From Polytrichum commune (taxonomy: Eukaryota > Streptophyta > Polytrichopsida > Polytrichales > Polytrichaceae), in NCBI GenBank assembly GCA_950295325.1, contig OX485803.1, forward strand, positions 50,733,554-50,797,553: a stretch of 64,000 nt of DNA, written 5' to 3'. A program made the translations under genes and the position numbers. Of this stretch, positions 1 through 64,000 are shown one piece after another. The number at the start of each line of letters is the position of its first letter. Positions within the stretch are counted from its first letter, which is position 1. The notes beneath the pieces were generated by a model. The model had not been told where the DNA came from, made no database searches, and was given only the letters and a program-made list of their open reading frames with translations.

Positions 1-146
1 ATGTGCATCACATTGTATTCCTGGCAAGGCCGACCAGGCATGGCCAGCACTTGATCACCATGTATACAAGGACGCTTAACTATCTCACAAATCCAAAACA
101 CTAATTAGAGTAGTATTTTCGGCATTCAAAACCAAATTCCTTCTAA

Positions 147-152
147 TTTATT
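147..152 (-). promoter_or_regulatory. Polyadenylation signal AATAAA of the pectate lyase gene
   Basis: A perfect AATAAA on the minus strand lies about 75 bases past the stop codon at 225-227, in AT-rich sequence typical of a plant 3' end. Confidence 0.45.
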
Positions 153-224
153 TCCATTCTCGCAAGCGTTCGATGGTTTGATCATCACACGAAGTTTGAC
201 ATGATATAATGATGATGATCATTA

Positions 225-3200
225 TCAGCACATGGCACCGGAAGAGCAGGCCAATGGCCCAGAGTCCAATGTGATGTCCTGCACCATGGAGGCCGGGCGA
301 GCACTGAAACTTGTCGCCTTAGCGTAGAATTGTGAGTTGGCTCCGGAGGCTCCAGAGGCTGTGAAGAAAGCTCCATTCAAAAAGATGTCACCGGAAGATC
401 TCCAGTTCCAGCTGGTGCCTTTCTCATCCAGCCGTTTCGTCACCTGCAAAAGACACAAGAATTCTTAAATTAACCTCGTCTCTTGGGAAATTTGCAAAAC
501 ATCTCACAGCCCAAACTATTAGTCATCATCAACTTAATTCTACGATTTCAGTCCTTTTAAATCTGAAGAGGATCTTGATAGATAGCTCACCTCTTTGGCT
601 CCGTTGGGTGCGAAGAACCGGTTGCCTTCGCTGTTGATGGTGGGGTTCTCACTGCCTCCAATTGCGTACATGCCCCATCCCTGGTAGTTGTTGTTGACGA
701 CATGGAATTTACCATGGCGGCACCTGCATACATTCATGTCACAAACATGCAAGTGAGAAATAATCAATCAGGCACCGACTGACTAATCTAAATCGTCAGG
801 GAAAATTAAGAAAATTGTCCAAAAAGGTACCGAAGGAAGCGATGGAGGTGAGTAGCTACTAGTAGTCACCTGGGCATGCGCTCAATGAGGTTTGCTCCGA
901 AGTGGTTGAAGGCAATGGTAACCTGCATGTTGTCATCGATGGTATCATCTGCGTGGGCACCGAGCAACATCACCTGCACAAGAAGAAGAAAAACACGAAG
1001 AAAAAAGGAGACGCCAGTCAGATTGGCTATGGCGCTATGGGCGAGCTTAACCTTGTAACCCTAAAATGGAAATTCATGAAACTAGTGTAAGTTGATGAGG
1101 AGCCAGATGCGATGATACCTTATCGTGATTCTCGAAGTAGTTGTTGGAGATGGTGATGTCAGTGGATCCTTTGATAACATCCACAAGCCCATCGGTGCAC
1201 TGAGCGAAGTAGCAATGGTCCACCCAGACATCATGGGAGCCAAAGATGTTGACTGCATCTCCATCCGTTTTCCCTCTACGTCCGTAATGGGAAGGGGAGC
1301 TTCTCACATCAGCAGGACCCGTGGACTTGCAATCATGGATATGGACACCATGGATGATAATGTTGTTCACAAACTGCAGTGTGAGGCAAGCCCCCCCAGA
1401 GATGTGAACGTTGTGGCCCCTGCCGTCGATGGTCTTGAAGCTGTTCATGATGAGCTCCTCCTTGAGCTTAATGTTCATGTTGCGGGAGAAGGTGATCCAG
1501 AGAGGCTCACTTTGGACGACTGCATAGCGGAGTGTTCCCATCTTCGGGTTCACCACATCGTCGTCTGACTCGTCGGTCACTACGTAAATCTGTCCGTTCT
1601 TCCCTCCGATGGCGTTCTTGCCGAACCCTATGGCGCAGTCTGCGAGAGCTTGCCTGTTCTGCTCCCAGTTTCCATTGCACCTCCAGCAGTCGTCCACAGG
1701 GTTGCCTTTCCCGCATCCCCCGAGGGATCGCCGTGTGTTGTTGTAACTGTATTGCAACACATTACAACATATTCTTCCCATTCTTAGGAAAAGAACAAAG
1801 ATGAGTACTCAACATAGCAAATCCCATCCAGTTCGTAACGCACACCATGCATCTCATATGCAAACCTTTCATTCCGAAAACTCCAAACCGGCGAGCTATG
1901 CACTTATAACTAACAATGTATGCGAGTAGCAAATACCTCGGCAACTAGGTGGTTTTAGGACACATTACAACATATTCTTTCCATTCTTAGGAAAAGAATG
2001 GTCTAGATGTCTAGTCAACTTAACTGCATTGAACACATTTAAACACATTCTTCTTATTCTCAGGGTAAGAAAAGAGATGAATACCGAACATAGCAAGTTC
2101 CACCCAGTTTGAGCTATGCATCTTTAATCAAGAACGTATGCAAATAGCAAATACCTCAGCAACTCTGTACTCTTAAAACACATTGCAACACATGCTTCCC
2201 ATTCTTAGAAAAAGAAAGAAACGAGGTCTGTACATGTCACCAAATTTCTCCAGTTTCGAGCTATATGCACTACATTGTAATAATTAAGAATGTATGGACG
2301 AAGCAAATACCTCGGCAAATCTGTACGTTTAGAACATATTCCCACCCAGAAGCTCTTTTGAAAAAGAAAACAATCGCAACTTCAAAACATAACTAATTCC
2401 ATCCAGTTCGTGTACACCGCCTTATATGCCAACCTCTCATTCCAAAAACTTCAAAATGGCGGGCTATGCACTTATAACTAGCAATGTTGCTGCAAATACC
2501 TAGGCGACTCTGCTATAAGAACATATTCCCACCCAGAAGCTCTTTGGAAAAAGGAAAACAGTGCACGACTGCAACAGATTATAACAACTTCCTTTCAATT
2601 TGTGCACTCCACCTCCAAAATGAACATAAGCAAACCTCTCATCTCTAAAACTCCCAAACTGTTCTATGCACATACTAACAATGCATTCCCAGAGTAACAA
2701 TTACCTCGGAGACTCTGTACTCTTAGAACATATTCCCATTCAGAAGCTTTTAGAAAGTAAAGAATAAGGAACAATAGCCGACGACTTGCAACATGACCTG
2801 ATCTAAAAATATATGCAATCCTCTCATTCCCAGGACTCCCAAACTGCTCAGCTGAGCACATAATGATACCAGCAAACAACAATTTCCATCCAGTTCGTCC
2901 ACACCACCTAGAAGAAAAGAAATGACAAAAATGTGCACACCTCTTCTCATCCCCAAAACTCCAATCAAAACCGCTCGGCTATGCTGCATATACTAACACG
3001 TAACAAATCTAAACCATCCTAAAATATTTTGAGCACACCACCTCTGTAAGAAACATAGGCAAACCTCTCATTCCCAAATCTCCAAAACTGCATCCTCAGC
3101 TATATATGCACATGAAATCACTGCCAACGCAAGTAGCAAACAAATACCTTCGGAACTCCGAACTCTTAGTTTCCAGGCTTGGAGTAGTAATTCCTTGGAG

Positions 3201-3374
3201 TACTGGAGCTCCAGCTTCAGGCAGCTGAGAATCCCTGACCAAGCTCGAAGCCACCAGAGGTCTAAGAGCCCCGCACTGCAGCCACTCGGATGAGTACTGC
3301 AATGCTACCACCAGCACAGTTACCCAATATCCCAAAACCTGACTTTGCCACCCGATTGCTCTAGAGCTCCCCAT
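225..3374 (-). CDS. Pectate lyase (polysaccharide lyase family 1), five exons, 436 aa
   Basis: Complete minus-strand gene. I place exons at 3374-3148, 1746-1119, 973-870, 723-591 and 443-225; all introns are GT-AG and the phases join without a break. The enzyme cleaves de-esterified homogalacturonan by calcium-dependent beta-elimination in the cell wall. Residues 13-25 are a hydrophobic signal-peptide core. The domain starts near residue 91 (NPVDDCWRC) and continues through [14 protein letters not shown]. The calcium/substrate region reads [14 protein letters not shown] (249-253) and CTDGLVD (259-265). The catalytic-arginine motif RMPR (317-320) spans the exon 3/4 junction, followed by [11 protein letters not shown] and [11 protein letters not shown]. 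Length fits plant pectate lyases. The start is the ATG at 3372-3374; an upstream in-frame GTG at 3408-3410 is less likely. Exon 1 encodes the divergent N-terminus and is supported only by the open frame, the hydrophobic segment and the phase match. Confidence 0.93.
1747..3147 (-). repeat. Tandem repeats filling intron 1 of the pectate lyase gene
   Basis: The 1.4-kb intron is made of diverged units of roughly 150-220 bases. Recognisable landmarks recur in each: a CCATTCTTAG block, a CATCCAGTTCG block, an ACCTCTCATTCCAAAA block and GCAAATACCTCGG. On the coding strand the last block reads CCGAG|GTATTTGC, nearly identical to the true exon-1 donor CCGAAG|GTATTTG. Donor look-alikes lie at about 1935, 2153, 2309, 2498 and 2703; the gap from 2704 to the real donor at 3147 is about two units long, so one copy seems lost. 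Most units also carry about 20 bases matching the 3' end of exon 1. Confidence 0.8.
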
Positions 3375-3503
3375 TGCTTGCAAGCACACCCTCCTCCTCC
3401 CACTAAACACTGAGTTCTGAACTGGAACTGCAATCAGATGCTCAGGAGGATGTGTTGGGAGGGAGGGGTGCTCGTTGGCTCTGAAAGCTCGATCGCCACC
3501 GAG

Positions 3504-3511
3504 CTTATAAG
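3504..3511 (-). promoter_or_regulatory. TATA-like box of the pectate lyase gene
   Basis: The minus strand reads CTTATAAG about 130 bases upstream of the chosen ATG. The interval between is purine-rich near the start codon and has no in-frame ATG, as expected for a short leader. Transcription would start near 3475. Position and composition are the only support. Confidence 0.4.
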
Positions 3512-3613
3512 CAAACTCAAGGGACCTTCAAGAGCAGCCTACTGATGAGTCTAGTTCTATGTCTCTCTCAGCAGCCTTCAAAGGGAAAGTTGACCTTACC
3601 CAGCTGCCATGAA

Positions 3614-3630
3614 CCCCCCCCCCCCCCCCC
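3614..3630 (+). repeat. Poly(C) tract, 17 C
   Basis: Homopolymer preceded by TGAA, so the sequence resembles the TGAACCCCCC end of the hAT-type MITE at 43639-43799. No matching second end was found nearby. Confidence 0.8.
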
Positions 3631-3679
3631 TCTTTCTTCCTCCTCTTTCCGCTAAGTGAAAAACACGACCCCAGTTTCC

Positions 3680-4400
3680 ATCATTACACTATAAACTCAC
3701 CTCGGATTTAGTGTGGCCCACACTATTCATTGTCGATCCACGTACGGGAGTGATCTAGCAATGATCATCATGCGGGAGCCAAAGAAGGTGGCATGGGACA
3801 CTTGCAGTTGCAGTAGGCTATGTCATGATTAAGGTTGACATGAATTAACATGGCATATCATTTAAAAACTTTCATTAAGCTGAGGTGTCACCTTTCCTTC
3901 TAAGTCAAAACCCCCTTGCCCACACCCTCCTTAAGGTGGGCTTGGGATTCGTGATGTCTATGTAAACACATCCACTGTGGATGAAGGGGCTCTAGTGTAA
4001 AAACAAGCCCCCACAAGGTTGAGGGCCAAACTACACTCCATTGGACGAATTTGGTGTCTTTGATGCTATTTTTGGAGTCAAACCATCTTAAAATCCGATA
4101 TTGTGTGGCCTTTTCTAGGCCAAGATATGATTCGCTACGTTATATCTTAGTGAAAGATATATTTCACACGTGATTTATTGTGGCTCACATTATGCATTGT
4201 CAACCCATGTGAATGAATTTGAAATGATCATTAGGTGAAAACGAGATGGGAACCAAAGAGGATGGCATGGGACACTTGTAGTTGTAAGCCTAGCTTGTAT
4301 AAATCATTAAGTCATGGAGTTGGCCACTCTAATTAATATGGCACATCACTAACTTTATATAGCATGCCAAGTCCCCTTCTAAATTAGAACCTCCCCAAAC
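3680..4400 (+). repeat. Diverged direct repeat pair (about 3708-3920 and 4160-4390)
   Basis: Two blocks about 455 bases apart share the same order of motifs: CACACTATTCATTGTCGA/CACATTATGCATTGTCAA, GGCATGGGACACTTG.AGTTG, TTAA.ATGGCA.ATCA and CCTTCTAA. The first block starts with a TACACTATAAA end resembling the CTACACTAAA MITE family. Between them, 3935-4110 belongs to a separate dispersed repeat also found at 57370-57500. Confidence 0.6.
3935..4110 (+). repeat. Dispersed repeat, copy shared with 57355-57595
   Basis: Shares TGTGGATGAAGG, AAGGTTGAGGGCC and a TTTGGAGTC..TGATGCTA block with 57370-57500. Its left end (TGGGATTCGTGATGTC) reappears inverted at 57560-57590, suggesting this motif is an inverted-repeat end of the element. 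No protein-coding content seen. Confidence 0.55.
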
Positions 4401-4751
4401 AACACTACACTACAACTTAGATGTGATTTCGTGGGTACTAGTATGTACTTTTCCTCTTCAAACCATGGAAATAATTTTGCATTGATCAATGGGTGGAATG
4501 CAATTATGCCACCTAATACTTATTTGCTTCCAATACAAAGTTTTTTTTTTTGGTGGAGTGACCATATAGGGGGCATATAGGATACATGTTCACAACTTCT
4601 ATCATTGAGGAGGGTGAGAATGTCGATTCTTATGTAGAACCCAGATTGTTATTTTAAGCCAAGTTAATGCCTAAATCTTAGCCTACTAAAATTAGTTTAG
4701 TATGATCAAAAAACCCATAAGGGATGATTTTTACTACACCCCTAATGGTAG

Positions 4752-5144
4752 GTGTTGAGATTTAATGGAATCCACCCATTTAAGTCAAAATTTGATGTTC
4801 ATTTTAGCATTTGCCCCACCTTCCATAACAATACTCAAGACATAGACCCTCATAATGAAACAATGGAATATTGGGAGCTCAATCTGGATCTAAGTCTCCT
4901 TGTGCAGCTTTTCGAACATCTAACTGTTATATTCCAAGGACCCATAGAACAAGAATTGATCGTTGAAGAATGTTATGATGAGGACTTAACAAGTGTAAAG
5001 ATGAAAGAGATCCCGGTATTTGCTTATGATACTCAAAATGGAATCATTCTATTAATGGCTCCCACACACTATAAAAAGAACTTCAAAAGACATGGTTCTC
5101 TACCATCATTTTATAGACATATAGTCAGAGCAACAATTTCATAG
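4752..5144 (+). CDS. Unrecognised open frame, 130 codons, sharing a repeat with 50.66-50.73 kb
   Basis: I do not recognise the protein and doubt that it is a functional gene. The frame is acidic in its middle (EECYDEDLTS) and has no membrane segment or known motif. Bases about 4875-4950 match 50658-50733, where the same reading (LFEHLTVIF) is interrupted by a stop and is part of a hairpin. The open frame is therefore likely to be partly repeat-derived. No promoter or intron structure could be supported. Confidence 0.2.
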   Translation: MLRFNGIHPFKSKFDVHFSICPTFHNNTQDIDPHNETMEYWELNLDLSLLVQLFEHLTVIFQGPIEQELIVEECYDEDLTSVKMKEIPVFAYDTQNGIILLMAPTHYKKNFKRHGSLPSFYRHIVRATIS

Positions 5145-5960
5145 GAGCGCACTGCAGATTGGACAGCTGCAGGTTTGTAATTCAGAATGAAAATGTCACA
5201 GACCCAGTATTTATGGTTTAAGTCATAGTAACTTCAGAAAAATTCGAGTGAAAAACAACTACATGCAGTGCGACATTATTGGAAACAGTTTTTTCTTCTT
5301 CTTGTCAAGTACATTCAGGTATACGGTATATGCATCACTTTTTGTACAGTCTCAAGGAAAAGGACAAATTTTATTTTATTTCAATTTTGTATTCCAGTGC
5401 TTTGTTCTATCTTCTGGATGGCTAGGGTACCATACAATGCAGGGAATGATAATTCTAGTTTGACGCAAGTCATACTTTTGGATTAGTTAAGTTTGATTGA
5501 TACACCACAACATCATCAAGCCTTATATCAATGTGTCAACATGCACTGATGTTGTTCACAAGTTTGGATCTAAATTTATGTGAATGGATGAAACACTATA
5601 TTAGGTCATTTGAGATTCTTTTGGCATTTTGAGACATTTACATATATAAGAAAATAGAAAGAATCACAATAATTTTAGGGAATGGTGTGTGAAGCTCAAA
5701 CATGTGAACATTTAAGAGTGGTGATCTACATCATTACATGCATAAATGAAGGGCACAACTAAATTAAAAACTTAAATTAAGATGCTTTCGATAGGACAAC
5801 CCAAAAAGGAGACAATATGGGAGGAGAAAGCAAATATTCATATTACAGGTAAAGAAATACAAGGTATGGTCAAAGAAATTGAGTAGCAAAGAAGTGCCAC
5901 ATATTAACCACTATTGAATATTGCAACCTAAAATAAGCCTACTTATGTACAATATCTATG
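5145..5960. other. Intergenic, nothing recognised
   Basis: AT-rich sequence without a supported gene. Short open frames near 5250-5480 have no recognisable motif. Confidence 0.5.
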
Positions 5961-6690
5961 CTAATGTAGGCCTTTTGGCTTTGGTTGCCACTTCTTTTTC
6001 TTTCGCCGCCACTTCTTTTGCCTCCACGTACTGGAAAATCCTCCATGGTTGTAGCCATGGTCGGGATGTGGGCCTACTATGATACATTTAGGAAGCCAAT
6101 GAGAGCCCGAATTATAAGAGGATGAATTTGAGTGGGATGTCATTTGGGAAGAAGATTGCCTCGCACTTCTACATAGGGCGTAGAAATGTTGCGATTCGTT
6201 GGATAAGGCACCTTTGGAACGGGATGGTATTGGATTGGGCGCAACCTACAAACCGGCGGAACAAGGGGTGAGGGGGTTAACTTTGAGGAGGAAGACCGAA
6301 AGGAATGGGAAAATGAGGGAAGGGAAATGCAACTTGGCATAGGCTATACCGTACCTTGAGACATGTGATGATCAAGGCAAAGTTGGCATGGGCGGGCAAT
6401 GCACCGTGTGGAGGAACAGGGATGGCCACATCCAATGTCGGTTGAATCTCTATCCGAAGCTACCAGTGAGGCGCCATGTCACCACCAGACTGAGAGGGGG
6501 AGTCACGGCCACAATTGCGTGCATAGGTGACCTCTTTGAATGGTGACAGGGACGGCGAGGGGTGGAAGATTTGCTTGGGCATGATCCTATCCACGACGTT
6601 GGTGTGTAAGGGTTCCTTGGAGTAATTGATCGTGGACAAGAAAGAAGCCAAAACATAGGGAGGAGGGGCAAAGGCATATATGAAAACCAA
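5961..6690 (-). pseudogene. Possible 3' continuation of the FCP1-like relic
   Basis: Downstream on the same strand are proline/serine-rich and then lysine/arginine-rich open frames: one with INYSKEPLHTNVVDR (6460-6690), one with SFSHSFRSSSSKLTPSPL (6140-6340), and one ending WRQKKWRRKKKKWQPKPKG (5961-6143). The basic C-terminus would suit a nuclear protein, but no domain is recognised and the link to the phosphatase relic rests on strand and proximity only. Confidence 0.25.
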
Positions 6691-6749
6691 TATAACTCAA
6701 AACATAGTTACACACAGCCAAAACAAAAATCTCAAATAAGTTCTTACAT

Positions 6750-7480
6750 TCAAAGTGAGCGTAAAACTCTTTGTACATGTGGTCCCTTGGTTCCATGTAT
6801 CTCTCCCCTAGCATATTACTCCCTACATATTGGGGGCCAGGGAGCCCGCTCCTGACAAGTGCCTACAAGATCTGACAAAGTCCATCAGTCATGAAGTTTT
6901 TCAATTGTCCATGTAGGGCACACTATGAAGTTGGCAGTGGGGTTTAATGATGTTCTTGGAGGGGTTGTCGTCCACCATAAGGGTGTTGTCCCGGGTGGGC
7001 CACAAATCATAGGGACACCCTATCATGGTGGGGCGTTAGTCTCAAAACATGGGTTTCAACACCTTCAAGTATTGGTTGACGGCGAGGTTATTGGACTTTG
7101 TAACAACGTCCTAAATGACTCATGCCCTAGGACCATGCAAGGGGGCTCAATCCCCTTGAAGATGAACTTTATGACAACTTGGGTGTTGTCTGATTTCATG
7201 GACCTCCAGATGGTTATCCATAATTTGGATTGGGCACTATGAAGGAAACGTTAGAGTCTAGGCTGCAAATAGACGAGTTGGCTCTTCATGTACTTGGGGA
7301 GCTTGCCAGAGTCCACATTCTCAAGCTTAGAGAAGGGACTGTCAAAGCCCTAAGATAATGCACACGTTGGACCAAAACCTCCTCAAGGTTCAAAATCAAA
7401 AATTGTTGCTTAACCACTGTGACAGGGGTATGCAAAATCAGGGGAGCGACCACGTTGTACTCCATGCATTGGAGAGACAA
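6750..7480 (-). pseudogene. Relic of an FCP1/NLI-interacting-factor-like phosphatase (HAD fold)
   Basis: Translating the minus strand and crossing several frameshifts gives, in order: VVKQQFLILNLEEVLVQRV (expected LILDLDEVLV catalytic strand, with both aspartates changed), WITIWRSMKSDNTQVVIKF, GIEPPCMVLGHESFR, NLAVNQYLKVLKPMF, DNTLMVDDNPSKN (HAD motif IV with the DD pair) and FMTDGLCQIL*ALV. The order and spacing match FCP1-type domains, which dephosphorylate proteins such as the RNA polymerase II tail. At least two frameshifts and several stops (around 7020-7040 and 6870) interrupt it. The last piece ends at a plausible donor (GAATG|TAAG area near 6750), so this was a spliced gene rather than a retrocopy. 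Loss of the nucleophilic aspartate plus frameshifts say it is dead. Family assignment is moderately sure. Confidence 0.55.
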
Positions 7481-7499
7481 GTGAAGAAGAGCAGTACGC

Positions 7500-8760
7500 T
7501 ATGCTCTATGCCTTGTGGAGACAAATGAGGGGGAAGATTACGTTATACTAAGTCCATTTTAAGCATTATTTAGCCAAGACATGAGCATTTTAAATATTGT
7601 TGATGAAGAGAACTTAGAATGCATGTCATAAACCATTCAAGAGGGGAAACACATTAAGTTATATTAAGACATGGCAATATTGTAAAACCAATTTTGGACC
7701 ATCGCATGTCCGAATAAGGCTATTAGCCTATTTTGACGACTTTCATCTGGCGATTGACGGTTGAACTTCATCTGGAGTCGATGAAGGGGGCGATTGTCGT
7801 TCAGAAGCGGTTACGACGGCTAACCGACTCGTCACCTCCCTCGTCGATAAGGAGGAGCCGGCCATCAGAAAACAGGGGCTATTATCACTTTGTAGAATCT
7901 CACATAGTCTCAAGCTTAGCATAGAGTTAGCAATAGTCTTAGCAGGCGTAACACTCAGTGGTTGAGTGTCGTCGTAGTTATATCCCAGAGCGAGAGGCTC
8001 GGAGGGATTGGCCATAGGCAGAGAGTCGAAGCACTCAAAGTTAGAGTGTCTGTGAACTTTGAAACAGTAAAGACTGAAAGTATTCAAGAACATTGATTGA
8101 ATTATTACGGAAGAAGAAGTAAAGTGTGACATTGTTTGTCTGCGTGTGGAATGTGGAAATTGTGAAGCGAGTCCGTCAGTAGCATTGTCTGAGTGAGGCA
8201 AGTAGTCTGGCAGAGCGATGTGATATTAAGATTAGGCAAATAGGCGGATAGCAGTTTGCATTGGAATATGTCAAAGTCGATTAAGGGCGAGTTGGCAGAG
8301 AGGAGTGCAAGGGCTATTGACTGAAGGATGCTTAGTCGTAGGAAGAGCCGGAAGAGGCTGAGTGTATGTGAAGTGCGAGAGAATAGAGGCAATATTCTGA
8401 GAGGAAGTCAGGATGTGGCAAAGTAAACTTACCCTGAAGGGGTGTTGACGTAAGACACGAGCCTGTCGAAAAAAAGGCAAGTTATTGATGAACTCAGTCG
8501 GAGAGGCTGAGTGGGCAATAAGCTTAGTCTTGGGCAATTAGCCGAGAACAGCGAATGTTGGCAATTAGCCAAGAAGGACGAGAGCCATAGTCTCGGGGAA
8601 AAGTTGAGAGAACTCTCAGTAAGCTGAGTAGCCAGCCGAGAGGGCAATAGCCGTTACAGAGAGGCAGACAGAGAGCAAAGAGAGGGGCTATCGCCTAGGC
8701 ACGTGCTGTTACTTTACTGGCCCTTAGCCGAGAAGAGATTCAGAGAGAGAGAGAGAGTTG
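7500..8760. other. Purine-rich, stop-poor region with GCCGAG/GCAATTAGCC repeats
   Basis: The plus strand is rich in AG and repeats short words such as GGCAATTAGCCGAGA, GGCAATTAGCCAAGA and GGGCAATAGCCG between about 8510 and 8660, ending in a (GA) run at 8741-8758. The opposite strand is poor in stop codons in several frames, giving overlapping open frames of 72-152 codons with low-complexity Leu/Ser/Pro content. I read this as compositional bias, not as a gene. Confidence 0.45.
8741..8758 (+). repeat. (GA)n microsatellite
   Basis: Nine uninterrupted GA-type units at the end of a purine-rich stretch. Confidence 0.8.
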
Positions 8761-11700
8761 GACTAGTAGCCATCGATGGACATGGAAGGACTAGAGGCAG
8801 GCTATAGGCTGTCAAGACATTACCTTCCCGAGAAGGAGATATTACCGTATTGGAGTAAGACTTTACCAACCACATGACATTATTAGTTTCAAACAGACTA
8901 AAGCCTTAAGGAAAGAATATAGCCTAGCTGTTGATGTATTGAATTTCATATTAACAAGTGGATGATTGCCTGAGATGAGTCACTAGATGATCGAAGATGA
9001 AGGTGGTGACTTGAGTTATGTGAAGACATGCATGATGGTTGTAAGTTGAATAAAAAAGGAATTAAAAATGATTGAATTACCGCAATTGTGAATTATGTTG
9101 ATCTAAGACGATGCGGTTACTAAAAGACATTACCCCGGACTTCGGTCTTGACAAATTGCCAAGGACAACTTGCCAAGCTTTTGAGCTTCACAACTGAAAT
9201 AGGTCAAAGACATAGAGTGATAGAAACTTTCCCTGAAGATAGGACGGAATCACTCACGACTAAGGAAGCACAAAGGAACCATAAGAGGGGAGAATAAGTG
9301 GAATAATGAAGGAATGAAGGAAGAAAGGCCCTAGGATGTTATTATAATCCTTGAATCCAATGTGACATTAACCCTTATAGACACTATCTCAGTCTTCCTG
9401 GAGACTTTGTTCCCTGGGTTTTGTTGTTTTAAGCCATAGCAAAAACTTACTACATTATAGGGAGGCTAAAATAAATTATTTCATTTTAAAATAAAATCTC
9501 TATGAACAGTTTGTTTAGCCTCCGGTTTGAACGAGCAGTTAAACATTTCCTAAGTTATGATCTATGAAATTGATATCATGCCACAAAGGTCGAGCCTAGC
9601 CGCACAAAGGAGATTGTGTGGGTGCAAAAGGTCCAAGGACAATTGTAGCTAGGGAATAAGCACACATTGTCCAAACATGACCCAAGAAGTTTGGGTCAAC
9701 CGACCCAAATTGGGAGGACCTAGTGAATAACCTTGTCTTGGTCGTGCCCGGAAGCTAGAGAAGCCTCCATCTCCTCCAACTCTTGGTTTGTTGCGCCATC
9801 ACCTTCACCAATGCACTTAGCAACCTACTCCTATACATGCTAAATGCTAGGCCTTGTGTCCAAGCCAGTGTCTGCATACTCATCATGCATTGGATTATTG
9901 ATTGGATTAGAAATATGAATTTCACTAAGCCCTTGTAGATCTTTAACATCTAAAATTTGGGCTTCACATGTGTTTCAATGATGTTTTTAGTGACCCAGAG
10001 GGGGTGTGTTTGGGTCAACCGAACATTAGTAACATGAGGGGTGTTTGTAATGTCAAGTAAGTAGTTTTTGGATATCTAAACCAAATGTGGGCTTGTACTC
10101 ACTTTTAAGTCACACATAACTAGATTAAGATTCAAAAAAATTCAATGAATAAACCAGAACTACTTAGTCCTATTAAACATGCAAAGTCTAATTCAAGTTT
10201 ACTTGTCATTGAGTGAGAAAATTGGATTCCTCTATTGTATTTAATCACTACAATGCATCCCAATGTGGCTTAAAATCCAATATAAACCTTTATAAGTATT
10301 TTAAAAATTCAAAAAAAAATTGAAATGTCTCATGGAAACATCTATATCTTTATATCAAAAATTTCTACTTTAATAAAATTATTTACTTTAATTAAAATAT
10401 ATAAAGACCTATCTATGAATATAAGACTTGAAAAAATGGTAACTCTCAAAAAACCGTAGTAAAGGTACAAAGTCAAGTATACTATAGTCAAGGGTATCAT
10501 ATTGTAACGATCTTGTTTCCTAGAAAATGCAATGGAAAGAAAACTTGAAATGCTTTGTTGAAAACTTAAATTAGATCTTGTTTTCAATAAAGTGGTTTTT
10601 GAAGTTATTTTACGACAACATCCATAACTATTAGATTAAAAAGATAGATTCATATATGGTTTTAAAAATAAAAATGAGACTTCAAGATCTATTTTTATGT
10701 ATAAGATATGTAAAATATGGATATAGGTTCAACCGGTGGGAAGCTTTTAAAGTCAACTATTTTTATCAAGTTGAAGACCATTCATTAGTGAAATGTCTAT
10801 TAGAAACTAAGTATTATACATTAATTATAAAAAAATTATAGTGTAAATATAACATAAAAATGAATTTGACATAAGAAAATAATATTTATTTGAAAATAAA
10901 AATATCTTATCTTATCTCATGTAGTACTAACATATGATTCAAATTCATTAAAACGGACTAAATCGTGCATCTATAATTTAGAATAAGAATTGGTTAAAAA
11001 CAAGGTGGAAGATGATAGACGGGAGAAGCTACTGTTCGAGATCTATGTCCGAAGTGAGAGACCGAAGTTGGAGAAATAGAAGATGAAGAAGTTAAAGTTT
11101 AACTGCCTTCTAAAGCATTGTTTTTAGCGGTTGGAGTGAGCTCTTTGTTTGATTTGCAACTCGTCATTTTGCATGATTTGGTGTAGCTTTGCTTACCATC
11201 CGTTTGCTTTAGATGCCCATTTAGAAATTTGGCTCATATCAATTTTCATTCAATAAATTTATCCATCGTTGACTCTGACATGTCAAATCAAGAACCTACT
11301 TTGTTGGTCTATATTTTACTAGGTTAAAAAATAAATATAACAACTCGTTAGATTTTTACTAAGTTGAGTTGATTTTTGTACTTAAAATCATCTAGCCGAC
11401 CTTATCATTTACATCCTAGCTCCTAATTATTACAATAAAATGGTCAAAGAATCAAATGAATTCTTCATAGTATCAAGGATGCCAAGAAGGACAGAGAACA
11501 TTGGGGCGTTTGACCCAAACATGGTGGGGTATAATATTGTAAACATTTGTGGGGGAGAAAGAGGGAAGGGCAGAAGTGTTAAGACCCCTTGGTGGGCACT
11601 ACATGCTGGGGTCGTCCATCTAGTACAAAGGAGTACATAAGAAATAATGGGGCAACACTAGCTATTGAGGAAAGGTTGTTGCGAAATGTGTTTTGACTAA

Positions 11701-11840
11701 AATCAGAGAGGCACATAAATGAACATGCTCAACGGAGCCACCACCATGCTTTGTGCCTACATGCCTTATATCACATGCGTGATAATATTCACATTTGATG
11801 ATGGTTAGGCCAAGTGTTGTTGCCGTTGTTGGTTTAGGAG
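8761..11840. other. Intergenic, AT-rich, nothing recognised
   Basis: No supported gene or clear element ends. About 10080-11000 is particularly AT-rich, with only short frames. Confidence 0.45.
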
Positions 11841-11849
11841 CAAAGTCCT

Positions 11850-12780
11850 CAACTTTGCGACCTCATTCTCCACCAAAGATTCTTTGGCCACTAATATTTG
11901 AAGACAAACACATTGTTCCTCCTCGTTGAGCCTCTGCTCGTTGGCCTCCTCCACAGTCAATAGCTTGGACTACACCTGCACCATACCAACCACTGGTGTA
12001 GGAGAAGGGGGGTCCAACCTAGAAGAATCTGTCTATCCTGGACATTGGATTGTCTTCGCTCTTCAAGAATTGTGTGTGGTATACAAAGTAAAGGTATAGA
12101 ATGTTGATAACCTTGTTTTTTTTGTCTTTTAAGGTTGAATATGCTCCTTTTGCAAAGAACAATGATTTAGTGAGAGTGCAATCTAGCTGCAATTTCTTCA
12201 CAATTTTGTAAAATTGGTAAGCCCTCCTATCTTTCATGTTCCAAAATTGCACCTTGGGCTCCCTTCAGCTTGGGACATGCGTACTCAATGAACTTGGAGA
12301 AGAAAGGTTCATAGAATGGGGTGCTCATCGTGCCTTGAACAAAATCCTTGGAACGTTCTTAAGTTCATAAGTTCAAAGGAGAAGTGGTCCTTTGCTTTCC
12401 TCCTTATGGCTTTCCATGGATCTATACTAGGCCAACCTTAGATCTTCAAGGGGTTCTAGGGTGGCCTAGTTGAAGTGCTCGTCGCGCTCCAGCTGGACAA
12501 TATTCTTCTCCTTGATGAAGTTGGAGTTGACTTGTGTTTTGTAGTTGGGAAACACTATATTCTTGCCCCCCTTGACCATCTTGGACTTGAAGTAATCCTC
12601 TCATGCCTCCTAGATTAAAACGACTAGGGATATGTTGGAAAACTTGTACTTAGCCTTCAATGCCCTCCAAATCCTATGGTTGACTTCCCCGTCAACGAAG
12701 AGGTTCATTTTTGGCACAAGCTTGCTGAGCTCTTAGACGATCAGGTAGACTAAGATGACTGCCCAAACAAAAACATGCGG
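11850..12780 (-). pseudogene. Relic of an unrecognised protein with a C-terminal coiled coil (relic A)
   Basis: A minus-strand frame can be followed with a few interruptions: VWAVILVYLIV*ELSKLV, LFVDGEVNHRIWRALKAKY, then VLI*EA*EDYFKSKMV, KGGKNIVFPNYKTQVNSN, FIKEKNIVQLERDEHFN*, then after a frame change the 77-codon frame at 12019-12252, and finally a heptad-like stretch (LTVEEANEQRLNEEEQ, VENEVAKLRTLLLNQQ) at about 11850-11990. Most interruptions are TAG or TGA at places where CAG, CGA or TGG would be expected, the pattern left by decay of methylated cytosine. I do not recognise the family. It shares organisation, and possibly ancestry, with relic B at 18.2-19.95 kb. Confidence 0.4.
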
Positions 12781-12806
12781 CTCAGCCTTCAGAATTAATG
12801 CATGAT

Positions 12807-12970
12807 CAATGAACGGGAATACTGGTTGCTTAGTTACATATAAACCGGTTGAGTTTGAGAATTAACCGGTTGAAGTTCGAGATAGTTATCAACACGAATT
12901 TACGAGTTGGGGACTTGGAAACACAAGGATGCTGACCAATTATGATGTTGAAAATTGTTCGTGGCCACTG
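12807..12970 (+). mobile_element. hAT-type MITE, AACCGGTT family, internally deleted copy
   Basis: Starts CAATGAACGGGAAT and ends GGCCACTG, matching the ends of the ~226-bp family described at 39887-40112, and contains AACCGGTTGAGTTTGAGAA. At 164 bp it lacks part of the middle. The flanks TGCATGAT and CACATGAT agree at six of eight bases. Confidence 0.6.
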
Positions 12971-15290
12971 CACATGATCTAAATGAAGCACCTCGATGAA
13001 GCTTGTTATGGGGGTTTAAGGAGTACCATTCCTCTCCTCGTTGCTGGAGATGTATGTAGGGGTGTTTGCTGGTAACAACTTTTCTGGCACAAAATGGTCA
13101 TCATTCAATTTGATGCGCACTTGGGGATCACTCCATTCCATGTGATGTGCTGCGAGTACACATTATACTCTTCCCGGCCCATCTGGATGAGCAGCCCCGG
13201 ATCTGCCTTCAGTAGGTGGTATGTATATTGCAAGGATGATTTCACACATCCCCTCAACGTTGACAGCTAAACCGCTCCTCACCACTCGTGACCCAAATAG
13301 TCACCGTATTATTATGTATGTGCCAAAAATATTTATACTAGAAATTGTGGCTCAATTCACGTCCCTGCGCGTACTTGCCTCATCCTGGAAAAACACCAAC
13401 TTCGTTTTCAAGGCATCCAAGGACTACACCACCGGCGGGAGGGGAGCAGAGGTGGATGACAAGCCCCCGGAAGAGCAGCAGCCAGTCATTCACCTACTCA
13501 AGCTACTTACAGGGCTTGTTAACCGGTAAGTTCATGTATGAAATCTGAGAATTATGGAAAGTATGAAGAGTTTCATAAGGGTGAGGATTTGTGGCCAGTT
13601 TTGATAATCTTTTTGCTCTTGGACGAGTGATTAATGACAGACCATCACTCTAACCAACTAAACTATTTTCCCAAACATAATGAATCATCTACGATGATCT
13701 ACAAACATAATGATTCATTGGGATTTTCCCAGTCTACTGGCTACGTTAATAGAAATTCAAAAGTGAAAACTCTTTTTTTTCTTCCAAAAGCCTCGTTCAA
13801 GCTTTCAGGGAAAAGAGAGCAACTTGAAGCCACGAGGCTAATATTACCAACAGCCGCGAGCTGTCACGGCGAGCGGCTCTTTGCTTATGAGTCCATAACT
13901 TGCTAATGGAACGATAATAATGGATGTGTAAATTCGTACATATCCGGTACATACATGAAACCTTGACAAATTGTTTCTACATTTGACAAATCGTTTGCTA
14001 AGATACACTTATTCTCCTCTTTAATGTGGTACATGCAGTGTTCCATTTTTTTTATTCTAGAGATCAGAGGCGGTATTATAAAATACATATTAAAACTTTT
14101 CAAAACTTTTTATTTTTTTATTTTTTTAAAAAAATTATCAAAGCCTAAACCCAGCCTAATCCCATTTGAGGTTGCCGCTTTTGGGGATCTGATGAAACTC
14201 TCTAGCCAAAGAATGGGCAGGGCGACCACGCTTCGAAGACATTGCAAATGTAAACCACTGTTCACGGCTTGTCTGGTGTGCCGTGTGGCACGTTTCATAC
14301 CCCAATATTTGTAAGTTCGTGGACAGGGCTCCGTTCGTGTGACAAGACTCATGTCGTGTGCCACGCACAACTTTGCCAATTATTCCACATTACCATATAG
14401 CATTAGTACATTCAAACTCAACGGCATATGGCTTGGACTGACTAATAATGAATTTATTTAAAAAACATTAAAAAATCTTCAAATTTTCCGAGTATTTGAA
14501 AATGTATATTTTTAAAATAAATTAAAAATAGATGCACAACGAGGTACGTGCCATCAAATGAGAGTAGAGTGCTTTGATTACAATGCCTTGCTAAAAAGGA
14601 CGTCGCCCAAAAACCATGCAAGGGCTTCCACATGCAACGTGTTGCGTGGGCTTCTACCCTCACTTGTTGAAGTGAGCAATCTGTGCCAAAATAACTCTTG
14701 CTTTGAATAGATCTTGAGACTCGTTGCACAAGTGTTTTACCACCATTCTCAAAGTGAACAATGTCACAAGAGATCTCCCAGTATTGGAAAACCTAAGTGT
14801 ATGTTGAAATTTATAATGCAATGTCTTGTACACTACCCCACTAGGCCTCCACTACACTATGCACTACCAGTGACAACCCAATTTATTTCCATTAATTTCT
14901 CTATTGGCTCAAAATTGAAATGACAATTGGCTTGCATAAAAAAATTATTCAATATTTATTGTATACTTATTTTTTATAATTTCATTTACAAATATTCATT
15001 TATCTTTTGTTTCTTTGATGTACAAGGATAACAACGAAGAGAAGACAAATTTAATGGGTCAACTAGTATAAGGTAAAAATAGTGGCTTGAAAACAATGAA
15101 AATAAGCTTATTTGGCCAGGAAAAATGGCTTGAAAATTGTGCAATGTTTTCGAGATATGTAGAGGAAATGATGAGGGATGCAAGTTGTTTTGTAATCTAA
15201 TTCCGTATAAAGAATTAGTTACATATTTCCAAAGAGACAATAAAGTCAAATCCCCTACTTGTATAGTAGAGTCTCCCTAATTTGAGCATC
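12971..15290. other. Intergenic, nothing recognised
   Basis: Short frames on both strands around 13221-13550 and 14110-14380 have no recognisable motif and overlap each other. A run of T and A separates them near 14100-14140. Confidence 0.45.
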
Positions 15291-15829
15291 AAGTTATACT
15301 ACTCTACATACGAATGCACACAAAATAGTTAACTCACTGACACCCAAAAGTGATATCAAGTGGTGTGTCACAAGACCTACTCAGGCAATCCGCCCTAATA
15401 CTGCATTCTTCTGGGCCACCACTTTCACAATCTGCCGTGTTGGGTCCACACAAGAATTATTCTACTCCTAGTCTAGTGCACTGTGAGCCCAAAATGGTGC
15501 CCACATGTGGTGATTAACTCTTCGAAACCAATTTTAGTTTGACTTTGATGTGTTATGATTATTCACAAAACATAAAAAGAGTGAAGTGTGGTGTGGATTT
15601 AAGTTTAGGCATTAGAATGTGTTGTGTAGTTATTTCAAGGATTGATTTCAATAAGAGGATGCCTTGATTATGTGAGTGGGGGGTAAGGTGAAGCAAGGTG
15701 AGCTCCGCGGGTTAAATGCCCACTTTTGGATCCACCTTGGTAGTTTAGGAAGAAGGAAGCTTGGTGGATGGGGATTAGTCCCTACTTTGGAGGAGAGGAT
15801 TAAAGGATTGTGATTGGAGGTGCTAATCC

Positions 15830-16210
15830 TCTCACCCTATCCTCACCTCTCTCACCCTCTCTTCTCCTCTCCCTCTTTGCTACTTAAGGTGTTTTTCTCT
15901 CATTTTTCTCTCTCTCCATCAAGCGCTCTCAAGGGAGCAAGCTCTTAAGAGCTTGAGCCACGTGTGTGGTTTATTAGTTTTTAGTGAAGTTAATTGGATA
16001 ACTCTCTCTCTCAATACCTCCCAAGTGAGTGAGCTCTTAGGAGTAGGGTTGCATGTGTTGATTAGTTAGTAGTTAGTGAAACTAGAATGTTAGATTAGCT
16101 CATTAGGAGCAAGGGAAAGGAAAGAGTAAGAGAAACTTAGAAAACATTTGGTTAGTGAATGAAGGGGGTTGTGTTAAGGCGCAACTAGTAGGGGGTTACT
16201 CATTCGGGTA
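15830..16210 (+). other. CT-rich leader-like stretch upstream of the minisatellite
   Basis: From about 15830 to 15920 the plus strand is a dense run of CTCTC/CTCACC words, ending with a TTAAGG motif and TTTTTCTCTC. It is followed by two related blocks built on CAAG..AGC(G)CTCTTA. This looks like a plant promoter/leader or part of an old LTR, but no TATA box, LTR pair or primer-binding site could be confirmed. Confidence 0.25.
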
Positions 16211-16213
16211 ATT

Positions 16214-16872
16214 GAAGGCCTCGGCCACTGGGTGTAGTTCTGGTTACAGGCAGCAAGGCCTCGGCTACTGGTTGTAGTTCTGGTTACAGGCAGCAAGGCC
16301 TCGGCCACTGGATGGTAGTTCTGGTTATAGGCAGCAAGGCCTCGGCCACTGGTGGAATTCTGGTTACATGCAGCAAGACCTCGGCCACTGGTGGAGTTCC
16401 GGTTACAGGCAGCAAGGCCTCGGCCACTGGTGGAGTTCTAGTTATAGGCAGCAAGGCCTCGGCCACTGGTGGAGTTCTGGTTATAGGCAGCAAGGCCTCG
16501 GCCACTGGTGGAGTTCTGGTTACAGGCAGCAAGGCCTCGGCCACTGGTGGAGTTCTGGTTACAGGCAGCAAGGCCTCGGCCACTGGTGGAGTTCTGGTTA
16601 CAGGCAGCAAGGCCTCGGCCACTGGTGGAGTTCTGGTTATAGGCAGCAAGGCCTCGGCCACTGGTGGAGTTCTGGTTATAGGCAGCAAGGCCTCGGCCAC
16701 TGGTGGAGTTCTGGTTACAGGCAGCAAGGCCTCGGCCACTGGTTGTAGTTCTGGTTACAGGCAGCAAGGCCTCGGCCACTGGTGGAGTTCGGGTTACTCG
16801 GCAGCAAGGCCTCGGCCACTGGTTGGAGTTCTGGTTACCGGCAGCAAGGCCTAGGCCAACTGGCTTGGAGTT
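16214..16872. repeat. 39-bp minisatellite, about 17 units
   Basis: Head-to-tail units built on GCAAGGCCTCGGCCACTGG followed by TGGAGTTCTGGTTACAG. Most units are exactly 39 bases, so every frame stays periodic and long frames appear on both strands (repeating VLVTGSKASATGG forward and NQNSTSGRGLAAC in reverse). Units differ mainly by TTACAGG versus TTATAGG; the outermost units are the most diverged, as expected for an array homogenised from the centre. The array is much more GC-rich than its surroundings. There is no sign that it is translated. Confidence 0.95.
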
Positions 16873-17458
16873 GCTTAATAACAAACTACCGTTAAGGATA
16901 TTTAGGGGTTAGCAAGGCTACACCCAATTAGTGGGTGTTAGCATATAGAAAAAAACTAGGTTACATTAGACCATTTTAGGGGTGGATAAGTAGTTAGACC
17001 TATTAGGCTAGTTGTGCTACGTGTGGGATTGTATGAGTGTGTGTAGCCGTTGAGTAAAGTGTTTTTCAACACTTGAAGCTCCCGGTCAAAATAACTCACT
17101 TGCACTATTAATGGAGAAGGTGGAATGCTCTTGCGATGACAAGGAAAAGGAAGTGAAGGTTAAACGAGCAAGGGGAATGTCCTTAAGGGCATGTGTGGCT
17201 AAAGCCGCGGGGTGGACTCTTGAGAAGGCCACCTCTAGCACGAGCCAAGAGGCTAACATTAATAAAGCACGATGAGTGAAAACAATATGCTTTCTTTGTA
17301 CATGGTTCAAGGTTGTAAGAGATACGTGTGATTCTCAAAGCCATCACCCGGACTAGGACGCTTAAGGGTGGTGGATTTGGCCTCACATGCACCAATAAGT
17401 GGTCATTCACCGTTTCATGTTGTTCTCTCTTAGCACTAGAAGAAAACGTGTGAATAAG
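16873..17458. other. Sequence after the minisatellite, nothing recognised
   Basis: Contains GGGTGTTAGC and TTGGCTAG-type words but no supported gene. Could be the remainder of the unit that hosts the minisatellite. Confidence 0.35.
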
Positions 17459-17691
17459 CTACACTCAACATGATAATTAGTGTCACATGGTATTTAATGT
17501 CATTAAAGTGACTTTTGGGATGACACTTCTTATGAATAAGCGAACAAATATTGTCACAGATGATGGATGAGTTCATCCATTGGCCAAAAACCCTACCTTT
17601 CTCTTGTTAGCAACTTGTGATGAAATATTGTCATGGATGATTGAAACTTGGATGAAAATTCACTTGGTAAATGGCGGGAATTGCAACACCC
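17459..17691 (+). mobile_element. CTACACTAAA-family MITE, left part only
   Basis: Begins CTACACTCAACATG and TTAGTGTCACATGG and then matches the copy at 47341-47703 through GATGACACTTCTTATGAA and GGGAATTGCAACA. The right terminal repeat is missing, so this is a truncated copy. Confidence 0.65.
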
Positions 17692-18199
17692 CATTGAGGT
17701 CAAAAACTTCAAAGGGTTTATGACCAGGCTCATATTTTCTTCTTGACATGTGGTGAGCTATCTTTGATGGACCCTATGATGATATTTGACTAGGATGATG
17801 CTATCATACAAGAAAACAACAAACAAATGACAACTTATAATGAATACATAGCAATCAAGAAAAAAAGAAACATGAGAATACGAAGAGGAAAAATCCAAAT
17901 ATTTGAGTTTCAAAATATATTATTTATTTCCAAATACTGTGTACATTGTTTTCTCTTTTGACATCTAACATTGTGTTAAAAAAAAAAGGCAATATGTTTA
18001 GACTAGCCATTAAGTTACAAAAATGTTGTCCAATTGTGGGTGAAGGTTGCATGTGAACTCAATATATTACAAGACCCATGAGACATACGGACATACATCC
18101 ACAACTAGGGATGCCTCAAGCAACTAATCCATCTACACCCCATTTGACAACGGTGAAATTGGTAGTGTCATCTTCTGTAGGAGGAACCACAAAGATGGA

Positions 18200-19950
18200 C
18201 CCAAAACGAGGGATGGGGGCATGACCTACAAAGTTATGGAGTGGTGTTTGTAACTCTTTGCCTTAAGGCTTTGGCTATTGCACCACTTGGAACGAGGGTT
18301 GGACTGGCCAAGCAAGTGGGGTTTGCATTCTTGGGGGGGGGGGGGGGGAGCATAGAATGCGTGACCAAGTAGGAAGTTGCATGGCAAAGGTGGGCACCTA
18401 GGAGGGACGTTGGGGGGAGGTGCATAGACCACCTACACCTTTGCACTCGTCGCTGCAAAATATGCCATGAATTAAACATGCATCCCATAGGACTCCCTTT
18501 CTTTGTTTCTCTAGCTCCAACTGAATCACCATCATTTTCAATGCGTGCTCCTAGTTGGTTTGGGTAATCCTTTGGGCGATTTCATAATTCATCCTCTTGG
18601 CCATCTTCTCCTCCAACTCAGTCACTGTCATGGCCTCTTTTTTCATCATGTTTAGCATGTTCGGCACGCCATGCACTAGGTTGTACATCTTGATCTCTTC
18701 CTTGTCCTCGTTGGAGAGGACAACCACGTCATCAATCCCAAACTCCATGTAGGGGATCTTGTTCAGGCTCCCACGGTTTTTGCTATAAAATTCAAGACTT
18801 GGTTGGGTCCTCATGTTAAACACATCAAGGGCCAGAAATTTAGCTTTGCTGAGTTTGGGTTGTTCTGCAAAGCAATCCCTTGCATGTTGATGGGGTGTAT
18901 TGGATGGACGAGCTTCAGTCTCAGAATTTGTGTCCATCGCAACTATGAACACGTTGCCAAGAAGTCGAAGGGGTGACACTATGGGCACCAAGCATTGAAG
19001 AATGTCCAAGATGTCCATCTCGGACACTAGAGCCTTGTGGCCAATAGCGTCATTATAATCTACAACCTTTGTATGTTCACGATGAGCTCGAGCATCTGGA
19101 ATCAAATATAGAGTATAGTCAGATGATGAATACATGGACACATACGGATGCGTGCTTGTAAGTTGCCCCTCTTAAAGGAAGTCCAAGGGAGTTATGGATG
19201 CTTGTCAGTAAGTTCCATGTGGACGATGTTCATGGATATTACCAAACAGAACAAAAAGGTTTGAAAAAATACAATTATGTGGAAGCATGTCCATAACATG
19301 TCCAATCACACGTAATTGGGAAACTCACAAGTGCGGTGTAGACAAATTTAGTGCCACCAAGGGTGTTGTACATTGTTTCCCTCGGAGGAGTTAGAAGCTT
19401 CAAGATTTCAATGTAGAATTCCATACGCAACTCAAAAACTGGGTATACAATGTACAAGGTCTCTTCGATCATGTCCTTTGGGTGTGGTTGAGAGAAGTCA
19501 TAGATTTTTTTGAGAAATATATGTTTGGTTGGAAACCTTCCCCTTGATGATTTCTTGCATATCAAAGAATATAATTGAACTACCCCTACTTTCTCAAAGC
19601 CTTTGGCCTCCTGAATTGCCATGATGCCTTTAGTCTCCACTTGCACATAGATGTGGTATATTCCATAGTTGGTGTTGATAGAGTTGTTGTACATATTCAA
19701 GACTTGCACAACTTTCTCCAGCTCAATGATCGAGAGCCACATAGTCATTGGTAGCGTGGTTAGTTTGAGGATGTTTGTTTGTAGAATATACGAGCTGACA
19801 TTGACCCTTGGTAGCTACCTATTGCCTTCACAAGGTCAATGGTAGCAATGAAATCTTTTAGACACATGTCCGTAAGCAAATCGAGAACCAATGCCCAAGC
19901 GAAGCACCAAATGTTGTAAAGGCCTTGTGTGAGGCTTGACATGGTCATTG
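18200..19950 (-). pseudogene. Relic of an unrecognised multi-exon protein with a C-terminal coiled coil (relic B)
   Basis: Three open frames follow one another on the minus strand: 19948-19760 (62 codons), 19748-19275 (157 codons) and 19141-18551 (196 codons, ending in a charged helix AMTVTELEEKMAKRMNYE). The 157-codon frame runs into a strong donor (CTT|GTGAGT near 19330) and the next has a good acceptor (TTGATTCCAG near 19100), but the phases do not join, so the gene is broken or uses other sites. I do not recognise the protein. It contains no transposase, nuclease or kinase motif. N-M-[RK]-x5-[EQ]-F-Y spacing and a terminal coiled coil are shared with relic A. Confidence 0.4.
18328..18350 (+). 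repeat. Poly(G) tract flanked by GCATTCT/AGAATGC
   Basis: A G-run near 18333-18348 preceded by GCATTCTT and followed by AGCATAGAATGC, so the run sits in a small palindrome. CTTGGGGGG matches the poly-G hAT-type MITE end, but no partner end was found. Confidence 0.65.
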
Positions 19951-21845
19951 GTTTCTTAGAATTGGTTATTGACTCATGTTTGTAATCAATCCTAGTAACA
20001 AATGATATGTGCGAGGATCACCCATGGACTAAATGCTCTCTCATGGCCTTAATGACTCACTAAATACAAATTATAGCATGAAGGCCTAATGTGGGCCTTC
20101 ACTAAGTCATTTATTGTTTTGACTAGTTACAAACGGGTATCCGCAACCATTTCCAGATAGTAATGGACCATGGGCGGCTCAAAATTGGCCTAAAGGACCT
20201 TTGTGCAAGTTAGTGATGTCAGTGATACACACTTTTATTTACAAGACGAGCTAACACTTAGTCAATGAACGTCCATATATATATATATGTATACACACAC
20301 ACACACATTGAATGTAGTTTATGAGCTTTTTCTTGGTGCGTGGTTGCGTGGCTTGTTTTATAGGTGCGCATCCTCAAACAACCTTTGTAACGTTATGTAA
20401 GCTTATTGATTCATGATTTTATTCCTCATGTTCCATGTGAAGAACCATTAGGTCCCATTGAAGGACGTTATTTGCAGGTGTGTGTCTAGGTTCAAGCTAC
20501 TTGACTGCTAAGGTGTTGTTTGTGAGTGCGTGTATGTAACAATCGTCACCGAGATGAATCGTTTCATTCTCTCTTTCCTCATACATTGAGGTAGAGAATT
20601 ATAACAAGGCGCCTTCATCCCATGTGAGCATTCTCTAGGAGATATAGACTCATGATGGAGAGATCCTAGTGAAAGGTTTTAAGTTAAAGGTTTACAGCCC
20701 AAGCAATCAGGTTCATTAGGGCTTCATGTGATCCCAAAAGTCCAACCCTTGTTTTAGCCAAATTTCAACTATGCATGATGGGCAACTATATCTAACCCCC
20801 ATGAAACATATGGCAATTTCCAAGTGGTGCCCCCAACCCCAACCCTCCTCTACCCGCCCTAGCACATAATTTCCAATAGCCATCTCAACTCCATTTCCAA
20901 ACTATGTTGTTCATAATAAGTGCACTCGCCTTAGTACCACATAAGATAAGCAATCCTTAAAGCGACACCGTCAAACACTTTGGGTATTGTACGGGGAATC
21001 GCCATAGATAAACATGTATATAGTAATTTAGCAAATGTGTGTTGAATCTACACGGGGGGGGGGGGGTGGACACTTAGAATAGTTATGAAACATGGTGGTT
21101 GGGGTTTGGCACCATAAAGTGCTCCAACAACCATGTGTGGGCAGAAAGCACATGTTGTTGCCCAAATTTGGGCAACGGCAGGGGATTTGGAACTTAGGGT
21201 AGCCCAACACACCTTTGAAGCTTGCCCAAAAGTACGATACAAGTTATGCCTATCCCAAAAATGATGCCTTGTGGCATAATCCAAGTGGCTAAGCTGTCTC
21301 AAATAGGGTTGATGCAATATTCATTCATGATTGTTTACATTTTTAGAAAATAATATATGAGGTTGAATAGTGTTGGGATTTGGTCCATTTAATAGAAAAT
21401 CGTATGCTCCTTCATTTGAGCTATTTGGAGACCTTCTTAGGAGCAACCTCTTAGATGAAAACACACCCAAAAGGATGAATCAACCAATATATAGTTGAAT
21501 AGGCAGAATGGGGTTAACAAACATAGCATGCTATAATTTTATGTCTCCTACACCATCTAAGTAACAAAAGGGTCAATAAATTAAGAATCAATGAATTGTT
21601 TTTATAATAATAGTTTGGATTCAAATAGAAATTATGTACATTATACCACCCAAATAAATGCCCTCTTAACGCGTGTGCATACCACAAAATACAACAAGTG
21701 CATGATCTACACCTCGAAAAGAACCCATAAATACAAAGTATATGCAACCCATGGAGATCAACAAAGGTAATTGTCAACATAGACCTTTTATCAACACATA
21801 CAGGTGTTTACTAATATTGGATTGTTAGGTAAAAACCACCACAAA
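19951..21845. other. Intergenic with microsatellite and poly-G tract
   Basis: Holds (TA)n(AC)n near 20275-20307 and a G-run at about 21054-21066. No gene supported. Confidence 0.45.
20275..20307 (+). repeat. (TA)n(AC)n microsatellite
   Basis: Alternating TA run followed by about nine AC units. Confidence 0.8.
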
Positions 21846-21849
21846 ATTG

Positions 21850-22020
21850 GGGCGCCAAGAATAACCTAGATTCTATTTGGAACTAGACTTTGTCATTCTC
21901 TCAACATAGCAGATTCAACCTGATAAACTCGAATGAAGCAATGTTACTGATATTATTAGAATGAAAGGGCAGATTGCAGCTGAATAATGCTATGACTGAC
22001 CAAAGTATGACTATTTTGTA
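21850..22020 (+). repeat. Dispersed repeat, copy also at 60755-60925
   Basis: Both copies share GAAGCAATGT..TGATATTATTAGAATGAAA followed by GTTGAA/GCTGAA.AATG.TATG, and CTAG(A)..TTATTCTC upstream. No open frame is conserved between the copies, so the element type is unknown. Confidence 0.55.
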
Positions 22021-25000
22021 TTTATTGCTACGCATGGTCAAAAACTTCTAACTTTGGCTTACTTGATGCATTGTTGGACTCACTCACTTGTTGCCACTTA
22101 AAGAATGAAACATATTTGTCACTTTTGGGCCAATGTTACTTGTAAGGCCACATTCCTTAGTACATCATATCCAAAAGCAAGAATAATTTCCCCAGGGTAG
22201 GCATGCCGGAGCAAAGAAGTAGATTGGATTTTTGAGCTTGGTCCCCTACAGTACTCATGTGGAGTTGAATGCGGCCGGGAGATTTGGCAGCTTTGTTGCA
22301 ATCAAAGCTCGACCGGTGAGAGGCCAAATCATTGATTAAGGTCACCGGCAAACTTTCTTTTGGATATATTATACAAACATATATGAAGCAATCTAGCAAG
22401 CCACACATGACAAGAAATAATAATGAAATGTTTATTACACGTGTGTTTCTCAGCCGCGACAAGTCATGTGCTTCTTTGTGAGACCAACTTTCCTGGACCT
22501 TGGACGGCTTGCTGCACACAAAAATGTAGATAGTGGTAGATAGTGTGAATTTTAGGTTCTGTGTTGGTCTTGGGCATAAGTATCTACTATCTTATAGTTA
22601 ACTTTAAGCAACACAAAGACTTGGAGCCTCCAACCTCACTCATCTCACTCCATCTCACCACATGTAGCCCGGATTGATGTCCCAAGGTGGTAACTCCTCG
22701 GAGGCTGCACGGAGTGTAAATTTCATGACCACATGTGTGCCTATTATTTTGAGCTGAATGATTATGAAGGGCTACACCTATGTAATTTCTCAAGATGGGT
22801 TGTTTGATACGACCTACTCTTTATGGGAAATATGGCCAACCACTAATTTATTGGCTTTTAATTCTATTATGTGTATTGAAATATTTTTACATTTCTGGAG
22901 TTTCTAAACACACAAAACAATCTAAGTGCATGATCATTACCACCACCACGCATGCCATTCATGTGCTGCCAACTCGATGAACTATTGCAAATAAGTGTAG
23001 GGCTGAAGGGGCAACCATGCTCGTTGCTTGCACACACGGTGATTTCAAACACCGGCGACAAAATTACAAAAACCCACAAGGATATCAAAAAAACCCTGAA
23101 GAACATTATGCAATCATTTGTTCAAATGTTCAAAATTTAGAACTTCACGGAAATCTTCCCCAAGGTCAAGAAGCCTAGAGTTGCTAGCACCTACTCTCTC
23201 TAAAACCACAAAATCATAGTTCCAAGCATGTATGCTTTGACTACATCTATTATGAATACTTCCAAATCTTACATGATATTGCTTCTATGTAGTCGTATCT
23301 TTGAACTCATGTGGTTTTGGAGCTAAGTAATATGTGCAACCCCCGGGGGCAACTCTCCTTTCAATCAATTGTTTCTAAACCACTTTTAATGCTTCATATA
23401 AATCGATTCAAATGTTTCTAACAAATGCTTCTAGATCACTCTAATGGTATCCTCCCCCCCTCCCCCCCTCCCCCAAGCTCTTTCGTATGCCCGTCCTATT
23501 GCATAACCCTCCAACAACCATCTTAACTTCATTTCTAAAATGACAAAAAGGTTGTTTGCCACCCTGAGACCCACGTCCTTGTATGTCATATTCTTATTAC
23601 CTAAGTGCATGTCGTTTGAGATGTAATTTAATTCCACAACTCCACCAATTAAGCTAGAATGCCCTCCCACCCTTCAGATCACATGGGTTCAAATCACGGG
23701 GCTAAAATTTACATTTTACATAGAAATATGGTACCATGGGAAGAGATGGAAATAAACAAATAAATAAATTATTGGGTGTCATGAATAGTAGCCCAATGTG
23801 TAGTTCCTAGATGTATTTAAAAGTATGGATTATTTGATGGGAAGGGTTTCCTAGATTGTAATCCGATTTGTAGATGATGGGTGGATCCAAGTTTCCAAGG
23901 ACTATAGCCATTGTCCTCATTTTGTTTGGGTTTATATGAGTATCTTCTTCATGCCAAAGGATAAACTCTTCATAAGAGAGATTTCAACCCCCTCCTGTCC
24001 ACACACGCACACAATGCATAAATGATTAATGAATGCATCTGTATTTGCCAATACCCCCTTTGAAAATACTTAGAATTAAATATTATTCTACTTGAAGGGA
24101 GGGGGAAAGAATGATTCGTAATTAAACACCCTCCGATCACTAGTGTATCCCAATTTCAAAGATTGTCTTCTCCCTTAAACCTTAGCTTACTACCCCCAAT
24201 CACTTCAAAGCACCATTCTCCTTCAAAATTGAGGTCAAAACCAAAATTTGAAAGGCTTTCACATATCTATTACGTAATAATGTATGAGAATGTAGATGCC
24301 AAAGTGTATTTTGTATGATGTGGAGCCATCAAAATTACCAAGAAACTATCCCACCAAGAGAATTGCATGACAAGGTTAATATTCAACAACCATGACATGT
24401 TTATTTTCAAAAGCATCCATGTACATTGAAGGTTTGAGAAGCTACATATTATAAGAATTGAAGGTTGACTATGCATTCTACATAATATCCACCTGCAATC
24501 AAAGGGGGAAAGACTAGCATGCCATAATATCATCATAACATGGCCTATGGTTCTCATGAGTGCATTGAAATGTAGCATTGAGTAGTCTTAAGTGTTTTTT
24601 ACCCCTTTCTGCCAAGTTGATCACCATATTAATACTAGCCATTATCGTAGTTTCACAATAGCTTGGGCGGGTCTTTGCTTAACAATTAATTAAAGTAACC
24701 AAAACAGTTAGGCAACCTGAAAAATAATATATCAAAATCAGGAAGTTTCATAAAAAAATCAAAATAAGTTAGGCATTCATCCAAGTTTTTCTTACAAATT
24801 TTTAATGGCTATTGCTAGTTTCATCTAAGGCGGCCAATTTACCCTAAACCCTTACCTTCACCTTCAAAGCTCCCATTAGTTACCCTAAACTCTTACGTGA
24901 CATGATTTGTTATGTGTGAGAGATATGTTGCATTTGTGAAAGATTGTGAGTTAGTAGTGTTAAAATGGTGAGACAATAGACTCTCAAAAAACTTTGCAAT

Positions 25001-26590
25001 GTTGTTACCTAAAAGCTAATTTATTGACTTACAACACATGTGAGCTGAGCTTCTAAGATTTGGACATTAATCTTTTTTATTTTATTTTTAAAATGAGACA
25101 AAACATGTCAATATTTTCCAAGAAATTTAGACACCCTTCTATTTATATATCTTATGCCCAAGCTGCTAGAAAATTACGGTACTTTGCAAAGGCCACTGCA
25201 CTATGTTACCATAGAGTTAAGTCTTGTTCAAAAGCGATTTCTACGTAGGATTTGAAATGGTCTTCATCAATATGAATCTGACATGTGTCGAAGTTCTTCC
25301 AACTAGATAGCTTGGAGATCAAATCCTATGGCACTCTAGAGAATCGGTCTTTTGGCCCCACCTTGATGTACTTCTAGTCCCACCAGTCTTTTGACATTAA
25401 ATTCTTTTCATCAATTCCTTTTCATTTCTAGGTCACCTGAAAATTTCCAAGTGGGGAAGCTTGGAAATTTAGTATTATTGAATGAGTTACAGGTTTTAGC
25501 TCACTGGAAAAGTTTTCTTTGACTTTTGTCTTCATAATAATTATTGCATGACTGTCACAATTCTGAGTCAATACATTTCTGAATCATAATGTCCAAATGT
25601 TTTTGCTTCTTCAAAGTCTTTCAGGCCCTGCAATCTGGATACACAAAGCTCGTGTTACTTGTGCAATCCAAGAGAGCATGTAGAATCCGCACTTCATCAT
25701 AACTTGGGAATCTCATTGAAATTTTGATGTTCTGGTAAGCATTAGAGGACTTGAAGAGTAAAGAAACTGTGTTGAAATTTCAAAATGCAGCTGTGAATAG
25801 CATATCAAATCTCAAGTAGATAAATTAAATATGGTCATTAGTCACATACGAGGTGGTAAATTTATTCTTCAATGCTTTAGTTGCCCCGCAGTGACCTCTT
25901 GCCAAGAGAGAAATACTAAATTGCCACTTCTTATTTGGATTAAAGATCACTTGGCATCATGGATAAAAGATTTACTAAGCTAAAAGGGAATGGTCGTCAC
26001 ACTTGGTACCTAACCTTGTTGAAACACCATAATAGTTTAGGGTTGCACTACATACATCTATATACAATGGAGCTCATGGTGGTGGGAGTCTGTGACAGAT
26101 GGACACTTGTCTATTTCTTTCCAAAGAAAAAGGGCCACATGTCAAAAAAAAACCTTTCTCAAAGAAAAAACATGTGACAAAAGAAAGAGGAAACAATTTT
26201 GAAAAGACGAGGAACTACAAGTGCAATGGTAGGGGAAACTAGGAGGTGGAGGGCATGAAGCTAAGGTGTGCACATGTCATAAGCAATAGGACAGAGTAAG
26301 ACAATCTAATTAAAAAGAAAAGAAAAAACATTGTTTAATTAACGCGCTCCATGGGGACATGATGACGGGTCATGGGGAGCTTATGAACATGGACATGGGC
26401 ATGAATACAAATGCATATGGCGAGTATGCACATGCATGGGCATATGAGTGCATGGGTATATAGGGTCGGGTTCATCCGGGATATTGATTCATGCACGGGT
26501 CCAAGCTAGTAACTTACGTTGAACAAGAATGTTGTGGACCAATGGTCGCGTGACTTGTAATCGGGTACCAAAGTTATATTTTCCATGCCT
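22021..26590. other. Intergenic, nothing recognised
   Basis: AT-rich. A 120-codon minus-strand frame at 22157-22519 has a hydrophobic middle but no known motif. C-rich tract near 23452-23475. Confidence 0.4.
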
Positions 26591-26592
26591 GT

Positions 26593-27132
26593 TACCGTAC
26601 ACTGCTTATGGTATTTAGTGTCACATGCGTAGTAGTGTCACTTACCCTATTTTGAGGCGTATGCTAGGTTACACTGATGATTCACAACTCCACCATAAAT
26701 GGCAACTCAGGAAACTTGGCGTTCAAGTGTACTTGGCATGAGTATGTTCAATAATGTTATGAGGTGCATGCCTATGTTACACAATGATGTTCAAGTTGAC
26801 TAAAGTGTACACAAATGACACTTGCCATTGGCGTGCTCAAGAATACCTTCCTCTTACAGACTAACATGCAAACACATGACACTTTCCATTAGTACGATCA
26901 AAAATACCTTCCCCTTGCATACTAAAACACCATACTATCACCTAAAATACTGCAACATGCTACTCTAAATGTCATAATGTAGATACTTTCCCACTTAAAA
27001 AGGTCACTTATGTTGACAAATGAAACCATATTGGCAATTAGTGGGCATGACACTTTGGAACCTCCATGCATCTAGTCGAGGCTCCTTCGCAAATAGTGTA
27101 CGTGACACTCAATACCATAAACGGGGTCGTGG
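26593..27132 (+). mobile_element. MITE with TATGGTATTTAGTGTCAC inverted ends
   Basis: The left end reads TACACTGCTTATGG then TATTTAGTGTCACATG; the right end, reversed, reads CCCCGTTTATGG then TATTGAGTGTCACGTA. About 540 bases, with internal repeats of GACACTT(G/T)CCATT. The ends relate it to the CTACACTAAA family. Exact boundaries and target duplication are not settled. Confidence 0.55.
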
Positions 27133-27363
27133 TAGGGGGGTGAAACAGAAATAATTACAGAGACCACAGGACTACTAGGGTTCCAGGCTGACAATACTCT
27201 TAAGTGGTGTTGTCTACCGAACCTCGAAACCGGATCTGAGAGCGTAAGCAGCACGGACCGACAGCATCATTCGCTCTGATGAGCAGCCACAGGCTGCCAT
27301 GTGGAGGCCAACAACTCCAATGAATGCTAGAATTACTAGCTCCTCCTGTGTCACGACTCACTC

Positions 27364-27365
<2 letters not shown>

Positions 27366-27401
<36 letters not shown>
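27366..27401 (+). repeat. (GA)n microsatellite
   Basis: About 18 uninterrupted GA units. Confidence 0.9.
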
Positions 27402-27403
<2 letters not shown>

Positions 27404-28614
27404 CACAACACCCACGCTATTTATTCTCCTCTTTAAACTTGGAAGCCTGACCCAGGCGGGCTACGAGGGATTTGGCCTGTGCAAAATCCCTCCACAGCAT
27501 TAAGTTATCACACCATGCCACCCTCAAGGTCCTGGAGCTCGTATATGTAACTTAAGTGTAGGGTGACATCACGCGGTTCATGCACCAGCTGGATTCAAAA
27601 CGAAGCCCGGTGGGAAGCTTTGAGGATTTGGTTCGACAGATCCCAGGCAGTGTGTATGTTTGACAAATTTCATTTGGCGTTCAACTTCGAATCCAAAATG
27701 TCATGTGACGTTTTCGAAAACAAAAATGAATGTCAATTGACATCTCCATTTTCTTCTAAAATGTCACCTCAATGTTTAGTAGTGCGTGTCATTTCAATTT
27801 GTAAAGTGTCAATTGACATGTGGTTTTTTCCCTTCACAAGTCACACTACATGTCAAAATCTAAATTTTGCGTGTCAACTGGTGTGCAATTTTCCTTTGTG
27901 CAAGTTTTTGTGTGTCGATTATCAAAAGCTTGCAAAAACTTTGTCAAAAATACACACTGATCCCATGTCTCTTTGATTAGTAATGGACGTTGTCTTCCAG
28001 TTATTTTATTAAGCTCAAGATAGTTAGAACATGATTTTCACATTATCACAGAGGGGGCTCTCCATTCCTCTCTAGTTTATTTTACTTTATTGTAATTAGT
28101 CCTCCATTTTTGCGATGTGTATTCCTATATTGGATGAGACCCACTCAAACGTTTTGGCACTGGTATAGATGAATTAGAGCACCCTTTGTGGTACAATGTA
28201 TGTGTGCCTGTTGTGGACACTTCCAACTTCACATATCAATCTGGCCTTTGAGCTAGCAAGTTCATGGTAGAATATTTGAAGGAGAAAGAGTGTTAATGAG
28301 AAATTTGCGATTGGAGCTTCCATGCTCATGGGATCTCCACTCAAAGTGGTTATTGGCATGGTTCATAAAATGATCATGTAGGGATAAGCTATTTCGAGGT
28401 TCACATATGTTTAGAGGTCCATATTTCTATATCCCTATTCAGGTGTCGCATGATGCTTTTTGTTTTGTTTTCATCACAAGGTTTCATCACATTCAAAAAA
28501 AAAAAGGTGTTGTGTTTTAAACTATGCCTATAAGACACTTGTAATATGCATGGAAGTAATCCCAATTTGACTTTGAAAATAAGAGCAGTGCAATGTGTTT
28601 TTGGCCATGTTTAC

Positions 28615-28651
<37 letters not shown>

Positions 28652-30440
28652 CGTCAACTTCATGGGGGGAACAAGCATAAATGAGGAGTCTTTCTTTGCA
28701 TGTTGGATACTGTGACCTTTTGGTAGGAAATGTTGTGACGGGTTCCACTGAGTATCGTGCTACTGTAGATAAGGGTTGGTTGGATAAAAATGGTGTGGGT
28801 GGGGATCTTGGGTGTGAGGTTGGGTACGAGGTTGGGTGTATGGGGTGGGCTTGTTTCTTCAACTGCCTCATTCAAGCTCCATGACTTCAAAATTAATAAG
28901 GCAACATTTGTTCACATGATTGGGTTAGAGTATCTATAACATTGTTAAGCTACTTATAGGGTCACTGCTAGTTGAAGAATTAAAAACCATTGCAACAAGA
29001 ATAATGGGTTGATTCCATATGCCTTAAGGTTGAATCTAGCTAATCTTGAATCACACTTACCCTAAATATGCTACCTTTATGGAGCCAGTACCCAAGCCAA
29101 GTGGCTTAGGCTTGTAGGGATTGTTAAGATTGATCAGGGCCCCACTAAGCCTGAGATTAATCTTTACACTAAGGAAAAATACCCTCAAGGTTGACCAACA
29201 TAGAGTCATGTTGCATTCAGGAGAGGAAGAACATGCATGATTGCCACTGGTAGGAGTACGTTGCAAAGCAAGAACCCTCCACCATGACCCATTCTTGAGA
29301 AATGGCATGGTATGCTCATCCCTAGTCTCAAGTAGAACTGGGGCAATGTTAGGGATAGAAGTAGAGTCAAGGAGGAATAATATGGTCTTTGTGGCATAAA
29401 GTGGTCGTGGTTAACTTGTGGAGAGCTAGATTCATTACCAATCTTGATAACAAATGCTACATGAGAAATCGTGGCATCTTGGAGACCATTGCTCATATGT
29501 TTTGAGATTGCCGGTTTGCAAAAGGGGAATGGGAGTTTTTGGTTGCCATTGGGAATAGTTTGAAACTAATTGGTGAGGCCCTTGGAGACCTCTTGATTGG
29601 CAACATGGGATTTGCAGTAAGAAATTTTTGTTGCCCTAAACTAATTTCTCTATGAATTGGCTTCTTCTTAGAGGCATGACCCTCTGGACCATTTGACTTC
29701 AAAATTTTGACCTTACCTTCAATAATACTAAATAGGATGGTTGGGGGTTGCACTATATGTAAGTTGTTCATATCATGTGTGACAAATGGGCAATTTCAAG
29801 AGAAGCCATAATCAATACATACATTCTTAGAATGTTTCTAGGATATTCCCTAAATGAAAATATTACCCTATTTTCTATCATTTATTCTATTAAATTGACA
29901 TCCAAAGATAATATGGGACCCTATCATTACACCTCACATGTGATTTTCTAATACCTCTAGAATGCCCCCCTCCCCCAAAGATGGGAAAAACAATGATGAG
30001 GCTTGCTTCAATATGCTAGAATTGTGTGGGAGAAGGTGGTGAAAGATGCAGAGAAGCCCTCTTGTTATGATGATTTTCTTGAAACATCGACATACATTGG
30101 GGTGCCAACATTCTCCTCTATCATCGGCTCAATCCAAATTTTCTTAAAATGTCATTTGTCATATGTCTCCTTAGTTTATCATGCTTAGAATTAGTCTTAC
30201 CCTTCTTGAAATTGTGTGCACACCAAGAAAGCTACCCCTCTCTTTGTTTCAAGTCTTGATGGCCCTGTTTGACTTTTTGACAATGAATAAGCATTGTATT
30301 TGTATATAAATTAATTAATTACATGGAAACTTCCTGAAGCTACATGTTTACAGTTTAGGCAAAGGGTTAAGTAACATACTTGAGTCTTAAACAATGTTAT
30401 TTCAGTTCTCCCTGGCATTGGCTATGACTGTATAGTGGCA
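27402..30440. other. Intergenic, nothing recognised
   Basis: A 137-codon plus-strand frame at 27563-27976 is rich in Cys, Phe and Lys and overlaps repeated TGTCAATTGACAT words; I do not think it is coding. No element ends recognised. Confidence 0.4.
28617..28651 (+). repeat. (GATA)n microsatellite
   Basis: Eight to nine perfect GATA units. Confidence 0.9.
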
Positions 30441-30577
30441 CAGACTAGTGCCTCTCAAAACCAATCACGTGTTTCAAAAAATTTCAAAGAATGAATCATG
30501 GAGAGAAAATAAATGTATCCACTTGCATGTAGTGACTTTATTGTAATGCTATGTGTAAAATTGTACATACTTGAAGG

Positions 30578-30926
30578 CTCGGGGGGGGGGGGGGGGGCAG
30601 TGTGTTACAAAGTTAAGGATATAGGTGCGAACAACCACTATTTTATAGGGGGGTATTACTTTCAATTCTCTTCTTTTTTTCACATGCTATCATTATGTAA
30701 ATTTCTACTTTGGGTTAATAGAAAAATGACTTGCATTACTTATAATTCCAAATTACCTATTATTCCATACCCTATAGTACTTTAAAGATGTCCAATGCCA
30801 TTTTTGATACCCTATATTACTCTTAAGTCCATTTATAATTTTTAGCCCCCATGTTTTTAAAATACCCTATCATTTGTTCGCACGTATATTGCTACTCCAA
30901 CCAATGACTACCCCCCCCCCCCCAAG
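30578..30926. mobile_element. hAT-type MITE with poly-G ends, nested in the Tc1 element
   Basis: The left end is CTC followed by 17 G and CAGTGTG; the right end, reversed, is CTTG with a run of G then TAGTCATTGG. Further in, both arms share ATA(G/C)GTGCGAACAA. The element is flanked by a perfect 8-base direct repeat CTTGAAGG (30570-30577 and 30927-30934), the duplication length of hAT transposons. The end CTYGGGGGG is shared with the element at 43639-43799. No coding capacity. Confidence 0.8.
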
Positions 30927-31030
30927 CTTGAAGGAAATTCCATCCATAATAGAGTCTAAACAAATTGCAAGAAATTCTGAAAGACTGCTTGTATAATTGA
31001 TCAAATTTGTAACTACAAGAAGAAAATCAC

Positions 31031-31577
31031 CTAATATTTTGTCCACTTTCCTTTTTTTGCTATCACATCTACAATTCGACATGGGATACTTTCTACAAGC
31101 CTCTTACAATCATTTGAAGTGATAGAATAAAAAATTGACTATTCGATCCCACAATTTTATTTGCAGGTTTCTCATATTGAGTCAATTGCCGTTTAAGAAT
31201 TGCCCACAAATGTTCAATGGGATTCAATTCGGGGGATTGAGTTGGCCAAGGTAGAAGAGTGAAACATTGCCTTAAGAATCATTTTTGAAGCATCTTTGTT
31301 GTGTGTCCATGGGCATTATCTTGTTGCAATATGACACAAGAAGGGTCTAAATAAATTTTTTGAATTGGCCTACAAACATTTTGTTCTAAGATTTCACGAT
31401 AGGGATGTTGGTTTATGCGCCCTTCTACTTCACATACCAATCTAGGTCCATGAATACACATGCTTCCCCAAATCATATTTCTTTCTAATGTTGTGCACAC
31501 TCCCGATGCTCACATTCAAAACCCTTGCTATTTCTCTATGCCCATACCCTCTCTAAAGTGTACATTCTCTTGCTTCT
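31031..31577 (-). pseudogene. Tc1-type transposase relic
   Basis: Read on the minus strand: a helix-turn-helix (GYGHREIARVLNVSIGSV) with an upstream in-frame TAG, then directly MIWGSMCIHGP, GRINQHPYREILEQNV, the second catalytic aspartate in VILQQDNAHGHTTKM, a TGA stop at 31279-31281 where Trp is expected, FTLLPWPTQSPELNPIEHLW with the catalytic glutamate, a frameshift near 31150, and a C-terminus NDCKRLVESIPCRIVDVIA then KKGKWTKY before TAG at 31031-31033. The aspartate-to-glutamate interval holds exactly 34 residues, the Tc1 signature. About 120 codons between helix-turn-helix and catalytic core, including the first catalytic aspartate, are deleted. The protein cannot be active. Confidence 0.88.
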
Positions 31578-31948
31578 CTTTATATAAAGCTCTCGTCATG
31601 TTCTGTACTAATAGGAAGGCCAAGAAATCATGCACACATGTTCTACACAACATGCAATAAGTACTTGTGACGGTTCTCTTCATAAGATGTGCACATTAGC
31701 TCACAAATAGATATGAGAGCAGTCATGCTATATGGTTACAAAACTGATCAAATGAAGAAGATGACTTTTGACGTTCCATTTGTACATGAGCATGCACTGA
31801 CATGTGTGTATCTTACTGATTCATGTTCCTAACTCGGAATAGAAACTTATTAAACCTCGATCTTGGGACTTACATGTGTCAATTTTGCTCAAATAGACAC
31901 TGGAATATCAAACTTCTGGACCCTTGATCAGTTTTGAGAGGCACTGTA

Positions 31949-33292
31949 ATCACCGAAGGTGCACGAACAGTAGCTACATTCCAATTTGTCATGTTTGCTG
32001 GCTCGGTTAGAAAACACAAACAGATGAAGTTGGTGATACCGTGACAAGCACAAGAGATGTAAATTTCAATTTGGACTCATTGCCAGATTTTGGATGACAG
32101 GCTTCAAGTTCCCCCTCATGGTTAGGAATCACAAAGAATATAACACTGTCGGGGAACCAAATTGCCAAAACTTCTACACAATGTATTTTATTGCAAAGTG
32201 GCTCCCAGAACATGTTCTTACTTGTATTAATTTAAAGTGGTGTTCTAAGGTGGGACAAAAAAAAAAAAACTCCCAAAATTGCACCAGATACGTGGTAGAT
32301 TCCTAGTTGTTTTCTCTCCATTTCCATATGAAAATGTAACAGGGTTGGTTGGTTAATGGGACCACTTCATGTCAGTAAACCAACTTTTTTTTTTTTGGTA
32401 GTATTTTTTTTCTCAAATAATGGATCATGATTATATCTTCTTTAATTGCAGCTCCTAATTGTTATTTATTGAATTCCAAATTACTTCCAAAAGCTCTATT
32501 GATCGATGTATACAAAAGTACTTACTACGCCTTACCATGAAATTCGGCAAAAGTAAATACATACAAGTCACTTCAACTATATAAACCACATTCAGGTACA
32601 TGAAACGGAGATCATGAAATCATGGTACATCACTAGTGGACAATGGTTGGAACATTGAAGCACCAGCGGAACAATTTGGTACCAAAAAAATTTGGATTGT
32701 GTGACACAGACCAAACCTATTCCACTCACCGATTTTGTTTCTGTATAGAGATTTGACTTATTCTTTTTTCTCATTTAGTTATACTATTGTGCCAAATATA
32801 CAGCCACATGTTGGGTGGGGAGGGGGGGGGGGCTCTTGAGGTTTTCCTGATGCACTCAAATACACATTTTAAATCTCACATCTCACAACTAGCACAAACA
32901 TGTTTTGGACGAGTTTTTGTCAATAGCTAAAGAACGATATAGCTTGTGAAGAGGAGAAATGATGATGAAATCGAATAATGTCCGTGAAATTTTTTGAAGC
33001 GACAACCAACAAATGTCACATTTGGTGAGAATAAGTGAACTTAGGTCAAAACCTATGAGGGAGCAACAACCAGGGTTGCAATACAAGGTTGCAAGATCTT
33101 TGAATGAGCGAACCCCCTATTACAATAGAATGCTTGCTGAGACATCTCAAAGGCCTGAGCAAAAAGATGAAACCTTACAAACCCTAAACAACAACGTCAA
33201 TGACAAAACATAGGCTTTTGGGAAGAGGTTGGAATTAGCAACCTTAAACCTTACCGGGGTTGGATTGGAAAGTCAAGCGCAGTGGTCCCGGG
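31949..33292. other. Intergenic, nothing recognised
   Basis: Poly-T/A tracts near 32253 and 32384 and a G-run at about 32820-32832. No supported gene. Confidence 0.4.
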
Positions 33293-33521
33293 CATAGTCC
33301 GGGAAGAACCGGCGCTTAGTTATAGATGAACCGTTTGAGTTTGAGAAATAACCGGTTGAAGTTGGCGACTTCAGGAGAATTACCGATCATGTTAGAGGAC
33401 TCTATGGAATATACCGTGAATGAATGAAAGCAAAACCGGAAGATGTCAACGTGTAACCGGCTGGATTTAGAATCACTAGGATCTTCACCGACTAGTATGC
33501 CCAAAAACTTAGCGGGCACTG
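33293..33521 (+). mobile_element. hAT-type MITE, AACCGGTT family
   Basis: 229 bp, starting CATAGTCCGGGAAGAACC and ending GCGGGCACTG, flanked by GTCCCGGG (33285-33292) and GTCCTGGG (33522-33529), a 7/8 match. The body matches 49406-49640 closely (GAGTTTGAGAAATAACCGG, AGAATCACTAGGATCTTC). Confidence 0.85.
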
Positions 33522-33688
33522 GTCCTGGGAGATGTTTGAGCATAATCAATCAAATTTTTGCAGCGTTTCCAAGTCCGACCAGTTATACGTTGGGATCTTT
33601 CAGTTTTTTCTTCATCAATTTGCAAGGATGGGGTAATTTTCGTGGAGCCTTGAACGTGAACAGGCTCATGTGTAGCCAGCAACCGGAT

Positions 33689-33914
33689 CAGTGATCGGGG
33701 AGATTTTTGGGCATAATCGGTTGAGATCCTAGTGCTTGCAAGTCTAACCGGTTACATGTTGACATCCTCCGGTTATCCTTCATTAAATTGGGGTATATTC
33801 TATAGATTCCTCTAAAATGACCGGTAATTATCCTGCAGTCTTGAGCTTCAACCGGTGATTTCTCAAACTCAACCGGTTCGTTTGTAACTAACTGCCGGTT
33901 CTCCCCGATCATTG
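33689..33914 (-). mobile_element. hAT-type MITE, AACCGGTT family, inverted orientation
   Basis: 226 bp with ends CAGTGATCGGGGAGA and, reversed, CAATGATCGGGGAGA: 14 of 15 bases match as a terminal inverted repeat. Flanks AACCGGAT (33681-33688) and AGCCGGAT (33915-33922) agree at seven of eight bases. Lies about 170 bases from the oppositely oriented copy at 33293-33521, so the pair could fold into a large hairpin. Confidence 0.88.
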
Positions 33915-34180
33915 AGCCGGATATCCGCCATCCGGTAATCGGGAGATGTGCGTGAGGGGAGGGGGGTGGTTGTTGGGAATGGAGCATGATCTCTCCCATA
34001 CTCATGGGGCGCAGCACCTTCCACTGTCGGTAAGCGGCACCTGCAGCCCCAGCAAAGGCCAGCTGCAGCCCCGCCCCCTCCCCTCCCCTCCCGACAGCAG
34101 CCAGCCATGTGTGGCACCAGCTAAGTTACCCCTCCCTCCCTCCCACCTGGCTCTCACCTCCCCTCCCCCATCCCATCTCA

Positions 34181-34668
34181 GTACACTCTAAACTCCGTAG
34201 TATCACACCTGTGGCAACCAAAGTGCACGTGATATTACGGAGTTCTGCAGTGTCAACATGGATGCGTGATGCTAGTGAATTAGTGTGGCATGCGACACTA
34301 TGGAATAACACAAAGAAGGTGTGAAAACAATTTGAATACGTTCTCCCGTCACCTACGTTAGTGTGGTCTCCACTCTACTTGACCTTCCCGGGTGATGTTC
34401 GGATGCATGCACCAACATTCAACAAGTGGTAATAGAAGGAGGAGGAAGAGCAGGAGACACTCCAGATGTTGACACATGGTGCAATGCAAGGGTGTGGGTG
34501 GGTTGACTTCTTGGATGATTTGCATTAATGACAAATTTCATGATATGAGGGAGAGAAATGTGATAATAAGGAGTGAGATTTGAACTACACACATCCGTTC
34601 CCTAGGGTTTGGGATATTAGAGAGTGTGTGACATTATGAAGGTTGATATTGCAGAGTTTAGGGTGTAG
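34181..34668 (+). mobile_element. MITE with TACACTCTAAACTCCG ends
   Basis: Left TACACTCTAAACTCCGTA, right (reversed) TACACCCTAAACTCTGCA. The left end is itself followed by a short palindrome (AACTCCGTAGTATCAC with GTGATATTACGGAGTT), the same end architecture as the CTACACTAAA family. Target duplication not resolved. Confidence 0.55.
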
Positions 34669-34705
34669 TGGCACCATCACTCACAGCTGGCCTGCAAGTC
34701 GGAAG

Positions 34706-34913
34706 CAGTGTCCGGCATGCATCCGGGAGAGAGTGTTGGGCATCATAGGTCAAGATCCAAGTCCACCTGGTTTTCTCTATCTTAGTTTTAGGTACATTCT
34801 ATGGAGTCCCCTAAAACGATTGGAAACCCTCCTAAACTCTTGACCTTTGACTGGTTGGTTCTCAAACTCAACTGGTTGATCTGTATCTTGTGGTTGGTTC
34901 CCCCCATTCATTT
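34706..34913 (-). mobile_element. hAT-type MITE, AACCGGTT family, diverged copy
   Basis: 208 bp, starting CAGTGTCCGG and ending CCCCCCATTCATTT, flanked by GTCGGAAG (34698-34705) and GTCAGAAG (34914-34921), a 7/8 duplication. Most AACCGG words have become AACTGG or GATTGG, so this is an old copy. Confidence 0.7.
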
Positions 34914-35238
34914 GTCAGAAGTCATTTGAAGTGAGAATATAACTCCATGTCCAGAGAGAGAGAGAAGAGAGAGAGAGCTAGGGAGCTAGGCAGCAGGTCT
35001 TATCCCCGACTGAAGCAGCTGTGTGCAGGGGAGGTCTGGCTGCAGTGTCGGCCATGAGCGCATCAAGTGCAAGCACAAGCATTTGAACAGGAATGGGTTG
35101 GATAGTAAGGTAGTATTTGGGACAGGAATTAAGTAGCAGAAAGCATATGGGCCATGATGATGTGCCACTGCTCTTGCCCTCCCAGGAGGCTGCTCGCAAC
35201 ATGGCACATGCCTGCCCACAGTCGCTTGTCAGGGATTA

Positions 35239-35469
35239 CTACACTAAACATGATGTTTAGTGTCACTTACTGTCTGGATTTATGCAACACTACCAATTGT
35301 TCTTGTTCGCTGTACATCTCATTTTTTACCAGCAAAGGTCGAATTGGTTGTTTGGACATTATAGAACATCAACAACTTTACTTGGTAAAAAAATTATACC
35401 AATCGTAAAAAGATATAGGAATGTGTAACTCCGAATAGTAAATGACACTAAATATCATTTATTGTGTAG
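35239..35469 (+). mobile_element. CTACACTAAA-family MITE, 231 bp
   Basis: Left CTACACTAAACATGATG followed by TTTAGTGTCA; right, reversed, CTACACAATAAATGATA followed by TTTAGTGTCA. The right half matches 63640-63751 (GTTGTTTGGACA.TATA.AACAT). No convincing target duplication. Confidence 0.75.
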
Positions 35470-36690
35470 CCCTTAAAAGACATGGGATGTGAGTTTTTAG
35501 GCCCACTTCATCCTATGGCCAAGGGTTGTGGCATGTGACCATCAAGTTGTGAGGGACCTTGAAACTCATCCAAAGGCCATACCGTGGAAAATTGAATTTG
35601 GATTTTGTGTGGGCAAAGGCCTTTAAGTGCAATGCAAAGACATGTGCCGTTGGGTTGTAATAAATCAAGGCTTGTGGATTTTAAAGTGTCATGATCTCTT
35701 TGAGATAGATCCACTTCTTTGAGGTGGGTTGGATGCACAATTTGGTACATCAAGAAACATGTTTCATTGCATTTTATGTAGGATTTCATTTATTGCATCC
35801 ATTCAATTTTTCACGGTCCCTTATGCCTTCAAGCTCTAGGTTACAATGTGAAGTGGGATAGTCTTGGCATTTTACACCAACTATATATATTATTTTTTAA
35901 TGGTCACATGCCCCGAAGCTTTAGTGTCAAGGCAAATAACGGGGATTGCAATGTGGTAGCCAAGACCAAAAATCATAGTCACAGAAGCCGGAGTTCTTCC
36001 GTGCATGTCAACGTTTTCAGCAGAAACAATTGAAGCTCGAAGCAATTGACCTTTGAAGTTTCAGTGGAACAGTTGAACATGTAATATATGAAGACCATCC
36101 TCGAAAGGGGAGAGTAGTATTGCCCCAATGTCCCCTTGTCCGGTGGGCATCGGGTCATTGACATTACGAACGGACACTTTATTCACGCTGGCCCCTTCAA
36201 AGGGACCGGAGTTTCTATCTATCTATGAAGACCAATTTTGATATTTTAAACTAAAGCGCACCTCTCATTTTTAATTTGCTTGCCTCAATTTCGGTGGCTG
36301 TGTTGTTTATTCTTTGCCACTGGTTACTTACATTTCATGTGTGCAACATACCTCAACATACCTCAACATACGCAACATGTGTACCAATGTAGCTGTCACA
36401 TGCCAGTTATAATTTGCAAACTTCATGTTGGTTCTGATAATGAGTCATTTGATTCCAGACATCTGTTAAGTAACATCCCTATACAGGGATTGCCCCACAA
36501 AATATTAGTTGTGGTGGTCCTTGGTTCGGTGGGTCCTCATATATATGAGGTCAATCACTACACCGGTCAGTGCCTCGATCTCATTCTGGGTGGATCGGGT
36601 AAGTTAGTTTCTTTTAGATTCGATGTTGCAGGGTGGGCCTTCATTGGATTGATGTTTCATGTTCATGTTCATGTCCACTGTCCTACAAGG
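35470..36690. other. Intergenic, nothing recognised
   Basis: Includes a triple 10-base repeat CCTCAACATA at 36343-36372. The 137-codon plus-strand frame at 36280-36693 spans it and shows no known motif. Confidence 0.4.
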
Positions 36691-37570
36691 TGATCAGTTT
36701 GGTGTCATGACTGGCACATGCTTCTTCGTCTCCTTGAATGCCACCTAAGATATGTGGGTGTTGTTTGGTTTGTTCTTCATGTTCTCCGACTTCAACTGAT
36801 CAAGGTAGACGAGGCTAAGTTGGTCAGCTTCCTGAGTCATACACCTATTTTTGGTTTCTATTCAGCGGTACAATCGATTCAATTTGATGAGTGAGAAATA
36901 CATGGTGATTTAGTTTGCTTTGATGATATTTGGGTTAGTCACTTTTGCAAAAGTCAAACGACACCCACCATCCTCTATAATGAGGAGTGATATCCACCGA
37001 GCTATGACACGCTTGCTTTTTTTGGTTGAGGTGAGTAAATTAGGAGGCGGCATGTGGCCATGAGGTGCCAACCGACTTTGTATTGTGGGTATCCTATAAT
37101 GAAAAAGCAATTTGGCAACATTTTAACTTACATGTGACCACTTTAGAGACATGATACAACCAATATTGGGATTCAACTTGGTTTTCATTGGCAAATGACC
37201 CATGTAGAATTTGTTGATGGTGTTGTTCACTTATTGCTCCCGATTCGCACTTGTTAACATGCTCAAGCTTCTAATGCTTGAACCCATCGGCCAGATGATT
37301 CTATAGAACTAGAGGTGTCCACATTACCCTCATCCACCTTAGATTTACACAACAAAACATGTGTTACATCAACAAATCTATGTTGAAGCATCAACAAAAG
37401 TGAATTGAAATCAAACACCCTCCAATTTGGTTATGGTTATCGGAAATGTAGTCACTTTGAAAATACACTCCACTCTCTTTAACGCATGTGCCTTTATGGT
37501 GTTTGTTTTTTGATCCTCACCTAAACTACACCATGATTGAATATTGTATAGGTGTCCGGCTATAAAAAGT
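36690..37570 (+). repeat. Dispersed repeat shared with 45860-46240, interrupted copy
   Basis: Shares AAGATATGTGGGTGTT.T with 45950, and TTACACAACAAAACATG, CATCAACAAA and TTTGTTTTTTGATCCTCACC with 45930-46235. In this copy the shared pieces (about 36745-36800 and 37310-37560) are separated by about 500 unrelated bases, so something inserted here or was lost at the other locus. Confidence 0.5.
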
Positions 37571-38520
37571 AGCCGAATTAGAGCCCAACCCTGCATCCCT
37601 AATTGTGTGCAAACAATGGACAACATAATTAATATATGGGCGGTTCTATCTTGGCCAACAATGAACAAGTTGAGGCGGGTCTTCAAATGAAACAACAAGG
37701 GGGGCCATCACCATGTCCATATATACCAGGGACCATTCCCTCGCATGTAAGTGACTGAGGGGGGACAAGGGCAACTGTAAAGGGAGGCCATTGGGATTAC
37801 TGTTCTCCCTCTTTAGTATGACACATTTGAGAAAACACAAAAAAAAGTCGTATTATTGAGGTGTTGTCTTCTCATTAATATAAAAAATGGCATAAAGTTG
37901 TCGTATAATCAAGGGAATACAAAAACATAAGTAATATGAGCTTAAAAATAAATATACAACAAGTTTAAGCAATGTAGATGGTATGAAATAATAACTTATA
38001 ACTCCAAACAAATACAAACATTCTCAAGAACTCTTGAAATAAGAGTCCAAGGATCTCTGGTGTTGCTTACCCAAGTTAGCAACTATCATCTTATCTTAAT
38101 TTCCTACTAACTTTTGAAAACTAATAATTTCATTAGCACTAAAATATAAATAGTTCTCTAATAATAAACCAGACAATAATGATGCATGACGTTTAGCATC
38201 AAGGTACTAGTGATATTATATCACCCGTGCACAAGGCAACATACTAGGTAGGAGGCCAATCTAACCCTAACCATGTGCACTCTACACTCGTAACCCTAAT
38301 TCTCACTAAGTTCCCAAGGATAAGTGAAGTTCCCAAGTACAATAATTCCCAAGTGAAAATGGATGTATGTTAGACGTACATAACACAAATGAAAGGAATG
38401 TTAGCATTACCTAGCTCTTTAGTATGACAAAACGGACATTTCTAAATGTCACATTATCGAGTGCCGTAGTCGTATAAAAGAGGGAGCTTAGAACCAAAGA
38501 GTTTGGTGTTGCAAAAATGT
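37571..38520. other. Intergenic, nothing recognised
   Basis: AT-rich, no supported gene. Confidence 0.4.
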
Positions 38521-38524
38521 ATTA

Positions 38525-38584
38525 GGTAATCGTTTTATTGGAACCGGTTCTGCACCAATAACCGGTTCCAATAAAACGATTACC
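38525..38584. repeat. Perfect palindrome, 25-base arms and 10-base loop
   Basis: 38525-38549 and 38560-38584 are exact reverse complements (GGTAATCGTTTTATTGG then AACCGGTT). Lack of any mismatch implies a recent origin or selection. It directly abuts the inverted-repeat element at 38587-38770, two bases apart. Confidence 0.9.
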
Positions 38585-38586
38585 GG

Positions 38587-38770
38587 ACGTAACCGGTTGG
38601 CCGCTTTGTTGAGCCGCGCAGATGACCTAAACAGTGGGTCACCTGTCACCATAACCGATTTAGATGATCATAACCGGCTGGGATGTCGAGGTTATCGTCA
38701 ACAAACCTGTGTGCTCAGAGCCAATCGTGTAGTGCCACCTTGGCGAAACAAAGCGGCCAACCGGTTACGT
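38587..38770. mobile_element. Unclassified element with perfect 24-base inverted ends
   Basis: 38587-38610 and 38747-38770 are exact reverse complements (ACGTAACCGGTTGGCC then GCTTTGTT). The 136-base interior has more ACCGG words but no open frame of note. Flanks show no target duplication, so the superfamily is open; the shared AACCGGTT words suggest a tie to the 226-bp family. Confidence 0.7.
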
Positions 38771-39017
38771 GTCATAGTATTGAGGGTGGTGTAGTAACGA
38801 GGTTAGAGTGTACGACCAACCACTTTGCATGTTGAGGACGGGGACAGAGCGGGAGCGGGGTGGATCCCAGGAGGAATGCACCCTGGGAACGTGGCCACTC
38901 ATGGCCGGCCGGTAGGGTAGGGAAGGGAAAGGAAACAGGTGCCCAGTCCGGCTAGCTACTTGTGTACGGCCCCTAGCTGCACCATTACCTATCCCCTCCT
39001 CATCGATTGCTGACTTA

Positions 39018-39803
39018 GGGCTGCTTCACACTATGGCCGTCGAAGTCGAGAGGCCGTGGGATTGATAGACTAGCCACACCGGGGGTCCAGCCGGGGCCCA
39101 GCCAGTGCCTCCCCCCCCCCCCCCGGATATTGGGCTGGTCATCCATGTGGCAACCCAGGGCACTAGGGACACCGTCCCAAAGGGTCCCGGTTGGCTGGAT
39201 GCCGACCCAATATCCGGGGGGGGGGGGGGGGGCGCACTGGCTGGGCCCCGGCTGGACCCCCCCGGTGTGGCAACTCTATGAGTGGCCAAACTTTGTTGAA
39301 AGTCCAAAGAAATGGGTTAAAAATACATAGCCAATAAAACATAGTAATTAGAGTCTTTTGCCGGGTATAGTGTGAAGCTTCCAAAGGCCAAGCCCAAAGT
39401 CCAAACCCCTTTGGCCATGAACTCCCATGACCTCTCAACTTGGACAGTCATAGTGTGAAGCCTCCAAAGGTCAAGCCCAAAGTCCAAACCTAAAGGACAT
39501 CCAACTTTATTCCTTGCCCAAAATAACCCCTCCAATCTGACGACCAAGATCTTGTTAATGATTGATTTTTTATCGAAACAAACCGACGACCTCTCGACCA
39601 TAGTTTGGGTTCCCATTCCCATCCGACCCAAACTTCCTTCGAGAGTCCGTTGCCTTTCTCAAAAAGTAATCATTTAAAATTGTAACGGCCTTTGGACTTT
39701 GGCCTTGGTGTGAAGGATCAAGAGGCCAAACTCTTGGTTTCTTGCAATATGATTGGTGGAAATCGATGGCCTCTCGACCTTCGGCCATAGTGTGAAGCGC
39801 CCC
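39018..39803. mobile_element. PIF/Harbinger-type (Tourist-like) MITE with TTA duplication
   Basis: Left end GGGCTGCTTCACACTATGG, right end reversed GGGGCGCTTCACACTATGG, with similarity extending about 45 bases (GTCGAGAGGCC). Flanked by TTA at 39015-39017 and 39804-39806, the 3-base duplication of this superfamily. Internally, a block with TGTGAAGC.TCCAAAGG and AAGCCCAAAGTCCAAACC is repeated at about 39370 and 39453 and inverted near 39690. A GC-rich palindromic element at 39074-39270 is nested inside. Confidence 0.8.
39074..39270. mobile_element. GC-rich palindromic MITE (CCACACCGGGGG family), copy 1
   Basis: Arms of about 61-65 bases (39074-39134 and 39206-39270), nearly exact reverse complements including a poly-C and a poly-G tract, around a 71-base spacer. 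Ends read CCACACCGGGGGTCCAGCC. The spacer word CTAGGGACA and the following GTCCCAAAG are shared with copy 2 at 46245-46369. Confidence 0.8.
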
Positions 39804-39886
39804 TTACACAAAACCCACATACCCGCATATGGTTTCCTAACGCCTACCAAGGGGGTAATAGTAACGCCCCCCCCATCCCCCCTCAT

Positions 39887-40112
39887 CAATGATCAGGGAG
39901 AACCGGCAGTTAGTTACAAATGAACCGGTTGAGTTTGAGAAATAACTGGTTGAAATTCAAAACTGCAGGAAAATTACCGATAATTTTAGAAGAATCTATA
40001 GAATATACCCCAATTTAATAAAAGAAAACCGGAGAATGCCAACATGTAACCGGTTGGCCTTTCAAACACTAGGATCTCAACCGATTATGCCCAAAAATCT
40101 CCCCGATCACTG
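39887..40112 (+). mobile_element. hAT-type MITE, AACCGGTT family, best-preserved copy
   Basis: 226 bp. Ends CAATGATCAGGGAGA and, reversed, CAGTGATCGGGGAGA. Flanked by a perfect 8-base duplication CCCCTCAT (39879-39886 and 40113-40120), the hAT signature. The body has AACCGGTTGAGTTTGAGAA near the left and AACCGGTTGG near the right. Non-autonomous, with no coding potential. Confidence 0.92.
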
Positions 40113-40640
40113 CCCCTCATATGTTGGTTGTTGACTTGACATACTAATTTATGTTTATTAGACTAATCCAATGTTTTTGATTTTGATTTAGGATTGTATA
40201 ATAATACTCATCCTATTCAGCTTCTTTCCTGATTGATGGGTTACTTACATATAACCTAGATATTTAATTCTTGGGGACGGCACCTCTCTAAGAAATTGAC
40301 ATACACGTACGAGAACCAAATGTTTGTTTGAGCTTTGGGGGATGTTTATCTTCATCTTTGGAATATTTTTTGGAGCCCTATAATTAATAAAGTTCCTACT
40401 TATCAACATTTACCTCCACTCTATGGGTGATTATAAATCCCAAATTTTGCAATAAATTGCATCATGTTTTATTTATAGAAGCTAGGGATTCAATTTTTTC
40501 CTTGTTTGCTAATGTTCATTATTTGCTAATGTTTGTCACATAAGGAAACATAGCAAATTGACATAATGTCTAAGCAATTTGAAGATAGTTTGATTTATGT
40601 AGCTGAGGGAGTTGTGCATAATGACAATGGAGAGGGATAA

Positions 40641-40925
40641 CTACACTAAATACGATATTTAGTGTCACCAATTCCATTTATCTTATAGATTTACGGTGTT
40701 GCAATTACTGTCACTTACCAAGTTAATTTGCATCCAAAATTTCAATCATCCATGACAATATTTCATCACGAGTTGTCGACAAGAGAAGGTAGGGTTTTGG
40801 CTAATGGATGAACTCATCCATCATCCATGACAATATTTGTTCACTTATTCATAAGAAGTGTCATCCAAAAAGTTACCATAGTGACATAAAATACCATATG
40901 ACACTAAATATCATATTTAATGTAG
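40641..40925 (+). mobile_element. CTACACTAAA-family MITE, 285 bp
   Basis: Left CTACACTAAATACGATA then TTTAGTGTCA; right reversed CTACATTAAATATGATA then TTTAGTGTCA. The interior matches the inverted orientation of 47341-47703 (ATTCATAAGAAGTGTCATCC). Confidence 0.8.
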
Positions 40926-41660
40926 TTCAATGTGCTTCTAACCCTAAGCACCTTTTTTTCCTTCTTCTTGTTTCAACCACATAGGGACCAAAGTTCATGC
41001 AAAGTGGACCAAATCTCATCCACAATGATTGAAATTTCAATCATTTTCCTAACAAATCCTTTTTTTTTATAATTAACATAACTTAACTTTCTCTATAAAT
41101 GTACTCATTTTACAAAAAAATTATTCCTTCCAATATACATAAATCACTAGTGAACATTACTAGACACAATTTGGTTTTGTAGGACCTCCCGAGGGGTAAT
41201 AGTAACTATATGCTCCCTATAAGGTTGGTTGTTGATTCATCCCGGTTAAAGCTCACTAGGCTAATCTAGTGCCTTTGACTTCAATTCATGGGTTAATGTA
41301 GCTTAAAATAATTATTCCCGGGCTCTACAACAATAATCGGCATTTTCACCCTCCTCCCTCTCCTAGAGAAGCATTACTCATCCTCCCTAAAAGCAATGTG
41401 ATCAAATAATCCAAGATGCATGGAACTAAAACGTGCATACAACAACAAAATAAAAGAAGATGCAATCTACATCTAAAACCGGTTATTGCCATTTCCACTT
41501 GACGCCTATAGCCTAAGTGCACATGTATAAAGTTTTTTCATGAAGTTCAAAAGGTGTGCATAAATTTAGATTCACTTAAATTTGTAAGAAAAACAATTAT
41601 TACTATTTTTGCAGGGATAGAGAGGCCCTAGGCTAGATCACATCTTCATTTAGCTGGGCC
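40926..41660. other. Intergenic, nothing recognised
   Basis: AT-rich, no supported gene. Confidence 0.4.
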
Positions 41661-41668
41661 CTGCCCCT

Positions 41669-42126
41669 CCCACGCCTCCTTCACTGCTCGGTTTTCTTGC
41701 TTGCACGTGCGTGGGAACTCTTCGCTGTTGGGAACCAATGTGACAATATCCGGTCACTTAAACCATTGAGCTCCTTCAGCATGTGAAGAAACTCCATCAA
41801 TTAACTCGGGGAGAACGAAAGTGATGCCAACTTGAATGTCCGTAATTCTGACCGGGTATTGTCACACATTGGTTCCCTACGAGGAAGAGTTCCCACACAG
41901 GTGCGGGTAGGAAGACCGGACAGTGAAGGAGGCGTGGAAGGGGCCCGGTCACTTAAACCATTAAGCTCCTTTGGCACATGAAGGAACTCCATCAACTAAC
42001 TTACAAATAATAAAAGTGATGTCAAACTTGCATTTTGACCGGTTGTTGTCGCACATTGGTTCCCTACAAGGAAGAGTTCCCACGCAGGTGCGGACAAGAC
42101 GACTGGGTAGTGAAGGAGGCGTGGGA
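41669..42126. repeat. Inverted plus tandem repeat complex (three copies of one arm)
   Basis: 41669-41753 is an inverted copy of 41852-41938, and 42036-42124 is a third copy in the second orientation. 41748-41939 and 41944-42126 are tandem direct repeats of about 185 bases sharing GGTCACTTAAACCATT, ACATTGGTTCCCTAC and AGTGAAGGAGGCGTGG. The simplest history is a foldback element whose right half was duplicated in tandem. Confidence 0.75.
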
Positions 42127-42169
42127 GAGGGGGGAGAGACCAACTTAATGAAAACATGATCTAGTCCCC

Positions 42170-42262
42170 GATTTGGACGAACGAACCCATACACTTGTTC
42201 CTTTGTTGGATGCCTGGACCCTTGCCTCCAAGGAACCAATGTACGGACTGGTTCCCGGGGGC
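42170..42262 (+). mobile_element. Mutator-type mini-MITE, diverged copy
   Basis: 93 bp matching the element at 43229-43322 (GAACCCATACACTTGTTCC, AAGGAACCAATGT). Starts GATTTGGACGAAC. No target duplication visible. Confidence 0.6.
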
Positions 42263-43228
42263 AATAGAGAGGCCTGCTCAGACGTCTACGCGCACCACCA
42301 ACCCGACACTGTCAGTCCTAGCATCGTGGCTCTCCAATGGCGCTGTCAGAAGCAGGGTTCCAAATGCAAAAAGGAGGAGGAGGACCTGCCTGCATCCGAG
42401 CACCCAAATACAGTATACTTGCTTATGAGCAGCTTTTTCATTCTCAAGGTGATAATTCAGCAGCAGCAGCAGGCAGACAATGCTGAGGCGACAATATATA
42501 TCATCGCCGCATAGCATACGAACTCCCAAAGGGTGGCCGCAATCGCACCCCGCCTCACCTGATCAAGCCCCTCTGTATGTACTGAGCATCTGTGTGTGTG
42601 CGGGCTTGGAACTCGAGGAGGAGTCTGTCCTCTTCACATCGCTCGCAGGCACAATATGCCAGTGCGGTCTAGCTATGTCGTCAAATGGAGTTGGTGTCAC
42701 CTATGTGTGAGGGCCATTGTCATCCGTAACTTGGTGGAATCCTAGATTCTTGGGCGAAGGGAAGGGGGCCGGGGAGGACACCGGTCTTCGTGTCATTATA
42801 ATAGTCCACTATGTCCAAGGATTAGTGGGCACACATGTAAACTTGAAGGTGATGATACTGGTGGGAATTCCATGGAGCTCGGAAATGACCATTCTAAAGT
42901 TAATAGGATCTCCGAATTTACATCGTCGAATCATCCCGAACTAGTTTTAGTGAGATTAAGTTGGGATAACCTACATGCATCCCAAAGAGTTGCTCCTTAC
43001 TATGTTTCAATGCCCAATGACCTTGTGTGTTTTTGACAGTGACATAAAATGTTTCATTTGTTTTAAATCAAAAAGAAAAGAAAAGAAAAGAAAAGAAACA
43101 TATTACATTGGGATGACATGATCAATCACAAACTTAAAGGGGGTGGTGAGGCTATCCGATTTCAAAGCCTAAGATGTCCACTAGATTGGGCCTCACACTA
43201 GGTAAAGTGATTGAGGCACAACACCTCA
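42263..43228. other. Intergenic with a locally GC-richer stretch
   Basis: 42280-42720 is less AT-rich than its surroundings and has a (CAG)4 run near 42458-42472. Frames of 75-113 codons overlap on both strands; none is recognisable. (AAAAG)n at 43070-43097. Confidence 0.4.
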
Positions 43229-43322
43229 GATTTGGGCGAACCAACCCATACACTCGTTCCTTGTTGGATGTCTAAACCCTTTCCTTCAAGGAACCAGTGT
43301 GCAGGTTGGTTCGCCCCAACCC
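43229..43322 (+). mobile_element. Mutator-type mini-MITE, 94 bp with 9-base duplication
   Basis: Ends GATTTGGGCGAACCAACC and, reversed, GGGTTGGGGCGAACCAACC, with pairing continuing inward (GTTCCTTG with CAAGGAAC) so that nearly the whole element folds back. Flanked by a perfect AACACCTCA (43220-43228 and 43323-43331). Nine-base duplications and a G start are typical of Mutator-like elements. Confidence 0.8.
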
Positions 43323-43638
43323 AACACCTCACCCCACCTATATAGTATTGAAATCTAACCATCCAAAACACACACGAATGGGTAAATCATGTGGGAAATG
43401 ACTTGCGTCTCTTTCCAACCACCTCACTATAAACGATTTCCCATATGAATATTTTTCCATGATGACTTCAAATGTTGTGTTAAGTATTCAAATGTAGAAT
43501 ACCAAGATGAGATCTTCCAAACTTATCATAAAAGTAATGCTCAAAAGAAAATGACTAGATCTAGTTTTGGAGATAAATTTCATGACCTTAACTATTTTGA
43601 ACTAGATTTATTTTCTTCATATTCCTTGAATTCACTTT

Positions 43639-43799
43639 CTCGGGGGGTTCACTCCCTCTTATATTTGCACTATGTTTCACTATTTTAAAATCCCCTATTT
43701 TACATGTACATTTTTTACAAAATTTATCTACAATGATTATATTGGACCCTATTTTTTATCACACGTTGTTCTACGATTTTCGCCAGTGAACCCCCCGAG
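43639..43799. mobile_element. hAT-type MITE, poly-G family, 161 bp
   Basis: Perfect 15-base inverted ends CTCGGGGGGTTCACT (43639-43653 and 43785-43799), flanked by a perfect 8-base duplication TTCACTTT (43631-43638 and 43800-43807). AT-rich interior without coding capacity. Confidence 0.93.
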
Positions 43800-43807
43800 T
43801 TCACTTT

Positions 43808-45850
43808 AAACTTGAGGTCATCATCAAATATTTTGTAAAAAAATTAATTCAATGTAATTTTATTATATTTTAAGCACATTTTTGACAATTACTTGTTCAA
43901 CATCACCACTTGCATACCACTTGCATGGTCTTCTTACAAATGTGGACTTTTATTTGAGGTTTTTTTGTCAACACAAATTTCTTGGCTTTGTAAATCAATA
44001 TGTTTTAAAAAAGTTCATGACTTTTTTTTTCATAAATTTTAAAGTTAGTATATAGTTTTAAGTCACTCTCACTTAAACTTGTGCAAGGATCAAGATCTAT
44101 CCACTTCACCGTACTTGCACGCACCTATCTAATGAAACTTGGAAAAGAATAGTGGTAGGGCCATGCAATTTTAATAGAGAGGAAAAGAAACTAGAAATTA
44201 TAAAACTTGAATGAAGGTTGAGATCCACCACAAAGTGCGGATGCACAATGCATGGATGTAGGTGGCAAGTATGAATCTACAAGTGACGATATAGACAAAT
44301 CAAGTCCATAAAACGATGACGCTAGTAGGTATACGGAGCCACTCAAGTGAGTCACAAACCAATAATCCTTGAAGGTCATTGAGAACCACCTAGGTCCTCG
44401 ATAGACTAGTACATTTTAGAGGAGTCATGAAGACTTCATGGTCAAGGTAGAGCACCCTACAACCATTGTCCAACCAAAATTGACACCCTAGAGCTTGCAC
44501 AATAAGTACATTGTGATTTTTATGTTCACTACCCACTCTTATTTTTTTTGTTGAAAAAATAATAGGTTTGGTTACATGTTAAGTTCTGAAGCAGTCAAGG
44601 TGGAGAGCTTAAGGATTTTTGTGGAGTTTAAGGTGGCTACATTTAGATGAATCAAAGGGAGTATTTGGCGAATGCACCTACCCTATTTGTCAATTTTGGT
44701 GGCGACTCCTAATTGTACATGAAAGAAACCCACGACTACATTTATACAGACATATAAAATAATGAGTGGTCCAATATTTATATTCACAATCTACAAGTGG
44801 CCACACACACCACACAGTATGGGTGAAGTTGGCTATGTATTGAAATTAGCTACACCCAAAACAATTGCACTTGTCCATTAAACCTCTAGTGGATTTCAAG
44901 TTCACCTAGTTTGCAAATGCATGAGATGATCAACATGCACATATCATACATTCAAAGCACTTAGCAACATCTTAGGCCAACAAGTGTTGCACCAACCTTC
45001 TTAAATATCAATGTAGACCAAATTTGAATTAGTTTGCACGTGTATAAGATCATGAACATTGAAACATTATACACTTGAAGTACCTAATGCAATTCTACAC
45101 CCAAAAAGATTGGACCAACTCTCTTAAATAAGAGAATGCACCCAAAGTTAACATCATTGCTTAAAAAGACCACTCTTATAATCACACATATGAGTACAAA
45201 TAGGTAGGGAGGGAGGTTGGCGCCTTCAAGCACCACCAGTGCGTTCTACTTCGAAACTTGAAATTTGGTACCCATATTTCTTAAACTCCACTACAATCAA
45301 AACGTGGCGCCACTAATCACCACTACATGATTAAAGAGGCTACAAGGTACAAGCTAAGAAAGCAAGGGGGTGGCGTATTGTGACCATAGGGGTGGAGAGT
45401 GGAGGAGCAAGTGGCAACACCACTCACCCCAACCAACTAAACCCTAGGTGACATGAGGCCTTGGATGAGAAGATGGGCTCCATCCATGGCTCATAGTGCA
45501 ACTCACTAGCTACTCCCAATCTTGGATCTTAGGGGTGGATCCCAATCTTTAGGCGACTCCACTCCACTCCACCCATACGAAGCTAGTTGGTGCCACCCCT
45601 TACCCACAAAGAGTGGAGGTGGTACTTACAATGCAAAAATCCAAAATTTTTAAACATACGTTTGTGAATCAATTCACTTCACTGTAGCAATGTGGCTACT
45701 AGTAGCCGGAAAGAAAAGGGTTGTCCACCATCTTAACATCATCCTCCCATGGTAGTCGTGGATCAACCACCAATAAAATTTGGATAATAACTTCAAATAA
45801 GACATACTTTGGTATTGTTGACATCCCATGTGAATCTCCAGTCAATGCTT
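43808..45850. other. Intergenic, nothing recognised
   Basis: AT-rich. No supported gene or element ends. Confidence 0.4.
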
Positions 45851-45859
45851 AGCTCTTGA

Positions 45860-46240
45860 AACAAGCACTTTAACACCATCTACCTTAAGGAAGTTAGGAC
45901 ATGGTTGCAATTCTCATTCCCTATTTACATGAAACATGTAAGATATGTGGGTGTTATCTGGTTCATTTTGCATGTTGAACTTCTTCAACTTCTACCGATT
46001 AGATGTACACAACAAAAAAAAATCCTACTGCATTAGCAAATCAACGATGCAACATCTACAAAAACTGGATTGAAAATTAGACCTCCCTTGATTTAGTTAT
46101 GCTTATTGATTCTTGGTTTCTTAGGTCCTCCCTATAATGTTCATTATTGAGTGTAGAGTAGTTATCAATGTTTGAAGACGTAGTCCAATCTCTTAAACAT
46201 GTGTCTTTGTAATGTTGCTCTTTGATCCTCACCAGTACCC
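45860..46240 (+). repeat. Dispersed repeat shared with 36690-37570
   Basis: More compact copy of the repeat described there, without the roughly 500-base interruption. Ends at TTTGATCCTCACC just before the GC-rich palindromic MITE at 46245. Confidence 0.5.
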
Positions 46241-46244
46241 CGAC

Positions 46245-46369
46245 CACACCGGGGGATCCGGCTGGGGCCCAGTCTGCCCCACTGGTGCAAGACCCTCCCG
46301 CAGCTGCGGCTGTCCATTTAGGGTGCTAGGGACAAGGTCCCAAAGAGCCCCGGCTGGACAACTGGTGTG
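46245..46369. mobile_element. GC-rich palindromic MITE (CACACCGGGGG family), copy 2
   Basis: Starts CACACCGGGGGATCCGGC and ends GGCTGGACAACTGGTGTG; shares CTAGGGACA and GTCCCAAAG with copy 1. Its arms have lost the long C/G runs and much of the symmetry. Confidence 0.65.
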
Positions 46370-47340
46370 ACTAGGGTATGAACCACATACCAATCAAATC
46401 GAGGGGTCCGATTAAGAAAACGAGCCACTTAATTAAGACCCATCTACCATAAAGTCCACTATCATCAGACAAAGTAAAGGCTGAGGTTCTCCTCTTTTAT
46501 CCTGTCATTTATTGTTTGTGGGGTACACTAACCCTGGGGAATTAAGTTCACCGGTGTCTGTAGAGTTACTTTCCCTGTAAAAGTAGCACATGGATTTAGT
46601 GTCCAGCAGAAGTTACCACCGCCCTCGCATTAAAAATCTCTTAGTTTAGTAGAAAGTTATGGCGAAAGCTGCTGTGTTTCATAAATCCACCTGTGCTAGA
46701 CGTCTATGCGATCGTAAGCTAAACGCAAGCGGCCTGTGAGGCGGGAGGACACCCACTTTGGTTTAATTCCTCATTTCCTCTCTTTATGGGGGGCCAGTGC
46801 ATGCGGTCCCAGACCTTGTGTTCCTGTTGCCAGAACCGTGAGAATGCTAAACAAGAGAAATGGCGGGAGCATGGCATGGCAGCCTCGCTCCCTCCCTGCC
46901 TCAGGTTTGGAGTACGCACGAAAGCTCTGAAGCAGCTGACTTCCTCTACGAAGTACAATGAGCCGCTCCCTGTGAAGTCGAATCATGCCGCCTGACACAA
47001 TGCCTGCAACCCACGCCAGATTCCAATCCGATCATTTAGAGAAGAAGGCGACATCAATAATAAAATTAACGAGTCCACTACGACACTCGCTGCGACAAGA
47101 CCTTGGGGGGTCACCTGATCGGATCGGATAGGCAAGCAAGAGCGACTGAAAGTGTTTTGTGTGGAATGGGTCACGGCCGATCTAACAACCATTTGGTCCC
47201 CCGTGAAGCTTATATATCAAGCAAGCTTATGCTCAATCAAGCAAGCATACCACGGAATTCAGCATTCCATGATTGAGTGAGAAAGGCTGATAAAAGGTGT
47301 GAGTGGTTTCCAATGCAGCACGGATCATGTGGTCTTACCC
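46370..47340. other. Intergenic; GC-richer island at about 46690-47190
   Basis: 46690-47190 is less AT-rich, with frames of 60-79 codons on both strands that shadow each other. No motif, splice signal or repeat recognised. Confidence 0.35.
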
Positions 47341-47703
47341 CTACACTAAACCTGGTATTTGGTGTCATATGGTATTTAATGCCACTATCGTAACTTTTCG
47401 GATGACACTTCTTATGAATAAGTGAACAATTACTGTCATGGATGATGGAGGAGTTCACCCATCGGCCAGAACCTTTACCTTCTCTTGTCACCAACTTGTG
47501 ATGAACTATTGTCATGGAAAATTTACTTTGGTAAGTGCCAGTAATTGCAACATTTTAAATCTATAATCCCCCAAAAAATTTACAAGGAATGAGAAAGAAT
47601 GTTGGGTTAGCATTTAGTGTTGGTGACACTACACCATGGTTTATAATTAGTATTGAGCAAGACAGTTAGAATTGGTGACACTGAATATCACGTTATAGTG
47701 TAG
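47341..47703 (+). mobile_element. CTACACTAAA-family MITE, 363 bp
   Basis: Left CTACACTAAACCTGGTATT, right reversed CTACACTATAACGTGATATT then CAGTGTCACC. The interior matches 17459-17691. A second end-like motif (GGTGACACTACACC) at 47624-47637 suggests a nested or duplicated end. Confidence 0.7.
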
Positions 47704-49405
47704 TTACAATGTTTTGTCAGGGTGTCAACCTACCAAGTTGAACCGTTTAGTAGGTAGTTGGTTTGAAGTATATAATGGTACTCCTAAAGTCTTTTGGCTC
47801 TCTTAGTTCATATGTGTGAAGATGGTTTAAGGGTGTGTGTGTGAACTTGTGGGTTTCAAGCCTAGATATGCAAGGCCCTGAAAAGATGTGATAGTACGGA
47901 TGGATGGCAATCCTTGAAAAGCAAGCAGTAAAGTGTTGAGGAAGGGATTTCAAAAAATAGACTTACAGTTGGTATTGTCTTATTGTTGATTTTCTTGTAA
48001 ACTAATTTATTACGTAGGATTGACAAGTCTAAGGTGTTGAATATGTTAGTGGAAGCGCACATCAAATAATTTGTGATGTATTACCTAGAAATGCATTAGG
48101 AAGTAAGTAGGGTATGTGTGTGGATGTGACGCTCATAGTAGGATGTTTCATGAAGTGGTCAGAATGACATGAAAAACATTACCATAAGTTGGTAGGAGGT
48201 TAGAGAGGCCAAATCTAGACCCAGTTTGCAAAAACTACCTCCGGAAGTTGGTTGATCTACCAAAAACGCTAGCTGGTCATAAATATGAAAGTGGTTAGAA
48301 TGACCCGAAAACTCTACCATAAGTTGTTAGAAGGTTAGATATACTAGAGCCAAGCTTAGTTTTTGGAAACAACCTTGGAAAGTTGGTTGATCAACCCAAA
48401 AACGTGAGTTGGTAGGAAATGTTCAAAGCGTATTTTTGGCCTTAAACGGGGAGTTTAGGGTAGTACATGTTGAAGGAGCATTATAGGGATTAAGGACTAG
48501 CTTGGGAGGTGTTTTGGCAAGGCTCGGATAAGACTAGTGGTGAACTAGTTAATGTAACAAAGATAGAGTGCGGAAATCCATTAACATTTGAAAATGAGGC
48601 ACATTTTTGTGTTGGGGTGACCCCTATATAACTACATCAAAGATAAGCTTTGATTATTATCTAAAGAATGTAGTATTAGGGAGTCACAATTTTTTCTTTC
48701 AATTGGACCATCAAGTCAATATTAGCTTCTATCTAGTGGAGGCTACCTCACTCTGCCACTCTAGGGAATTAGCTAGTTTGACACCATTTTGATATACCTT
48801 TAGTTCCAAAACCTTTTGGCTCCTTGGACTTTAGAATCGATTTGATTTCCAATCATTCATATAATGGGCATAAAATTCCTATACAATCTCTTATACAATC
48901 ATGGGCATAGGGATGGATTGCCTAGTAAGCAAGTGACATGTTGAACCTTGTAACCTATCCACCCACATATGCTCCTATCTATCACGAGTGCATGGGAAAT
49001 AAGGTGCTAAAAGATAAATCCTAGGGGGGAGGGGGTCACTCCTGTGTATATAGCAAGACCACATAGAAAATCAAAACAAAGGATATTTTCAGGGACGGCT
49101 ATACATTACACCATACATTCTTAGAAAATTCCCACAACCTTTAGAACATCATTGTAATATTGTCAAAACCTTCTTGCTTAATATCATTCTTATATTTTTC
49201 TTAAAAAACTATAGTTTTAAGCTCAAAATGGACTCGAAACCATAACCATACCCTACACCCCCCACAGGTGGTAGCGCATGAGATTAATAGAGCATGATGT
49301 CGAGATAAGTTACGACCATTGCTTACACTACTACATTATATCAGTCTGCAAATATTGCCAATTTAAAATTCATATGCACGCATGCTGTGTGCTAGTACAA
49401 CACAT
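47704..49405. other. Intergenic, nothing recognised
   Basis: Two diverged direct copies (around 48160-48260 and 48290-48400) share TGAC..GAAAA.(A/C)..TACCATAAGTTG and GAAGTTGGTTGAT. No gene. Confidence 0.4.
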
Positions 49406-49640
49406 CTGTGTCCGGGAAGAACCGGCGGTCAGTTACAGATGAACTGGTTGAGTTTGAGAAATAACCGGTTGAAGTTGGAGACTTCAGGAGAATTACCGAA
49501 CATTGTAGAGGAATCTATAGAACAATACACCTCAAATGAATGAAAGCAAAACCGGAAGATGATGTCAACATGTAACCGGTTGGATTTAGAATCACTAGGA
49601 TCTTCACTGACTAATATGCCCAAAAACTTCCCAGGCACTG
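49406..49640 (+). mobile_element. hAT-type MITE, AACCGGTT family
   Basis: 235 bp, CTGTGTCCGGGAAGAACC to CCCAGGCACTG, very close to 33293-33521. No clear target duplication, so one flank may have been altered. Confidence 0.8.
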
Positions 49641-49879
49641 CAAAGCAAGAAAAAATTTGCCAGTTACAGGTGCATCCAAAGAACTGAAGCTGGTAAAATT
49701 ATGCCGTCAAAGTGAGGTTGACGCAATAGCAACAACACTGGCGTTGAATGGAGGTTGGAACATTGAGTGAGAAGTGTACAATGCCGCCAATGTTTTTTCC
49801 AAACATTCTAGGGTATGACTTCTAAGTCACTCGTAGGGTTGAGGACCAAAAGGAAAGTCTCACCTGCACAAGAGGGTAA

Positions 49880-50310
49880 CTTGGGAGCCCACATATTATA
49901 AGAAGTTTGGTCCTGCAAGGCCCTTGAGAACCAAGGTAGATGGGCCTTAAAACGGTTCCCTTTCTTCCAATTAGCCCACTTCTCCTAGGATATGAAACAC
50001 ACGATTAGTACGAAATGGTTAGCAAATCCAAATCGAGGTTGTAGTCATTTTCTTCATGATTTTCAGAGTTTACATGGATATTTTGTTTATTATCAAGGTG
50101 AACTTTTTGTGTTCAATTTTTTTTCATGTAGGTCCAATTAGGTTGACTATAGAATTTAGAGTGGTTATCAAATTTTGAGCTAAATTGAAATCTCTTTTGA
50201 ACACATGTCTTTTTGGTATATGTTCTTGGAGTCACACTTAATCACATACCACTCAAATATAGGCGTTTGATTAAGGTAGGTAACCAAATTGGGCATGTCT
50301 ACCTCAAGTC
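49880..50310 (+). repeat. Dispersed repeat family, copy A
   Basis: Shares ordered motifs with copies near 57630, 60975 and 62010: CCCACTTCTCCTAGGAT, GAAACACAC, GGTTGTAG(T/C)CA, TTCATGATTTT, TTTATTATCAA.GTGAA and GACTAT.GA. Non-coding. Class unknown. Confidence 0.6.
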
Positions 50311-50620
50311 ATCATGCACACATCAAGAAACTTGGGTATTCCCTATCGAAACTTGCAGATTTCTTAGCATTAAATAATAAAACCATGAGCAATAATAAAA
50401 TAAAATAAAGAAAGAACATAAAGGATCCAAGCCATGACATAAGTAAAATATTCTTTGGCTCAATGGTGCAAGTGCAAACTGGCGATTGCACAAGTGCAAA
50501 GGAGAAGTCCTTTTTCAGAAGCTTGCTTTTTTTTTTAGGTGTGCACACAATGGTCTTCTATTTCTCAAGCATATAAGAGTATTGTGTTTTTGTGTTGATT
50601 TCATAACTTTATTTAGCAAA

Positions 50621-50731
50621 GTGGGCCCTTAGAATATAACAATGAGATGCTAGCCTAAGGAGTTCAGTTTGAATATGAGTCTCCCTTCGCAACTTTTTGA
50701 GCATCTCACTGTTATATTCTGAGGGCCCATG
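50621..50731 (+). repeat. 111-base hairpin with ~30-base arms
   Basis: Arm 1 at 50621-50650 (GGGCCCTTAGAATATAAC then AATGAGATGCT) and arm 2 at 50701-50731 pair with two mismatches over 29 bases, one of which would be a G:U pair in RNA. The loop has its own AAGGAG/CTCCCTT pairing. The loop and arm 2 match about 4875-4950. Size and pairing resemble a plant microRNA precursor, but a foldback transposon is equally possible. Confidence 0.55.
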
Positions 50732-50734
50732 GAT

Positions 50735-52325
50735 TGATAATTACACAGTGAGTAATGTTATGTACATATGCATAAAAACTATTGTGATGAGTAACTTACT
50801 TGGAATTAATTTTCCCTATTCACTATGGGCCACTATATATCTGCATGTCAAATCAAGTTCACCTACAAGTGGTTAGATGAACCAATGGCCCCAATAGCAA
50901 ATTTCTTTGTTTTTGCTTCTATGTATCTGCTTCTACTAACCCCATTTGAAATACCTTGTCTGGGAATCCCCCATTGAGGAAATTTGAGAAAGTTGTATTG
51001 TGTATAGATAATACTTTTGCAGATGGTTTTGACCGATTTCTAGTGGAGTTTTTGTTGTTGTATCTATTTTGGAGCGCTGCTGAGTGGTATTCCAAATTAC
51101 GTTTTGGTGCTTATGTATTCCAGTTGGGTTGGTTCCTCGGCGTGCACCATAAAGAGTTTCTCTGCTCTCACTTTTCAAGTCTCTGTGGCCCTGTATTTCT
51201 TCAGCAATGGAAATTTTTATTTTTATTTTATTTATTTGTCTCATAAAACTAATAACAAAACCCTGGAATATGGCATCTCTTTAAACTAGAATATATTAGG
51301 GTGCAAAAGGCTTAGAAGGTCCTGCTGATGTGTTGCTTCCCAAACTATCAGATTCAGAGCTCATTAACCAATCTCTCAATCTCCATTGACATCAATGGTT
51401 ATTGAAGTACGAGATCCCCAAGAAAAATCTCTACAGACACCATGTCTACTCTTTAAGTGGGTTTTCCACACGCCTAACTAATAGTGTCAATGCTTCCAAT
51501 GGTTGTAGTTGTGGTTTAGGCCCAATTTCAATCACACCTACAAAACAATTCTATTTACACACAAGGTGTGGTTGTAGTTAAGGAGAGGAATTCAGCTCAA
51601 CTATGCTTCCTCCTTTTGGTGCAATCCGTGGAGTGGGGAGAAACAATTGATGGATTCTAGTGGAAATTTTTGTTTAAGAGTGACACTTACAAATTTCCTC
51701 TCGCATGCTTTGGCCTTGAAACTCTCTTTGGGTGCCACACAACAAATTCAAACAAAATCTAGAGTGAAGGAAAATTGAGAGTAAAGGAAAATCTCGAAGG
51801 GAATTTCTAGAATGGGAATCACCTCTTCCTCCTCAGTATCATTACTTGAGTGCTACTTGACATCAAGAGTGATCATGAACAGCAGATTCCAGATGCTGTG
51901 TAAGTTGTCAGCGACCGAGTCCATTGACAGTCAAATTAGTCTTTAAACTCGGTCACAATATTATTTGAGTGGCTTCTGACTGAATGCTGGCAACCTCTAT
52001 AATCATAGGTTGCAGTCGCTTAATGATCTGTCCGCATTCCTACTTCTTTGATGACAGATGGTCATGACCGCCAATGTGACAATCAGACCAAGAAACAAAT
52101 GTTACAGATTGATGAAACAGAGCAGTAGTAGTACCATGGAAATTACCCTAGCCTGTCTACAGCATTTACATCCTATCAAGCTTTCAGCACACTAAACACT
52201 TAGTACGATAAGTGCAAGCTGCACACAACCAAATATCAATGGAAGCCATAATTTGTATTCTCGTTGAAGTGGTGGTGAAGGCATACCCCTCTGAAGTCTC
52301 TGCGCTGTGATGGGTTAATTAACTT
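50735..52325. other. Intergenic, downstream of the pectin methylesterase gene
   Basis: Overlapping frames of about 100 codons on both strands at 50936-51246 show no motif. 51700-52320 has no repeat recognised and probably includes the 3' region of the methylesterase gene. Confidence 0.35.
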
Positions 52326-55300
52326 TCAGACCTCTTGAAGCCAGGATTGGCCATCAATCCAGCTGAGCTGTAAGAATTGCTGGGCTTCACTGTCGCTTAG
52401 TTCATGTGACCATTGAACTCGTTGTGCAGCATTTGATCCTGGCCCTGAGCATTGGTATTGTCCATAATACACAGTGCTGTTGCATCACAGACACAATTCT
52501 TTATGCATTAGTACCGAGGGGAGGGTAAACTAGAAAACGTGGTTTGATAAAAAGATAGGGTCCCATTCAAAATCTTGAAGTAAGATTTTTGGAATTATTA
52601 GAAACAGCTACGGTATCAATAACTTATTTTGAGAGAATATTCGTTGAATGTGTGGAATATCCCATGAAAACGTGCGCATTACTTCATAGCCCTTGAAAAT
52701 ACCCCAATATTGCACGTGACCCCTTATATTATCAGGGAGTTATCCTCGTGATTAGTACCAACAAATAGGTGTAGATTACAAGCCTTCAAGTTTCATAAAG
52801 TGTATTTATAAGAAGTAATGAAATGATTGAGTGCCATGATAATGAAATGATAGCTCTTGTTTCCTACGAACCCTTATACTTGTAGGTGACCAATAGAGTG
52901 ATCCTGTAACTCAACAAGACTTTTGATGAGGACAGTTCATTTGTTTTGCATACAATATCTTCCATGTTCGGTGAGTTTTGGGTGCAGGTATTGTAGAGGT
53001 TTGAACAAAAAATATTGTATATTGGTTCATTGAGGTCGAACTCTTTCTCGCACGCCAAGAGATGCTAAATTGAGTTTGGCCTTCAATAAATTAGCATAGG
53101 TTGCTCTTCGTTCAGATTAAACAGTACATCCGAGCATGCACCATCACAAGTGGAAAGAAATTATCGATATGGTATGCAAAATAACCAATGGAAAATCATA
53201 GGGGACCAACTCCCGATCAAAAGTCCCATTGAGTTAAGTGAAAAGCCAATCCTCCCATGATGATGTTTGGATTTTTTTGTGCAAGGTGCAAATGTTAATG
53301 TGCTGTTGATAATCACAAACAAGGCAGTCAATTGACGATGCTCTTCACAAGCACAACGAACGCCACCCTCTGAAAAAAAACTCCATAGCTCAAACTGTAC
53401 ATGACAAAGCCTTGCAAATATAAATTCTACAATCAACAAAGGTGAATTAAGTGCAAGATGAGGAGCATACCGTTCTCGAGAGGGGTTGGACCAGTCCTGC
53501 CAGCCTGCAGGAATTATGATGTCATTCATGTAGGTGTATAAGTAAACTACCCGGGAATATGGTCCCCATGCTCGCCCCAAGAATACTTGCCCTGTTCCAG
53601 TGATCATACAGTTGATGAACACAAATCCTGTGTTCTCCGCCGAGCTCGACCTCTTCTGTGCAGTGATTGACCCTGAAATGTAGTTTTGTGTGGCAATCTC
53701 ATGCAGCTCACAGCTCTGCGTGTAGCAACAAGTGAATCAATCGATGAATCAAGGACCTGTGTGAGTGGTAAAAAAGAGCAGCATTGCTGAACAAGTACAC
53801 TAAACATCTGATTTAGTGTGGCATTAAGATTGGTATGCCATGTATTTATTAGAGTGGTCACCATGACTTGTCATTTAGCAGCAGCAAGTATCACACATGA
53901 CACCCTCTCTAGTTGCCACTTTGTGATCGTAAGATCAATAATGCGGGTCGATGATGTCAATAATGTTGGGTGTAACTCCACACAATTCACGAAAGGGAAG
54001 ACGAATGATGATGTATGGCTGTACCTTGAACACAGACTGACCATTTCCCGAAATGATGTCGATGTTCCCTTCAAAGTAGCAGTCCTTGAAGTAATGGCGA
54101 CCCGAATAGTCGAATAGAGTGTCTTGTCCTCCGTAGAATCCACAGCCATAGAAAGCTGCCTTATCATTAGCTAAGAGCACTGCCACTGCCTGCCCATTCA
54201 CTTGCCCAGGTGCCGCTGGAGGTGCTGCATTCTGCACTTGCAGGTCACAAACCTTGTGATGATCATGGCATTCTGGACAACATGGACTGAACCACTTAGG
54301 ACCTACACAAAAACAAGACAATGACATTACCCTCTTTCCTCAGTTGCCAAGCGGCACATACACAAAGACGTGAGCCCAGAGCATTAAATGAGTTAGTTCA
54401 CCAGTTGCAACTCATCCGGTGGTTTTAGGGTAGACGTTTCACTAGGGTTTCTGGAGTACACTCATACATACCTGGAAACCTATGCCTCTGGCTATGAAGT
54501 TATCAGCCCACACCGTAACGGTTGCACTGTTTGCAGTCCCGGACTTACTGGCTGTATCACTGTATGAAATCATGGTGGACAACCGTCCTTCGCCTTGAAG
54601 TAACACAAAGGGTTTGGTGTATGGGATGACCACTTTCTCTCTGCATTTCATTACATTTGTAGAGTTAGCTTCTTCAGCTCATTACACTAAAGAACAGGTG
54701 TAACCTAATGAGGGAGAAGGCAAAACAACATAAGCAAAGCCATGGCTGTACATAACAGAACCCCATTAGCTTTTGCAACTTAATCACAAATTTCGCGGAT
54801 TACTGAATACTTTTCATAATCGTTGCGCCAACAAATTATCCCACTCATTGGAAAACATTCATTGTGCATGATCGAGTCCTTGGAGCTTTAAGAACCTACA
54901 GTCAGTAATCCATCAAATTTTGGCAAATTGAAGAGATGCGGCAAGAAAAAGATTCATTCTGCCACTGTACACAGAGAATTTTATTTATCTTCGGGTTTCA
55001 AAAAGATGGACATTTCCTCAACTACTCAGCCGAATACATATGGCCAAAATTCTTTCCTAAATGTCAAGGTAATAGAACCCCTAATCTTTCCATAGAATAG
55101 TCTGCAGGCAGGTCACTTCATCATAACCCTTCACATCTTTCTTCATTGTAATGAAACACAATCTGCTTTGACCCTCCGGCCATGTTGCTTTTTGACAATG
55201 ATGATGTCAATGGGTGCATTGCAAATCAAAAATGGCAAAATGGTGTTTTACTCACCCATGGAGTTTTACTGTCAAGGATTCTGAAACGCATGAACATCAC

Positions 55301-55795
55301 TTAAACCACGCCATACGCAGGTGCTATTCGCAAAATTCGGCGAGCCACACAAGTATACATGAAACAACAGCAGAAGAAGAAGTCATGGAAATCGGTGAAA
55401 GGGTTCAGTAAGTGGTACCGATATACGCCGGCTTGTATGGAGATCTCCACCCACTGGGCATTGTTGTCCGGTACGGAGTTCACCGCTTCCTGGATGGAAT
55501 TGAACATGGTGCCGCCATGTTTGCCCACTGTTATGTATCCTGCGTGACCGGGGAGCTGCTGGTTCTTGGTGGAGAGAGGGTGGCCATTCTTGTGGTGATG
55601 ACCATGGCCGGGAGCTGCCCATAGACTACTGCTCTCTTCACTCTGTGCTGCAGGAACATACTCCACAGGTTGGGTGGAGGCGAAGGCGGATTTCAGGCTG
55701 CTCAAATCCCTTGCGTGGCAGAGGAGTAGGTTTCCGTAAAGGAAAATGACTCCCAGAATTAATGTTACGAAATCTGTCCTCGGAGGTCGTGTCAT
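52326..55795 (-). CDS. Pectin methylesterase (carbohydrate esterase family 8), five exons, 382 aa
   Basis: Complete minus-strand gene. Exons: 55795-55419, 54640-54472, 54231-54025, 53715-53471 and 52476-52326; all introns are GT-AG and phases join cleanly. The enzyme demethylates homogalacturonan in the cell wall. Residues 1-28 form a signal peptide ending LLLCHA. A short His-rich stretch (GHGHHHKNGH) follows, and there is no inhibitor-like pro-domain, so it is a short (type II) form. The catalytic domain begins ITVGKHGG. The expected active-site residues are all present: Gln196 (GQAVAV), Gln218 and Asp219 (GGQDTLF), Asp240 (GNIDIISG) and Arg299 (LGRAWG). The usual IDFIFG reads IDIISG. The last exon encodes VYYGQYQCSGPG, RVQWSHELSD and LSWIDGQSWL. 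The start is the ATG at 55793-55795. Confidence 0.94.
53795..53975 (+). mobile_element. Possible CTACACTAAA-type MITE in intron 3 of the methylesterase gene
   Basis: GTACACTAAACATCTG and TTTAGTGTGGCATTA at 53795-53825 match the end of the family; the reversed sequence at about 53950-53975 (TTACACCCAACATTATTGAC) is a weak partner. It would account for most of the 309-base intron. Confidence 0.35.
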
Positions 55796-55938
55796 GGTAA
55801 TCTGCAACCCTAGTTAAAACTTCAACAATGTTGACGATGTTTTGTTGTTGATTAGTGGGTTTGCCGTGAGCCGTCACATGAGTGTTATGAAGTCAACAAT
55901 ATACCATCAGAGGTAGACTGGACCGGCAATCTGCAAAA

Positions 55939-55946
55939 ATTATAAG
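55939..55946 (-). promoter_or_regulatory. TATA-like box upstream of the methylesterase gene
   Basis: CTTATAAT on the minus strand about 145 bases before the ATG, the same core and distance as the candidate in the pectate lyase gene. It is closely followed by TTTTTGCAG, so a leader intron acceptor is an alternative reading. Confidence 0.3.
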
Positions 55947-57354
55947 TTGCAATATGAACCTTGTGAGATCATCATCCCATCTGCTCTTCAGAAGGCGGGA
56001 AGGATGGTAAAGGTGACATGATGCAAAAAAAAAAGTTAGAGAAATGATGACGACGACAACCATTAAACTTTGGACACAAACACATCATGGATTACTAATG
56101 CAGTGACTGCTCTCTGAGTGGACTGGGAAAAGAGCTAGAAGCTGTGAGGAAAGATGCCCTGAGCAATTCTTTCTTGCACCTCTACCCCCATTCTTTAGTA
56201 GTTCTTCCTGCACTACTTGCAAGAAGAAGACATATTTAATAGAGACCTTCACAAGGTGAAGCAACAGTACTACTCACAGTGGATCATGAGCTAGACTAGA
56301 TCATCAGCTGGCAGGCTCCCAATCTCTTGCACATCACCATGCAGCGCTCAGCTCCCAAACACCGGCTACTGAGTACTGCTCAGATTTTTCACTTTCACCA
56401 AGACTGACACAATGACTAGCAATTAATCAGCTGAAACCATCGCCGACCAAGTCCACCACTATTGTCAATGCTGACACCAACTGACGCAATAATGCCACCC
56501 CAATGGGGTCGAGGATATGAGAGAGATCAGCTCACTGAGGAGACTAGGAAAAATGTAGATACTTTTGCTACAGGCTTACCCCCACATGACCATCTATCCA
56601 TCTGCCATGAATGTGGGAGCCTGAGAGAAGACTGCGACTCATCACAACTAGAGCAGGGCAATGAACGCTACCACTGACACAGCCATACATAAGACAGTCG
56701 CCTGCATCGGGTTAATTATAATGTAGAAACTTTCTGATAGCGCAGTACTAAGCCACAGTGATCACACAACAATCCGGCCTTGGTAATGCCACCGGACTCC
56801 GCCAAAACAGCGACCTTTGATGAGCCCACCTACCACTTTAGAGTGCATCATCATCAGCTCAGTATTGCTAGTCCCGTTCGCTTGCACATCATCACGTGAG
56901 GGAGCATGAATGGATTTGGAGACCGAGTTTTGCATAGGAGAGCTGATGCAGAGTGAGAAGTGGCAGGCCAGGGGAGACGTGGAGCAGCTTTTGAGGGAAA
57001 AGTGCATAAATGTGAGGGAGGGAGGGTTGGTTGGTGAAGGGGCCCAAGTGAGGGGCATTGAAAGGAAAAGTCAAGCTTGCAGTGGCAGACCAGAGGGAAC
57101 CTTCTGCTTCTGGATCTTCTTCTTCAGCTTCGGTTAAGTTATTTCATGGGAGCTGGGTGTGAGAGGAGGGAGAGATGAGTTGAGTTAGGTAGCTGCTTGC
57201 TGAGACTGTAGCTAGACGCCGTGATGGAGGCTGACAGAAATGGTGTGTAGATGGCTGTCCTGCTTACTTGCACACCTGCAACCTGGCTCAGGCAGCAGCA
57301 GCAGCAGTAACTTGCCCACCAGCAGGCCAGGCCAGGCCATATCCATCATGGGCT
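55947..57354. other. Upstream region of the methylesterase gene
   Basis: Less repetitive than the rest of the window, with no recognised element ends. Contains (GCA)5 at 57292-57307. Short frames overlap on both strands; none recognised. Confidence 0.4.
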
Positions 57355-57595
57355 TCGGTGCCCAAGGCCTCTACGTGAACTCATCCCATTGTGGATGAAG
57401 GAGACAATTCTCCTATAAGGTTGAGGGCCGATTCATTCTAGGTAAACTTCGTTACACTAAGTTTGGAGTCGCTGATGCTAATTCTGGAGTCCAGTCGTCT
57501 AAGAATAGTCATCTACATGCTAAAATATAACTCACTGCGTTGTCACCTACGCAATGAATGAGTTTACATGGACATCACGAATCCCTAGTCATGGA
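57355..57595 (+). repeat. Dispersed repeat with weak inverted ends, copy shared with 3935-4110
   Basis: Left TACGTGAACTCATCC, right reversed CCATGTAAACTCATTC; the interior GTGGATGAAGG and AAGGTTGAGGGCC match 3970-4030. A related end (CTTACATAGACATTGG) is at 59570-59585. Confidence 0.5.
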
Positions 57596-57629
57596 GGCGT
57601 GCATCTAAAGCTTATGTAACCGTGTATGG

Positions 57630-57860
57630 TAGATGGGTCTTAGATAGTTACTTTTTTCCAACTAGTCTACTCCTCCGAGGGTATGAAACACACACTCAGT
57701 TGAAGATCGTTAGCAAACTCAAACCGAGGTTGTAGCCACTTTCCTCATAACGTTTGGAGCTCATACGAATGCCTTATTCATTATCAAAGTGAAGATTCTC
57801 ATGCTCATTAAGTGGTCATATAGCTCTTCCGAAATACATTGAGTCTCATTTCTTGGAGGT
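57630..57860 (+). repeat. Dispersed repeat family, copy B
   Basis: GGTAGATGGG, CTACTCCTCCGAGGGTATG and GAAACACACACTCAGTT correspond to copy A in order and spacing. Confidence 0.55.
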
Positions 57861-59793
57861 AAAGTATTATCACAAAGTAGACCATTTCAAAAATATATAG
57901 TTTTCTTTTTTTTTGAACTTTTAAATATGGGCTTGGGTTTCACAACATCTACGTACTATCATCTTGAAGCCAAAGGGAACGGATTTTCACCTTTGTGAAA
58001 CAAAGTCTAATTTGTGAACGCTCTAAGATTATAGATTGGTGTAAGAAAATCCCTTCATTGTTCCTAATGTTCCCAATGTTCCATATGCTCACAATATTGG
58101 CATCCCAAACTATGGGCATATTTTATTTTGAGACTTTCCAAAGTCTCTGATTAACGAATATAGTGTTCTTGTCTAAATGTTCTTATTTTTATCTTGACTA
58201 AAAATTGGACTATTAGGTTGTTGACTTGTTGAGTAGGCCTAACTAGGTTTTAGGGATATTTTGGAAGCTAAGATCGATGGACCAAGTTACAATGGTTAGT
58301 GGAGGAGAACACTATTGCACCCCCCCCCCTTTCACCCACTTCCCCGCTAGCTTGAAAGGCCTTACAAGTTTGCATCTCAAACTTATTTTCTCCTTTTGAC
58401 TTCACTTCTTTGGTTGTGCCAACTCTCTTGCTCTCAAGTAGCTTAAGATTTGTGAATTTGGACTTAGACTTTTTAATTTGAGGGGTTTAGACAAGGAGCT
58501 TTACATTTGTGGGTTTTAAATTGTTGTTTTAGGTTTGTATTTGCATTTCCTTTACATTTGTGAATTTAGACCTTATTATTTTAAAATTAATATCTCCTTC
58601 GTTCTTGGTACGTGTTAGTGGCGACTTGCTAGTTCACACTTACTCCTTGTTGGATTCAACTTGCACCATGTTGGATTCAACTTAAACCTTGTTGGCTTCG
58701 ACTTACATCTTGCACAAAGATGAACTTATTCCTTCATGCTATAGATTTCCACCATCCTAAATCCTAAACTTTCACCTTCTTGCTATAAACCTGCATCTTC
58801 ATGCTTGCGACCTGATGTTTGTCATGATGACTCATTGTTTCGTACCTATGTATTACAACCTTATGACCTTCTATTTGTAGTACCTTGTCACTTCCTACCT
58901 ACTTGTTGTACCTTCGCAACTTGGTGGTTTTGAGCGACATGCTTCATCTTGTTGCCCACATGTCCACATTAGTTGACCGTTCTAGATTTCTAGTTTAGTA
59001 TAATTTATGAAAATATATTTAATCTATTCCAATTACAACTTCACTTGTTTGTACAGTCTCTTCCACTAGGCCGTGGACCTTCTATTTTATTTTTATTTTC
59101 CTTTAATGCCCTTGATATAATATGGGGCTATTTTCATTTTATTGGCTTTCATTTTATTTGTTTTAGGAGTTTATGTGTTTTTTGAACATTTTCAGCTTTG
59201 TTTGGATTTTCGTATAGTTTTTTTCTCATTAACTTTAGATGCAAGGTGATAGTTGTTTTCTTTAGCATCTTACATTTTTTTGTCTATGTTTGTTTCACTT
59301 GAAATGGTCTTTTGTGTGTACTTATGAAATTAGATTTTTAATTTTTCAATTTTTCAAATTTCAAATTTTTATGAGTTGTTAGTTGTATTTCTTAGCATGT
59401 TTGTTTTTCTTTTCTTCAATGTGTGCTAAGTTTTATTTAATTTGTTAAATGTGGAGGGTCTACCCACTAGCTTGCAAGTTGCAACCAACCTCTAAAACAA
59501 GCTACATCCTACACACTCGATGAATTCATCTAGAACTTGTTAGTAGACGAGCTTACATAGACATTGGAAATCCCCCGGCCTTAAGTATGTGAGCTACACA
59601 CAAAGAATTCCTCACTTGTAAACATGATGTTAGAATGTTGGGTCTTAATATAAATGTGTCTATATGATGCCAGTGTGAAGCATTGCGTCCTCAACCCTGC
59701 ATTGTGATAATATCAACATGTTTATCCAATCCAAATAGAGTGATTTCAAACACCTAGACAAAGCATTATGCAGGAGATTAAAATGAGAAGAAC
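57861..59793. other. Intergenic, T-rich, nothing recognised
   Basis: 58650-58930 has several CTTGTTGGATTCAACTT-type short repeats; the region around 59100-59450 is strongly T-rich on the plus strand. No supported gene. Confidence 0.4.
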
Positions 59794-60019
59794 CAATGAA
59801 TAGGGGACACTAACCGCTAGTTACAAATGAACCGCTTGACTTTGAGAAATAATTGGTTGATGTTCAAGATTGCTTGAAAATAACCAATCATTGTAGAGGA
59901 ATTGAGAGAATATGCCTCAAATCACTGAAGAAAACCCAAAAGCCCCCAACATGGAACTAGTTGGACTTGGAAACACTAGGATCTCAACCAACTATGCCTG
60001 AAAATCTCCCCGGACACTG
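59794..60019 (+). mobile_element. hAT-type MITE, AACCGGTT family, oldest-looking copy
   Basis: 226 bp from CAATGAATAGGGGACACT to CCCCGGACACTG, flanked by AGAAGAAC (59786-59793) and AGAAGGAC (60020-60027), a 7/8 duplication. All AACCGGTT words are mutated, mainly by C-to-T and G-to-A changes. Confidence 0.82.
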
Positions 60020-60754
60020 AGAAGGACTGTGTCACTGCATATTTAAGTGTTATACTACTGAGTTCTCAAAAAGTCTTCGAAAAGTCCTCAAAAATCCTCA
60101 AATGATACTGCTTCAGATGGTGTGATTGTCACTCTGGCATTACTATATTTCAGGTGTTGCTGAAGGAGTACTACAGTAGTATTCTTTCCAATAAATATAT
60201 ATAGATGTAGATGTAATACACTTGTTCACTGTGGCCAGTGTCAGAAACATTGCCACCACCGCATACTCTGCCTTTGCCATGTCGATTAGTACATGGAATT
60301 TGAAAATAATACTCCAAAATAAATCACACCAAACTTACATTCCAACTTCCAATTTATGCAGTGTGGTTGAGATTGGTCATGAGGATTTTCAAGATTGGTG
60401 TACTTGAAAGGAGAGACTCTCCGCTCTGAAGTCTTCCTCGCTGTCATGGATCGTGACTAACGAATAAGTTAAGTTGTTGTGCTGGCTGATATGTTTGAGG
60501 AAGAGATTTATCAATCTGGCGTCTTTCACAGCGAGCATGGTGTACTATGATATTCTACTTACTTCAAGAAAGGCAAGCCCTGGACATGTGGGAAACAGTC
60601 GTCGCTTCTGCTCAGTCTATGTAGGGGTCAAAGCCGGGCCACCTGTCAGAAGGCCCACAAGGCAGAACAACATTGCAATAGATTTACAATAAACTTGAGC
60701 TACTTTGCAGTTGGAGGGTCTTGACTCTTGACATTATTCAGCTCAGTCTTTGCA

Positions 60755-60925
60755 CTATGTGGGGTCAAGAATAAGCTGGACTCTAGTCAACATTATATTC
60801 TATTTATTCTCACAACAAAGCATTGCACGAGCATATTCAAGCTCAGAAATTCGGGTGAAGCAATGTATTGATATTATTAGAATGAAACAACTGATAATAG
60901 TTGAACAATGTTATGGTTCAATTAC
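60755..60925 (+). repeat. Dispersed repeat, second copy of the 21850-22020 element
   Basis: See the first copy; shares the TGATATTATTAGAATGAAA core. Confidence 0.55.
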
Positions 60926-60974
60926 ACAAGAACAACATGTATCTTTAAGGTAAGCAGTTCTTACACTTCTAGCT

Positions 60975-61160
60975 CTGCACCATACCCACTTCTCGTAGGA
61001 TGTGAAACACACCATCAATTGTAGTTAATCAACAAATCCGAATCATGTCCATAGCCATTTGCTCATAATTTCTAGAGCTCACATGAATATTCTATTCATT
61101 ACATAAGTGAAGCTTTTCTTCCTCATTAAATGATCTAATCGGTCCCCCCCCCCCCTCTCC
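60975..61160 (+). repeat. Dispersed repeat family, copy C
   Basis: CCCACTTCTCGTAGGATG, GAAACACACCATCAATT, AGAGCTCACATGAATATT and CATTAAATGATC match the family. Ends at a C-rich tract near 61145. Confidence 0.6.
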
Positions 61161-62009
61161 CCCTTTTTTTTTTGTTGATTAGTGAATTTAGATTCATTTA
61201 AGATCAATAACTGAATTTGTCCACATACCATACTAGGGTTTTTTTTTTATATAAAATGTGAAATTGGATAATCTGATTGGCAAGAATGAATACGTAATCC
61301 AATTCAAACTCTCATATTGTGTGATATGAAAACACATAGCTTAGGGGGTGCATCCTTCATTAAAAGCCATCATTACCTTGGATTAAGTACCCCTATAATA
61401 TTCAGTTTTTGGGTGGAGAAGAAAAAGGACCTATATACATAGTTTTAGCTAACAAATAACATGATGTATGTATACACACAAACATCAATAAGTAGATATC
61501 ACCATATCATATGCATACGAGGAAAGAAACTTGCAAAAAATATGCCTCCGATATTTGTACACAAAATACTTCATTATTGCTCAATGAAGTTGTGGAAGAA
61601 TCTTTCATTCATGGATGTAACCCATACAAATTGGTTCCCATCATGAATGTCATTGTAGCCAACCCAATTACCGTTTTCAAGTCTACTGCAATCAACGGTT
61701 ACTCTAGACCCCTCATCACCTCGAAACAACCATGGAAAGGTGTTGCATTGGTGATGAGTGATGAAGATGGATAAATCATTCATAGATCAAATGAAATATG
61801 AAGATGTTGGATGATTATGCCCAACTTAAGCCTTACATAACCTTCTATAATCTTCTATGTATGTATGGCCTTATTGTAATTTACGAATAGACCCACTGTT
61901 CCATAATGCACTATATACTCATATTAATACTTTTACATAATTTGGCAAGAGAAAGAATACACTAGCCTATGTATATTTTGTAAATCATAGTCATAATAAA
62001 TAGCCCTAT
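61161..62009. other. Intergenic; overlapping short frames at 61511-61783
   Basis: Opposed frames of 87 codons (plus) and 69 codons (minus, containing VTVDCSRLENGNWVGYND) overlap. Neither is recognised and neither has splice or promoter support. Confidence 0.3.
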
Positions 62010-62460
62010 TGGGAACCCACATGCTACAAGTGCTACTTGGGGACATATCCTTGTCATACTCTTCATTTCCAAATTCCAGTCCTCCTGGTTTCTATTGTCC
62101 TACATGGGAAACAGTTGCACCACCTTATACTTCTCCGGATGTGGCACAAAATCTCTTAAGTGATCGGTTATGGGCGCCTCTACTCTAGCAAATTCAAATT
62201 GTGCATGTAGCCGAATTCTTCATGATTTTTAGAGTTGATTTGAATATCTTATTTCTTGCAAAATTGAAGATTATCTTCCTCATTAAATGATCAAATAGGT
62301 GACCTCAATTACGTTGACTATTGAGGGGCTATTAAGCCTTGAGTCATTAACAAATTTTGAGCACATAGTTTCATTTTTTTTTACCACACACCATTTAAAT
62401 TAAGGTGTTCCTTTAAGGTGAATAAGAAAATGATGCCCACTTACCTCAAATCTTGAACCA
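62010..62460 (+). repeat. Dispersed repeat family, copy D
   Basis: ATTCTTCATGATTTTTAGAG, CTCATTAAATGATCAAATAG, TTACGTTGACTATTGAGG and ACCACACACCATTTAAAT follow the order of copy A, extending further right than copies B and C. Confidence 0.55.
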
Positions 62461-63565
62461 TGTGCCTATTTTGGTTTGTGACATATTCTAGACACGTAAT
62501 ATTAATGGTATGATTGGCACAGAGCACATGTTGCATGGTTATCTTAAATAAAAGTCAAGTGAACACATAGCATGACGTATTTGCACACATGGCAAGTCTA
62601 GTTTGTAGCAAACCATGAAAAAGATAAGAGAGTGGAGGCTCCAACATAGAGCCATAGCCTTGCATGGACGCCCCTATACAACAGTGGTGAAGTTTTTTAA
62701 ATTCCAAATTAGATATCTTGTATCAAATTGAGGTTTGAGATTCATTTCACAAGGCTTCGAATTCACTTGAACGACTTACACAACAAGAAAATTGGCCAAC
62801 AAGATGTGCACCTTATAAGTTATGTGGCCACTCTTCTTAATTGAACATCTATATCTGGGTGGTACCTATATCATATATGGCATGGCATATACTTAAGAAT
62901 GGACGACCAAATGACATGTGTTACAATGAGATTGTAACTATGTCCTCATAACGCATTATTCATTCTGTATTGAATTGTTAATACAATTGGAAGGACATGT
63001 TCACATGAAAAGAAAGAAAGAATCACCACACTGACCTCTCATAACTTTTGCATCTCAACTACAAAAAAAATGAAACTTGAAATGACAACCTCCATGGTTC
63101 ACAGTTGCTAACCAAATGAGACCCATTCCCGGTTGATGAATGGCCAAATCATTTGTGGAGTTAGAGGTGCCCACAAGAAAGCTACAAAGCTTGATACCTT
63201 ACATCGGATCAATCAAAGTACCCAACCTTGCCAAAGTGTCGGGAATAGGTACAACTACCTTACATATGTCACTCTCTTGCTGTTGATTCCATAGATGAGG
63301 GAGAGATACTCAAGCCTTCCAAGGCTCTCACGCTCCAATGCTCAAATCTTGTAATATATTATAATGCCCAATGTTGATGCTGTAACTTATTAGCGTAACT
63401 TTGTAGTTATAAGGGGGATAGCAACCTAGCACATGCAATTCTACTTTTGATGCCAAAAACGTGCATCTTCACATTTTTAACCCTATCAGATACCTATACC
63501 CTAACTATATCATAAAATGTGAAATCCTCATTATAGATACCCGAATTGTACTATCAGAAAAGACA
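62461..63565. other. Intergenic, nothing recognised
   Basis: AT-rich, no supported gene. Confidence 0.4.
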
Positions 63566-63751
63566 ATACACCGTTCATGGTATTTAGAATAACTTACAAG
63601 CTTGAATTATTATGTATCTCATTTATTATCATCAAAAGTCAAACTGGTTGTTTGGACACTATATAACATTAGCATCTTTAATTGGTAATAACTTACATTA
63701 GCAATTAAAATGTTAATAGCAATGCGTAACTCCAAATACTAAACGGTGTAG
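63566..63751 (+). mobile_element. CTACACTAAA-type MITE, 186 bp
   Basis: Left TACACCGTTCATGGTATTTAG, right reversed CTACACCGTTTAGTATTTGG. The right part matches 35330-35440. Confidence 0.65.
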
Positions 63752-63994
63752 TTAGAAGAAAAAACCGTACCCATAACTTGGATAGTTTATTGGAACCACG
63801 TTTTGTGCATACTTAAACATAACCTCATGGGAGTTACCATTCAGCACTAAGTCCTGTGAGCCATCACCGCAAATTATAGTAAGGACATGGGAGCTTCTGA
63901 AGGGGACACAAGTGAAGGTACATCGGCCACTCATGTGCAATAATGGAGATCTCTGCCTACACTTGCTCTCTACTGTGAAGCAAGTGAATTGCAT
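63752..63994 (-). CDS. Unassigned 80-codon open frame at the window edge
   Basis: Begins with a Met near the right edge and runs to the MITE at 63566-63751. It is Cys- and Ser-rich (SGRCTFTCVPFRSSHV) and has a possible donor (GG|GTACGG) near 63768. I do not recognise it; it could be an exon of a gene continuing outside the window or chance. Confidence 0.2.
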   Translation of the reverse strand: MQFTCFTVESKCRQRSPLLHMSGRCTFTCVPFRSSHVLTIICGDGSQDLVLNGNSHEVMFKYAQNVVPINYPSYGYGFFF

Positions 63995-64000
63995 GGTATT

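Follow-up and report, generated by a model that had tools for sequence, protein, structure and literature searches.

Tc1-like elements with a DD34E transposase have already been described in a moss. Liu and Yang (2014, PMC4054914) report PpTc1 (1,584 bp) and PpTc2 (1,709 bp) of Physcomitrium patens with CAGT ends and TA target sites, and they also found pieces of transposase in nine angiosperm sequence databases. The two moss elements are described as young, with full-length copies averaging 96.3 and 96.6% identity and some intact frames of 338 aa. A later study reports that PpTc2 is transcribed, that PpTc1 is transcribed too, perhaps by read-through, and that PpTc1 shows insertion polymorphism; in 2020 it proposed a fungal origin by transfer for the moss elements (PMC7466625). 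Archaeplastids are counted among the new hosts of Tc1 in a survey whose PlantMar family, as described there, lists no bryophyte (PMC7325037).

The element reported here lies in a window of 64,000 nts, by which we mean the whole stretch of DNA analysed, and its features are collected in Table 1. It almost certainly belongs, as a dead copy, to an old Tc1-like (DD34E) cut-and-paste family of low copy number that is resident in a moss-like genome. The family resembles PpTc1 and PpTc2, as those are described, in its DD34E transposase, TA duplications, moss host and, where they are kept, CAGT ends, and the five sister copies L001-L005 are of similar length (1,554-1,624 bp). It differs from them in that none of eight sister loci has an uninterrupted frame; the comparison is one of descriptions, not of sequence identity. 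The original prediction suggested that this element could mean horizontal transfer or an unsampled plant lineage of Tc1. Both ideas are already in print; Tc1-like DD34E elements of plants, a moss among them, were published in 2014 (PMC4054914). Because Tc1 elements have been known in mosses since then, the window element is an ordinary new example and no surprise, and taken singly it has no special importance. What is new is that a relic family of greater age shares one genome with several other Tc1 lineages. We found no description of the window family in the literature, which could not be queried by sequence.

Table 1. Features of the Tc1-type element and of the insertion nested in it, in window positions.
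Feature	Position	Strand	Basis or remark
Decayed Tc1-type element	30448-31946	- (transposase sense)	Borders match sister alignments
TA target duplication, left copy	30446-30447		Direct reading
TA target duplication, right copy	31947-31948		Direct reading; TA here in 8/8 sister loci
Left terminal inverted repeat, transposase 3' side	30448-30472		Sister comparison; without terminal CA
Right terminal inverted repeat, transposase 5' side	31920-31946		- strand reads CAGTGCCTCTC
Catalytic-domain remnant	31096-31509	-	DDE_3 54.4 bits; Sleeping Beauty E 2e-15
Codon of second catalytic D	31320-31318	-	
Codon of catalytic E	31215-31213	-	
TGA stop between D and E	31281-31279	-	Breaks the frame
C-terminal transposase remnant	31034-31138	-	Different frame
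Likely N-terminal helix-turn-helix remnant, 36 aa	31445-31552	-	Below all Pfam cut-offs; frame crosses the deletion point
Internal deletion point	31477/31478		420-449 bp missing relative to L001-L005 and L007; first catalytic D lost
Nested MITE, 349 bp	30578-30926		Not Tc1 sequence; sisters without insert
8-bp target duplication of MITE, left copy	30570-30577		CTTGAAGG
8-bp target duplication of MITE, right copy	30927-30934		CTTGAAGG

The inverted repeats, computed as 26 nts with 85% complementarity (30447-30472 against 31920-31945), fall within the 12-28 nts given as typical of the superfamily (PMC4054914). What speaks for them is that independent copies have the same termini. The predicted TA duplication is present on both sides of the element. 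The CAGTG ends that had also been predicted hold for the right end only; at the left end TA is followed directly by GTGCC, the two bases CA being gone.

Between these ends the transposase survives in pieces. No frame of 100 aa that runs from start to stop touches 29000-33500, and the - strand of the element carries a helix-turn-helix-like piece, a stretch reading QQD...SPELNPIEHLW, which contains the expected PELNPIEHLW block, and a C-terminal piece in a different frame. The Pfam DDE_3 profile scores 53-54 bits against a cut-off of 28.6; the 54.4 bits in Table 1 were obtained with the stop codon entered as X. When PDB sequences are searched with the remnant, the best match is Sleeping Beauty (PDB 5cr4, SB100X), and Mos1 reaches only E 0.73. 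SB100X is a laboratory form of Sleeping Beauty. This Tc1 type from fish shares with the remnant the catalytic domain, the D34E arrangement and the block, read there as SPDLNPIE; it is unlike the window family in its animal host and is deeply diverged. The D-to-E spacing in the window copy is exactly 34 residues, ungapped against Sleeping Beauty, just as had been proposed.

The DD34E site as a whole is recovered in part: the second D, the E and their spacing are there, whereas the first D is deleted and a TGA falls between D and E. The full triad is absent from the window copy because the internal deletion took the first D; by eye, TAT is common to both sides of the deletion joint. The first D position reads D in L003, N in L001, L002 and L007, C in L004 and Y in L005, and the D is kept in the related locus L044. 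The piece of the window copy that corresponds to the proposed helix-turn-helix lies under every Pfam cut-off (best Sigma70_r4_2 at E 0.00081, then HTH_23 at E 0.0013), whereas HTH_Tnp_Tc3_2, with a cut-off of 31.5, gives 48.3 bits in L007 across two stops and 40 bits in L006; the open 92-aa piece of L007 alone scores 20.6 bits. With the first D missing and the helix-turn-helix below cut-off in the window copy, we infer both the triad and the helix-turn-helix from the relatives.

In the live family, the transposase would have bound the inverted repeats via N-terminal helix-turn-helix domains, its DDE catalytic site would have cut at the CAGTG ends, and insertion would have taken place at TA with duplication of the TA. 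In the window copy the middle is now gone, a stop has arisen, two terminal bases are missing and a young MITE has come in, a list that implies no order in time. The copy is dead and its transposase can no longer be made; given the damaged end, its mobilisation by the transposase of another copy appears unlikely.

A search of the genome with the element gives at least 47 matches (best 40 of 53 candidates scored). Eight of these are sister loci (L001-L008), placed on contigs C1, C4, C5 and C7 and 76-83% identical to the element over long stretches. All eight have a common 5' terminus preceded by TA. The 3' end is kept in five sisters and followed by TA in four (L001, L002, L004 and L005), L003 reading AT; the termini themselves read CAAT, CAGT and altered forms. 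The longest open frames in the eight loci are 78-122 aa. L001 and L008 (C1:56.75-56.77 Mb) have the same flank some 18 kb apart, which points to a segmental duplication, so these two copies are not independent. Among seven copies of the family (21 pairs; L006 and L008 left out, L007 over its 5' half only), K2P distances range from 0.178 to 0.272 with a mean of 0.226. Taking the formula T = K/2r and a rate r of 9e-9 from PMC7466625, we obtain an age of some 12.6 million years; the rate does not come from this species, which makes the figure rough. By this divergence the window family is old.

The family has company. DDE_3 profile matches in the genome number at least 149 (best 150 of 457 candidates scored) and HTH_Tnp_Tc3_2 matches at least 150 (best 150 of 337 candidates scored). 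We examined 40 loci among the DDE_3 matches, selected by how far the profile covered them or by resemblance to the window family and not at random, and sorted them by best-matching query and tree grouping, with family letters of our own. Twenty-four are Tc1-type (nine in family B, eight in C, four in E, two in D and one in F), four are Tc3-like, a label of this analysis given with no Tc3 sequence in the comparison, and the remaining 12 fall into a different DDE_3 group.

Families B (L014 group) and C (L028 group) are Tc1-type DD34E like the window family but unlike it are young, with mean K2P over the central 900 columns of 0.031 (36 pairs) and 0.027 (28 pairs), respectively. Some of their copies keep open transposase frames, as in L014 (404 aa) and L028 (351 aa). 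The ends of L014 and L023 read TA-CAGT on one side and ACTG-TA on the other, L036 has CAGT at both ends with TA at the left side only, and L028 and L033 have TA on both sides and one altered end each; for several other B and C rows the automatic end search picked unrelated repeats. By their sequences, both families are candidates for recent activity in this genome. The other DDE_3 group stands apart from the Tc1-type loci and includes L009-L013, L018-L021, L024, L027 and L029. The Tc1-type queries find nothing in eleven of these 12 and a single weak match of 33 bits in L027; five copies of the group (10 pairs) have a mean K2P of 0.306.

We count at least six Tc1-type lineages here, of which some are old and others young and two are known from one locus and two loci, respectively, as well as three Tc3-like lines. 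One moss-like genome can carry an old relic family together with young families with open frames, and these loci indicate that DD34E Tc1 elements are not confined to Physcomitrium among moss-like genomes. We put forward tentatively, giving it somewhat less than an even chance, the broader idea that Tc1 persists in moss-type genomes as a long-lived population of several lineages, possibly for tens of millions of years, a duration we infer. If so, Tc1 would have a lasting place in mosses, owed to transfer, old or repeated, or to descent, rather than being the rare recent arrival suggested for P. patens.

The alternative that survives best is a recent horizontal transfer of the element from an animal or a fungus into the plant, which we still consider improbable. 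It draws on the grouping of PpTc1 and PpTc2 with fungal elements, for which transfer was suggested, and on the report that a search for close relatives of the two in Marchantia, Arabidopsis and rice was negative (both PMC7466625). The mean pairwise distance within the window family and the age derived from it, at a rate not measured in this species, speak against a recent date, as do the several related lineages in the same genome. An old family with related co-residents makes a recent single arrival of the window family unlikely, though transfer at an earlier date or on several occasions may have taken place. The collection of old and young lineages is useful to anyone who asks if, and at what time, horizontal transfer brought Tc1 elements into mosses.

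A different concern is mistaken identity, with a plant mariner-like element (DD39D), or some other transposase of the DDE_3 kind, taken for Tc1. The DDE_3 profile does also cover the second group of 12 among the 40 loci of this genome. Against such a misreading stand the spacing of 34, the third residue being E, and the ungapped D-to-E alignment with Sleeping Beauty, a spacing unlike that of plant mariners as the original prediction had noted. The tree speaks in the same direction, with the limit that its references comprise one animal Tc1 row (Sleeping Beauty) and no fungal, Physcomitrium or DD39D rows. It has thirty rows and 356 columns, of which the window row occupies 38%, and leaves out L006, L007 and L008 (of these L008 is absent from the protein rows as well), four of nine family B loci, four of eight in family C, the whole L009 group of 12 and, among 13 viral loci, 10. 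The window row, five sisters and L044 group at 100/100; the window family alone has 91/81, under the starred level. The Tc1-type branch that includes Sleeping Beauty has 98/96 and the window family falls inside it. The four Tc3-like rows (98/98) stand outside this branch, as do three rows of viral contigs labelled IS630-like, and the fork at the base of the Tc1-type branch is open, so that moss lines as one group and moss lines mixed with animals are not separated. The outgroup is three of 13 distant loci from a protein scan of viral contigs, "IS630-like" being assigned by eye. In the same scan of a collection of genome contigs, 64 stretches matched and none was confirmed. Looking in both collections for one exact DNA pattern of the Tc1 block VKHGGG gave nothing, which is weak evidence because a single pattern was asked. 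With DDE_3 over its cut-off, Sleeping Beauty far ahead of Mos1 and the branch with Sleeping Beauty, the Tc1-type identity stands. We reject a DD39D or mariner identity, on the spacing and on the Sleeping Beauty and Mos1 scores and with no DD39D reference compared; a misreading of either kind is very improbable.

The element also contains a younger insertion (Table 1). This MITE ends in CTC/GAG, next to which lie stretches of 12-18 G and 12-17 C, and has at least 40 further matches at 98-99% identity (best 40 of 1609 rough candidates scored) in which all seven large contigs are represented. Eight other copies were inspected; seven have a target duplication, 8 bases long except for one that reads as 9, and L067 has none. 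The length of the duplication suggests a hAT-like MITE, apparently present in high copy number. As its matches are 98-99% identical and the sisters lack it, a young MITE landed in an old relic.

The genomic setting is that of a plant. The assembly has 407.8 Mb in 64 contigs, with seven contigs of 42-78 Mb holding nearly all of it, and the window lies inside contig C1 (77.9 Mb). A genome search with the right flank of the element returns its own match only, and one with the left flank its own match and two weak partial matches (73% and 71%). Ten open pieces of the window were compared with Pfam; four match plant-type cell-wall enzymes, namely pectate lyase (1077-1808) and, within 53164-55813 on the - strand, exons of pectinesterase, the last of which is under cut-off, and six match nothing. 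The plastid PsaA of the assembly scores highest in PDB against 8htu (1723.9 bits), followed by 6l35 (1703.6), 9lut (1698.1) and 7wfd (1651.1), among the best 60 of 171. The structure 6l35 is from P. patens (PMC7884438), and 8htu is labelled PpPSI-L (PMC10005731), a label that we read as P. patens. We regard the host as a moss. Contamination, which the original prediction wanted checked, or a misassembly joining animal or fungal DNA to plant sequence found no support in the analyses made and is rejected as having a negligible probability, since the element sits inside a very large contig, its sisters are spread over four large contigs of this genome, a second near-full copy is found for neither flank, and the nested MITE is matched on all seven large contigs; the element is integrated in a plant genome. 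Elsewhere in the window, at 16215-16872, there is a tandem array with a 39-bp unit in 16.6 copies with 93% matches.
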